Origin: Marchantia polymorpha subsp. ruderalis
Taxonomy: Eukaryota; Streptophyta; Marchantiopsida; Marchantiales; Marchantiaceae
NCBI GenBank assembly: GCA_037833965.1
Contig: AP031351.1
Span: 28,532,501 to 28,596,500 of the forward strand
DNA: 64,000 bases
Reading direction: 5' to 3'
Below the pieces are notes generated by a model, which saw only the letters and a program-made list of their open reading frames with translations, did not search any database and was not told the DNA's origin. Position 1 is the stretch's first letter, and each line of letters starts with the position of its first letter. Positions 1 through 64,000 of the stretch are shown piece after piece. Position numbers and translations under genes: made by a program.

Positions 1-1999
1 CAGAAGTCTACGATGTTCTTGGAGAATTAAGACATAAATGCTGTTGGAACTGTAACTGTTTTGTTCTTTGAGAGCTAGATACATGGGAAACGATAATACC
101 AGTAAATGGGTCTGTTCGACACACACAAAACATGATGCACATAGAATTCACACGTCGCTTAACCTTTCATCAATCTCAATCCTTATTAAGACTTTAAAAT
201 CTGAACACCGGTATGTAAGAACTGGGCCAATCTTGATTGAGCATGGTGGCAAACAGTGGGCTCCTACAGTAACATCAGACAGGTCCAAACGGGTACAACA
301 TTCTTGCCGGACGCGTTCACAAAAGCGAGAACTGCGCAACTTTGCCAGCATCTCCATACGCGAACAAAAAGTGAAAGCACCTTCCACCCCATAATTTCAG
401 TATGACTTTCAAACTTGAGAGACAGGCCCACATGGAAAAGCGTGTATCAAAAGCCGAAGATAAAAGCAAGATCTAATTGACATCGAATTTGTAGAAGGTC
501 ATTGAAAGCAGAAGGTACGACTTAATGATCAGACTAAGTTCACTACAGAGCGATTGAATCACGTGAGGAACATAGGACTTCTTTTCATACCATGCATTGC
601 TACAACCCGGCTCACAGTATCCCACACTGCGAACCTTTTGCCCTCAGGAGCAAAATGCCTACAGTAAATAAAACGCGCGTGCAAGGCACGAAGGGCGGTA
701 GGCCTTAAGAACATTTCAAGCCCTACGAACGGTTCAGTGATGGCTTCCGAACTACTACTGCAAGCACAAGCTGAAACGTACTCGCTTGAATCTTAACATG
801 CCGAAGGATCCGATTCTATGTTGGATACAAGAAGCTGAGACTAAATGCTGTCAGCTAATTAAAAGCTAGGGGCTGAGTAATGACTCAGGTGCCGAGTAAA
901 AAACAAGAACAAGAAAAGAATGTTTGCTGCATATTCGACAGCAGCGGTAGGGGTAAATCTTAAACTCTGAGTGACCCAATTGGTGATAATAACAAGATAG
1001 GATAGGAGCAGTGAGTACATCTAAGGAACGCATCTAAAATCTGAAACCAACTGGATATGCAATAAATTACAGTGAGTGGACATCTGAAGACCGTAAAAAA
1101 TGGTGCCCGTGGTATGTACAATATGAAAAAGATACAAAAAAAATACAAAAGGCCATAAAGACAAAGAGTATGGCACGCGACCACCAGGTCTAACATCAAC
1201 TTGTGGACAGCTTGTGGACAGGCAAGGGAGACGAACATCATAGGGCACCAAAAGCAGGATGTTGGCCAAGAGGGGAGATGTTACAAACATCTGAAAGCCA
1301 AGAGTCACTTTGCCATCAGGCAGCTCGGGAGCGTCATCAGTGTGTATAGAGGTGCATAAGTTTTAGGCCCCAGATTGCACGAGGTAGGAATATGGATTGC
1401 AAAACGCCTGAGTGAATAATACAAAATCTGGCATCGATAATAAGAAAAGTGGTAACGGTAAGTAGACAACATGAGTAGCTTATGGGGAACGAAAGATGGC
1501 TAGTTAGCGTGTAGAGACAGGTAAACATAGCAGGAACAATTTGCAACCAGTAAGAGATGATACAAACATATGGGGAAAGATTCAAATAATGTAACTTAAG
1601 GCATAATATGGCAGCATGGATCCAGATGATGATATAGAAAAGTTGGTACTATGTTTCGAGTTATTCGATCTTTCGCAAAGTGAGCATACAACATCACGAG
1701 GAGGGATGTTGAAAGCTCTCCAAGTTATTCGATAATAGTTAATCGGAGCAGGTCTGAACACCGAAGAATGTCGCCTTCAGACTACAGACTCGACACAGTG
1801 GCCTAGCATTGCTACCATGAACGTTGAAGGCCACAGTAGTATGCCAAAGAACCATAGATTCTATTATTATCTTCAGTCAATTGGTCTCAAACTTTACTTA
1901 AAGCATGGAAAATGAACCGAAAGGATCATACTCCACATAAAACGGAAGAACAAAACCCTGCGAGAATGAAAAAAGTAGCACAAGTTTTGTGGTACTCAC
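1..1999. other. Intron/3' flank of the TRS33-like gene, no coding exon recognised
   Basis: This stretch lies downstream of the second visible exon of the minus-strand TRAPP gene, whose donor site (GTGAGT read on the minus strand) ends at 1993-1999. I looked for the remaining exons, which should encode the conserved C-terminal half of the Trs33/Bet3 fold, and did not find them. Short open frames exist here (for example minus-strand 148-387 and 960-1308), but none matches a family I know. Most likely this is a long intron continuing past position 1. Confidence 0.5.
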
Positions 2000-3037
2000 C
2001 CGATGATTGGTCTTCAAATTGTCGATCTGCTTCTTGAACACTTCCGCCCAGAAATCTTTACAAATAAATTTAATTGCTTCCAGGTGATCTGCAAAGCGCG
2101 GTCGTTCTTTGGTATACCTTCAAGCACGCAGATGGAAAAGAAAAAAAGGACGGGCTCAATAATGAACCAGCTCTGGCGCGATCCGTATACAAGACCTGAG
2201 ACCATTATGGCTGCAGAACAAGCTACATGTTGTTTGATTGCAGCACAACGATATTGATCAAACAACTTCAACAAATACAACTGCCTCTGAAGTGCCACGT
2301 TGTTCTGAACTGACACTGCTATACAATCACAAATGTATGTGAAGTTGAGAACTTCATAATGAGATTGTGTAAATCCATGGAGAACTTCACATACATTTGT
2401 TGCAAAAGAAATCAGCTTACATAAGCTCATTTCTTCCTTCCATACAAATCTATTCCTCGTATGGACAGGGCATCGCGTGGTCTGGACCCACCACCAAGGT
2501 GTTGCGGAGTTGGTTTCCGCTGGACTCGACTTCTAAAACGAAATTAGCTTGAATAGCAATTGAGCTTGCACACATTCAATTTTCAAAAGAATTAAGGACG
2601 TGAAGGGGGAGTCTGGCAGCGATCAACTTGGCATGTTCTCGTTTGCGAAATGTCATCTCAAGCAAATATCGGGCCAGAGAACGAAATCAGCAGACTGTGA
2701 AGGAGCTTAGTACAGGCCCTCACACTTCTTCAGCCCTAATCTATATGCCGTCCTGAGAGTCCCAACATACTTTACAAATTTCACATTGCGTACTTCACCA
2801 GCTAATGTGTATTACGTAACCCGAGAGCATCGGGTTGAAAAAAATCTCCCTGATCCAACAAAATAAAAGATGCATCTTCCCTTACCTCTCGGCGAGCTGC
2901 AGACCGACTTGGAAACCAATAGCTTCAATGCGCCGTGCAGCAAGCTCGGGCTTGGTCGGATGCAGCCGCATACAGTACGTGTGCACCAGTTCCAGATTCA
3001 CACTATCGATGCAGCTCTCTGCCACCTCCCGCGCCAT
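2000..3037 (-). CDS. TRS33: TRAPP complex subunit 6-like (Trs33/TRAPPC6), 5' part only
   Basis: TRAPP tethers ER- and Golgi-derived vesicles and is a GEF for Rab1/Ypt1-type GTPases; Trs33 is one of its small Bet3-fold subunits. Two exons are visible: exon 1 = 3037-2886 (ATG at 3037, [11 protein letters not shown]..., 50 codons plus two bases) and exon 2 = 2117-2000 ([18 protein letters not shown]...). They join in phase (AG|G = Arg) through a 768-nt GT-AG intron. Diagnostic motifs are [17 protein letters not shown] (residues 31-47) and [20 protein letters not shown], as in plant Trs33. The visible 90 residues are about half the usual length of roughly 170-195. The start is the first Met and fits the plant consensus M-x-R-E-V. 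The 3' exons were not found and probably lie beyond position 1. Confidence 0.9.
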
Positions 3038-3720
3038 TTTTGAGATTCACAACTCGGGCCCGTATTGCGCGACGACGCCCTTGTCAGCTCCCAGCCGAGG
3101 TCACTTACGATACTTGAGGTCGAGCAGCCCCTCAGCGACTACCGGCCTGCTGTGAACTTACACCGACTGAAAAACTCATGGCTCTCATCGATCGCATCGG
3201 ATTCTTCCGCCATGAATCAAAATTCTCCAAATCACATCAGATACGACCGACTGACACGACAAACGACCCGCGTGCGATCCAAACGCTCGCTCGCTCGCTC
3301 GCTCGCTCGACGCAAACCGAATCCTGTATCCGCGCTCCCGATCGACCTAAGTGGCTACGCTACGAGCGATCGGATCTGTCCACGAGCCCGCCCGATCCCC
3401 GCTTCTTGTACTGCGACGGCACAATGCACTGACCCATTCCTGTCGACTCGGGGATGCGCGATCGGCCTCCTCCTGCTGCGTCTGTCTTATCGTCGAAACG
3501 GAACCCCGTTCCCCTCCTCCTCCTTCCAGCTTTAGAGGCATCGGCCCACCTTTCTTCCAGGACCTTAATATAAAATCGTGCCATTCTTTACCCGCCGGAC
3601 CGAGCCCCTTCCTCACGGAGACCCCCTCGTCCGCGTGGTTGTTCTTTCCATCCTCTCCACAAAGCGCCGTCCGGCCCCACTTGGCAGTTGCCCGTCGGCC
3701 TCCCGGCCCCATAAATATAT
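3038..3720 (-). promoter_or_regulatory. GC-rich 5' flank / 5'UTR of TRS33-like gene
   Basis: GC-rich, pyrimidine/CG-tetranucleotide-rich sequence immediately upstream of the TRS33-like start, ending abruptly in AT-rich DNA at about 3720. It contains a (CGCT)n run at 3284-3308. Composition resembles the 5' flanks of the other genes in this window (BET1, PFK). No TATA box could be assigned. A donor-like GTAAGTGACC read on the minus strand near 3105 could mark a 5'UTR intron, but no matching acceptor was secured. Confidence 0.4.
3284..3308. repeat. (CGCT)n microsatellite
   Basis: Six tandem CGCT units in the 5' flank of the TRS33-like gene. Confidence 0.9.
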
Positions 3721-4800
3721 TAAAAAAATATGAATATTACCGGAGAGAGAATGTTTTTCTCGATTTATTGAACCTTATTCTTCGTGTAAAAGGGACTCGG
3801 TTCAGAGGTTTATCTAAATCAGGAGCCGGGGAGGGGGTTTCCAAATTCCATTTATGGAGGGAGGTCTCTTTGCTTAATTTTATTTATTTTCCGGGTTGTG
3901 GGGTTCGTTACCGTTGCCCCATAAATCGCATGGCGGCGTTTCCATTTTCGTGAGAGTCGCGCTAACTCTTTCCGGTTTCGTGGATTCTTATCCTTCTCCG
4001 ACTATTTGGGTACTCTGAACGAACAAATTAATTACTGCTTTAATCCGGCGAATATTTCAATGGCCCGAACGAACCCGTAAATTTCGTCCGAAGAATGAGT
4101 TTTCCGGAAAGATTCTGGCCCCGCCAGTCTTTTCCAGGGACGTGTGTCTATTCTGGATTATACGCGTGTGCCGGCAGGTGTAACTGCGAAGTGCTTGTTA
4201 TATTTTGCTTGCCAGAATATGAAAAATATCAAACCTTGTGAACATAACCCATGATTTTTTTTTTTGGGTATGTTCTAAAATAATGAATTTGCAATGGAAG
4301 CCCGATAGGAGGATTAATTTTAGGCTCAACTTTTCTTCCGACGCTCAATTTGTTCTTGCTGCGCTGGTGACAACTTTGTCTGGCACCAGCACATCTGCGT
4401 CAGAGCTCACCTGCTTGCAAATTGGAGATCGTTTTCACGGGCAGAGACTCCTGGTTACATAAAAAAATTAACCTCTTCCTAATAGAGGGCGTCCCCATCC
4501 ACAGCAAGCAAACCTCATCCGAGTGACCGAGCCTTCACGCTCGAGCTGACACTAGGCGGCACTTTCTGTCACTGTCAGTGGGTGCCAATTACTTGGAGCG
4601 AGACATCTTTTCTTCTTGGACTCGATGTATTGTTCATTCTCTTTGTAATCCGATGAGGTACTCTGCTGTTCCTTACTGCGTTCGCAGTTTCACTGACCTC
4701 GGTCACGATGTGACGTACCATGGTTGTGAAGCGACGGCGTAGATATTGCTGATAAAGTTGTAGGCAGTGATTGAGAGTGTTGTGCACAACGTTCTTGTGA
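3721..4800. other. Intergenic, nothing assigned
   Basis: Mixed-composition spacer between the TRS33-like 5' flank and the tRNA-like element. Several short open frames occur but none has a recognisable domain or plausible splice partners. Confidence 0.5.
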
Positions 4801-4920
4801 GCCGACCTAGCTCAGTGGTAGAGCGCGTGGCTTCAAACCATGGTCGTGGTCGTGGGTTCGATCTCAATGTGCATGAAATCCTACATGCCCCGACCGTGGG
4901 GACCGAACCCACGGTCGGCA
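4801..4920 (+). other. tRNA-like fold-back (degenerate tRNA or tRNA-derived repeat)
   Basis: Positions 4801-4807 (GCCGACC) followed by TA and a perfect D-arm GCTCAGTGGTAGAGC (A-box-like) start a tRNA-like body. An anticodon arm follows (CGTGG, loop CTTCAAA, CCATG); the anticodon position reads UCA, which would pair with UGA. A first T-loop motif GTGGGTTCGATCTC then diverges. At 4890-4918 an 11-bp perfect inverted repeat (CCGACCGTGGG / CCCACGGTCGG, loop of 7) carries an inverted second T-arm. The last GGTCGGC (4913-4919) is exactly complementary to the 5' acceptor half. A normal 72-76 nt tRNA does not fit, so it is more likely a rearranged tRNA pseudogene or SINE head than a working tRNA. Confidence 0.6.
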
Positions 4921-5039
4921 CACGTAGACTTCCATCCATACTGAAAGCCAATGTCAAACTCGTTGTTGATGACTTGTGGTCACATATATTCTGCTTGTGC
5001 CCGTTCATTTTTACATTCATGGGTAGCCTATTCTGTACT

Positions 5040-7500
5040 CTTTAATTTTTGTATGGGCTTTTAAATTGCAAACGAGTTGTAAGTGTTTGTAAGTAAGATA
5101 ATTTGTGTTCGATTGTGGACAATGAGAGGTCCGATGAGAATTTATTGCTAAGCTAGGCATCGAGACACACTTCTAAAACGATCGCTAGACGGACAAACTA
5201 TTTTTTACTGTCATAGGTAACACAAGTTTAGCGCCATGCCATCCAATTGGATAGAATCTTCTTTGAGGAGCTTAAGGTATGAGATGATTTTTCAGTATGG
5301 TTGAAGATCATTTTTTGATATTTTAGATAAACGTAACAAAATCCATAGAAGAAATTCAAATCTACATGTTCTTTATATGTAGCCATTGGCATGATGGTTT
5401 GAGCTATCGATTTTTTAATATACCGATTTGAATTTTAATCTCTGAGGTGTAGTTTATAATGAATTTTCTTTCTTTTCCATCTAATATCAACATTTAAATT
5501 ATTATCAGACGATTTTTTTGCTTAATGTCTGAACGTTATTTCGTTTGAATCGCATCAGTAAAACCATTGGTTTTGGTGTTATTTAAAAGTAGTGATAATG
5601 TACATTTAAGATTTACAAAACACATCTATGATCATCACAAGTATATATTTGTAAATAGCAATAATTTTATTGGTTATTCAAATTTTGAATTGTAACTAAG
5701 ATATTGTAAAAAATTCCAAGTAGTAAATGAATCCATTATTTCAACTCTAAAATTATCATAAATTCAAAATTTTATTATGTTTGAGGCATTAAAATTTTAT
5801 ATATATTAAAGAAGTAATTTTATTATACAATTTACTCCAAAATAATAAAAATAATTTTTTGATAAATATATAATTAACATACTAAAAAAAACTAAACCAA
5901 AACTATTGGAAATATATGGCTAAAAACTAAATAGTAATAAAAATTTTGAATTTTATTTTTTATTTTTTTAATTAAAATTTGTGAGTTAACTTGTTATTAA
6001 TGGTGATCAATTTTAATATCATTTTCTCAGATTATGTTAATTTAATATCGGAATTTTAAAAGATATAAATTAGTATAAAAATTCATACTTATCTAATAAC
6101 TATAAACTCATTTTTATATACTTGATAATAAGTATATCAAATTTCACAAAAAATATGACAAATATTTGTATTCTACTGAATATATACTTTTGCACATTTT
6201 AATGATGCATGAATTTATCAAACTTTACTGTGCAGTTTTATATCATGAATAAATTATTTAGTTTAATTTTTGTTTTTCACATCTATAAATTAGTTTGATG
6301 TATTGATAAATGAAAAAAAATTAATCTTTTATATATGAAGAGTTGGAGGTTGAAAAAAATTATATTGAAAAAAATTGTGATTTAAATATGTATCAAATGA
6401 AAAAAAAGTAATTTACTTGATTCTAATCAATTTATGGTATGAAATTCTGCATTTGTTGCATAAGTTTAAATTTTCCTTACATACTTTGATAATATATTGG
6501 GGAAAATAATAATAATGCATGACATATATGTATGTTTTTTTATATTCAAATTTCCATGCATAATAACATCTTATATATTAATGAATGATCATATAAATTG
6601 AATGTAACTAAGTTCATACATGAGATTTTAGATTCATTGTTTGTTCAAATATAATGATGGAGTAAGTAGTTATGCTTTTTGGTTATATTGTATTTGTAAA
6701 TACAAAGATTGTCATTTTAATTATATTAAAAGAATAACACATATCATGTGCACAACTCTAAAAACATTAACATCTCTGAAATGATTTTTTGTATAATTTA
6801 ACATGCAAGTATATTGAAGTTTGTTAGATATATTTTTAAGAAAACAAATTATACAAGATATTATTTTGCCACTTGTGATAATTGATGCATCAAGATCCAT
6901 ATTATTTGTAAACAAGATTTACATGCAAGATTTATTTGACATAACAATTTTTACTTGATTATTGTTACCAAGCATGCTGTTATATACCAACATAATTCAT
7001 GATAAGTTAACTTTCTATTATGATCTGGAAAAAATCAACATTTTGTTGCAAATTATAAATAAAATTAAATCCAACGTATAACTCATGACATTTGTTTGAA
7101 AAATTTATATTTTGAAAGGAAATTTCCTATGGAGCAAAAAGAACTATTGAATCTTTCTACACATTAAAATTTTAGAATTAATCTTCAAAGTCTTGGTCAA
7201 GTGTGAAAGATGCAAATGAACTTTCATCTAACAAATCATATCCTCAACCCTAAACCCTGATCTGGAAATCATATCAGATCATTATAACTCTTCGATTTTC
7301 AGATTATATGTCTTACTACATCTATATTATATAAATATGAGTGCATAATTTCACTGATTGTCTCACATGTGTTTGGTATAAGATTCAGGGTTTCTATTAT
7401 TCACAATAATGCCTAAACCGAAATCTGTTCATACACACCACTTGTTATGCATGTGAGATGTGTTGGCATTTGTTCAACCATATACCGTAGCCCCGTGGGG
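5040..7500. other. AT-rich intergenic desert
   Basis: About 2.4 kb of strongly AT-rich DNA, full of A/T runs, with a sharp composition change on both sides. No open frame longer than about 65 codons, no RNA gene, no clear terminal repeats and no plastid or mitochondrial gene fragment that I can recognise. It separates the tRNA-like element from the GC-rich 5' flank of the SNARE gene. Confidence 0.6.
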
Positions 7501-8256
7501 AACATTAGTCTCGACAGCAGAAAGTATGAATCCTTTTAATGGCGCGCAATCCAACCGGTAGCGCAAAGCGTACGAGGCTCGAGGGTACGATAAACCTTTG
7601 GGGCTGGAAAGTACACGCCGGTACATGTTCGGAATAACGCTACCGCACTAGCGGTCCTCACTTTACAACACGATGCACCGGAAAGCAAGACGGAAGGGGA
7701 CGGACGGCGCTCGCGTTACAAGAGCACGATGGGCCAAGGCCGCGTACGGAGGAGAAGTGGACTGATTGTCGTGGTAGAGAGTTACGGCCCACGGCGTGCG
7801 CGCTCGATGGCGTACGTGGTTGCCGGACGCAAGCGTGCAGCGAGAGGACCAATCAGGCAAAGAAGGCCAGGCAACGGGACGGGAAGAGGAGCTCGATCGT
7901 ATTTGGCTCGCGAGGCGCGGCCACTCTCTCGCACTGTTCGAGCTGTGGCTCCATCGCTGCTGCTGCTGCTGCTTCTTCCTCCTCTTCTTCTTCATAATCT
8001 GCGGAGTCAAGAATCGTGATTCGGATTCTTCGACGCGGTTCTTAAATGATTTCGGATATCGAGGACTCAGTGCAGCGCGGAGGCGAAGGCCGAGCGAGGG
8101 CGTCCGGCGAATTCGGCTCGGTGACGATGCGAAGTGGTCAAATTTGAGCAGATCTGGTGGTCGGTTTTGTGGTATGTCCGCCTGAGAGTGCAGGAGGCAT
8201 TCTGAGAGCTCCACTCTGTCGGGTTGGCGTCACATGCGGGAGGACGGCCGCGAATC
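7501..8256 (+). promoter_or_regulatory. GC-rich 5' flank / 5'UTR of the Bet1-like SNARE
   Basis: GC content jumps at about 7490. The stretch holds CTG/CTT-type pyrimidine runs (7955-8000) and continues without a clear TATA box to the start codon at 8257. Open frames on both strands here (for example 7663-8214 minus) are low-complexity and overlap one another, as expected by chance in GC-rich DNA. Confidence 0.45.
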
Positions 8257-10066
8257 ATGATGAACACTCGCCGGTGCGTGTTGATTTTGCGGGCGTCGAC
8301 TTTTGTTTGTGGGAGCTTGGTGTCGCGGATCCGCGTAGGATGCGTCTATGATCAGTCTTGGAATTTTGTGACGAATTTTTACATCGGGAATTATGCGACG
8401 ATTGTTTTCTCTTGTGTGTTTGCGTAATGTCTGAATTCCCGGACGAGGCGTCCGAATGGGTTCAAATATCATAATCTTTGAGAAAGTTCACCCCTGTCTT
8501 GCTCTGAAAAATTTTGCCTCTCAGGTTAGGTTAAGTTGCCTATGTTCTTGACCAGTAGAACGCTGCCTCGTGGATTGCCGAGCTATTAGCGTATGTTGTA
8601 GTAGAGGGTATAGTTGAAGAATTCAAAGCTCTATGTATCTGCCGATGAGTCATGGAGCTGCGTCCCATCTTAGATTGATTTTGCAAGCACAGTTTGGAAG
8701 GTGTTTTCTTCCAAGAAGTAGGACATGTCGATCTGCTCAATTGGTCCTCTTTTGAGTGCTATTCTCTGTGTCTGGCTTGCTGCATATTTTCATAATCTTG
8801 GCCTTTCGGAAATACTGCACTCTGGCTACGTTTCCTGTTTTATCGTTCTGGTCTTGGAGACTTTGTTCGCGGGAGTGATTAGTGGCCGGTCTTTCCTGCT
8901 TCTTGTCCTGCTCTTGGGTTCGGGCAATTCTTCACGGTACAGAGTAGTTCTCAGTACCCTTCTCCTTGTCATGGCTCTAAGAGTGTACGAATGTTTGGTA
9001 TGTAAACTGTTTATGGTGACATTTTCCATGCAGAGATTACCGCAATCGCAATTCTCTGTTCGACAGTTTGGAGGAAGGTGGCTTGAGACCAGCTTCCTCA
9101 TACTCGACCAGCGAAATTGCAGAACAGGAGAATGACCGGGGAATAGATGATCTCAGTGATAGAGTGAACGTGCTGAAGAGGGTGAGCATCAGACATATTT
9201 TCCTAGGGTTCCAATGTAGTAGAGTTGTGTTTTCAGGCCGACTTTGTACGGTTATTTTCCTTTGCATCTCGTAATAAATTATATCAAGTTTGCGTCGGTA
9301 TGCTTCACAGTGACTTACTTGCTGGGCTCGTTCTTATGAATCCTGTTTGTTGAAAATATTCAGTTCTCTAAAATGTTGGGGTATTTGTGTAGCTGACATC
9401 TGATATCCATGGCGAGGTGGATACTCACAATCGGCTGCTGGAGCGCATGGTATATTTCGCCATATCAACTTTGACTTACTCGTATACTACGATGAGTATT
9501 TTGTATAATAGAACTATTTAGAACCGTGAGAGGATGATTGCTGGATCACAATGCATAACGGGAGGTCTTTGTATCGTCGTTCTCATTTTGGCCCAGACAT
9601 TTATCCTTTGTTAAGTAGGCGATTTGTTTCAGATGCAGTCGTTGCGTTTCCCGACAGGAAGGGTTGAGTGCTGAGGCTTGGTGCAGCTTGGACTCTGTTG
9701 AGTGGACATGCAAATTCGGCTAACTCGACCCTATCAACTGCAGAAGCTTGTGATTAGGGTTTGAGCTCATCAAAAAGAGATTATGCTCTTGGTTGGTTTC
9801 AGGAACAAGATATGGATTCTTCAAGAGGAATGCTCTCTGGAACAATGGATCGCTTCACAAGGGTGAGTCCTACGTAGCAATTGAGTGTTCGTTTCTATCT
9901 GAGTTGAAGGACTGATTCTGAATGTACTTGGACAGTGTCAGGATTCTTATTTGTTCTTGGTGGCTGTCTTTTGCAGGTCTTCGAAACGAAGTCAGGGAGA
10001 AACGTTGTCACTATAGTTGGATCTTTGGTGATTGTGTTTCTTCTAGTTTACTACTTGACAAAGTGA
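8257..10066 (+). CDS. BET1: Bet1-like Qc-SNARE (BS14/BET11 type)
   Basis: Five exons: 8257-8273, 9034-9181, 9393-9449, 9803-9862, 9977-10066; 123 residues. The product is a tail-anchored SNARE for ER-Golgi vesicle fusion, the process that TRAPP also serves. The N-terminus (MMNTRRDYRNRNSLFD) and the EEGGLRPASSYS motif match plant Bet1/BS14 proteins. The SNARE helix runs from about residue 40 to 93 (DRVNVLKR, DIHGEVDTHNRLLERM). A C-terminal hydrophobic anchor follows (about 104-121, VVTIVGSLVIVFLLVYYL), ending TK-stop. The residue aligned with the usual central glutamine is His67 (DTHNR), as in Arabidopsis BET11/12. All introns are GT-AG and phases close exactly. Two Met codons start exon 1; the second could be the true start. 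Confidence 0.93.
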
Positions 10067-13000
10067 AAAGGGAGTCCCATTGGTTTGTGTTATTATAACA
10101 GGTATGTCGATGAAGCCTTGTATCCACTCAAATCATATATAAAATCCGCATGTAGAATTGTTCATCAATCGAGCTGTCTAATATGATACTATTATTATAA
10201 TCACTTATCAGTCAAAATCCTGATGTGATGACGATTATCAGTCAAAATCCTGTAATTCAGGTTTTGTGGATTAGAACTTATAGTAATGGACTACTTAGTG
10301 CTAATATCAAGGCACGGGTCAGTGGCAGCTTCAATGTGCTCGAGTTATGGTCATAGAAATGTTAACCGTAGAAACGATCTCTGTCGATTCTGTTGGGGTT
10401 AAGGTGGCTACGTTTTGTCTTTTTCCGCCTCCCTCTTTACCCATATCAGTTCTTCACTAGCACCGTTCAGCCACACCACGGTGTCTATGGTCTTTAGGCT
10501 GTGACAGGAAAATGTTAATGATCATAGTTTATTTGGGTTAAGGTGGGCATACAAGGGACTCATGGAGCAGTCTTCTATTTACTTTTTTATATGGATACGT
10601 GGAGAGGGGATATCTACTACCTTCAAGGTTACAGAACAAGCTTCATTGTCATGGAGGAGTCCGAGGTTTCAAAGGAACCTTTCAGATCTCTGAATCTGCT
10701 ATGAGTTCGGAGGTGATTTGTACTTCTGGTCTTGAGCTAGATAAGGAGAAGACTAATAATCTGCTTGAACAAATGTTCAAGCCGGGTCATGTCCAGAAAG
10801 ATGGGGTTTTGTAATTAAGTTGATTATGTGAGGGATAAAGATTTTCACTTTGCGGGGTATTTCTTGTATCAAGTTATATGGATTATTCATATTTGTGGAC
10901 TGACGTGCTGAAAGTGGGCAGACCACTCAGTCGTCAGTCTCTGTCACTTCTTTTTGGTTGCCTACCTGATCGTGACAAGTGTATTTAGAGATTTGATTGC
11001 GCTCTTTGTCCTTAGATAGTTTAGGTGGTCCGAAAAGGTTTGCCTAGCACATGGATGTGGATCAACCGGTCAATAAGCAATCATTGTAAAGTTCGTAGAT
11101 GAATTCTCGTCTGCCACAAGATGCCACAAGGCATCATAAGAGTTTGCAGCAAAAGTCCACCAGTCGAATTGCGGTGATGGTAGCTTCATAAAAAAATCTT
11201 CCAGACTTTTGGAAGTCCAAGAAGAAGGAAGGTTTGTGCTAGACTTCGAAATGTACACGCAGTTTGGGCTGTCTATAAATCTGAAGTGCCTAAAGAGCGC
11301 TCTTAGTTTTGAGGAACTTCATTGACTAAGTTTCCACCGTGTTGTTGTCCTTTATCTTAGTGAAAATTTTGACCTTCTGGAAAACGATCGCGTGTGCTTA
11401 TACCTGTCATCTGGAATATGGTGCAGGGAACTTGTTTCTGTAGGGCTGCTTTTAGCCACAACGGCAGTAACAATGAATTGATGTGTGAACAAAGTACCTA
11501 CTTAAAGGGCAGAACTTTGGAGTACATCTACATGCGTTGGCAATAGATATGAAAGATCAATTAATTATCTGCTGATTTCATTTCTTCCTAACCACTGACT
11601 CACCGTACCGTCGTCACTCAGTGTGATCGAAGATTGATGGTTACTAGGAGCGATACAAGAACAAGTGACGATATGTAGGCTAATTTTGGCAATGTCAGTT
11701 GAACCACGTTCCAAAGGGACGGTGTTGAGATTTCTACTGTAGGTGCGTATGTGTTTCGGCCGCTGATGTACCCGATGTCCGTTCTTAATGTAAAACGGAA
11801 ACAAACGACTTAATATTATTACAGAAGTCAAATGCTCATCATACTAAAAAGCAGGGAATATTAAGTTGATCGCCTTAGGCCGCCAATTATTTTACTCCCT
11901 TTTGGACGGACATCTACTATCACGAGGTATCTTGTTGTCGAAAGCTGAAATGTTGTGAGACCTTTTTGAACCAATTTGTTGTATTTGATTATAAAGATAT
12001 GTTCCGAGACTGGCGTTGGTCGACCCGATAATGCTACAGAAAGAATTTCCTTATCTTCGAATGCTCCTCCCATTGTACCCCTCGTGCCGAATCGCTATTT
12101 TTGTACATTGGTCGGCCTTGCATAATATTTCTCCATGTATAGTACAGCTTTTTTCTCAATGGTTACCTCGTTGTCTAGATTTATACAACCAGTAGATTGG
12201 TAATTATGTTAGAAGATTGTCTTGTACATATCATGTGACCATACTCTGCCGCACCTGTGGGGTACGTCGGACTGTCTTGACGTTCCTTGACGAATTTCAT
12301 GATTATCTCAGCATCAGGGGCATTGTAGGTTGTGCCAAATGATCTTGAAAGTGATCTTAGAGAGATGTCTAAAAATGATAATTAGGCTTCCTCCTTACGC
12401 AAGTCTTCTTATGATTGACCGAATCCACCAAATGTCCTGTTTCAAACTTTTTCACTGTGTTAGTACTAAATTGACAAGTTTTCAATGAAACCGGAATACA
12501 AGACCATTCGAAATCAGTGCTCATCACAATCACCGAATAACTTGAAAATAGTTTCTTCAACGGACGTTCTTGACTGTCAAATCCTTGACAGTTTGTATAT
12601 TTCATGTACTGAAATGGACACCCATTTATTCATACTTAAAACAATCTGTGACATTCTGGTCTTCACTATGACTGCATGGTTCGTTCTTGGACAAGTCAGT
12701 TGCAGTGTACGTAAAACTTTTTTTTCAAGTTCACATCTCATTACGAACACACACAATTATAAATAGAAGAAGAAGAAGAAGTTATCCCAGCATAAGAAAG
12801 TATCGTGCATTGATCAACTAACCTCACAGAAACATATGTAATTCTTAGTTCATATTACGAATCATATTTGTAATAGCCACCGCAGCGGACGAAATGGTGA
12901 CTAGAAATTCAAAATCTAGAAAAGCTTTTTTAGTGCCCGGGTTAGGACGGTGTGGTCACAAGTGAGGATTATGAGACCTAGGTTTACCCGTGCAAGCAAT

Positions 13001-13246
13001 ATTTAGAAAGCGAAGCCAAGTGAAAAAGGAAAAAATTGGAAACAGCAGTACATTGAACAAACCAAATGTGCTACATGCGACTAGGCTATATAGAATCAAA
13101 ATGGAAACGTTAGAAAACTGAATAATCTATTAAACAGTTTACGAACCACAATGTAATGCGAAAGAACATGAGATTGACATTGTAACGATATTATATAAGA
13201 ATTAATTATTCTTTGTGATTGATATCTTGTATATATCATTAGCTAG
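10067..13246. other. Intergenic, no gene recognised
   Basis: Begins with the 3'UTR of the SNARE gene. The longest frames (10599-10814 plus, 12485-12766 plus, 11565-11831 minus) have no recognisable domain and no convincing splice neighbours. A short (GAA)n run lies near 12768-12780. Confidence 0.5.
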
Positions 13247-13481
13247 CAGAGCCCGACTTTTTAATTCAAATCTGCACCCAGACCATAACCATCAACAGCT
13301 ACATAAACCCACCCATAGCATTATCTGTGCCCGGCCATGCTGCTCAAATTACGCAATTCTTGGTCGGATCTTGACAAACATTGCCCTTAGCATTACTTGT
13401 GCCCACCCATGGAAAAATAATCCCACCCATAACCCATGGGCATGGGTGGGTTTGGGCATGGGCACCCGATGTCGGGCCCTG
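13247..13481. mobile_element. Non-autonomous hAT-type element (MITE), 235 bp
   Basis: Terminal inverted repeats begin CAGAGCCCGAC on the left and CAGGGCCCGACATC (complement of the right end), matching the CAGRG...CCCG terminus typical of hAT elements. The element is flanked by a perfect 8-bp target duplication TTAGCTAG at 13239-13246 and 13482-13489, the hAT signature length. The interior is rich in CCCACCCATG/CATGGGTGGG palindromic repeats and has no transposase, so it would depend on a partner element elsewhere. Confidence 0.88.
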
Positions 13482-13489
13482 TTAGCTAG

Positions 13490-14690
13490 TGTTATAAACG
13501 TAAAGAAAATAAAAATTCGAGCTGCCCACACAATCTTAAAAAATTTATATGCATACTGTCGGGCTCTGGTGTTCTCTTGCACACACGTGTGCAAAGTTAT
13601 CCTCCATGTATCTATATGTAACTCCAAGATCAAAGAAAATTTCAAAGTTTTTTTTGCATATCATACAATTGCAAACCTTGGCTGTTCAATACTGTACCGC
13701 CTGGGATATTCATCCTTCCATTCAGGATGTCATAGATTTCATGGTAAGATTATGGATTAAACACGAGCTATGACGAACATCATACTATAAATGACATCAT
13801 GTCTGGATGTCTGGATTCCAAATGTGCAATGAGTAACGTGAACACGTCTTCTATGCTAAGCAATATCACATTCATTTTCACACATTAGTGAATACAAGCA
13901 GCCAATGTGGAAACTCATTACTATGGAATAAAGTTTTGATGGGTGAATCTGAACACCTGAAGCATCTACAAGTCAAGAAATTGATTGCTAAAGAGCCATG
14001 CTAGTATTAGAAATGGAGGTATCCATTAAAGTGAATGTAGTGTCTCCTCAAACTGTTGGTACATCAATGTAGAATTTAAATCCCCATCATTTTACACCTC
14101 TCAGACTAAGGATTCTTTCATATGTCGCAAGATTATCCACAAATAATATGCTATTCTACCCGCAAAACCAGTTACATATCAATGATGATTTCTATGCTCA
14201 ATCAAAATTTTCAGAAAGATGGAGGGTGTGAATTTAGAAAACAATAAAAAACTTACATTCATTAAGAATTCACCTAAGATCTACAACTTTGAGTCAAATC
14301 TCGTTTCCTACACTTAAAGATCATTATGTGGAAAATGAATGTACTATAACTATGCAAAAAAATCGAGGAGTCAAGAAAAAATTAAACAAACTTACACAAT
14401 GTTTAGAGTTAATTTAGATTATTCTGCTATCACATAGGTATGAGAGAGAGAGGAAGAGAGGTGACACGAGGTCAGAGATTTTTGAGTAGAAAATGTTGAT
14501 ATTTAATGTGAGTACACACTCATAAGTGAACATGATCCAAAAATCAGTAACTCCACGACGTAGGTGGGCAAAATCCTAGCACGTGAGGAAGTGATGTCGT
14601 AAATCCTTCTGAAGGTGAAGGAGACGAAGAGTAAGCAGCAACGAGTCTCAGGCTTAAGGAAACATCTTATCGAGAGATATATGTTCTATC
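13490..14690. other. Intergenic, nothing assigned
   Basis: AT-leaning spacer between the hAT-type element and the petA fragment. It has a short GA-rich stretch near 14440-14462 and a CACGTG core (AGCACGTGAG) near 14580. No coding exon was recognised. Confidence 0.5.
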
Positions 14691-14693
14691 TTA

Positions 14694-15014
14694 TTTTTGA
14701 AATGTACAAATTATGTTGGTGGTCACAGAGGGAGAGGACAGATTTATCCTGGTGGAAGTAAAATTAATAAGACAGTTTAAAATGCTTCAATTACAAGGAA
14801 AAGTAAGTTAAATCTTTCGTAAAGAAAAAGGTATGTATGATATCAAAATTGATGATATTTCAGATGGTCGTAAAGTTGTTAATATTTTCCCTGCAGAACT
14901 TTTTATTTCAGAAGGTGAGCTTGTAAAAGTAGATGAAACTTTAACTAATAATCCAAATGTAGGTGGGTTTGGTCAAGGTGAAGCAGTTCTTCAAGATCCA
15001 TTACGTATTCAAGG
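14694..15014 (+). pseudogene. petA: Nuclear copy of plastid petA (cytochrome f) C-terminal region
   Basis: Translated segments match the lumenal C-terminal part of cytochrome f: [16 protein letters not shown], then [23 protein letters not shown] and [20 protein letters not shown]-ending codons are plastid-like. The copy is broken: a TAA replaces the Tyr codon at 14778-14780, a one-base shift follows near 14798, another TAA follows in the restored frame, and two small in-frame losses remove residues from the PPGPE and DAEIV stretches. It lacks the heme-binding N-terminus and the membrane anchor. This is a plastid-DNA insertion (NUPT), old enough to have diverged; homology stops within a few bases of the next gene's promoter elements. 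Confidence 0.88.
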
Positions 15015-15025
15015 AGCAGAGAGCT

Positions 15026-15060
15026 GACGTGGCAGAATGCCACGTCGGAGCGCCACGTCC
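15026..15060 (+). promoter_or_regulatory. Triple ACGTGGC/GCCACGT cluster (G-box/ABRE-like) upstream of the oxidoreductase
   Basis: A perfect 9-bp inverted repeat GACGTGGCA-GAA-TGCCACGTC (15026-15046) is followed by a third core GCCACGTCC (15052-15060). ACGTGGC cores are known plant bZIP sites (G-box/ABRE class). The cluster lies about 250 bp before the ATG at 15308 and directly abuts the petA insertion. Stress- or light-responsive control is an inference. Confidence 0.55.
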
Positions 15061-15307
15061 TAGTAGCTGCCGTCGTGGATGGCGTCGTGGATTCTGACGA
15101 CTCACTTCATTCACAATGCTCGGGCTCAGAATTGCGCTCGTTGCGTCGATCGATCTCCGACCCCAGAACTCCTCCTCGTCCTGCTGCAGTGCCAGTGCCA
15201 GTGCTTCGATTCCCAGGGCAGCAGCGACTCTCCACCCAATTCTGCAATTTAATCGGAGAGAAGTACGAGCAGCAGCAGCGTCCGGGGCTTTGACAGAGGG
15301 AGAAATC

Positions 15308-17523
15308 ATGGTGAAGGCCAAGTCACTCCAAGTGACGAAGTTCGGTGGCCCTGAGGTAAGGACCGCTGCCTCATCGCATCGGATTGGATTGGATTGGATT
15401 GGATTGCACTCGCTCGGTCGATTTTTGGTTTGAGGTAGCATGGCAGCTGGCAATTTGCCCGACCTCCGTCTGTCCTCCGTTGGGCATTAGCTCGTGCTCT
15501 TGTAGCTGGGTTCGGTTGATTCTTACAAGAGTAGAGAGTTTCCGTGTTTTGGAGGATCGGGATGCTCTCTGCTCTCGCTTCTGTCCCTGATCGCCGCTGG
15601 AAAGCCAAGGAAGCTGTCATGTGGAGGTGACGGACCGAGTGTTACGAAGAAAATTCGAAAATTGGGATTGGGACTGAAATGATCGTAATCGTTCTGCCTT
15701 TTCTGTCTGAGCCCGCCATACCGAGTGGGGGATTTCAGCTCATAAGATACCTCGTGCAGCTGAGTATGATGCTCAAATGGTTTCCATCTTTTTTTGTCCA
15801 CACTGTCAGGCTCATGGATCGCAATCTCTTCTGTAATGATCTCGTTGTCAAAACCTACACCTTGATCTCACCTGTATCCTCACCGCCGGAACCAGCTACG
15901 CATTGCCTTTTGTCTCCTGGCTTTACACGCACATTTAGAAGCTGGGTGAATTGGTGGGGCTGCTCCGAGTGGCTGAAGACATACTGGAGATAATCAGGAG
16001 CGCAGGATGGTAACAGACACGATTCATATTTTCTGTCGTGATTTTGCTCACTGTCAGTCATCCGCTCGTGCAGGTATTGCAGTTTGAGGATGTTGAAGTG
16101 GGCGAACCTGCCGAGGGCCAGGTGCGAATCCGACAGACTGCCATAGGTCTGAATTTTATCGACATTTATTATCGCGAGGGAAAATACACGGCTCCCACTC
16201 CATTTGTACCAGGTAGCCTCACCATCGGTTTGAAGCTTCTACTTCGTCATAAGTGAAGAAGAAACTGTGACACGGTCGTATGATTGCGATGCTTGCACGG
16301 GCTGATCATCGTCCCATAGCTCTGCAGAACCTCTGTTCATGTCCACTTTTTTGTCCTTCGAAAACTGCTGATCGAGGCTTGGTTTCCTTGCCTTGCGTGC
16401 AACAGGAGTGGAGGCAGTAGGGGTGGTGACAGCAGTCGGCCCCGGATTAACAGGACGACAAGTCGGAGATCGGGTGGCCTACATGGGAGTTCTGGGGGCC
16501 TACACGGAAGAGCGACTCATCGCTGCTGACAGACTTGTCCCGGTACCCAGCAGCATCAATGATGTGACTGCTGCTGCACTCCTGCTCAAGGCAGCAACTG
16601 CTCAGTGTCTTCTGCGTCAAGTATTCAAGGTTCGAACGCTGAGCTTGCAGTGGAAATCCTGACTGCTTGGCTGTTGATCATGAGTTTCATTCTCAATATA
16701 TATAATGATGTTCAGCACATGAGGCCCACTGAACGAAGACGTTGCTCATGGGGAACCATGTGATTGGCAAGCGGTGATTTCTGTGTGGACGTGTGCAGGT
16801 TGAACCAGGTCATGTTATTCTGGTCCATGCAGCTGCTGGTGGAGTCGGTTCACTATTATGTCAGTGGGGTAGTGCCCTGGGTGCCACTGTGATTGGTGTT
16901 GTCTCAACCGAGGTGAAAGCTGCCCAAGCCAAAGAAGACGGTGCACATCATGTCCTGATTCAGTCTGAGGGTGATTTTGTCGAGAAGGTGAAACAAATCA
17001 CGAACGGTGAAGGAGTCCACGTTGTGTATGATTCTGTCGGAAAGGATACATTCCTGGTATGTACAATACATAGTGGAAATTCTTTACGCAGACACTGGTT
17101 TGGATCTCCCGCTGTTGAGCAGATTTTCTTCAGTTTTCATGGCATTCGCAGTTTTCATGTCTGAGATGGATTTGGTGCTGTGTGCAGCAATCGTTGGCGT
17201 GCTTACGAGCACGGGGTTGCATGGTCAGCTTTGGACAATCATCTGGATTTCCAGAACCTTTCACCATGTCAGTACTAGCGAAAGGGTCTTTGTTTCTGAC
17301 GAGACCTACTGTAATGGACTACACACGCACCAGAGATGAACTACTGACGTGCGCGGGTGAGGTCTTCAGTGCACTAGCTGGGGGTATTATTAAAGTCAGG
17401 GTAAATCAGACATATCCATTCTCAGCAACCGCCCAAGCGCAGAAGGACCTTCAAGAACGGAGAACAACTGGCTCCACTGTTCTTATCGTGGATAGCACTG
17501 CAACTGATGCTGCGAAGGTCTAG
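15308..17523 (+). CDS. NAD(P)H:quinone oxidoreductase, zeta-crystallin-like MDR
   Basis: Five exons: 15308-15355, 16074-16212, 16406-16629, 16799-17056, 17188-17523; 334 residues, the usual length of bacterial QOR/zeta-crystallin relatives. It is a zinc-free medium-chain dehydrogenase/reductase, expected to pass one electron from NADPH to quinones or reduce reactive carbonyls. Visible features are the N-terminal MVKAKSLQVTKFGGPE, the GLNFIDIYYREG substrate-domain motif, PFVPG.EAVGVV, and the nucleotide-binding HAAAGGVGSLLCQW (GGVG at residues 151-154) followed by the Rossmann unit VIGVVS. The C-terminal exon carries GFPEPF and RPTVMDY motifs. No plastid presequence is evident, so a cytosolic location is inferred. 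The (GGATT)5 run at 15381-15405 lies in intron 1. Confidence 0.94.
15381..15405. repeat. (GGATT)5 microsatellite in intron 1 of the oxidoreductase
   Basis: Five exact tandem copies of GGATT, 26 bp downstream of the exon 1 donor. Confidence 0.95.
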
Positions 17524-18505
17524 TGGTGTAGTAAATTACTCCATGTACTTGCGGATTTTTCCGTCGCCTGTTTACGTGAGCTTGTCGATTAGGCACCTGT
17601 AAAACCATGCGTTGATTTCGTGACTCACCTTTGGATCTAAGATTCACTTCTTACAGCGGCTTCAGATTTTTGTAACGAGTTCGAGTCCTGAAATGTGTCT
17701 AGGCAAAGGGTTTTAGTACTCGCACCTTGATCATCGAGTTTATGTCGATAATTTTGTTCTTGGTTAGGAAATTGTTAATAAAAGTTATCGTTTTGTTTCC
17801 TCCATGCCATGGCCCGGGTCTGCATGTGGAAGGTTTGCCAAAACATTGAAACTTTCAAGAGAAGGATGATTGATATACCAAGATAGATACAAATTTCTCC
17901 GGCTTTAGGCTTCCGACACGGTGCCAATGTATTCTTTCCAACCTTCTGGTTGCTTTGCGAACAAAGATTTCATTGATGATCGACATGTACAAGAAATGAG
18001 ATGAGATGAAATGACATCAATGTTTTTCTGCTGTCTTTCCAAACAAGAATAATTTACAGACTTGTATGAGGAAAGTCCTCATATGTCCAGTCTTCTCTAC
18101 ATGGACATTCCTAGACTCTTCCACCGCAATGTTTCCGCTAACCAGTAGCCCATATTCGACATATTCTTGCACCTATGTTAAAAGTAAGGTATGTCAAACA
18201 TCAAATAGAATTTACAAATGAATTTGCTTTGCCTGATTTAACACTCCCTACGTTGCCACTATTTAGCATTAGGGCAACATTGAACTCGCCTACTCTCATC
18301 TCTATTTCTGACGTCCTCGCTGGGAGGGTGTAGGATTAACCTCTCTACCTACGTGCGGTTTTTATAACTTTCATAGCATAAGGTTCCCCTCCCGGAAATG
18401 GAAATTTTGATTTGCAGAAGATATAATGTAGGTGTCCACTCCAAAGAAGCTTTATAACCGGACTTACATTACAGATGTGGAGAGCAGATGAAGGGAAAAT
18501 TTTTT
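17524..18505. other. Convergent 3' intergenic region
   Basis: About 980 bp between the stop codons of the plus-strand oxidoreductase and the minus-strand ligase. It should hold both 3'UTRs and terminators. No coding frame or RNA gene was recognised. Confidence 0.6.
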
Positions 18506-21357
18506 CTAGGTTCGTCCTCGTATGTGTTCTGCAGCTTTTCGTGCAAGTTGTCTCCGCTGGATTTTTCCAGATTCTCCGCGTGGTATAGCGTCAAGGAAAA
18601 AAACTCTTCTGATCTTCTTGTGAGGAGCAACCTGTGCACAACGAGCCCTCTGTGATTTAGTATCTACCTTTCGGCAATTGTAAACTCCCGAGAGGTATCG
18701 ACCTAGCTGAAATCGCTACCGTTCTTCTGTCAAAGCGAGCGAATGTCCATAGAAAGCTGAAGAGGAGTACAGCTGCGCCTAGATAATATTGACTTCAGAC
18801 AATTTGGGTAAATTTGAAGCTTTTGGAAAGAGATGGTACTACTACCTCCTTTGCGACAAAACTCGTAATTTCTGATTCTGTCAAAGAACCATTCGAATTC
18901 AGCACCACGCAAGCCACGGGGAGTTGTCCCGCTTCCTCGTCAGGTACTCTGCTTGCATCAGCCTTGTGTAAGCATACAGGCTAGAATAAAGTCAAGCGCT
19001 CAAGACTCATTCGTTCATATACAAAGGGGAGGGAGCTGAACCCTTTCCGAAGAGGAGGCTTTAGACTAATAGATGGACACCCATAATTTCAGTGCCTCTA
19101 TACGTGTGTGATTCAATCATGTGAGGTGGCACGAATGCTTACGGGACCACCACTGCCTCCGATATGTCAGGGTGCTGTATGAGCACTTTCTCGATTTCTG
19201 CCGGTGCTACCTGGGAAGACAGGACAATACTTTATCAAAAAGACAGTACAAGTCCAGCAGAAGTAGATATTCACCCAATCTTCTCGGATTGCAACGTTGG
19301 ATGGGCCTCATCTAACTTGATAATCACAAAGATGTACGAAACAGATTCTTCACACTTCATTTTCAATGAATTTCACTTCCTCTAGACTATTCATAAAACA
19401 AACAGCTATACATATAAGTCGGGAAGACTGCAAAAACCCACCTGGTATGCTTTGTACTTGATCAACTCTTTAATGCGATCCAGTATAAACAAAGCGCCTG
19501 TCTCAGTGAAATAAGCCAAGTCTCCTGTATGCAGCCAACCGTCTGCATCTATGGTAGCAGAGGTGGCCTCTGGATCATTCACATAACCTGATAACATATG
19601 CACTATGAGCGTCAGGGTCTTACAGTGTCTGAAGCTCCGATTGAAGCTTCTGTGCAGGCGTGCAGATTTTCTGTATTTACGGTGATTCCATGAACTCACT
19701 ATGTCGAGCTTGAAGTATCGAATTTGCAGAAAAATCTAAACCTCAAGAAGGGTTAAAATTTGTCACCTTTCATGACCTGGGGTCCTCGTATGCAAAGTTC
19801 ACCTTCTCCACGAGGAGGGAGGGATTTACCAGTTCCCACCTCGATAATCTTCGCCTCTATGTTCGGAATCAAGTATCCGACGGATCCATAAGGAGCAACA
19901 GGGACATTTGGTGTATGGTTTGATGCACATATCACGCTCACAGTCTCCGTCATGCCGTAACCCTGTACATACCAATATCAGCTCTTTAATTCTCACAAGG
20001 AAGATCATTGATGAAAATCCGACAGGACTGTGTATTCTGAACTTGTGAACATCCAATTTAACACCATCGAAAGAGCTGCCTCCTTTTGGTCGGTTTCTGC
20101 TAGACTAACCCTTTCTCTTCATGTCTCTGTTCTCTGCGGTAAATTCCAAAACTCCAATATGACCCACGGCATGGTGCAAGCATAGACTGTTCCCGTGGCT
20201 GAACCTCGTTCAATCAAGGGCTCTAAATAGGAGATAGGTGTGTGCAGAGGTGAAATCAATATACTTGATGGGGAGAGATTGAAGTAGAACTGATAAGATG
20301 CATATGGTCTAACCTGGGAGAATTTGATGTCAGCAAATCGTGATCGGAAGTCTTCAATGACGCCTTTGGATAGAGAAGCTCCCCCGCATCCGATCATTTT
20401 AAGGGAACTGAGGTCAAACTTTTCGACGATGGGCTGTTTAGCCAAGGCGACAATGATGGGTGGAACAGCTGGGATGCTGGTACAGCGAAATTTCTCAATA
20501 GCGTGGAGCATGCCAACGAAGTCAAACTTGTTCAAAACCACGTTTGTGCATCCCCATCTCAGCTGTAATCCTGCCACTGTACATAGTCCATAGATGTGGA
20601 ACAAGGGTATGGGAACCAAGGAGATTAAGTCGTGGTACGCGAGACATTCACTGGCAGGATCTCGGGAGTCCTCTTCAAATTTGTTCATGGCTGCCTGAAG
20701 AGCGATGAAATTCCTGTGGGTTAGAATGACTCCTTTAGTCACTCCTGTGGTCCCAGATGAGAACATCAATGCCGCCGTGTCGCTTTGCAAAACTTGGACC
20801 TCTGAAAAATCTGTTGAATCCCCAGCGAGCAGGATTGTAAAAGGCGTGTACGACAGGTCCGCCAGCTCTCTCTGTCTTCCGACATCTCCATACAGAATCA
20901 GAACCATACCATAATCCCTCACCTTTTCTACATATTGGGCAGAGGTGATAGCGAATTGAGCACCCGATAGCCTCATTTGATTCGCAATCTCGTGTTTGGA
21001 GCTGAGTGGGTTCATGGTGGTAACGATGGCACCCAGTGACACTATTGCCAGAAACATGATTGGATAATAGATTGTATTGTTAAGCAGAATTACCACAACG
21101 TTGCCCTTCCTCAGGCCAAGATCGGCCAGACCATTGGCCACCCTCTTGACCGTTTCGTGAAGTTCACCATATGTGACGAATTCCTCTGTCTCAGAATCGA
21201 TCAAAATCTTCTTGCTTGCAAACTCAGGCTTGTAATAAGCTGGAGAGAAGAGATATGTGACCAGATTCATATTAGCCTGTTCTGGAAGGTGCACTTGAGG
21301 CCAAGGACCGTGGTATGTGGCATGTTCTGCATCGTAGAAACCTTTCTGTTGACCCAT
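18506..21357 (-). CDS. 4CL-like: 4-coumarate-CoA ligase-like acyl-activating enzyme
   Basis: Six exons on the minus strand: 21357-20314, 19962-19767, 19587-19442, 19210-19143, 18948-18846, 18631-18506; 560 residues. ANL-superfamily enzyme that adenylates a carboxylate and transfers it to CoA; for true 4CL the substrate is a hydroxycinnamate of the phenylpropanoid pathway. Visible: box I SSGTTGVTKGV (200-210), GYGMTET (349-355), box II GEGELCIRGP (about 400-409), DGWLHTGDLAY, the hinge DRIKELIKYKAYQVAPAEIE and the catalytic lysine in ESGKIQRRQL (Lys542). The C-terminus AAEHIRGRT lacks a peroxisomal SKL-type tail. The open frame extends 48 codons upstream, but the Met at 21357 matches family length. 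Exact substrate (4CL versus 4CL-like) cannot be told from sequence. Confidence 0.93.
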
Positions 21358-23040
21358 CGTTGCCAAACAACCTTTCGAGCCAAGCTGCAGTACAACAAGA
21401 CACCTGCTGATTAGATGTTTCAGACATGTTACAAAGCTCGAACATAATGTGCTTCGATCCTTCGATCCGGAAAAAAATTTATCTGAAAGAACATTCTTCA
21501 AACAACTGTTTCAGATTACCGTATCACGGACCCATACTTGGCATGAATCAGTTTTGACATAGAAGGGGTGATGATTGCTAATTCTATCAAGGTAAGTCTG
21601 GCTTAAACAGGATATCAAGGTGGTGTCGGCAGAAGTGGATCACATGACAGACACATTCTCATTGGCACCAGTATCCCCGAGTAATAACAGCTCTAAATTC
21701 ATAAAGCTAGAAAAGATACACCAGGGAAAATCACTTTGATGGATCTGACCTGAATCATTGCAGTGCTAGTGCTAGTTTCTTAGTAAGTAAGTTTCTAAAG
21801 GACGAACCTTTTACATGGATGATGCGCGGCTTACTTCTGTAAATCAAGAGTTAACCTTGAACCACTGGATACTACCTGCCTAGTGAGCACCAATTCATCT
21901 CTTCCTTGATTCATGGCAAGAGAGCTAATTTCCAGTAAAGAGCCGATTTCTGGAAAAAGTGGATTCGACAGATGACCGAAGAGCCGGTGGAAGTTTAGAT
22001 ATGCTATAGAGGTAAGCACTAATTGTGTTATCGCTTGTTGTCAAATCTGCAGGTGTAGATGTAACACAGCAATATTCCTCGTGCGAGCGGTACGTTGAAC
22101 TATTCACCCTTTCAATTGCGTGCAATCGCGTGCAAAATTTGATCCAAGAAGGCTTGGACTTTAGAAAAAAAAGGGAAACTTATCACCTCGAACAAATGTA
22201 AAAAATCAAACGGAATTATAATACCAGTTAAGATATAATCTCGGTAACTATTGTTAAGTGTGCTAAACAATTTTAGATGTGAAAAAGTGCTATGGCGGGA
22301 CATCGCGGAAGGGAAAACAACATGTTCAGAAGGAAGGCTCCATCTACCTAACAACAGCGCATTTCAATTCAAAGCCTTGTTATGGCGTGATATTGTCCCA
22401 GGCTAAGGTTTATGCTCTAAGGAAATTTCTTACTATCATCTCCTACAGATAGTAGTCAACAAAGACCTTGTGATTCAACATGTACCAACACATATGTAAA
22501 CGAAATCTACGAAAATCCAGCTATTTCTCTTCAATTGGCTCTGCCGTGAACAATGTTATTCCACCTGTTGATAGTTCTGTTCTATGTCGTCAACAAGGAG
22601 AAAATTGGAGTCAGCTGCATCCCATGATATATTTTCCACCTCTGCCTAAAATTTTTTCGGCAATACAAAAAACTCTGTAAGAACAAAATCCCCAATACAA
22701 TACTCGCGCAATGATGTCCAAAATTAATATCGAAATAAGTTTTCCCCCAATTCCCCTTTGCTATGGCGACTGATCAAACTAGCATGCTGCTCATAATCGA
22801 AGAGGGTGTCCAATTCCGCAGAGTCCGGGAGGTTACGGCATCACACACTGAGAAAGAAAACGGGGAACAAAGTCTTCACAAGCTGTTCGTTCTTCCGATA
22901 CTCATACACGATGGAGGCGAAAAAAATGTAATCACGCAGGATTAAAGTCCACGGAATCGACGTCTCAAAATTCCACTCCGAGCGCGTGAGCTGCGGGAAA
23001 TCCACAAACTCGACAACGCACACAATCCACGAATGCAAAC
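21358..23040. other. 5' flank of the ligase and unassigned intergenic DNA
   Basis: Contains the promoter side of the minus-strand ligase gene. Short frames only (up to about 80 codons), without recognisable domains. Confidence 0.5.
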
Positions 23041-25118
23041 TCGGTGAGTGCAGCAAACACACCCACACCCACACTCTCGGACCGCATCATCATCACCACT
23101 CACTCACTCACTCACTACTCACCTCTGATCTATCCGACGCTCGTCGTCCTCGTACTCCAGCTCTGGACCTGCGCTACTACTCTGCTACTCTGCTGCTGAA
23201 ATGGTCGAACCCCCGAAGTGATTGAACCGATCGCGACGATCAAAGCAGTATCTCACGCTGCGCTCTCCATGCTGCTGCTCCTACTGCGGCTGCTGCTGCT
23301 GCTCAGAAAGCCACAGGTACAGAGATATTCATTCGTCGGGGAGCAACGGGACGAGAGGAGAGAAGGGAAGGGGAGGCTGGGCTGGGGCGCGACAGAGGCA
23401 GGAGGAGCGAAAGGGAGGAGAAGCAAGGGAAGGGAAGGGAGGGGGAGAGGGAGGGAGGGAGGCAACAGCTGCGGCTCGCTCGACATTAAATCAGTGCAGC
23501 GCGAGCGGAATGGCATTGGACGAGAGCAGAATCTGGCGTAGAAGTTCATGGAAGCATCTGAGAGCATCAGTTCTCTTCCTGCTTTCTTTACTAGAGCTGT
23601 CCTTCGGCCCCTGCTCCTACCTCTACCTGTATTCTGTCCCTCGTGCAGGCGAGGTCTCGCGTCAGACAAACCCCCTCCTGCCCCAGCCCCCTGCCCCAGC
23701 CCCTGCCCGGGCCCCCAGTCCCAGAGACCGGGCGGGGGGGGCTCGGCCCGGGGGGAGGGTAGCGGGCGTGGTGGGACCGCCACGATCCGCCGGGTAAGAG
23801 ATGTCCTTTAGAAAATACACACGCTGATGATGATAGTGGCCAGAGCCCCCAGCAGTCTCATGGAAAAAATGTGTCGCGCAAAGGGGGTTGGGACTGCGCC
23901 TTTCCTTCTTCGGTGGCCCCGAGGAACGGAAAGGATTCTTGACTTTGACTCGACCCTTCCAGAAGTTCTTACTTGGCTTTTCTTTCGCCTGTCGGCAGCA
24001 GCGTGGCGTAAACCAGCGGTCGCAGACCGGTCCGTCCTCGGCTCTGTCCCTCGATCTGTACGACCCGTCGCCAGACTGACCGAAGTCCCTCCGGCCCGGT
24101 GCGCCCATTGGCCCCGCGTCTCTTTGCCCCAACCCCGGACGCGCTCCCCGAGCTAGCCTACTCGGCCTCTCTCTTCGGCCGACGTGGTCTGGCGCCACGG
24201 CGAGCAGGTCAGCCGGTCGCCCGCGGCCAGAAAAGCGAAGCCGAGCCACGCCACGCCACGCGCGGGGTGGGCGTCGGGGCCCGTCGTTGGCGACCGTTGC
24301 CACCGCGCCGTCGTCTCCAGTACGGAGGATCGCTGGACGCGTCGGAAGGTTCCGGGAATCTTTGGCCCGCACGTCACCGCCGTCGATGCGGAGCACCCCC
24401 CAACTCCGCGATGGCATGGCCGCATGGGGAAGGGGGAGTTTAGTGGGGGGAAGGGGGCTCCTGTATGGGCCGTACAGTACAGAAGTCCCTACATACAGTC
24501 CTTCTGTACCCGTCAGAAAGTTCGAAAGTCTTCTGATCTGCGTTCTCGTATCGAGATATTCCTCCCTCCCGCCGGTCGACCGGACTCGACCGGCAGTCGC
24601 CGTCCATGACCGGCCCGGTCCGGTCCGAGGCCGCCTCGGAGCGAGTTGGGTGCGCAACGTGTTCCTCGTTACGGGTGACGTATTCTGATCGCGCGCGCTC
24701 GCCGCTAAATCCAGGCCCGGAAATAGCAATTTCGGGGGGTGCGGGCTTCAGGTGGAGTGCGAGAGTGGGAGAGGGCGGCTGCCCACAAAGCAGGAAAAGC
24801 TTCCCCCCTCCCCCCTCCCCCATCCCTCTCCATTCCATTCCATTCCCTTCCCTCCCCTCCCGCACAATCTGCGTGCCGATCGATGGTGGATCGATCGCCC
24901 GTCTTTGCGGGCAATCTCTCGCTCTGCTGCTGAACTTCGGAGCTCTTCCATTCTTTTTTAAGATTTCAAGGTGGGCTTTCGTACGGGCCAGGATAATGCT
25001 GATGTCGCTTGCGTACCTCGCTGAGGGCACAGGGTACGACTCGGGTCGCTCGGCCGACCCCCAAATGACCGGGAAAGCTCCGATCGAACTTATCTGTTCC
25101 ATGGCTGGATTTTTGGAG

Positions 25119-25120
<2 letters not shown>

Positions 25121-25156
<36 letters not shown>
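25121..25156. repeat. (CT)n microsatellite
   Basis: Nearly perfect CT dinucleotide run of about 35 bp, starting with CCCTCTCC units. Confidence 0.9.
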
Positions 25157-26243
25157 TCTTTGGGCTGGGCTGCTGCTGTGCCAGACCCAGCTCTCGCGTG
25201 ATGCAACGCGTACGCGATGGATGCACTCTGAATCACAATAACCGACTGTTGTTGTTGTTGTAGGCCCGATGCCCAACTGTTGTGCTGGTGCTGGCGAGAC
25301 GGAAGGTTCTCAGATTGTTTGACAGTTTCTCGTGCAGTGGGTAGCGCCCATTTGTCATTCTCGAACGTCTCCCAGCGGCGGATCAGACATCCAGCATTTT
25401 CATGATGCAGTTAGTTAATTCTCTGATAAACCCCGACCCTCCCTCGCTTAGGCTCATCTGATCTGGCACGGACTCTCAGACAAGAGTTAGAACTGACCTC
25501 CTTCCGCCAAAAAGGCATCGAATTCGGAGCATATGGCACCAGGCAGCAGATAGAGTCGATCATGCGGCTTCCGATCCACTCGGAAGCAGATGAAGGAGAT
25601 GAAGTCATGAATCTTCTGCGCAGGTTCAGCACAGCTCAGCGGGGCTGGAATCGCGACAAGTGGGCAGTGCAAGCACGCACACAGTGGTCCCTTTCTTCTC
25701 CCTCGCTCCCTCGGTCCCTCCCCGAGCTCACATTTTCGCCTCGCGGGTGCTCATTGACCATCGGCCCGATTCCTTTTTCGCCGGGAGGGTTCAGGCTGAA
25801 CGAGGGCTGCATTGAATCTGTATAATTAATTGATGGACGAGCAGCAGTGGGTGGGGGCCCGACTCGGGGTCGATGTCAAGAGGGCATGCGCACCTCTCGT
25901 CGTCGACCTACACCATGGCGAAATCGAAGATGGGCCCGGCCCTTTGAGGCGAAGGCATCACGGCTGGATATGGTCAACGGACACACACAGAGAAATATTT
26001 GCCCCGATGTCCACGGAGTCGAATGTGCGCCCGGCCAGAGCTGAGCACTTTCTGCACGGCGACAGGCAGGGCCCCGTGCCTGCGACTTTTTGACGGGCCG
26101 AGCTTCGCCCCCACCGGCGCTTCGTCTGCGCGGCCCATCGGCAGCTCACCTGCAAACGACGCCTGCTTGTCCATTTCAACCCTCACGGCCAGAGAACAAT
26201 GCCAGACCCGAGCGCCGAGTGTGCGGAATCCCCCAAATCCCAA

Positions 26244-26267
26244 AAGCAGCAGCAGCAGCAGCAGCAG
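26244..26267. repeat. (AGC)8 trinucleotide repeat
   Basis: Eight AGC units, readable as polySer on plus and polyLeu on minus within overlapping uncalled open frames. Confidence 0.9.
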
Positions 26268-28012
26268 CGACCGACTTTTGACAGGATCATCCTTCTCCAT
26301 GGCCGCGCTTGCCCCCCGAGCCCGTGCCCGACCATTCAATTCGACCTCACCAGAAAAGATCATGCGCGCGAGTAGGAATCGATCGATGCCCGACGGGGAC
26401 AGTTCGCGAGCTCGACTCGCCGATCCACCCAACTGGCCCCCGTCCGAGTCAACGATTCGCCATCGCAGCCGAGACGGGGTCAACTCTCTGACGCAGGCCC
26501 GCGTGCGAGCGAGATTGAGTCCCCAACGTCTACTCAGGTCTCTCCCCAACTGCGCAGCGCGAGCGAAGGGAGGAAAGAAAGTCGCAGATCCGGCGAACCG
26601 CTGTTCGGGGGGGGACAAGGGCCGTTGTCGTGCACGGAACGAATTTCTCGGCCGGATCTCGAAAGCGACGAGGGCGAGGGATGAATGCGCAGCGAATGCG
26701 CGTTGCCCCTCGCCCCGAAGAACAGACGTCGAGAAAGATGTCCGACTAGCGGTAGACTTTGCGTACAGCTTCGCGACGGAGAACGAACTTGTCTGGAATA
26801 TCAGGAAATTAGAGAGCGCCATTCGGATGATTCGATGCGGTAGGATTCAGGGTTTTACGACCCGCGTTGCTCGATGCCCTCTGGCATATGCCTTCGTTGT
26901 GTCAACCCACCTTCGTACATGTTTCTTCGATTCATCATCCTGTTTTTATTGAATGGACGACAAATGTCATCGAGAGAAAAGCCGGGAGTACATTTCACGC
27001 CAGATCACACCGAACCTCCCGAGAATGTGACATCTCTCCAATGTACTCTCTGTTCAGATGAAAGTAGCTGACTCGAAAACGAGTCCGAGCTCTTTTGGTC
27101 CCCGGAGAGAAAGAAAAGGCGGATCGATCGACCGATTTTTCCGTACCTCGACTGCCTGACTGCCTGCCTGCCAGCAGCATGCATCAATGAATTGACCTGA
27201 GCTGCTCCGTACTCGAGGTCTCTCGCATTCCTTTCAGTTTACCGACTTGACCGCTCGTCGTCGTAAGCCAAGGGCCTTTTCACTTTCTCTCACGAAATTC
27301 GGCGCACTTCGAGTCCAAAGTCGTTAATCGCCCGCACGATGATGGAAATTCTCGACGTCCTTTCTGCTTCGACAGTTGGACGGTTGGATTTGCCAGTGAC
27401 GAATTTGCGGCCCATTCCTGCTGTGAAGTCAAAGCAGCGACGACGACGAAGACGACGACGATCGTGCAAAAGTGCTCGCATCCTCACGAGCGACGTGATC
27501 TTTGCCCACAACCAATCTCCCCTTTGCTTTTCCCGATATTGCGAACAGAGTTAAAAATTCAATGAATGAATCCGGGCGCAGCGATCCTTATCGGCAACTA
27601 GTTCACTTCACGTCAACATCGATCGACGCACACTTGGTCCACCGTTAACGCCTCGTCGTGAACAATCGATCATGATCTGCAAAAGGAAGACCTCGGATGC
27701 TGAGACTTTTCCCGATACTGCGATCGAGCTCGATGCTCGCTTCCACCGAGAGCCGAACATTCCACATTTTGACTCTCTCTTCGCACACGTGCTCGTCAGT
27801 AATGGTAGCACGTCCTCCATCTCCCACTGTAAAGCGCTTGACCCGAGGACGACTCCGTAGACTGCAGCAGAACCTAATTAATAATATGATTCAGTCCAGA
27901 ATTGATACTCCAGTTTCTATATTCCATTCGGATGAACACGGATGATCACTCCATCGCCACAACTGCTGCAGACCTGTCCACAAATCACGCTACAGACCAG
28001 TCGAGCCTACAT

Positions 28013-28042
28013 TTCATTGATTCATTGATTCATTGATTCATT
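28013..28042. repeat. Tandem CATTGATT repeat
   Basis: Three to four copies of the octamer ATTGATTC in an intergenic position. Confidence 0.85.
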
Positions 28043-28351
28043 CTTTCCATCATAAGCCGTGATTCAAGCGTGGCGGGAAGTCGGCATTTTTCCAAGTATA
28101 TCCTCCGTCGTGAAGTCCGTCCGAGCTCGAGCAAGTTATGGCACCGAGGTCCAAGGCAATGGGGCTGGGCTGCTGCTTATGTACTGTAGTGGCAACCGAG
28201 CTCCCAAATTAATGACATGGCTGGCACAAGTGGAGGGAGGGGGTGGTGCTAGTTTAGGGGCAGGGCGTAGTCATGGATAGTGTGGACTGGAGGAGAGAAG
28301 GAATGATTGATGGAGAAAGTGGATAACGAGGAGAATGGGGAAAAGGAAGGA

Positions 28352-28391
28352 GAGCGAGCGAGCGAGCGAGAGAGAGAGAGAGAGAGAGAGG
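28352..28391. repeat. (GAGC)n(GA)n microsatellite in 5' flank of the Rieske-like gene
   Basis: GAGC units run into a GA dinucleotide run of about 24 bp, about 95 bp before the start codon at 28484. This is a purine-rich 5' flank; mirrored CT/GA tracts occur near other promoters in this window. Confidence 0.85.
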
Positions 28392-28483
28392 GAGCTGCAG
28401 CAGCAGATTCTGGAGCAGTGGCAAGTGTGTGGGGTCACGAGGGTCGAGTTCGGACTGAGGGAGGGGAGGGAGGGAGGGTAGCC

Positions 28484-30907
28484 ATGGCGTTCAGCAGCTG
28501 CACCTCGTGCATTTCTTGCGCACTAGTGCCTGCCATAGCTCAGGTACCTGCTTGCTCTGTCCGCCGTTGAGGTTGTGGTTGTGGTAGCGCGCAGATGCCA
28601 AGTGTCAGTGATGTGAATGTCAATGCCTGAATGGTTGTGCATTCGTTCCGCGAAGGTCTGGATTGGAATGAGAATGGACAATGGACTGAAAGAGAAGCGA
28701 GAACGAGCTCGAGCTCGAGCTGACGTTCTCGCTTCGCCTAGTCCGGAAAGGGTGAAACGAACGAGAAGCGAGAACGAGAACGAGCTCGAGCTCGAGCTGA
28801 CGTTCTCGCTTCGCCTAGTCCGGAAAGGGTGAAACGAACGAGCTGAAATTGGATTGCTCTGATTTCACATTCGACTCAGCATGAAAATCACTCCACTCCC
28901 CGAGGGTATCATGCGAGATTCCACTCACCAGCCGGTGACGATTCCGGGCTTGTGAAATTGCTGCATTCAACTCAAATTGAGATTCTGCCACCCACTTTCC
29001 CGCAAGGCCCGTGGAATTTCTCATTCTGCTTGTTTGCGTGGTGCAGAATGGCCAATTTCAGGACTTACACGCATTCTTTCCTGGTTCTTGCTCGACGACT
29101 GCCCCTGGAGTGGCAAGAGGGCCAAGGTCTCTACGAATCTGGGCACGGGGAGGGAAGAGTATGCCTCCGAAGCAAGGCAGAGGCTACAATTCCAAGAAGG
29201 CATCGGCACAGGGAGTTCAGAAGCGAATGAGCAACAGAGATTTGGACCAAGAAGGATGGGTACAAGTAAGAATCGAGCGATCAAGTCCTGTGTGCTGTCT
29301 GTCTGTCTATCTCTCTGCGGAATTTAAAGGAATGTGGAATGACAAGCCTCTGGGTGGTGCAGGTTGCCGAGAAGGATGACCTGACCGAGGGCAAGAACAA
29401 AGCCATTTTGCGAGACAACGAAGGGTAGACTTGAAGACTTGAACCCTCTTGGCTCTCCCACAGCTACCGTACTTTGGCAATTCCGCTTGTCCATAGACGA
29501 CGATATGATACGATGTGATAGTTTCCATTTTGGTTCAGTGATGGTGTCGAGGGCGTGGACGCAAGGGTTTGTGATTCCCTTCGCTGAGCGTAGAGAAGAA
29601 TGAATTTCTCGTGGTTCGTTCTGCAAGAATGAGCACTGAAGTTGTGGAGATTTTCGGGTTGATGAATGTCAGGTATGTCTTGGTGCAGAGGGGATCATTG
29701 CTGTACACTATCAAGGCAAACTGCACCACCTGCCAGTTTCCTATGATTGACGGCAAGGTGAGCTCGTTCGTTCCAGGCTTGCTCTCTCGTGTTCTCTCCA
29801 GGTTTGAGCTTCTCTTTGCATCACGAGCTTTGAGCCAGCATTAGGACGTCTCGAACCAATCTTCCTTCTGTTCCGAATCGTGTAATTTGTTTTCGTGTAC
29901 CTTCCTCGAGCGGCAGCGGGATTCTCGACACGAGATAGTCAGCTGGGATCCGGAAGCGTCTGGAGATTTTTCGTACACGTACCTGAGCAAAGTGCTGTCA
30001 TTGCTCTCGTGGAGCCCGCAGGTGGAGCTCGTCGGCGAGGGAGACGATCTGACGATCGAGTGCCCCCTCTGTCATTCCAAGTTCTCCGTGGTCGATGGCG
30101 AGGTTGCCGAGTACTGCCCCAAGGATGGCCCCTTGCAATGGTTCGTCGGCACGCTCAAGTCCAAGACGGAACCGATGGCCGCAAAGGTACGATCCCGCTC
30201 CATTCTATTCCGCCCTGCTCGATTTGCGCACTCTGTGTGCGCAGGCCATGGAGTCTGAGAAATCCACACACGAGGAAGAGAACGGTGGGCTCGCACACAA
30301 CATTTCCTCGAGCTGCCGTAGCAATTCTCACAAGCTGCTGCGAGTCGATCACTGGTCGGATGGGCGGATGGATCTCGGGTTTTCAGTCTCGCCTGCCCTA
30401 GATCGGAGGCCAAGCCATGCCCATGGTCCCGAAGAAATCTCGATCGAAAATCAGGCCCACCTCGGAGCCACTGAGAATTGAGTCGAGGCCTCGTTAATTT
30501 TTGCATCTACCGAGTCGTCGTCGGATTGGCAGCACGCTCGCGCTCTCGATCGCGGCCCGTGCTGCGAATCCGAGCCTCCGTAAGGCCTTCGAGGCTCGAA
30601 AAGCAGCACATGGCTCGATCGGGAGCGGTAGGGAGGGACCGATTCATGGCCCAGAACCCACCCACCGATCCATTCATTCATCAATCCATCCATGGCCTGG
30701 TCATTCTTCGATGGAAAGCTTGGAGGTCGTGTGCAAGCGAGCGACAGAAAGGGAGAGATTGAGATTGAGGTTACGATTTGTCGAGAGGCAGGATTTGTCT
30801 TGAATGGGGAAGGGGGCGTTGCGTTCGTTGTGGTGTCTCTGCAGGTGTACCCGACGCGGATGTCCAACTCCGGGCGAATCTACGTGAAATTCATCGGCGG
30901 CATGTGA
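28484..30907 (+). CDS. Plastid-targeted Rieske-like protein with a four-cysteine cluster
   Basis: Six exons: 28484-28543, 29047-29265, 29363-29424, 29673-29757, 30022-30186, 30845-30907; 217 residues. The N-terminal 50-65 residues are Ser/Ala/Arg-rich without acidic clusters and look like a chloroplast transit peptide. From residue 88 (DQEGWVQVAEKDDLTEGKNK) the layout is that of a Rieske [2Fe-2S] domain: WV.V..., a Gly-rich strand, then the ligand loops. The loops read NCTTCQFP (Cys131, Cys134) and ECPLCHSKF (Cys156, Cys159, His160), followed by DGEV.EYCPKDGPLQWFVG. Canonical C-x-H / C-x-x-H spacing is replaced by CxxC...CxxCH. A redox or structural role at the thylakoid is inferred from the family. 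No membrane segment. All junctions are in phase. Confidence 0.85.
28692..28839. repeat. Tandem duplication with internal hairpin in intron 1 of the Rieske-like gene
   Basis: Unit 1 is 28692-28762 (71 bp). Unit 2 is 28763-28839 (77 bp), nearly identical except for a 6-bp GAACGA insertion. Each unit contains a 12-bp inverted repeat (GAAGCGAGAACG / CGTTCTCGCTTC) around a central AGCTCGAGCTCGAGCT palindrome, so each copy can fold. Confidence 0.9.
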
Positions 30908-31152
30908 CACGCTCCGCCGTCGCCGTCGCCGTCGATTGCCCACGTCACCGACTGGCACGGGTCCTCTCTCTCTCTGTCTCTCTCTCTCAAAGCAGTAGGA
31001 GGACGAGGCGGATGTCCAACGCCGGGCGAATCTACGTGGAATTCGTCGGCGGCATGTGACACGCTCCGCCGTCGCCGTCGCCGTCGATTGCCCACGTCAC
31101 CGACTGGCACGGGTCCTCTCTCTCTCTCTCGTAGCAGTAGGAGGACGAGGCG
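30859..31152 (+). repeat. 152-bp tandem duplication containing the last Rieske-like exon
   Basis: Unit 1 (30859-31010) covers most of exon 6, the stop codon and a CT-rich tail. Unit 2 (31011-31152) repeats it with a shorter CT run. The second copy still reads MSN-AGRIYVEFVGGM-stop with three changed residues, but it sits downstream of the real stop, so it is 3'UTR or a spare terminal exon. An AG (AAGCAG) before unit 2 could serve as an alternative acceptor. Confidence 0.9.
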
Positions 31153-32278
31153 CTCAGTGAGCCGCGCCATGCCGCGGGCGGCCCGGCGCCCTCCGTCCTA
31201 GAGGACGTTAGAACTTGAAACTTGAAATTTGAATTCTTCGGGCGCGGCCCCGGAGCATAACGTGTACCATACTGACTCATGGAAGGAAGGAAGCGAAAGA
31301 AATGAACCTCTTTGTCGTTCGGAACGTCGCCCTCCGTCGTCGCGTACGAGATTCGCGTGGGTGGCGCTCGGCCTCGGTAACCGCTTTGGGCGAATGCGCA
31401 AGAGTCAGTCCCCCGCGTATTTTTTTTCCTCGAGACCATGAATGCTGTGTCTTCTTTTCATCGTGTTCGTGCCGTGCGGTGCATCTCATGGAACTCGTTG
31501 TCGTCGATTGATCTTAGGGCAGTCGCGCTCAAATTTGTGATTCCACTCACTCAGTCGCTCGGAGCAAGAACGCAATTTTTCAAGTGATTCCACGGCCGGA
31601 TTTGAGGCGGAGCTCGCGAAATCGCCACTTCGAGCTCGTCCGGCCTCATTTTGCGTCCTCCTATCGATGGGCCCGTGAAGGCTCCGTGTTTTAGCTCGAG
31701 CGGTGGGATCGACGATCGGCGTGAAGTGTCGTCGGAATTTCTTTGGTCGCTCCGTTCAGCCGGCGGTGGAGGAGGTTTTGGATAATGTAGTGGGCCGTCC
31801 GCTGCGTGTGGATCGATCGGCGACATGGCCGATTTTTGGTTATTTAGAGGATGCGGAGAATCTCGTGCCGTGACGAATTTGCGAGATGTGTTTGTAATCA
31901 GAATGGAAGAGAAAATGGGGCCTGGGGAACGCAGTAAAGAAGAAAGAAAGAACGAGAAGGAGAGGGAGCTGTGATGAGTGGGGTGGGTGAGGTCGAGCTG
32001 ATTAAGGAAAAGGCCACGAGCGGATGCATCAGACCGGAGACAATCTATGTGAAGAGCAAATCAATCGGCATGGGAAGCCGAAGCCGGTCATCGAGAGCAG
32101 GTGACTGGCAGGGCCTAGACCTGAAGCCCCAATCATTCACAGAGAGGTATGGTCGCTCTCCAGATCTCTAGGCCTGCGGCGCTTGACATTTGGGCACTGT
32201 CCCGACGACCCATCCGACATTCTGCGATTTCGAACCATTCTCCTTTGAGTCGCGTTCTCGCGCAATAGGCTCGCATTC
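31153..32278. promoter_or_regulatory. Intergenic / 5' flank of the PFK gene
   Basis: About 1.1 kb between the duplicated Rieske-like exon and the PFK start, GC-rich with open frames on both strands that I could not assign. The last few hundred bases are expected to contain the PFK promoter and 5'UTR; no TATA box was identified. Confidence 0.4.
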
Positions 32279-35200
32279 ATGAACATACTCGCCTGTTTCG
32301 GCAGCGGCCAGAGCCGGCCTTCCACGACCCCATCCTCCACCAGGGCACGCCGCAGCACTTTCGATCCGAGCAAAGGCGCTAGAGTTGTGAGACCCGGCCC
32401 CCTGCCTGCGGCTCCTCCGGCCGCTGCTGCTCCTCCTCGGGCCGCGCTAGCTCAGAAGAGGCCGTCCGTCCTCTCGTCGAGACCCAACTCCGCGCCATCG
32501 CCATCTCCATCATCATCGACGCCCGCTCGATCCCAAGCCCAAGCCCAAGTCCCAGCCCAGAGCGGCAGTCAGAGACGAGAGGACAATTCGCAGGCGCAGA
32601 GGAGCCAGTATAATAAAGACAACATGAGGCGTCCCAGTGCTGTCGGCTCGGGCTCCTATGGCCAAGCCAACGATCCCTTCGCCTGTACCCATTTGACCGA
32701 GCTTATGCCCATCACGCCCATCGAGTCCACCTACAGAGCGCACTCCGGGTGAGTGCCTAGATCGCCTCCATCGTCCTCCATGCTTGGCCTTGTGTGCTTG
32801 AATGTGCTTGCTTTCCATGAGTTTGACCTTGTCCATGGGCAACCCCAGAGTCTCCTACTCTCTCTGTCTCTCGTCTCTCGATCGATGTCCCCTCTCTTCA
32901 CGGTCCGTACTCTGGCCGGACACGTCGGTGGTGGTTCGGGGTTCGATTAGAGTGAACATGTGAAACACGACATGCATTCTTTGCGAACGATGAAAGCGCG
33001 CTGGCCACAAGTACATTTAATAGTTATCGAGTAGGAACTTGCCGCGGGCTTCGAGGGAGGGGAGTAGGAGTAGGCGACTGAATCCAGAGTCTATAATGAT
33101 GATTATCCCGTACTTGACCTCAGCATGGATCGCTACTGGAGGCTGGCTGGTCTAACTGCTTAAATTAGAGTGGCTTGCTGATGGTCGATGCCGGGAAAGC
33201 ACGAAGGAATGATGGAATGAAGGAATGAATTGGTGGGTCCTGCTCTACCCTACCCGCAGCCTAAACCTCTCGGCCACGTGGACTCGATCGAGTCTTGTCT
33301 CATGCACGTCAGATTTCTCTAACACGACCATTCTCAGACCAATGCGTCTGTCAAGGCAGGGCCTGCTTGTCTGATGCCACTAACGTAGGATGTTGGATGA
33401 AATGAGATGAGAATGTCAGTTGGAGTCAGTCTTCACTGAATCAAATAGAGTTCGGTGACAAGGATACGATCGTCAGTCGGTCAGTCATTCATGTCGTTAG
33501 TGCGGTCCTTTGAATTCATTCGCCACATCTGCACGTCCGCAAGCATGAGCCACGGTCGAAGCCGAAGCCATTCTAGCATGAAAGCATTCTTTATGGAAGG
33601 AGCGCTTTTGGTGCTTCTGTTCTGAGATAAATCTGCTGGCCATGTGAAAAGGGGAACTTTGCCCGACGGTATAGAGGCACCGGAGTCCAGGGAGCAGAAT
33701 ATGCGCCGTCTTTATGTGCACGACGAGGATCGAGTTCTTCTCAAGGTGCTCTCTCTCTCTCTCTACCTACTACACGAGTTTTTTGTCACGCCGTGCACCG
33801 ATCCATCATCCAAACTGTTTGTTCATCATACATTTTTTGGTTTGTTCTGAGCTCTACTCCGATGCCCTTAGGAACCTATCCGGTGATGTCCCTCATACCA
33901 GGGTAACTAAGCATCTAGTCAATTGGATGACGCGTGATCAAGTCTTCGACCACGCTGTCGAGGAGTTTCAATGCAAGAATGTATACCCATTCTCAGCGGT
34001 GTACTTCCAACATCTTGATCATGAACTTCTTATGCGTATCTATCTAGCTAGTTAGAGAGCCTCAACGTTGCTGAGATCACAGGAAATGCACCAAAGCTTG
34101 TACTCTGCCGTCAGGACATTCTTGGCAAAGCTTCCGTTGTTCTTATGTCTAAACCCATGGCAGGTGGTGCATTATGGCAACCCGACTTCTGTTGGCATTG
34201 AGTTCGAGGAGGGAGGAGATTGGCAATTCAAGCCTCTTTGGTGAGATCTCACACTCCCGGTCTCGGCAGTACATAATATGATAGTGTAGACGGGTACTCC
34301 GAGCTTCGAAAGGCAAGAGGAGTGTTTAGAGTTCAGCAACCGAGAAGTATTGGAGCTTCTGTGGTTTTACCTTGTGTCCTACTACTGTCTTAAAATTTTG
34401 ATCTAGGTAGATCATGGGGCTAATCTTACTCTCCAACGTTGCTGTTTTCTGGTCTCGTGAGATTCAGGACTCAGCGAGCTGGTCCTCGGGCTCAAATATA
34501 CTTTCATCCTTCAGCTGTAAGTTCTTGCGCCTCTCATTTGAATTCACATGCGAATGGGTTAGCACTCAGTCTGCTTAGTATAACCAAATTGGTCATGTTC
34601 ACTGCTGGACATTCGATGCGAGCTGTGCTTTTTCTTTTTTCGTTTTTGTCTACTACATGGTTTGAAGGTTTAAATTACACCTAAAGTTGGGAAACGTGCA
34701 GATCAATCATTGGTGGATAGACTTCATTTTGTTACTTAAGATCTTTAACATTGACCATTGTCTGCACTTCTGCAACACCAGGTCAAAGCAGCAATCGTGA
34801 CCTGTGGTGGACTTTGCCCTGGTCTTAACGATGTGATTCGCCAGGTTCCTTCTCTGACCTTTTACTTTCTATCTACATGTCAATGATATTTTCAGTGGAT
34901 CTTATCCGCTAATTGTGAATATTGATGGAATCGCAGTTATACCAGGGTGTTCGGACGAGGTAGGCCTAGCGTGTCATGGAAACAGATCCAACACCTGCAA
35001 GAATCATGGCACGGGCAGGTTTTTCAAGGATCGACTACACTGCTAACTTGGGTCTCGTGACGTGCATCAGGTGGTGTTCACACTCGACGTGTATGGCGTG
35101 AAGGAGATTCTGGGTATTCAATATGGCTTCAAAGGCTTCGTCGATCCTAAGTACCCACCTGTTGCAGTTACTTCCCTCTCTCTGTTTATTTGAGAGAAAA

Positions 35201-38200
35201 TTCTACATGGAGGGTTACAGATGGATTATGCATTTTGAGCTTGCACTCCGATGAAAGATCTGTTCTACGGGCACTCCTGGAACTGGGCATCCCTGTGAGA
35301 ATCCAGGCACCTGGTTTAGTTTGTATTGCCATGTACTTTCGTAGAGTGAGCAAAATCCCATACACTGGAACGATGCGTCTTTTGTGTACGCCGCTTGTTG
35401 TGTGTGTAAGCTGTCAACTTATGATGATAGAGATGAAGATATACGCTTTATGTGTTCTGTTCTGATACATTTGTTCTGGCTTGTGTTGACAACAGCTGAC
35501 TCGGAAGTTGGTGTCACGTGTACACATGGCCGGTGGGAGCTTTCTGGGTGTTTCTCGTGGAACTCCGGATCTTAATGACATCGTAGATAAACTGCAGGTT
35601 CGTCATAGCTGCTCTTGTGAAAAGTGTTCCTAAAAAGCTGGAATTGAATTGCGCTGGAGATTAGTTTTTGTTTTGAAGATCTGAAATTCAAGTGCGTTAC
35701 TTAGACACCGAGGTGATCCAAACACCCACTTCAATACCCCGAAATTTCTGTGCAGGACTGGGGCATCAATTTTTTTTTTATCATCGGTGGAAATGGCTCA
35801 CATGCTGGGGCCCATGAAATCTACAAAAGGGTGAGACTTGCACGGGTCGTGACACGCAATATGCTTTACTCACGAGAGCTGTAGTTTCTCACGTCCAACC
35901 AGCAGTTGGTTATATAGAAACTAGTAATTGGAGTCGGTGAAGCGATGCACGTAATCAACCTGACTCTGCATGTCAAAAGTCAAGTTGATCAGGGGGTTGG
36001 TGTTGTTTCCTGCCAGTGTCTGGAGCGAAAAATGAAAATCGCTGTTGTGGGAATACCTAAAACAATCGACAATGATCTGCAACTTGTCGATAAGACTTTT
36101 GGGTTTGATACATCAGTTGAAGAAGCACAGCGAGCCATCAATGCTGCCTTCGTTGAGGTACCAATGTAGGGTACACAAGGGCAGGTCGCATCTATTTATC
36201 ATCATCCTTCTCATGAGAAAAGACCACTCTTTTCGTATTTATTGAAGAAGGCATGTTTAAATAACTTACGAATGCTGGGAAGGTGAGTTTTGATGACTCA
36301 CTTGTCATAATGCTCCAAATCTCGTGTATTTATATTGTGAGCTGTGGGAAGTTGACCTCAGTGAGTAAGTTTAAGGTGTTGCAATCACGACAGTCGTCAG
36401 TTGGAAGAAAGAAAATTTCACATTCTGAACGTGAGAAAGAAAGTGTATTGACTCCTGAACCCCACGTGTCTTTTCTCAGGCCAGTAGTGCCTACAATGGC
36501 GTTGGAATAGTAAAGCTCATGGGACGACAAAGTGGGTTCATAGCGATGTATGCCACCTTGGCCAGTGGTCAGGTGGACATTGTCCTCATTCCAGAGGTAT
36601 GCCTGATCATCTGCCTAAATAACACCGAAGGAGCAGCAAATTACCTCTTTGATATGTATCCTTCAGTGTTTGCAGACTGCGGGAATCAATAGAGGCTGCT
36701 TTACAATTTCTCCATTTACTTCACTTGCTTTGGGACTGTGCAGGTACCTTTTGTTCTAGAAGGAGAGCATGGTGTGTATAACTTCATGAAGAAAAGGCTG
36801 GACAAGAATGGCTTGTGTGTTGTGGTTATAGCCGAGGGTGCTGGGCAGGTGAATAGCAAAAAATATTCAAACCCTCGTATGTTGTGTTATGAACGATGGA
36901 AATTTCGATCAATAATAATGCAACCAATTCTTTCAGTAGACAATCCTATCTACTAGAAAAGACACGCAGAGAGCATACATTTGTTCTTGACGAATGTTGA
37001 AGAATCACTTCCTTTTCTTCACAGGAACTGCTGGAAAGTTCTGGTGGTGTAGATGCTTCAGGAAATCCTATCCTCGGGGATATTGGCAAATGGTTTTACA
37101 GTCAGGTTGATCTACACTAATCTTCTGATACTGAGTCCCACAATTCATACAAACCTTAAGTAAACGTATCATACCGCAATCTCCATATGCGAGCGTAAAC
37201 AAACACTGCACTGAGAGGACAAATGGATGTGTGGGTAGTGTGATCTGTGTATGTGCATACATGATATTCTTTGTGCAATACTGAAGTTCAGCTTACAACA
37301 AATATGAACTGGATTCCAAAATGGACTAAATGAAACAGAGTGAACATCGTTGTCGGTTGCATTCTTAAGGACAGTTTAATAAAAAATCACAAACAATGTC
37401 TCAGGGAGTCACCAATCCATTTGCTTCACTCTGAAGAAAAAATCTAATGTCAAGACACTGACAGAATTCAGACCTCGATGCAGGTTAAAGCTTATTTTGG
37501 AAAGATTAAAATGTCCGTTGATGTGAAGTATATTGACCCCACTTATATGATCCGGGCAAGACATTGTAACTCTTCAGACCACATCATCTGCAGTGTCCTT
37601 GGACAGAACGCGGTAAGGCCGATGTGACCCCCTTACCAATGGGATTGGACGAGGAGACAAATAGTTAAGAGGAGATGGAGTTTTAGAATGACTGACGGCA
37701 TCCGTAGATAGAGAACTATGGCAGCTTCGTGGTCTGTCTTCGGACCAACTTGACAGAGACGTTGATTTGGAGAAGATGGCAAGTATATTTCAGACTTTGA
37801 AACGTATAGAGTACACATTTAAGGTGGTACTAGGTGCTCCTTTCATGTGAGACCACCCATGCATGCGCTCCCCAGATTCCAGGACAACAACTTTAATGCA
37901 GTGGACGCATTAATTATGTAAAATGATGAGTGAAATGGTTAAAGTTTAGCGATTTCCTCTTGTATTACCATAAGTAGATCCAGTTTTAATACTGAACCGC
38001 GTATGCAGGTTCATGGAGCGTTTGCTGGATACACAGATATCACTATTGGGCTTGTGAATACTCACTACGTTTTTCTTCCCATTCCGAAAGTCATAGAAGT
38101 CGCCCGTAAAGTGGACCCAAACAGCAATATGTGGCACCGCACCGTGACATCTACAGGTCAACCCGACTTTCCAATGGTGCCGCAAAAGATATCTGAGAAG

Positions 38201-38440
38201 AAGGCTCAGTCTCAACCCTCATCACCGCCGAAGTCTCAACCCACCTCACCGAAATCTCCTGTCAGCGGATCCTCCCGTTCTCAATCTCCTGGAGGTGAGT
38301 CTCAGTCGGGCGAGGGATCCTCCCGAACCGAAAAGGAACCCCGACCTCCCCGACGGCGAGTGTCTCAATTGTCCATAAGAATTGACAAGAACAATGTTCA
38401 GATTAAGTCTGTTGATAATTATTTCGTTAAAAAAGCGTAG
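32279..38440 (+). CDS. PFK: ATP-dependent 6-phosphofructokinase, plastid PFK4/5 type, with long terminal extensions
   Basis: Fourteen exons: 32279-32748, 33652-33745, 34164-34240, 34468-34516, 34782-34844, 35071-35166, 35496-35597, 35756-35830, 36017-36157, 36480-36596, 36744-36848, 37025-37105, 37484-37612, 38009-38440; 676 residues. Converts fructose 6-phosphate plus ATP to fructose 1,6-bisphosphate. Motifs: [16 protein letters not shown] (236-251), [13 protein letters not shown] (296-308), [15 protein letters not shown] (326-340), PKTIDND with the catalytic Asp (356-362), [63 protein letters not shown] and [18 protein letters not shown] in place of GGDG marks the Arabidopsis PFK4/5 class. 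Residues 1-157 are Ser/Pro/Ala/Gln-rich (transit peptide plus disorder). The last ~85 residues form a Ser-Pro/Ser-Gln-rich tail ending in [11 protein letters not shown] and FVKKA. Exon 1 is the least certain, though its phase fits. Confidence 0.93.
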
Positions 38441-40152
38441 ATGGCATTTCTAGTCTGCTTTGAAGCTATAAAGCCTACCCTGAATGCAAGCACGCTAACC
38501 CTCCCCAGCTTTTGAACAAGTGCAAAAGAAGCTTCATCTTGTCATTCGCGCTTTATGCCTGCCAGATGTCCTTCCACTGACAAAAGCTTTACATTGCAAA
38601 GAATCCAGATCCTTATCTTGCAGGCGCCATCCATTTGATATGAAAACCTCAGACCGGAGTATGTAGAGTTGATTGCCTGGGAAACTCTATAAGGTGATTT
38701 GTGTCCAGATCGAGTTATCAGGAAAGAGTTGAGCACCAGGTCAGTAATATTATAGTAAACCCAGAACCAATGCAGTTGGACTTGCAGATAACACTTTGAT
38801 GCATCATTCTTCCTGCTGCCCAAACCCTTGCCTTCGGCTCTAAGAAGTCAAGTCGCTTCCTGAATCTATTGCAAAATTCACACCTGGTACAAATAAATAT
38901 CATGTGTAGTAGAGTACCGACAACCGGGTACTCAACTAAACACAAACGATTCATAAACTGATATGCTGTTGAATTAACGCCCCTTTGCATGGCGCACTGA
39001 ATCTGGGTAGAAGGGCTGGTGAGATCTGTGTCCAAGTGATCATTTTCACTCAGCCAAACTGCAAGCGCATTTTACTTTACGTTGGAGTCCCCTGATGATT
39101 GGGATGGAATGACGTTGCCATATGATGTGCATAGCACATGTGCATGCACTTCATGAAGTTGGCTGATGGGTATGTGTAATAGAAGTTGTTGTTTCCTGAA
39201 CCTCAGAGCTGTATGTACATATATTTCGTTGAATGCCTGCAGCTTATGCACTGGATAGTACAATACTGTTTCGACGCTCGCACACTGTACGATCTCGGAA
39301 ATATCTCTAGCTACGATCTAGAGCTGTGAAACACACTGCGAGCACAAGCTCGAAATATATGTCCCATGACAGTTGGCTTGTACTCTGTGTTACATTGTAC
39401 ATCAATGTGACAAACAAGCACATACATAAACTGATTTGATATCAGGATGGGATTAGAAGCTTATGCGGCCAGACGACGTTATGTAGATCCTCCCCACAGC
39501 CTCTACATGGACATCGGATAGTGAAAAGAAACGAGGACCTGGGTGATGCTGTTAACTAAGGGTGTGCACAGCCTGTTCTAAAAAACTGTGCAGGCCAGAT
39601 ACCGAAGTACTAGTAGTGCTGGAGATAGTAATCCTCGCACGGAGCACAAACACCAGTATTTTCCCAGCAGCACCACCTTAGCCAGCTTTGTTCTAACCAA
39701 TAAGATACTCGGCTTTCTTGAGTTGATTCTACGGAGTAACTTCACTCCACATGTTAACCGCAAGACTGCTACAACGTTGTAGAAACAGTACTTACTGCGC
39801 AATGCATGTTGTTGGGTGCAGCTGTAATGGATATGGGGCCACAACGAAGAGGTTCCAGGAAACCCTCATTGAAGTCACCCCTGCCAGTTTTCAATACAAA
39901 GAGACCAACCAGCGCTTAACTACGGATTTTCAGATAAGATGCGATGAGTCCCGAGTGTGTGATTACATTGCATGCATACAAGAGAGAACCTTCGATGGTT
40001 TTTAGACTATACATACTTGCCGCATGTGCAAGTTAACCTTTTCTTTTCAACAAGCCTATAATTACTTCTTACGCCTAAAATGCACCCGGGAAAGATTTGC
40101 ATTATGGGAATTATGTGCATGCTTGCTTGAGATAGTTACAGAGGCTCGTCCG
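38441..40152. other. Convergent 3' intergenic region
   Basis: About 1.7 kb between the PFK stop (plus) and the phosphatase stop (minus). Should hold both 3'UTRs. Only short unrecognised frames. Confidence 0.6.
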
Positions 40153-43100
40153 CTACGTTGCTAGAGTGATCAAAGGGCAAAATGTAGTCCTTCTGTCACA
40201 GCCGAGCACATCCTTGTAGTGTCGAGTGATCCAGAACTTGTCGTAGACGAGGCCGTCACTGCTCCGTTTGTATTCCAGCAGCAAACTAGAGCGGTTGAAG
40301 GACGTGAGCTTTGTGAAGCCGAAGTCGTAGTCCTTGACAAAGCTCCAACTTGTATTGAAGGGCGCAAAGAGTGCCAAACCTGCTCCCCCTCCTCCAGCAA
40401 CTATATGAATGGTAGCGTTGAATTGTCCGGAGTAGTGGTGCTTTTCTTGACTCAAGCATACATTCTGCCAAGTTTCAAAATTACAGACGCTTAGGGTTAG
40501 CAAGGAAGAGCCTGCTCACACGGTGAACAGCTCCACATCAATTATACACTCTTAGAAAGCTTCCAACATGGAGGCAGAATTACCTCGTATATTGGACACG
40601 TTCGCTCGTAGTTGTGGACATGGCCATAGAATGCCAGGTCTACTCTGTACTTCTGCCAAAGCTTTTGCAGATCCCTTCCCATGGGCTCACTGAATGATCC
40701 TTCCGCCGCGTAGAAATCTCCAGATGAGTATCCCAAAACACGGTGGGCAATAAAAATCAGCCATGGCTGTTTTTGGCGATTCACAGACGAGAAGCACTCC
40801 TCTAAAAACGCCCATTGCTCTGTACCTTCACGCCAGTCTTCTTCGGTATTTGCAATACAGAATCGAAACAAACCCCAGTCCGTTTGGTACCTGGCATCAG
40901 GCCGAACTTTGCTTCAGTTTAAGCTCGTGAAGTGTAGTTACCTTCTTATGGACCCAATGTGGTCCCCATAAGAAGAACCAGGTCATAACATGTCCCTGTC
41001 GAGGCCATGCTAGCCAACTGTCAGGCGTGGTTGGGGTGGGATGATATTCAGAGAAGGACCACCAGATCCATCCACGAGCAATAACTCCAAATTGCACATT
41101 GACAGGTCCTTCGTCCTCGTTAATAAAGTTTCATCGCTCCCAAAACCACGGAAACAACCACCTAAGCTTTGCATTCTGACAAGCTATGAAATTCTGACAG
41201 AATCCATGGACAATTGGAACCACGCAAAATTGCAAGCAGCCTCTACCTTCGACCAAACACAAAATAATACTCTGGTGGCAGTCCAAGCTGGCTCCACGAA
41301 AGTTCCCTCACCAGTACTTCGCCCTGTTGACCGCGGGCATGTTGAAAAGAGTTTGTGCGGGCACTCCGCATTCTCCTCCAGAATCAGAGCTGCCGTAAAA
41401 CGAACCACTAAAGGGCCAGTCTCGCTCGTGGTTTCCACTGCATAGGTAAACAGAAAATGATTTCAGCAGGCCAGCAAACTGTGCAAAATTGTCAGAGCTC
41501 GTGTATGGCATAGTGAGTAGTTCAGATTCGCTATCTTTCTTCTTGATGGTGAGCTATTAGTTCTGTGTGTGGTGCTAAGTTAGGCATTCGTCACAGTCGT
41601 CGATTTTGAGGATCTGCGTGTATCGAGTTCTGCCCCAAAGTTTATCCTCGGTTCTAGTTTTGCTTTATGAAATCATCGAGGCTCAGAGTGATCTCAAGTC
41701 TTGGCCAGGCTAGCAAAGCTTGATTGAGCAGTGTAGGGAGATGCGGAATAATTCTCAGAAGACTTATGTGCATATTAGAGTGGATCGATAGCTGGATAGC
41801 TGATCAACAGTGAGTTGAATATTCCGTGTGCCCAACCTATCCTTTATACAAGGAGTCAACTGCCAAGACAATATACGAAAGGGGTCCTAATGAGCAACAC
41901 TCGTGCGTGTGACGTCCATTGTTGGGGCATAAAGGCACGACGTCCAGACTAGCAATTGCTCAGGCAAGAAACTATGAATAACAATTGAAGACAACTTGAT
42001 AGCTGGTCTTCTGTGACACCTCTTGGGTGTAAGAAGATCCTCTGAAACGATCGAAAATCTGGGGTTCCTAAAAGAACTACCTCGAATTAACATGTACACA
42101 AGGCTTCGAGATTTGTATCCTGAAAAAAAACCTCAGGGCTAAACCTAAACACAATGCTTCACCATGTCTGATAGGTGTAATGATACGAACCTGGTAACCA
42201 TAAATGGTACGCGGGAAGAAAGCGGTTCGACTTGTTCCAAAAACTGATCCCACTGGGATGCGTATCCATTTGCATAGGCCATATCTCCATTCAGGATGAT
42301 AATGTCGTAATTATCTATGTCCGATGCCAAAGTATCGGTGGTATTCAGACATCCAGGTTGATACATGCTATATTCATTTGATCCGTCACGCTCAGCCTGC
42401 AAGCAATTGATCACACATCAGAGTAGCACTCGACCCTTCCTTGGATCAGCCATCCGTGCACCTTGAGGCGCACTGCCCACACCCCAAGCTCTTCAAACTA
42501 CACAAAGATGAACTCCACACCTTCAGATGCTGTTGTTATACGGGAATACTCCTTCTGTACGAAAAGAAAGCATATACTGAACAGTATCAAGCTGGACAAT
42601 ATAAGGACATTTTACCTTCCCCATGTCACCGAAGATTACAACACGTTGCAGTGAGTCTTGACCTGGAAAGGGAGGGGATTTGAAGACACTCGATCTCCCC
42701 CAGACATATGATCCATTCTCCAACTTATGTGCTACTTGATAAAAGTATCTGCGTCCAGAAACAAAACCACGGAAGCAACGGACAAAGTCAAGCACTAGAA
42801 AGAACACTTCAGATGCCTGTAGGTCTCTGAAGGAACAAACAATGCAGTCAGTAAGTACCGTTAGAAGTCTCTGCTTCTAGTGGTTCTCTCTAAGTGCAGA
42901 AGATATCAAGCCTCAAATCGAAGCGGCATCTGAGCACGAAGAAACCATCGCCTCGATGAAACGTATGACGTAAATATTTGCTGTATAATAGGACTTCAAA
43001 GTTCATGTCACCAGAACAGAAGCCGACCGATAAGCACTCCCACATCGGACGGATCAAAAGAACTGTACTCCAGCAGATATCTAGAGGCCGACACAATGCT

Positions 43101-45193
43101 AGGCGGAAATACGAACACTGAACCTTTCTGCAAGCGTATCGGATTGTTTTCGGTATGTATCGATGTTTTGAGAGCACCGGAGAGTTTCTTACTTTTTATT
43201 AGGCCACAGCTCTTTCAAATGGCCCGTGTGTATGTAGCCGGGACTCCGCCACCCAACCGTGGTTGCCGGTGCTCCTGTGGTATTGTGTTCAGGACGTACA
43301 TATTACTGTCACGATACATTGCAAAATACATAGCACACCTACAAACACACGACTCGTGCACGGAGAGAGCACAATGTTGGAGCGCTTGTAAGTTTGTAAG
43401 TGTCGATGTTTGACGAAGTCTAGTGAAGATGAAGATGAGCAAAAAGAATTTTATCAGCTGAGCTGCAGAATTTAGCGGCATGTACTTAGGTTGGCGAGGT
43501 TTGCGTCAAGTCAGAGAACTTACCACACATGTCATCCCGAGAGAAGGTCACAGTCATGGCTGCAGTCAAGGTCCTCTCTTTGTCGTCCAAAAGGCCCCAT
43601 TTGACGAGAGGCATCGCTTCATCTTGCCCATAATCACTGGTCCACGTGACTGTTATCTACATCGACGTGAAGTTTTAGAGCAATCATTCTGAATTCTGAA
43701 ATGTGGCCCTCCACAAGCTATTGATAATCCTTCTGGTGTAGGAACACGACAATCATGCTTGCATTTTAAAAAAAGTTACAGTAATTACATCAAAATATTT
43801 ATATTTATTTGTTCATTTACTTATTTACTTATTTATAGAGGGAGAAAAAAACTCTGAACAGATAGAGCTTGCACCAAATGATGCACAGCCATAGAGACAT
43901 AGCACTTACTTCGTTCCATTCGAATCCATTTGCAAGACGCATAAAGCTTGGAGCTCTGGGTGATGTGAACGAGACTGTGTTTGACACGGCCAGAAGCACA
44001 GGCTGCAGAACATTCACTCACTCACACAGGCTTAGTTCATCTTCGTCTTCAATTGGAGCCTTGAAGCAGTACGAAGCTACATTTCGTGCATCACCTACAC
44101 TTCAAACGAATCAGACTGCTTTCATTTGGCGTGTGACTGAGGCAGCATCATCGAATCGGTCGAGAATGAAAGCACGTGCTGAACTTACATTGCTTACGTC
44201 CCCCTTGAACAGTCCAAAGGAGTAATCTGCCCTCATGTTGATGAGCCGGAAGCTCAGACTTCCCTCTCCACTGCGTACGTAGTTGGGCGATGAGAAATTT
44301 GCGTATTTATACTGTTTCATATCCACATCTCGTTGTTGTTAGTACTTCGATTACACTCTCCAGCTCGTAACACCATTCAGGATCCACTCAATCAAAACTC
44401 GAGCTGCATCTGCTGAAGATAAGCCCTGAGCTCGTGAAGAAACGCTGAACTTAATGCCAGAGGTCGAGAAGAAGGGCAATAGTCACGGTAACAGTTCATC
44501 TCTTCATAAAAATAATTACGAGATTTTTAGAACTCCGCTTCCGAATTCGAAGCTGACGACAGCAAAGGAGGCATGCACTGACTGACTACCTTGACAGGAG
44601 CACTGCACAATTTGGGAAATTGATCCTTGCTTGGCACTCCATCGGGCTCTGTGCATGTGGAAGCACTGCCACAGTGTCACCAAGGATCACATTAGCTCGA
44701 CTCACTCGAATCAAGACTGACAGTATTTCTCGCTGCTGCATAATGTGATTTCGTGTGAATTCATGCAAACACGAAGAAACCGACGAAAGTCGCTTACTTG
44801 AAATTGGCCGGAGAGAAAACTCCGATCCAGTCCGTGTTCTCAGCATTTGCAGCTCTTCTGAACTTCACCGTGACGTACTCCGCTGTTTCTCCCTGAACAA
44901 CGAGACGTGTCGAACAGAAGCAATCAGAGGGGGCGAAAGGAAATCGTGCTCGACCACGAGGATTTGAGCTCACAACGCGTACGAGAGAATTTCGCAAACA
45001 GGTTCAGAGATTGAATGACGTGAAGCAAAACCTTCGCTCCGAGAAGGTCGGGGGATGCGCTTATGGACGCGGTGTCTTCGAGCTCTATTAGGGCTCTGTG
45101 GACCGAGATTCTGGCCAATGGCTGCTCCATGAAACTGCCCTGCGCTCGTCCGGTCACGAGCGCCAAGACGAGTACGAGCCACAGAGTGTCCAT
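40153..45193 (-). CDS. PAP: Secreted purple acid phosphatase (PAP1/24/27 group)
   Basis: Twelve minus-strand exons: 45193-45032, 44892-44798, 44665-44590, 44311-44189, 44002-43910, 43656-43524, 43274-43193, 42748-42616, 42396-42191, 41437-41312, 40890-40584, 40464-40153; 615 residues. Metallophosphoesterase with an Fe-Me centre, normally releasing phosphate from extracellular or vacuolar esters. A signal peptide (MDTLWLVLVLALVTGRAQG) opens exon 1, followed by an N-terminal beta domain. All five metal-ligand blocks are present: GDMG (Asp296), GDMAY (Asp337, Tyr340), GNHE (369-372), AHRV (His459) and GHVH (His500, His502). Closest known relatives are the Arabidopsis PAP1/24/27 group, some named 'probable inactive'; the ligands here look intact. 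MCGAPATTVGWRSPGYIHT and the ..LAT terminus are also group-typical. Phases close at every junction. Confidence 0.95.
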
Positions 45194-47438
45194 CGGGTTC
45201 GGATGATTTTCCTGCAGGAGATGAAAATCGACGAGTCAACACAAGCCTTGCAGCAAGCAATGCCGGACATTGAAGAGCGACTCTGACAGCCTTTTGCTGC
45301 CAGAATCTCGAGAAAGCTACAACACATGTTTTCAGCCGGAATTCCACTCTCTCACAGCCACGAGCGAGCTTGCGTTCCAATTTGCTCAACGAGAAACCTG
45401 CGCAGAACCTCTAGACATAACCTCGTCCCAAATTGTTTCGAATTACTTGTTTGGAGCGCAGTCGATCGATTTTCGCCTCGGCCAGTCAACCAGCGAGCGA
45501 GCGAGCGAGCTCGTTCATTCCTGCTGCCCGGAATTGAATCGAATTGGATCAAATTGAAGAGAATTCTCCGTGTCGCCCGAGAAGGAATCGATTGCCTGCA
45601 CGCGCACGCACACGCCTCCGCTCTCTTTCTGAGACACAACACCAACAAACGATGTCAGACTGCGGAGCTCGAGAGAGAATCTGGCCGAATCTGAGCCGCA
45701 CATTCTCCAACTCCTTGGGAATTGATTGCGCGCATGGCGCACCACTTACGCGTCTCTGCGTTGAGGCTCGAGCGAAATCGGCACATTTCGTTCCTTCCTT
45801 CGTCCCTTCGTCCAATGTCCTTTCAGACAACGATCGTACGACGATCGAGACTCGCGTTATACGCTCGTATCGTATACTCATCGTATTTCCGGAGGTACAG
45901 GTGGAGGGAGAAACCAATCCTAGTCATCATCGACCTCCACTCACGCCACGTCACGGCCGAAGAAGGTCAGTCTATCGCAGATCCTTTTTAATAGTAGTTA
46001 TCATAAAAAAACTATATTATATTTTGAATTTGAATACCATTTTTTTATTTTGATTTATTTTTTTTATTGGTTAAAAAACTATTATTATATTCATATAAAC
46101 TATCATGTCAATAATAAACGGTTCTAAAATCATTTTTTAATTACGCAAGTATTTCCATTCAGTTTGTTTTATTTTGCTTTTCAGAGTTCGCGACGCGACT
46201 TTGATCGTGTCGGGACGTCGCGGAATACACTGCGGTCAACTTTGCTACCGATTCTTCGAGTCTTGCCTCGTTTGCGGTCTGGTTCTGAGGTTGAGTCGAG
46301 TTGTCTTTTGTTTGGTGCTTCTAGCGTCCACGTCATCGAGGAACATTCGCAGCAAGCGAGACATTCGGAGCGCATTTTTTGGAATCTTCTTTACAGCTGC
46401 TTTGATTCTCGTAGCTAGACAGGAAGTAGGCAGGAAGGGTTTAGGCGTCCGTTGCTGGAATTCTGATGCATTCACTGTTACATGCACAGGCTCTCAGAAG
46501 AAATCCCAGGGAACAAAGTTTCATTCCAATGTATTCCAGCTGATACGATCCAATTTGAATGGACATTCCGTGCGGTTAATTGCAAAACTAGAGTCTGATT
46601 ATTCACAACAGTCATATTTAAAGCACCCATGTTAGAATGGTGGTCGGGAGTATACATATTGTGATTACGTTGATGAAAGTGAATGGGCACTTTTTTGAGT
46701 ATGGTGTTGTGTGCCTTGATCACATTAGTCAAATGAAATCCTGAAGGAATAAAGATGATTTTTAATTTAAGATTTAAATTTAAACAATTCACGGCTGGAT
46801 CTTATATATGTTTCGTGTCTTCTGAATTGTCATTCTACACAAGTTTCAGGCAAAATCTGAGTCACATTTCGGGCCCGCTGTAGTAGAGTATAGTTCACAT
46901 GATCAGTTAGAATATACTGCTGACGAAGTTTCCTGATGGCGGCACGGTGAACTTAGAGAGCAGAATTTGTGTATGAACGAGTAACCCTGACACCTCCTCT
47001 AGGTACAGAGAAATGAGGTTACAGATGTCAATGCGATGCCTGATACATGTTTCGACCAGGGTAGGGGCAAACAGTTCAAAGGTCAACAATCATAATGAAG
47101 AAGCGAGCACAGCTGTGTTCGTGGGATTTGAAATGTCAATTATGCGAGGGTACAAACCCAAGGAAGAATGATAAGATTACTGTTACACTATGGACAGACC
47201 TCATCACGTATGGCCATATGATACAAAATGAAATCTACAAGGAAGGGCCGAGATAATGGTACAGAATCTAGACCATGATAATCTAGACTTGATACTTCAG
47301 ACTTGTCTGTGGACACTTGGCAGCACGGGTCACCAGACCTACAACTGGACTCCATCTGCTGTGTCACAAGAATATGAGTCTAAAAAATGCTACTCTACAA
47401 GCATACAGTAATATACAGCCGCCCCATGACTGGCCTGG
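45194..47438. other. 5' flank of the phosphatase and spacer to the CRSH-TPR gene
   Basis: Contains the phosphatase promoter side (45194-45960, GC-balanced, GAGCGAGC run near 45490-45512), a short AT-rich block (45985-46160) and unassigned DNA. The 153-codon frame on plus 46174-46635 has no recognisable domain and no splice partner, so it is not called. The last bases before 47439 are the 3'UTR of the next minus-strand gene. Confidence 0.45.
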
Positions 47439-50400
47439 TTACCTATCAATTTGGCTGGATACAGCGACGAAGGGTATCCTCAAGCGACTTTCTGATCCGA
47501 TTTCTTTACTTCTAACAGCCACTGCTGTCTTCTTTTCTTTCTCCATGTCACCTGATTCAGGCTCACTTCTCCACGCTCGATCCGCTACATCTGGCCTCAG
47601 AGAAGCTGGACTCTTCTTTCGAGAAGCACGTTCGACTTGAAACTCCTTCTTCCGAGACTCGAATGTGCGCCGCTTCACTCGACTTTTCTTCTTGTCCAGT
47701 ATTGCTGCTTGCTGATACAGCTCCTGGGCGACTTCGAAGTTGCCCAAAGTATCTTCCACAACAGCCAGTTCCTGAAAATTTCGTGGCTTCGTGAGAGTCA
47801 CATTCACAAACTGCGGCAACACATACACACGTTCTATTCGCCGTATTCCTCGAACAAGTCAGATAATTCTTCTTTCGAGAGGTCATAGCAAGGTTCGTTG
47901 CATAGCTAATTAGCTATATCTCAACTCTATACATAGTGTCCAAATCAGTCTTGGGGCATAAATCGATAACGGTGTTTGATTTTCAGGTTACATGAATTAT
48001 TGTTCGACTCCTCTACTATCATCCATAAACACAATTCTTCAGCGTGGCGGGCCAAACATACCATCAGAGATGCAGCATTCTCAGGTTCTATCGCTAGAGC
48101 GACTAGTAACAATCTTTGTGCACTCTCCAGGTTCCCACATTTCCTTTCCATGTGCGCATAGGCCTGGACAGAAATCAGAGAAAATCGCACAAGTTTACCA
48201 CTGAGTTAGTAACTAAAGCAGATAGTAACGAAACCTTGTCTGCAGTTCAGTCTTAACCTTTCACCATAATATATAATGCTTCAAGGAAACTACACATAAT
48301 ATTAGAGCGGCCCCATATCTTTGAAGATTCCGCCAAGTAAGATATCGTCCAAGATCATTCAAGAACAACGAACCTGTAGACATAGCACGCTCTCGGGATT
48401 GGCACCTAAACCTCGTTCAAAAAGAATCCTAGCTTCAGCGAAGTTTCCAGATTCTTGTTCCAGAATAGCCCAGGACTGCACGCAGATGATAGACAAAGTC
48501 AGTGACTATACAAAGTTAGGTTCGACCTTCTCATACTGATAAAAAGTATCCCACATCACAAACATTCTTCGACTTGTGTACATTAAACTAGGTCGAGGAC
48601 GTCTATGAAGTCCCCATCTAACCGAAGCATTGATTTATGACTTTGCACGTTTACAGAACAAGAGCTTAAGAGACAGATATACCCAATGCTGGCTGATCTC
48701 GTATGCTGCGGAGAATCTTAGATCTACTGCATGACAACCTCAGCCGAAATCTCTATACTGTCTATACACAAATTCTAGATGAGGACAGAACTTTTCGTCA
48801 GAAGTAAAAGCTTCAGGAGTAGCGTTTGCACTGACCTGCCAACAGTGGACATTGTTCGGATTTATCTCTGCACATTTCTTGTATAGATTTCTTGCTCTCA
48901 GTTTAGACTCGACAGTCCCTACGAGTCCTTCTTGATGAGCCCACGCCTGCATGTGTATGTGTAAGAGACTGAGAAAAAAACACATTCTTATGTCCAATAT
49001 CTACCCTACTCTGTGGAAAGAGATTGAGTGCAGGTCCACAGAATTTCTTCGACCTATTCTTCTCAGCACCATTCTATCAACTCAGCACTTTCTAGCCCTG
49101 AAATTTTTCATGAATCTCGCTTAATATGAATAAGGCGTTTCCTTCGTAACGACGTAAAATTGGTTGAAGTCACCTACAAGACGAAATTAGATTATGAAAA
49201 AGGTCCTACCGCTGGTGTCGACGGAGGTTGAGGACAATTACCTGTAATGTGTAGGTACTTTCGGGATCCACCTCCAACGCACGTCCAAAGAGCTGTCGCA
49301 TTTTCCTCCACTTCTTCTGACTAGCTTCAAACATAGCCCAAGCCTGACAGAAAACCCACGGAATCAGAAGGGCAACAGCATAACTTATGTTCTTTACTTT
49401 AAGAGATTATCTACGATTCGATTATCACTCAGCTTTACAGAAAGAAAGTTCACTCTCTGGAAACTCCAGCTTACATGCCAGCATTTCGCATCCTCTGGAT
49501 TTGCCTCAACAGATAACTTGAAGTGCGAACGAGCAGCAGCGTAATTGTGTGCTCGTGCTTCAAGTCGAGCTCGTGACTGATGTACGACGGCATTTCCAGG
49601 TTCGAGGTCCGCGGCTCGCTGTAAAAGAGCGCGGGCTTTGCTCCAGTTTCCAGTTCGTTCCTCTAGCATTGCCCATCCATGTAGTCCATATACTCCAGTG
49701 GCCCGTAGGCTGCTCTCTACCTCACCCTGGACCCAACGATAATAAGAAGAAGCAATGTCAATAGCTAGAACTTGCGAATGCCCTGCTGCTCAAAGCCACA
49801 GATCGGAGTCAATATTGGAGCAGTTCTATGTATCTAGAACCCTAATATAAACCAATTTAATACTCCAACTGATTCTTTGCCAACCGGTATTAAGAAAATT
49901 GTTTTTGTCCGAGACCATTCTTTAAAAACTGAGGCCACCCTTTTCATCACTAACACAAGAGAACTGCAGTGGAGTGTGAAGGGATTTCTCATACCTTTTG
50001 GCTTGCATTCAGCGACTCCATGAATAAGTATCTGGCTCTTTCTGGGTTTTGTACATGTGCCTCTAGAGTACCCCAGGCTTGAAGTGCTCTCACATAATCA
50101 ATGCCTAAATCTCCTTTCAATTTGAATTTGCGAATAGCCTGAGAGTACAAACCTCCTGCTGCCACCATGTCACCTGCAGCCATTCAATCAAACAAGTATT
50201 CATGAGCTCAGTCCGAAGCGTAAAGCTGCCTTGACATCTCAGACTGTAACAGGAGCTTAGAAGAATACATCATCTACAAGTGTGAAAAAGAAAAGGGTTA
50301 AAAACCCACCACACTTGCGCTCAAGGCTAGCACGATGTAGAATCACTTTGATGTTCTCTGGGTACTTCTTGGACAGCTGCCATTCATGCGGAACATAATT

Positions 50401-53400
50401 CATATTAGACTTTTCATGAATTTCAGAGATAATGATAGCTAGAAACGAGCGAGGCGTTTGTGAACGACAGAAACAGCACTTCAAATCCAGAATATCATCA
50501 TGCTCTCCATCCAGCACAACTGAATACAACGGAAGCTTTGAAAAGTGGGAACAAACTTTACCGTCATGATTATTTTGCGGGCTGATGCCTTATCCCCAGA
50601 GGCGAGGAAACGTCTGAAAGTTGATAAGTCTTCCTCAACTCTTTTGTCCGAGGACTCATCGATCTGAGCCGGCACTTTCAGCCCTTCAAGGTCAGCGTTT
50701 TTTACACTGCTTGGCCAGAGTGAAATGGATTCCTGAGTCTCTGACCAAGAATCAAGATCCTTTCTTGAGTTTGTGGTTGGGGTTGGTGCCAATGGTTTTT
50801 CTGGCAAGCGTAGGGGCTTGACTAAGCTTGGTTTCTGCTTGCCTGAACGGGCAGGAAGGCTGTCCCTGTTGGGATCACTCGTGTTGGTGCTAGGATTAAC
50901 CTGTATGCTTGTAATCAACTCTGCCTCATCCGAAGAGGGGATGGCATCAGACGTGTCCAACATATTTGACGGCACAACCTCTCCATCCATATCATGACTG
51001 CCCTCTGAGGAAGACTCGGCATGCAACTGATTGCTAACTTCAATGTCAGCTGACTTTCCCGAACCGCAAGTATCCAACTCGACCTCAAAATCGCCGCAAT
51101 TTCCAGAACCCAGGCATAACATTTCTGAAGAAGTATCCGTTATCTGCGGCAGTTTGGTGCCCAGTTGAGAGCTCACCTCCCTGTCAACCCCTGCAAGATT
51201 TTGCGCAATTTGAATCTGGAAAAGTTTTCAAAGAGGAGTTAGTCGTCAATCCCAGGAGAGAGGAGAGATGAAGTCGCGAAATCAGACCGAAGGAGTCAAG
51301 GTACTGTACCTGATGTCGAAATTTGCCAAACTCTTCGGCTGATACCGAGCCATCTGTGTTGAGGTCTACTATTCTCATGAGCTCCAAGGCATCCTCCTTA
51401 TCTGCTCCCAATTCATGAATCACGTCTCTGAACTCGTCGACACTTATAACTCCATCTTGATTTTTATCGAACATTTTGAAAATCTGGTCGTTCTCAGATA
51501 AGATCGGATCAGCTCCTTCCAGGCTCACGGCATTTCTAGCTATCTCACCGAATCTCGTGGCAGCAACATTCGCAGCAGCAACCATAATCATCTTGAGGTT
51601 CCTGACCTGCAAGTTTGGATTTGGGTCAATTACGGTCTTCATTGCAGAGACTAGACTTGAACACAACTCACCAGTAATCTGATGAAAGCAGAATTCATCA
51701 AAAGGTACAAGCGAAGACATTCTGCAAATACGTAATAGCTATCGTTTGCAAAGATGTTGAAAGGAACCAAAGTTGTGAAATTTGCTCTCAGATCTTCTTC
51801 TGCTTAAATAATCTGAAATTGAGAAACCATAAGGGACGAGCGAAAACCACAGCTACAAACCTGTTCTGGATCAGTTAATCCTCCTTTGTATAATGAGTGC
51901 GAAGCCTGGCCGGCCACGGCGTTCGTGTCCATTTCCACGGTGCGTATTTGGATCTCCATAGGAGGGCGCCACTCATTTTGATCAGACAGGTGTACAGCTA
52001 AGTGTAGACTTTCGTAACCATTCTGCTTAGGTTCGGCAATGTAATCTTTTAACCTTCCGGGTACCTCCTTCCAAATATGAGTGGCAACCTCCATAGCTCT
52101 GTAGCAACTTCTAATGCCGCGTTCTCTTTCTTCATCCGAATTACTTCCAGCTTTGGGTTCTAGAATCACACGAAGACCTAGGACATCAAATACTTCTTCG
52201 GGCTTCCTACCGTCCTTGAGAAGCTTCCTCATTGTGCTGAAACGACTTTTGTAACGACCTGTTATGGTAATGTTCTCAACCAACTCCTGCAACTCTTCGT
52301 CTCCTTGGAGTGCCGCGGACAACTGGTCTCTGCATTCATCCACAACCCCGCTTCCGTCCACCCAATGGCTCCTCAACCAGTTTTCGATGAAAGAATAAGA
52401 ATCCGGAAATAAGACTCTGAAACCGAGGTCTTCAAGTTCGAGGCTCATTGAACCCGTACCTATGGCGTGAGCTAGGGGTGCGTAAATCTGCATAGTCTCC
52501 AGGGCCAGAATCTGCTGTCGATACCTCGGATAGGCATGAATGTGGCGCATGGTATCCAGCCGACTTGCAAGCTCAACGACCACTGATCGGATGTCATGAA
52601 AGGCAAGGCAGAACTGTCTCAGGGCCTTGGAGTTTTCATCATCCAGGGTCTCCACACGAGAAGGGATGTGCCTCACCCGGGAGCAGTCATGCAGAAGGCG
52701 AGGTATGCTTCCTCCGAGAGTTTTTTCAATTACAGAGTAGCTGATTAGACCTGCATCGACTACTTCTCTCAGTAAACCGGTACTGATAACCTCAGCGTCC
52801 ATCTGCCACAAACACAGACTGTACGGATGAGCTGATTTCCCTCATTGCCTTGACAGACCTATAGCTCATTAATCATCACACCAAAAATACAAGCAACACC
52901 AGTTTCTAAACGTGAGCAACGAAAGCTACATATCATCGATTTCAGTAAGGGTTTGAACGAACCCCGAGATCGGCGAGAGTGTGGGCGACCGCGAGAGCTC
53001 TGCACAGTGGGGTTCGACCATCTACGTCTGCTGTTGGAGTGGCACTCTGCAGTGCCATCACCGAGAGCTTGAGAGCGCGCAGCAAAAGGTCCGAGTCACT
53101 ACTTCTCACCAATTCAGGAGGGAGCCTTCCAGCCAGGCCATCCCAAGCAGCAACGAGTTCCACCACCCTCCTCCCTCCAGGAAGCTCTGCAAGGGATGGG
53201 GGCCCTCGAGGACCATTCCGGACCCAATCGTCCTGCCCATTGGGTTCACTGGCAAAACTGACCCTGGGCACCTGATCTGCCACTTCGACGTCAAATACTT
53301 CATTGGTTAGACTAGCTGCCATGGATTCTGACCTACTTCCGGAGTAAGAGTCACTTCTCGCCGACTGAAACGAAGGTCCACCTTGGGAGGGGATCTCGGA

Positions 53401-54691
53401 GTCAGAGCAGACCTCCGCACTACTACTTTGTCTTCTTTGAATCTCGCTGGAACCGATTCCTTGGAGGCTAGACTCCAGCAAAGTTCGTTCAACTTCTTCA
53501 CGAGGAGCCCTGCCCTGGGAAACCTTAATATCGTCAATTTCTCTCGACACTTCGTCGTCGGACACCAAGCCCAGCTGGGTTTCCAAGTCAACCAAACCAT
53601 TGTTTCCAACGACCTGAACGCGCCTTCTGCGTTCCCCAGTGGGCTGCCTCCTGGGACGATCTCTACTGCGCCTTCCTCCATCATCTACTTCTCTAACCGC
53701 TGTTTGGGTCCCATTATTCAGGGCATCCTGTACACGGGGCTGCAGTTCTAATCCAGGCTTTCTCCCTTTTAACGACGTGCTGTTTTCTCCGTTCCGTCCA
53801 TTCTGCTTATTCGAGCTGTTCTGCGACCTGGACGACGTATCTGTCTTTATGAACGAGTAGGTCTTCACGAGGTTCACCTTGCTGTCTGCATAATTGGACT
53901 GGCACGCACCTCTCAAGGTTACAGACACCGAGTCCACATTGCCGTGACGCTCCCTAACATTGCTTCCTCTTCCCGACTTGAGCTGCGCGCAGACCAAGAC
54001 ACAAAAATAAGCAACCTGAACACTAATTGATCCAAGGCATCAGGCTGAGAGTCAGTTCATCTCTCCGAAAAAACACTCCGTGATGTAGACGCTTGCTGAA
54101 TTCCAGAGCAGACGGTGAACCAGAGAATCTGGCCTCGGTCTGTGTCCCACTGAAGCAATTGCCAGCTCCCTACAAACTAAGAAATTGTAGGGAGGGACCA
54201 TACAATACAAGGAGGCATTCCAGGTGAGGACCAATCAGATTAAACACAAAGAGGGTGACATAAATTAAGTCCGAGAATTGCACCCTGCGACAGGAAGACT
54301 ACGAGGAAGCGATTCTCCACATCCTCCCCAATGCATGCGGAAAAGCTCGAGGAAAAAACCATTGTCCAGAGGTCGCCTTTCGAAGTACGTACAGACATGT
54401 CCTCGGAATAATCTCAAAGGAGGCCTCTATTTTGAAAATTGAAAGTGGTTGCAGTGACATTCGGCACGCAAGCTCCCACTTTCACAACCATTTTTTCAAC
54501 AACCATCTCGAGAAATTTTCAGCACGGGAGGGCAAATTTTCGGGCACGGACGAGGGACAGACCGAAATACAGGCAGACAAACAGACAGACACTCTGAGTG
54601 ACAGGACGAGCACCTGAGGAGGGCCTGGTGGGCAGCAAGGCGCAGCGCTTTTAACATGCAGCGAACCCATGCTATTGGCACATGCCTTCAT
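47439..54691 (-). CDS. CRSH: Ca2+-regulated (p)ppGpp synthetase (CRSH) fused to a TPR/HAT repeat array
   Basis: Thirteen exons: 54691-54614, 53982-52963, 52802-51861, 51606-51310, 51215-50562, 50376-50310, 50173-49995, 49726-49475, 49343-49242, 48946-48836, 48475-48374, 48163-48062, 47771-47439; 1412 residues. Residues 27-290 are low-complexity, likely plastid targeting plus linker. A degenerate HD region follows: the hydrolase HD pair is absent, LLREVVDAGLI standing in its place. The synthetase has GRYKSRFSTMRKLLKDGRK (548-566), FDVLGLRVIL, NGYESLH (627-633) and MEIQIRT (648-654). Two intact EF-hands follow: DKNQDGVISVDE (727-738) and DLNTDGSVSAEE (761-772). Other plant CRSH proteins end soon after. 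Here the frame runs on through a 218-residue acidic/Ser-rich linker exon into about eight TPR/HAT repeats (about 998-1330) resembling HCF107-type repeats, and a basic tail. The first exon (78 nt) is the least sure. Confidence 0.85.
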
Positions 54692-56480
54692 CCCCGTTCG
54701 CTCCAAGCTCAGCGAAGATCAGCGAGCCCTGCAACGCGGGGCCTGGTAGCAGGGCCGACTCCAACCCCGCTCCGGAACAGCGTCAAATGGCCCCTACTCC
54801 CAAATCAACCACTCAAATCGATCGACGAATCTATCGGTAAATCAATCAATCAATCGGTCGATCAATCAATCGCCTACTCCGACGACCACTCCACACCGAC
54901 CCGGCAGTGCCAGCGCCAGCCCCAGGCGCTTCAGATCAGATCGCTCTCAGACAACGAATCGATCCCGAGCCAATCGGGCGAGAATGCTGCTCAACTGCAA
55001 GAGTATCTATGTACAGACAGCGACTATCATACAATCAAACTCCGGATTCCGTGTACGAAAAAGCGGAGGGAAAAAAAGGGGCCAAATCTCGTCGACTGCC
55101 TGGGCCCGAAAACACGCAAAAAATGGAGCGCAAATATCCGATCGAAACCTCGGGCCGCCTCCGAAAAAGCCTTATAGCTGCGGACCCCGAAGCATTAGAC
55201 CCCCCGCGATCGTACTCTCGGCAGGTCACGAGAGATTCGGGTACCGTCCACACTTGCCCCTGTTGACGGACGGCGACGGACGGATGGGCGACGGATGACG
55301 GATGACGGACCAGCGAGCCCTACTTCCGGCCTTGCTTCGCTCCTGGCCTCCCAGCCCAGAGGAGGGAGGGCCTTGCGGGGCAGAGAATCCTGTGGCCGCT
55401 CTGCAGCCGGACGCGTGGCGTTCATCTCCCCTGCCTAGGCCACTCATCTGAACCTACTTTCCGAGCCTCCCCGCCAGCTTCGGTCGCCGAACCCGTCCGT
55501 GACCTTTCATCTCCTTCGGATTGGTCTCGGTCGCCCCCACCCACCCGGGTCCACCTCTTCCCAGCCAATCCGCGTCCCCTTTAGGATTCTATTCTTCTCC
55601 TCCGTCAGACTCTTCGAGGCTTCGAGGCCTCGGCATGCGCCAGGTCACGCGTTCGACTCCCCGCTCCGAGTGACGACCAGAACGCCCCTCGCTTACATTA
55701 TCAAAAATTATCCCTCCAAAAAGACTCACAGTCCATTTCTGGCCTCTCACGGGATTTTAACGTATTCCCCAGCAGGTTATCGGGTACCTTAGGCCACGAA
55801 AGAGCTGCACGCCTTTTGGGGACGAATTTATTGCCGGCGTAGTTCTAACGAGGGAATAATGGAATTATGAAAATGTCCAAAATTATTACTTTACTCCAGA
55901 AGAGGATGCTGCGCTGAGTTAAGGAGAGTGGGGGAGGCTCGGGGGAGATCGGATTATGTGGCACGACGAGTAATACGTGGACTGATGGGGAGGACTGCCA
56001 GTGGATCGGAGCCAGGGCACGGATAGAGCTGATGTGGGGTCAGGGGTCGCTTTACGGATTGAGGTGTGAGTTGGACAAAGTCCGTTAGCTGTCTGATTGG
56101 GGAACTTGTCACAAGGGCGAGGAGAGGCGAGTTCGTGGTTCCTAGCGAGGAACGATCGCGACCACAGCTTCAGGAGGAGCCACGTCGACGCACGACGCGT
56201 CAGCCACACCCGGTTTCCAGACCCTCTCGGGCCGAGCGAAGTGTGCACCGGGGATTCGAGGCTCCGCGGCCGTCGGATTGGCGCTCAGGCTCGGCAGGCG
56301 CGGGCCGGAGGACAAATATCGAACTCCGGTGACGTGGTGCCGTCGAAGCAACACACGCCCCGAACACCAACGTGTGGAAATATTCCCGCCCCCGCTGAAC
56401 GTTTCACCGGCCGGATTTTACCTCTCCTGGATAACTGCATCCGTCACCGCTAAATGTGTTCTCGGCAGCTAGCCAGGTTC
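54692..56480 (-). promoter_or_regulatory. 5' flank of the CRSH-TPR gene, GC-rich
   Basis: GC-balanced to GC-rich sequence with repeated ATCGATC/AATCAATC motifs (54819-54882) and CGGACGGATGGG-type repeats (55264-55312). Frames on both strands overlap and look like chance. GC falls sharply after about 56480. Confidence 0.4.
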
Positions 56481-57960
56481 TATATCCGTCGATCATCTCT
56501 TGCAGTCATATCTTCAGCATTTCTGAACCATTTAAGGCCTCAATAAGATGAAACTTTTTTTGTATGGATATATCGCATCTCACCTTAAGATATGGCCGTC
56601 ACTATGTTTACATGTATAATTTTAAAATATACACTATATAAATAATTCATTATTTGATTTCGTATTATGTAGCCTCACTATGTTTACGTAACAATTCATT
56701 TAATGTCATATCTAGAGGTGTTCTTATTTGATTTCGTGTGCTCCTTGTTATTTATGATCAACTATTCAAATTTCACCACAACTTGGACTTGTATTCCAGA
56801 AAGAATTTTGAACGTGAATAGATCAGCTTTAAGTACAAGTAGGAGATAATATTTGGTGTGAACCATTTATGTTATAGTATTGCTACAGGCTTAGTCTAGT
56901 TGTTGTATCTTTGTTATAAAATTTAATCTACTCATTGAACTATTCTCGGATGAAGTTGAAATAATCATGCACGTTCTTGTATCATATCAAAGTAAATAAA
57001 GCAGTGATTGAACAATATGATGGATTTTATTCACGAATATCTACACAAAACTCTATGGTACATTACATGATTCATGATCTTCTCAAAGATCTTGTGTAGA
57101 TATTCCACTCCATTCAATCTTCATCAATTTCATTTGAATTTCCCAAAGTCTAAAAAGTCATAAAACAGTGAAAATTTTTGCTCTCCATTTGCATATGGTT
57201 TCATTTTGATGTTATTATACTATCATGATATGTTTCTAAAACTTTTCAATAACATCAAAATGAAACCATATGCAAATGGAGAGCAAAAGTTTTCACTGTT
57301 TTATGACTTTTTAGACTTTGGGAAATTCAAATGAAATTGATGAGGATTGAATGGAGTGGAATATCTACACAAGAAGTTCTGAGATACCTTTTTCCAAGTA
57401 GATGGTAACGCATTTCAAAATGATACAAAATTTATGCAATATAATTCTAATCCAAAGAGTTGGGATAATATTGGTGTTGAAAGAAAAAAAAATTATTTTA
57501 ACACTATCCAGATCTACTTTATGATTTCATATTTTTTATCATTATGTTGTCTTGTCATTTCTTAATTACACTATTTTTTAATCTTTACTCATTATATCAT
57601 ACTTGTATGTTCTAACTTTTGGATCATCAAATGACTATCACGATGTTTTAAGGTTCAAATTAAAATATTATGGTAACATGCATGAATACCCATAGGCAAT
57701 CAATGATGAACTTTACTTTTCTGAGCAAAAGATTATAAAGGTGTTGGTAATGATGATCATAAGGATGAAGTTTAAAATATTCATAATGAAACAAGGTGAT
57801 AAGGCATGCGATCCTAGTTTTGATGCTTGATCAATCTGCGATTCATAGTATTAAGGAGTTTCGTGAATTTTAAATTATGTTAATTGATAAATTGTTATCT
57901 GTAAACATCATCCTGAGACTTATGCTCTAGCATGCAGATTTATTCTTGTGATGAATAGAA
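56481..57960. other. AT-rich intergenic block
   Basis: Strongly AT-rich, no open frame of note. It resembles the 5.0-7.5 kb desert in composition and hosts a long inverted repeat (57091-57373). Confidence 0.6.
57091..57373. repeat. Long inverted repeat, 126-bp arms, 31-bp loop
   Basis: Arm 57091-57216 (starting CTTGTGTAGATATTCCACTC) and arm 57248-57373 are reverse complements with only two mismatches that I can see. A transcript would fold into a nearly perfect 126-bp duplex. No target-site duplication was recognised, so whether it is a MITE or a hairpin small-RNA locus is open. The motif ATATCTACACAA also occurs once more outside the arms, near 57039. Confidence 0.93.
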
Positions 57961-59271
57961 AATTCTAAAATAGCTGCGATCATCGCGTTACAAACCCCCC
58001 AAGCATCGCGGAGTGAGAGGCAGCTCGGACCGCTGATTTATCGAAAAAGCTATCGCGCTCCATCTGCTTGATAATGAGATCCAAGATTGTACCCGGTCTA
58101 AAGACTGATTAACTTTTACATGGATATAACCCAATTATAAAATCCATAAAACAGGAGGCCTTCATCATAGTTCGCATTACTATTTGAATCGACCTTTTTC
58201 ACAGATGATTGAAGAAGCTTTATGCTGCATCTACTCATATCTGCAGAAAAATTTCTACAAGAACAATATTTATATCAAAAATCACAATTACCTCTAAAAT
58301 TGTCCATACTTGCAACTCTTTGTTCAGATAACAGTCTCATGATTCTTAGCTCGACTGAGACGTGGACTGGAGGCCTGATAAGACTAAGTCCTTCATATTA
58401 TCTAGTGTTTAATGCATGAACAACTGTTTCTGTCAACGCGAATCATCTCTCTCTGTATGGCTTCAATGTGCTGCAATGCGGTCACCTGACTCCGACGACG
58501 TTCACGTCAGTAGAGCCCAATCACTTACTGCTGATGTGCTCGCTGGCTCCTGCAATAGCGGTTGCTACGCGAAACAATTATTCGATTCTTATCAGTGTGT
58601 AGCGATTACTGAATGCAGTAATCGCTACACACTGCAAAACAAGCCCACCATTTTTTCATACTCATTGATGGCGCAAGTAAGATGCGAAAAATATAATGTG
58701 CTTAAAACTGTAGCCCGAAAAGGTCTGACGGACAAGATCATGTCCCGGACTCGACATGCTTTCATTCACACTTCAGATAAATGAAGGAAAATTTTAGACC
58801 GCAAAACCGGTAAATAGTCGATCCAAACCATTCCAGATCAGAGGAAGGTACTCGCAGACATTTCTTCTGGGGAGATGGACAGTCCTAAGTGAAAAGTTAC
58901 ATCACTCATCTCTTCTAGTTTGAAGCCTGCTTGACTAACACCTTCTCTAAACTAAATCACTACGTTACAGCTGCTGGGGCCTTTAGGCTACATACCAAAG
59001 CTCCATGTCAAGTACACTTGAAAGCCTTCCACTCAACTAGAGTTTAATCTCAGTCCAGCTGACTGCTCAACTGCCACTACTAGCTCAATCTTTCGTTAAA
59101 AGAGAAATACAACTCAGACTCAAACTCTAGAAACCGCTTACAAACTCAATTTTTCCCTACAAGTGTCATCAATCCATAGCCTACGCCTTACAATGGCGGA
59201 GCAGAGGCCTTCTCTATGTTTACATACAAGAGCTTCTGTATAATTGATCAAAATTCATACTCTGTAACCTA
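57961..59271. other. Intergenic / 3' flank of eIF2B-alpha
   Basis: No gene recognised. The 122-codon frame on plus 58416-58784 has no known domain and spans a palindrome. The last part should hold the eIF2B-alpha 3'UTR. Confidence 0.5.
58593..58634. repeat. Perfect 18-bp inverted repeat with 6-nt loop
   Basis: CAGTGTGTAGCGATTACT - GAATGC - AGTAATCGCTACACACTG. A very stable hairpin on either strand. It is not followed by a T-run, so a Pol III or bacterial-type terminator is not indicated. Confidence 0.93.
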
Positions 59272-62200
59272 TCAAAGGTAGAGCTGGATCAGTTCATCAC
59301 TCACAGCCGAAGGAGTCAATATCCCAAGGTCCGTGAACAGAAGTGTGAGATACTGAGGCGGCGTATAGTCTCGTTCAGACGTCTGAATTTTAATATTTTC
59401 TTCCTGCGCTGGAACTGCTAAGTCTACAATGCGAGGGGTTGGTGACATGTCCATCTGGTCCAAGGGAAAGAGTCGAGCAAACTGCACAAGGTGACAAATA
59501 CTTGGCAGATGTGTCAGAACAAATCTCATACAAGACTTAGTTTATCAAATCAAATTCCTACTTAAGGAAGCCTTAAATAAGATCGAGAGTAAGATAGACA
59601 TAACTAAGGACAGTGGCATTCGACGTATGCATGAATACGAATCAGAGAGCATACATAAGAGCGGAGACCGAAGCAACCTCTCATTCTCGAATTTCTAATG
59701 ACACAAGAAAAGAAGACAAGTACCTTGTAGCTTTCTGCTGCTACATAAACGGGCTTATTCATGCTGCGGGCCACCAAAGCAGTTTGGTATGTCCCAATAT
59801 GATTGATAACTCCTCCACTCTCGACAACACCTTCCGCGCCAAGCAAAACCATGTCAATTTGTCCCATCATGTTTGCCACACCAGCATCAAGAATAAGCAT
59901 CATGGGAATCTTCGCACCCATGAGCTCTTTGGCCATTTCCAATCCAGTATTGTCAGGCCTACCCTCTGCAGCAGCAAAAATCTCCGCATTCAGATCAAAG
60001 TAGATACGTTCAATACGCACGCGACAACTGTATGTATGAGAAGACTAGCTCGCAGACATCAGAAAATAACACGCGGGACCTCAATTTCTCATATTTCTCA
60101 TGGTTGTTGATGAGAAGCAACTGGGTTTTTTCGATTCACTTTCTCATATTTCTCCTGGTTGTTTATAAAAGACAACTGGGTTACTTCAATTCCGTTGTTA
60201 CCAGAAGTGGATAAATAACTATATATAACGTAAAAATTGTCGGATCTCAAGGAAAGCTTTCATGGCCTATCCTTATTAGGCTCGAATACGGTGTTCACCA
60301 AATGAACACAGAATCAGAGTTCCTCTGATAACCAACTACGAACTATTCCGTGATAACTCATCCTCCTCTTCTTGGTGTCAGCTCGACTTAAGCTTCAGGC
60401 AACAAGCAAAGCCAGCAGTACTTGTAAGAGAATTCTTGAAGCGAGACTACGAGGAGGAATGAGGACCTAGAAGACGGATCCCAGTATTCGAATCTGACAA
60501 TGTACTTCCTCTCCGCATCCTAAACCTCACCTAACTATTCGTGGGATAGCCCTTTACATCTCACCTCCAGGAACTAGCTGAGTGCTCTCCAAGACTTCCA
60601 GGACATTCCTTGTCATGCTTTAACCTGTCTACAAGACTCAGCTTACTTAGTCGGATACCCATCCGAAAGTAGTTGCTAGGCGTGCCACCTCAACTTGAGC
60701 ACAGCCAGGTCCGCCTTTCCTCAGACTTGAGAGAGAACTCAACCCGGATATCTATTCCTGCTGCGTGACAATGCTCAAAGCAATTGTGAGCCTAAGAGCA
60801 ATCCAGTGTGAAACCACAACTCCACCAATCCGTACTCCACATTGGACCAGCCATTCCATATGAGACGGCGAATATGTAACACAATACGAACATGCTGTTG
60901 CACCTGTGCAGGGAAAAATCTGACGTAGCTATCAAGGTATGTAGCTATGGGTGATTACGTGATAATTGATTGTATGAGTCCCATAGGATTTTCCAGGAAA
61001 CAATGGCTTTGTGGCGGTACCTCCCTACGAGCATTACTCTCCAAAACTCCCTCCCATCATTTAGTACTGTTGCTCTCCGAGACACCACGCAAGTACTCTT
61101 TTGAGTTCGAAGAGGCCAGCGTTGTCCAGGACTTCACTATACACCATCTATTGGGCATAAGACACTGTCAATTCCAGTTCCCAAGTTTTGCGATGTAAAA
61201 TTCTCTTCGGTATCTCCGTAAACAAAATCGTCATGCCTCCAGTTTCCTGACCGAACTTCCCAACCTCGTCAAAATCAGCCGTGAACCAAAACTTTCATTC
61301 TCTGACGATAAAGTCCACATAAATAGCTGAAAACAGCGTTGAAAGTATTTCAAAGAGTATTAATCTTTCACCTACACCTTTTTCCAGTTGAAATAAATAA
61401 GTCCATCTGCCTGTTGTTCAGATCAGTACTTTCGCACCTGGACACACAGTCCAGGAACGGTCCACGTACTCTGTCCAAATCGAATATAACAGCCCTCCTC
61501 CACATACAGTATCACGCCCGCTTGAAAAACCAAGAGAGAGCAACGGCCAGGTACCCCTTCTATCCTCTGACTCTATAAAAAAGATCCACATGACAGTTTA
61601 CCCTGAATCCTGCCTGATGGTCATGACTCATCTTACGGGCTCAAGAAAATTGCTGATGCGACAAATAAAGATCCGAGAAGAACATTGTCCAGCCCCATCC
61701 ACGATAAGTATCGTCTCTGCTAACCTGGATCGCCCATTTCGCTCCTTTTGAAGAAACGTACTACCGTGACCGGCCTCGACCTTCTTACTTTGCAGTTCAA
61801 TAGACTGCCGAGAATTACCTTGATCGACGATGGAATGTCTCATACCTTTTCAAAACTTCGATCAGCATTTCAACCGATTTTCTACGCGAGAATATTCTTT
61901 AGCACTATGCCTGTAAAACGTACTCCCTTTATTCAGCTTGATATGAAAACTGACCGATTAGACTTGATGTACTTGATTTTCCATCACCAAAGTGGCAATC
62001 ATACCTGTGCAGACGACCTGGAATCGTTTTCCCTGTGATGCTGCCAACTTCAGCAATGCCAACACCACTCTAGAGTAGCCATGCGTGAGAATGAGGCTCC
62101 CATCATAGACGAACTCTTGACCCAGGTTGGCTATTGTCTGCCTAGCCTGCAGAAAGCAAAAGTTCGGGCTTCAGGTTTAACAAACGTTGGAGCACTTTCA

Positions 62201-62525
62201 TGGTTCAAACAACTAGTAAAACTTTCATAGATCCAACTTGCAGGCCTCCGTCATCTCTACTGATGGAGCTTCTATCAAATTCATTCGAGAAAATACTGAA
62301 CGGAACCCATATAACAAAGATGAGACACTACTCAGTAAGTGTAGACGCAAACACTTTCAAGTCTGATCTTACCTTCAAGGAGATTTCACCAAACTTTTCA
62401 CCACGTTCAATAAGGCGAGACTTTCCTGCGCTGATATCCTCGTACTCTAAAGCAGATGTGCGAGTAACATAGCGCATGAAAAGATCACAGCCTGCAGATA
62501 AAGATATCGAGGTTTTATCCCACAT
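59272..62525 (-). CDS. EIF2B1: Translation initiation factor eIF2B subunit alpha, C-terminal part
   Basis: eIF2B is the guanine-nucleotide exchange factor of eIF2; the alpha subunit is regulatory. Four exons are visible: 62525-62373, 62146-62005, 59965-59724, 59481-59272. They give about 247 residues: SLSAGCDLFMRYVTRTSALE, GEISLK, ILTHGYSRVVLALLKLAA, VVCTEGRPDNTGLEMAKEL, EGVVESGGVINHIGTYQ, MNKPVYVAAESYK, then FARLFPLDQ, TSERDYTPPQYLTLLFTDLG and SDELIQLYL-stop, all conserved in plant eIF2B-alpha. Junctions are in phase. The first visible exon begins ATG right after a good AG acceptor, but plant homologues have about 100 further N-terminal residues, so the 5' exons probably lie beyond 64000. 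Intron 59966-62004 is long (2.0 kb). Confidence 0.93.
60081..60190. repeat. Two-copy 55-bp tandem repeat in an eIF2B-alpha intron
   Basis: Two diverged copies of a unit built on TTCTCATATTTCTC.TGGTTG ... CAACTGGGTT, each holding a short inverted repeat (GGTTGTT / AACTGG context). No coding potential. Confidence 0.75.
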
Positions 62526-62806
62526 CTGTGTAATGAAACCAAACGAAGCGTAAGGAAGTAGCTGATACACACTTGCAAAGCTACGTAAAGCAAATGGAGC
62601 GGTTTAATTCGCTCATTCCTGAAGTACATGCGCGAAACACATAAGAATTATCAAACCAAGAATGGTCTCACGCCTTCCGTTCAGAAAGCCTAGAATAGCA
62701 CAAAGTCTTAGCTGGAGATATCTATCCACTGATTCTCAGGATAATCAAGAGGCAGCGGTCTGTTTAGTATTATGATAATTACACTAGTTATCCAACAGGT
62801 CTTCAT

Positions 62807-63619
62807 GGGAGCGGCTAGTTATCCCTCACTTTAGGCTAATTATCCCTCACCCTACTATACCCTTAGGCTAACCTCCAACCGATCCATGTCAGCTTCGATC
62901 TGTGGCTAATCGTGCAGGCTTGTTTGTGATTCAGGTACGGTGAGGACTGAACCGAGTACTTGGGCCCGTTCTCCGGTGCCACCCCATCGTACTTGACCGG
63001 TGAGTTCCCCGGTGACTACGGGTGGGACACCGCCAGACTCTCTGCCGACCCCGAGACCTTCGCCGTGAACTGGAGCTGGAGGTGATCCACGCCCGATGGG
63101 CCATGTTGGGAGCTTTGGGATGTGTGACCTCCGAGCTGCTGGCCAAGAACGGAGTGAAGTTCGGCGAGGCAGTCTGGTTCAAGGCCGGATCGCAGATCTT
63201 CTCCGAGGGAGGTCTGGACTACCTCGGCAACTCTGGCCTCGTCCATGGGCAGAGCATTCTGGCCATCTGGGCCTGCCTCATGCTCGTGCCTCGTGCTCAT
63301 GGGAGCCATCGAGTGATACAGAGTGGCAGGAGGACAAATGGGAGAGGTGAGCGACCCTATCTCCCCTGGAGGTCAATTCGACCCCCTGAACTTGGCTGAG
63401 GACCCCGACACCTTCGCCGAGCTGAAGTTGAAGGAGCTGAAGAACGGAAGGCTGGCGATGTTCTCCATGTTCGGATTCTTCGTTCAGGCTATTGTCACTG
63501 GCAAGGGCCCGATCGAGAACTTTGTCCAACCACTTGGCTGACTTGGTTAATTATCCCTCACCCTACTATACTCAGGTGAGGGATAATTAGCCCAAACTGA
63601 GGGATAACTAGCCGTTCCC
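62807..63619. mobile_element. 813-bp TIR DNA transposon carrying an LHCB gene fragment
   Basis: Terminal inverted repeats of 45 bp (62807-62851 and 63575-63619) match at 42 positions, starting GGGARCGGCTAGTTATCCCTCA. The insertion is bounded by a perfect 8-bp target duplication GTCTTCAT (62799-62806 and 63620-63627). Subterminal TTATCCCTCA motifs recur in both orientations, and a 14-bp inverted repeat (AATTATCCCTCACC / GGTGAGGGATAATT, 63549-63588) lies at the right end. No transposase is encoded; the interior is host gene sequence. The 8-bp duplication fits hAT-like families, but the GGGA terminus is not the standard hAT CAG/TAG, so the superfamily is open. It sits upstream of, and probably within an intron of, the eIF2B-alpha gene. 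Confidence 0.87.
62935..63541 (+). pseudogene. LHCB: Captured LHCB (light-harvesting chlorophyll a/b protein) fragment, decayed
   Basis: Homologous to the mature part of LHCII proteins: [88 protein letters not shown]. The chlorophyll-ligand motifs ExxHxRWAML and [13 protein letters not shown] are still readable. It is broken by a TGA at 62948-62950, a lost base near 63070 that shifts frame, an extra stretch near 63275-63292 and a TGA replacing Gly at 63314-63316. There is no start, transit peptide or first membrane helix N-terminus. The fragment begins right after an intron-acceptor-like TTGTGATTCAG, so it was copied from genomic DNA with part of an intron rather than from a spliced mRNA. Confidence 0.93.
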
Positions 63620-63627
63620 GTCTTCAT

Positions 63628-64000
63628 TCCCAAAAGCTCTTCTTGCTTAACAGTTAAGTAGTCGCTTTCGATTTGTGTACCTTGCTTTTTAACCATCTAA
63701 TATATACAACCTGCGTATTGTCCCGTATTTTATATGAATACACCCTTGGTTGTAGGAGGAGATTAATGCAAAAGCAATTTGTACAGACAGCACATAAGCA
63801 ACCAAAGGGGCTTTACGAAACGAAAGTAACAAAATATTCCACGGAGGAGCCACGGGAAGCAACTGATAACAAGTGCACGAACAAAAATTACTTAGCTAAA
63901 CAACGAAATGTATTTCAATATTCAGGCTTATACAATGTTTGCAATCCTCGGGAGTAGAACAAATGTGTTTCGTAAACAGCCACAGCAAAAAATGCATCCC
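63628..64000. other. Right edge, nothing recognised
   Basis: AT-leaning sequence after the transposon's target duplication. An open frame at 63673-63957 (plus) has no recognisable domain. It probably belongs to an intron or the 5' region of the minus-strand eIF2B-alpha gene. Confidence 0.4.

Follow-up and report, generated by a model that had tools for sequence, protein, structure and literature searches.

A predicted Ca2+-activated RSH4 (CRSH) alarmone synthetase with a C-terminal HAT/TPR solenoid in the liverwort Marchantia polymorpha

Described RSH4/CRSH proteins and synthetases with TPR tails

The CRSH proteins of angiosperms, such as those of Arabidopsis and rice, end soon after their EF-hands. 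In a published description of the RSH4/CRSH family, RSH4 has no N-terminal extension apart from the transit peptide, and algal RSH4 is noted as often acquiring domains (PMC10107265). C-terminal TPR domains on the RSH4 of some green algae were reported by Ito et al. 2017 and detected again by Avilan et al. 2019 (PMC6881373). A comparable order of domains is described for the bacterial SAS-TPR synthetases of the DsRel family (e.g., Tde-SAS of Treponema denticola), in which a ppGpp synthetase is followed by a braking TPR domain at the C-terminus; the authors of that work speculate that the TPR domain binds components of transcription or translation (PMC10434055).

The window analysed here is a stretch of 64 kb from the genome of Marchantia polymorpha subsp. 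ruderalis (C2:28532501-28596500; the genome comprises 9 contigs and 241 Mb). In keeping with this species, an exon for an auxin response factor elsewhere in the genome matches PDB chain 6sdg_A, M. polymorpha ARF2, at 70 of 72 aligned residues, the mismatches being the two terminal ones. The window contains a gene whose predicted protein, like land-plant RSH4/CRSH (Arabidopsis At3g17470, rice OsCRSH1), combines a degenerate HD domain, a synthetase and two C-terminal EF-hands, with neither TGS nor ACT among the best 25 of 28 Pfam families (E up to 0.1). Unlike land-plant RSH4/CRSH, however, it adds a linker of ~200 residues and then a HAT/TPR solenoid and a basic tail that together span ~440 residues; and, unlike RSH4 as portrayed in PMC10107265, the Marchantia model carries ~290 N-terminal residues. 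With its TPR-type repeats lying C-terminal of RSH4 in one frame, it is, at the level of the gene model, like the green-algal RSH4-TPR proteins; compared with these as described in PMC6881373, it comes from a land plant and joins two EF-hands and HAT-class repeats in one predicted protein. Judged by the predicted protein, the architecture belongs to the kind known from green algae, as a land-plant member that retains the plant EF-hands. The first-pass annotation had put the locus forward as a candidate for an undescribed system, a claim that gives way before the RSH4 proteins with C-terminal TPR domains of some green algae (PMC6881373) and bacterial SAS-TPR (PMC10434055): since green-algal RSH4-TPR is already reported, the Marchantia gene would be a land-plant example and not a new kind of system. 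For the liverwort CRSH-HAT protein itself, whose novelty we do not claim, a search of the openly licensed PMC literature by title and start of abstract found no description.

The likeness to SAS-TPR extends to a ppGpp synthetase followed by a TPR domain. Unlike the Marchantia protein, SAS-TPR is a small, two-domain protein with four TPRs and without an HD domain or EF-hands; whereas DsRel comprises small synthetases without an HD domain, HD_4 is found at residues 347-482 of the Marchantia protein. The two architectures are probably of separate origin.

Gene model and enzyme part

The hand-built model occupies 54691-47439 on the minus strand, with 13 exons (4239 nt) that encode 1412 residues without an internal stop; the exons were picked one by one, and exon 1 with its start codon comes from reading alone. 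Each of the 12 introns has GT-AG borders, 11 lie in phase 0, and at the 47439 end the frame closes with a stop codon. Rebuilding the model reproduced what the first-pass annotation had given: its coordinates, the intron of 94 nt (GT-AG) at 51309-51216 and the total of 1412 residues. The predicted order is an N-terminal extension, a degenerate hydrolase, an intact synthetase, two EF-hands, an acidic linker, ~10 HAT/TPR repeats and a basic tail, distributed over the exons as follows (positions in the window):

54614..54691, minus strand, exon 1: residues 1-26; putative start codon and, possibly, the first part of a transit peptide, without homology support
52963..53982, minus strand, exon 2: residues 27-366; N-terminal extension of ~290 residues and start of the degenerate HD domain
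51861..52802, minus strand, exon 3: residues 367-680; degenerate hydrolase, matched by HD_4 at 347-482, and intact synthetase, matched by RelA_SpoT at 548-673
51310..51606, minus strand, exon 4: residues 681-779; two EF-hands with loops at 727-738 and 761-772
51216..51309, minus strand, intron 4: 94 nt, GT-AG; retention would lead to a stop at 51186-51184 and an 820-residue CRSH without repeats
50562..51215, minus strand, exon 5: residues 780-997; linker, acidic and rich in Ser, and N-terminal half of the first HAT/TPR repeat
50377..50561, minus strand, intron 5: splice signals weaker than in any other intron of the gene; retention would lead to a stop at 50483-50481 after 1023 residues
50310..50376, minus strand, exon 6: residues 998 onward; second half of the first repeat
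49995..50173, minus strand, exon 7: repeat region up to residue 1079
49475..49726, minus strand, exon 8: residues 1080-1163; two repeats
49242..49343, minus strand, exon 9: residues 1164-1197; one 34-residue repeat
48836..48946, minus strand, exon 10: residues 1198-1234; one 37-residue repeat, weak by profile
48374..48475, minus strand, exon 11: residues 1235-1268; one 34-residue repeat
48062..48163, minus strand, exon 12: residues 1269-1302; one 34-residue repeat
47439..47771, minus strand, exon 13: final repeat, then a basic tail at residues 1337-1412 (K/R 19 versus D/E 13) and the stop codon

At least three RSH loci were recovered in the genome, of which one is CRSH-type and the other two lie on C7 near 9.14 and 9.34 Mb; among the candidates scored by the search, the repeat part and exon 5 each have one genomic locus as their own copy. 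Repeats of 24 nt or longer were not found within 46500-56500, nor Rfam families (at gathering scores) or tRNAs in the 64-kb window, nor relatives in two scans of viral contigs.

By composition, residues 1-100 contain 5 acidic, 15 basic and 22 Ser/Thr residues, and a Pfam search with residues 1-366 returned no family at E up to 5. The enzyme part is recognized by HD_4 (347-482, E 4.3e-27) and RelA_SpoT (548-673, E 3e-27), followed C-terminally by two stretches of EF-hand_1 whose loops, DKNQDGVISVDE at 727-738 and DLNTDGSVSAEE at 761-772, both look canonical by eye. Its closest solved relatives are bacterial Rel proteins, with 7ohg_A, presumably Thermus Rel, matched over 310 residues (E 2.7e-54). 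In this alignment the Marchantia protein retains several synthetase motif residues, namely the glycine of ITGR, the D of FDVLGLR, GYESLH (which reads GYQSLH in the bacterial protein) and the E of MEIQIRT, and has R, RE and S at the positions of the HD metal ligands. Because the synthetase motifs are kept and the HD ligands lost, the sequence predicts a synthetase without hydrolase activity, i.e., a synthetase-only RSH4. If 7ohg_A is a Thermus protein, its top match would be in line with the published placement of Rsh1 and Rsh4 beside deinococcal Rel, for which Bayesian support is strong and likelihood support weak (PMC3153485).

Joins at introns 4 and 5

The passage from the enzyme into the solenoid depends on exon 5 and the introns on either side of it. 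Exon 5 has 218 codons with zero in-frame stops, the other five frames holding 6 to 17 stops, and none of 5000 dinucleotide shuffles was fully open in the coding frame. A codon likelihood trained on the gene's other exons ranks the coding frame above both alternative forward frames in 6/7 segments, with another forward frame marginally better in the second segment. With splice sites ranked by a small leave-one-out matrix, built from the 11 other introns of the gene, the intron 4 donor stands at 16/455 and its acceptor at 131/575. On its own, exon 5 has no Pfam match at E up to 5. The alignment with an approximate C-terminal sequence of Arabidopsis CRSH extends across the exon 4/5 junction to residue 804; as few residues agree past the junction, we treat this as a lead and not as a test.

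Intron 5 has the worst splice sites of the gene by the same matrix (donor 173/455, acceptor 204/575). The peptide produced by joining exon 5 to exon 6 (residues 966-1050) is nonetheless matched in Pfam by HAT_PRP39_C, TPR_14, PknG_TPR and TPR_6 (E 0.021 to 0.16, below the curated cut-offs), and neither the reading with intron 5 retained nor the upward reading from exon 6 gives a Pfam family. Shuffled versions of the joined peptide retrieved a TPR/HAT family in 0/7 cases and unrelated families in 3/7 (E 0.1 to 0.21); E-values of such a size are thus near noise when taken one by one, and what carries weight is that four models agree on a single fold. Most likely, the first repeat is split by intron 5. 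As the TPR/HAT families appear with the exon 5-6 join, exon 5 would belong to the repeat part besides following the EF-hands. The earlier reading of one frame from a complete CRSH into a HAT/TPR solenoid therefore holds as a gene model, with exon 5 open as in none of the 5000 shuffles, and the CRSH and HAT/TPR parts very probably form one fused coding gene.

A rival account of the same locus is that it yields two products, namely a short CRSH, produced when intron 4 is retained or carries the poly(A) site, and a repeat protein whose internal start lies in exon 5 or further downstream; no fused protein would then accumulate. With intron 4 retained, the frame runs on for 41 codons and would give an 820-residue CRSH whose end lies soon after the EF-hands, like that of angiosperm CRSH; the rank of the intron 4 acceptor and the still worse sites of intron 5 also speak for this account, as do the in-frame ATG at 51122, the first of exon 5, and the basic N-termini opened by M996 at the end of exon 5 (D/E 5 versus K/R 10 in 50 residues) and by M1022 in exon 7 (4 versus 7). 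However, only 61 nt separate the retained-intron stop from that first ATG, and a 3' end plus a promoter cannot fit there unless the units overlap. Exon 5 has four in-frame ATGs, of which M811, M855 and M864 lie in the linker and the fourth is M996; the three linker ATGs open acidic 50-residue N-termini, with 11, 9 and 7 D/E, and a separate repeat protein starting from them would thus be without a transit-like peptide, whereas a start at M996 or at M1022 would truncate the first repeat. Moreover, the codon statistics support the coding frame over most of exon 5, and five poly(A)-like motifs together give one match between 51310 and 50170. On these features a separate promoter or 3' end between the CRSH and repeat halves appears unlikely, and we regard the two-product account as quite improbable. 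As retention of intron 4 ends CRSH at 820 residues, a short isoform may exist, and its presence alongside the fused protein is quite possible. That two unrelated neighboring genes were joined through a wrong choice of exons is a concern raised by our picking them by hand; yet the uniform GT-AG introns, nearly all in phase 0, the 1412 codons without a stop, the completion of the first repeat by the exon 5-6 join and no other, and the single occurrence of exon 5 in the genome among the scored candidates make such an artefact very improbable.

The solenoid and its possible role

By hand parse, the solenoid has ten repeat units, with one repeat of 34 to 37 residues in each of exons 9 to 12. The first-pass annotation was right about TPR/HAT repeats and slightly low in counting about eight. 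Profiles built from the later repeats missed the first three and gave the exon 10 unit a poor score, which is evidence against calling these four weak units strong repeats. The C-terminal part is matched by many TPR/HAT Pfam models, including HAT_PRP39; its best solved relative is an engineered TPR protein, followed by proteins of the Suppressor-of-forked and Crooked neck type. A genome search with the repeat part gave 13 matches, comprising 9 in the CRSH-HAT gene itself, 2 at C6:0.21 Mb (L017) and one each at C7:11.44 Mb (L015) and C7:13.64 Mb (L016), which we read from their open frames as Crooked neck and PRPF6, respectively; none of the 13 falls at the other two RSH loci.

Like HCF107/Mbb1, the predicted protein has tandem HAT-type repeats and is probably a plastid protein; the candidate Marchantia orthologue of HCF107, however, is a separate gene, at C6:0.21 Mb. 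A probe with an approximate HCF107 sequence matches the C6 gene with 38%, 39% and 65% identity over 292, 146 and 51 positions in its three best segments, and the fused repeats with 29% identity over 388 positions. As the C6 gene is closer to this HCF107 probe, the fused solenoid is probably not HCF107, and its orthology to HCF107/Mbb1 is unlikely; in sequence it looks like a more distant relative. The comparison with HCF107/Mbb1 drawn in the first-pass annotation is accordingly apt for the type of repeat, which is all that it named and which the HAT-class matches bear out; identity with HCF107/Mbb1 itself is not supported.

The reading that we favor, with moderate confidence, is a nuclear gene for a plastid Ca2+-activated RSH4 (CRSH) whose C-terminal HAT/TPR solenoid regulates or docks the enzyme; a protein that links ppGpp synthesis set off by Ca2+ to a scaffold for binding, as the earlier annotation had suggested, is the natural reading of the predicted domains. 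The CRSH-HAT protein would be imported into the plastid, where Ca2+ on the EF-hands would switch ppGpp synthesis on, as in angiosperm CRSH. The solenoid may substitute for the regulatory TGS/ACT tail that long RSHs carry and would restrain the enzyme and/or dock it on the plastid gene-expression machinery, so that ppGpp would be made there. By analogy with the C-terminal domains of other RSH proteins and of SAS-TPR, which act in this manner, we tentatively see the solenoid as a protein-docking or brake module, an assignment that falls somewhat short of an even chance.

Direct RNA binding is the main functional rival to this brake or docking reading. It accepts the fused protein as real and takes the HAT domain as an HCF107-like RNA-binding module that tethers ppGpp synthesis to particular plastid transcripts. 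The HAT-class repeats, with their Crooked neck and PRP39 matches, are in keeping with it, as is the net charge of the repeat domain (+11, near the +15 of the HCF107 repeats in the probe sequence), though charge is weak evidence; the characterised plastid HAT proteins NAC2, MAC1, MBB1 and HCF107 do act on RNA (PMC8635915). Yet the fused repeats are probably not the HCF107 orthologue, and among solved structures they are best matched by an engineered TPR protein and by scaffold proteins of splicing or polyadenylation. We hence hold it unlikely that the solenoid binds RNA directly, and a tether to chosen transcripts of the HCF107 kind is similarly doubtful. A bolder and likewise unlikely proposal sees the combination of RSH4, EF-hands and a HAT/TPR solenoid as an ancient architecture of the green lineage that liverworts would have preserved and vascular plants lost. 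Its solenoid would bind plastid transcripts or the transcription/translation machinery, and a Ca2+ pulse in the stroma would lead to local ppGpp on chosen targets instead of ppGpp across the whole stroma.

The gene bears on how ppGpp, a stress signal of the chloroplast, acts on plastid gene expression and on whether its synthesis is localised. With one CRSH-type gene among at least three RSH loci and a predicted binding module built into it, Marchantia would be a land-plant model in which localised ppGpp synthesis becomes testable; the partners or RNAs that the solenoid binds would indicate the site of Ca2+-triggered synthesis. If the liverwort and algal repeats are homologous, the TPR tail of algal RSH4 would have reached land plants.

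Termini of the RSH4 (CRSH) gene model

In the hand-built gene model, a stretch of ~290 residues (window 52963-53982) lies ahead of the degenerate HD domain, and a Pfam search of residues 1-366, with E up to 5, recovered no match for it. In a review (PMC10107265), RSH4 is described as lacking an N-terminal extension beyond the transit peptide; the Marchantia model differs from that description in possessing this stretch. At the opposite end, exon 13 (window 47439-47771) holds a K/R-rich run (KKKSRVKRR...SRKK), located in the closing part of the final repeat and in the tail, that could serve as an RNA-binding patch or a nuclear signal.

Related loci on other contigs

C7:9.13-9.14 Mb, L018, RSH locus, HD motif intact (GLLHDTLDD)
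C7:9.34 Mb, L019, RSH locus, HD motif intact (GLLHDTVED)
C6:206500-214500, L017, HAT-like gene, coding sequence divided among several exons

The two RSH loci are ~0.2 Mb apart and, by motif only, are read as RSH2/3-like (L018) and RSH1-like (L019). By sequence comparison, L017 is the probable HCF107 orthologue of the Marchantia genome.

Open frame with an AMP-binding enzyme match

At window positions 20122-21510, the minus strand carries a 463-aa open frame that matches AMP-binding enzyme (PF00501, E 1.6e-57).
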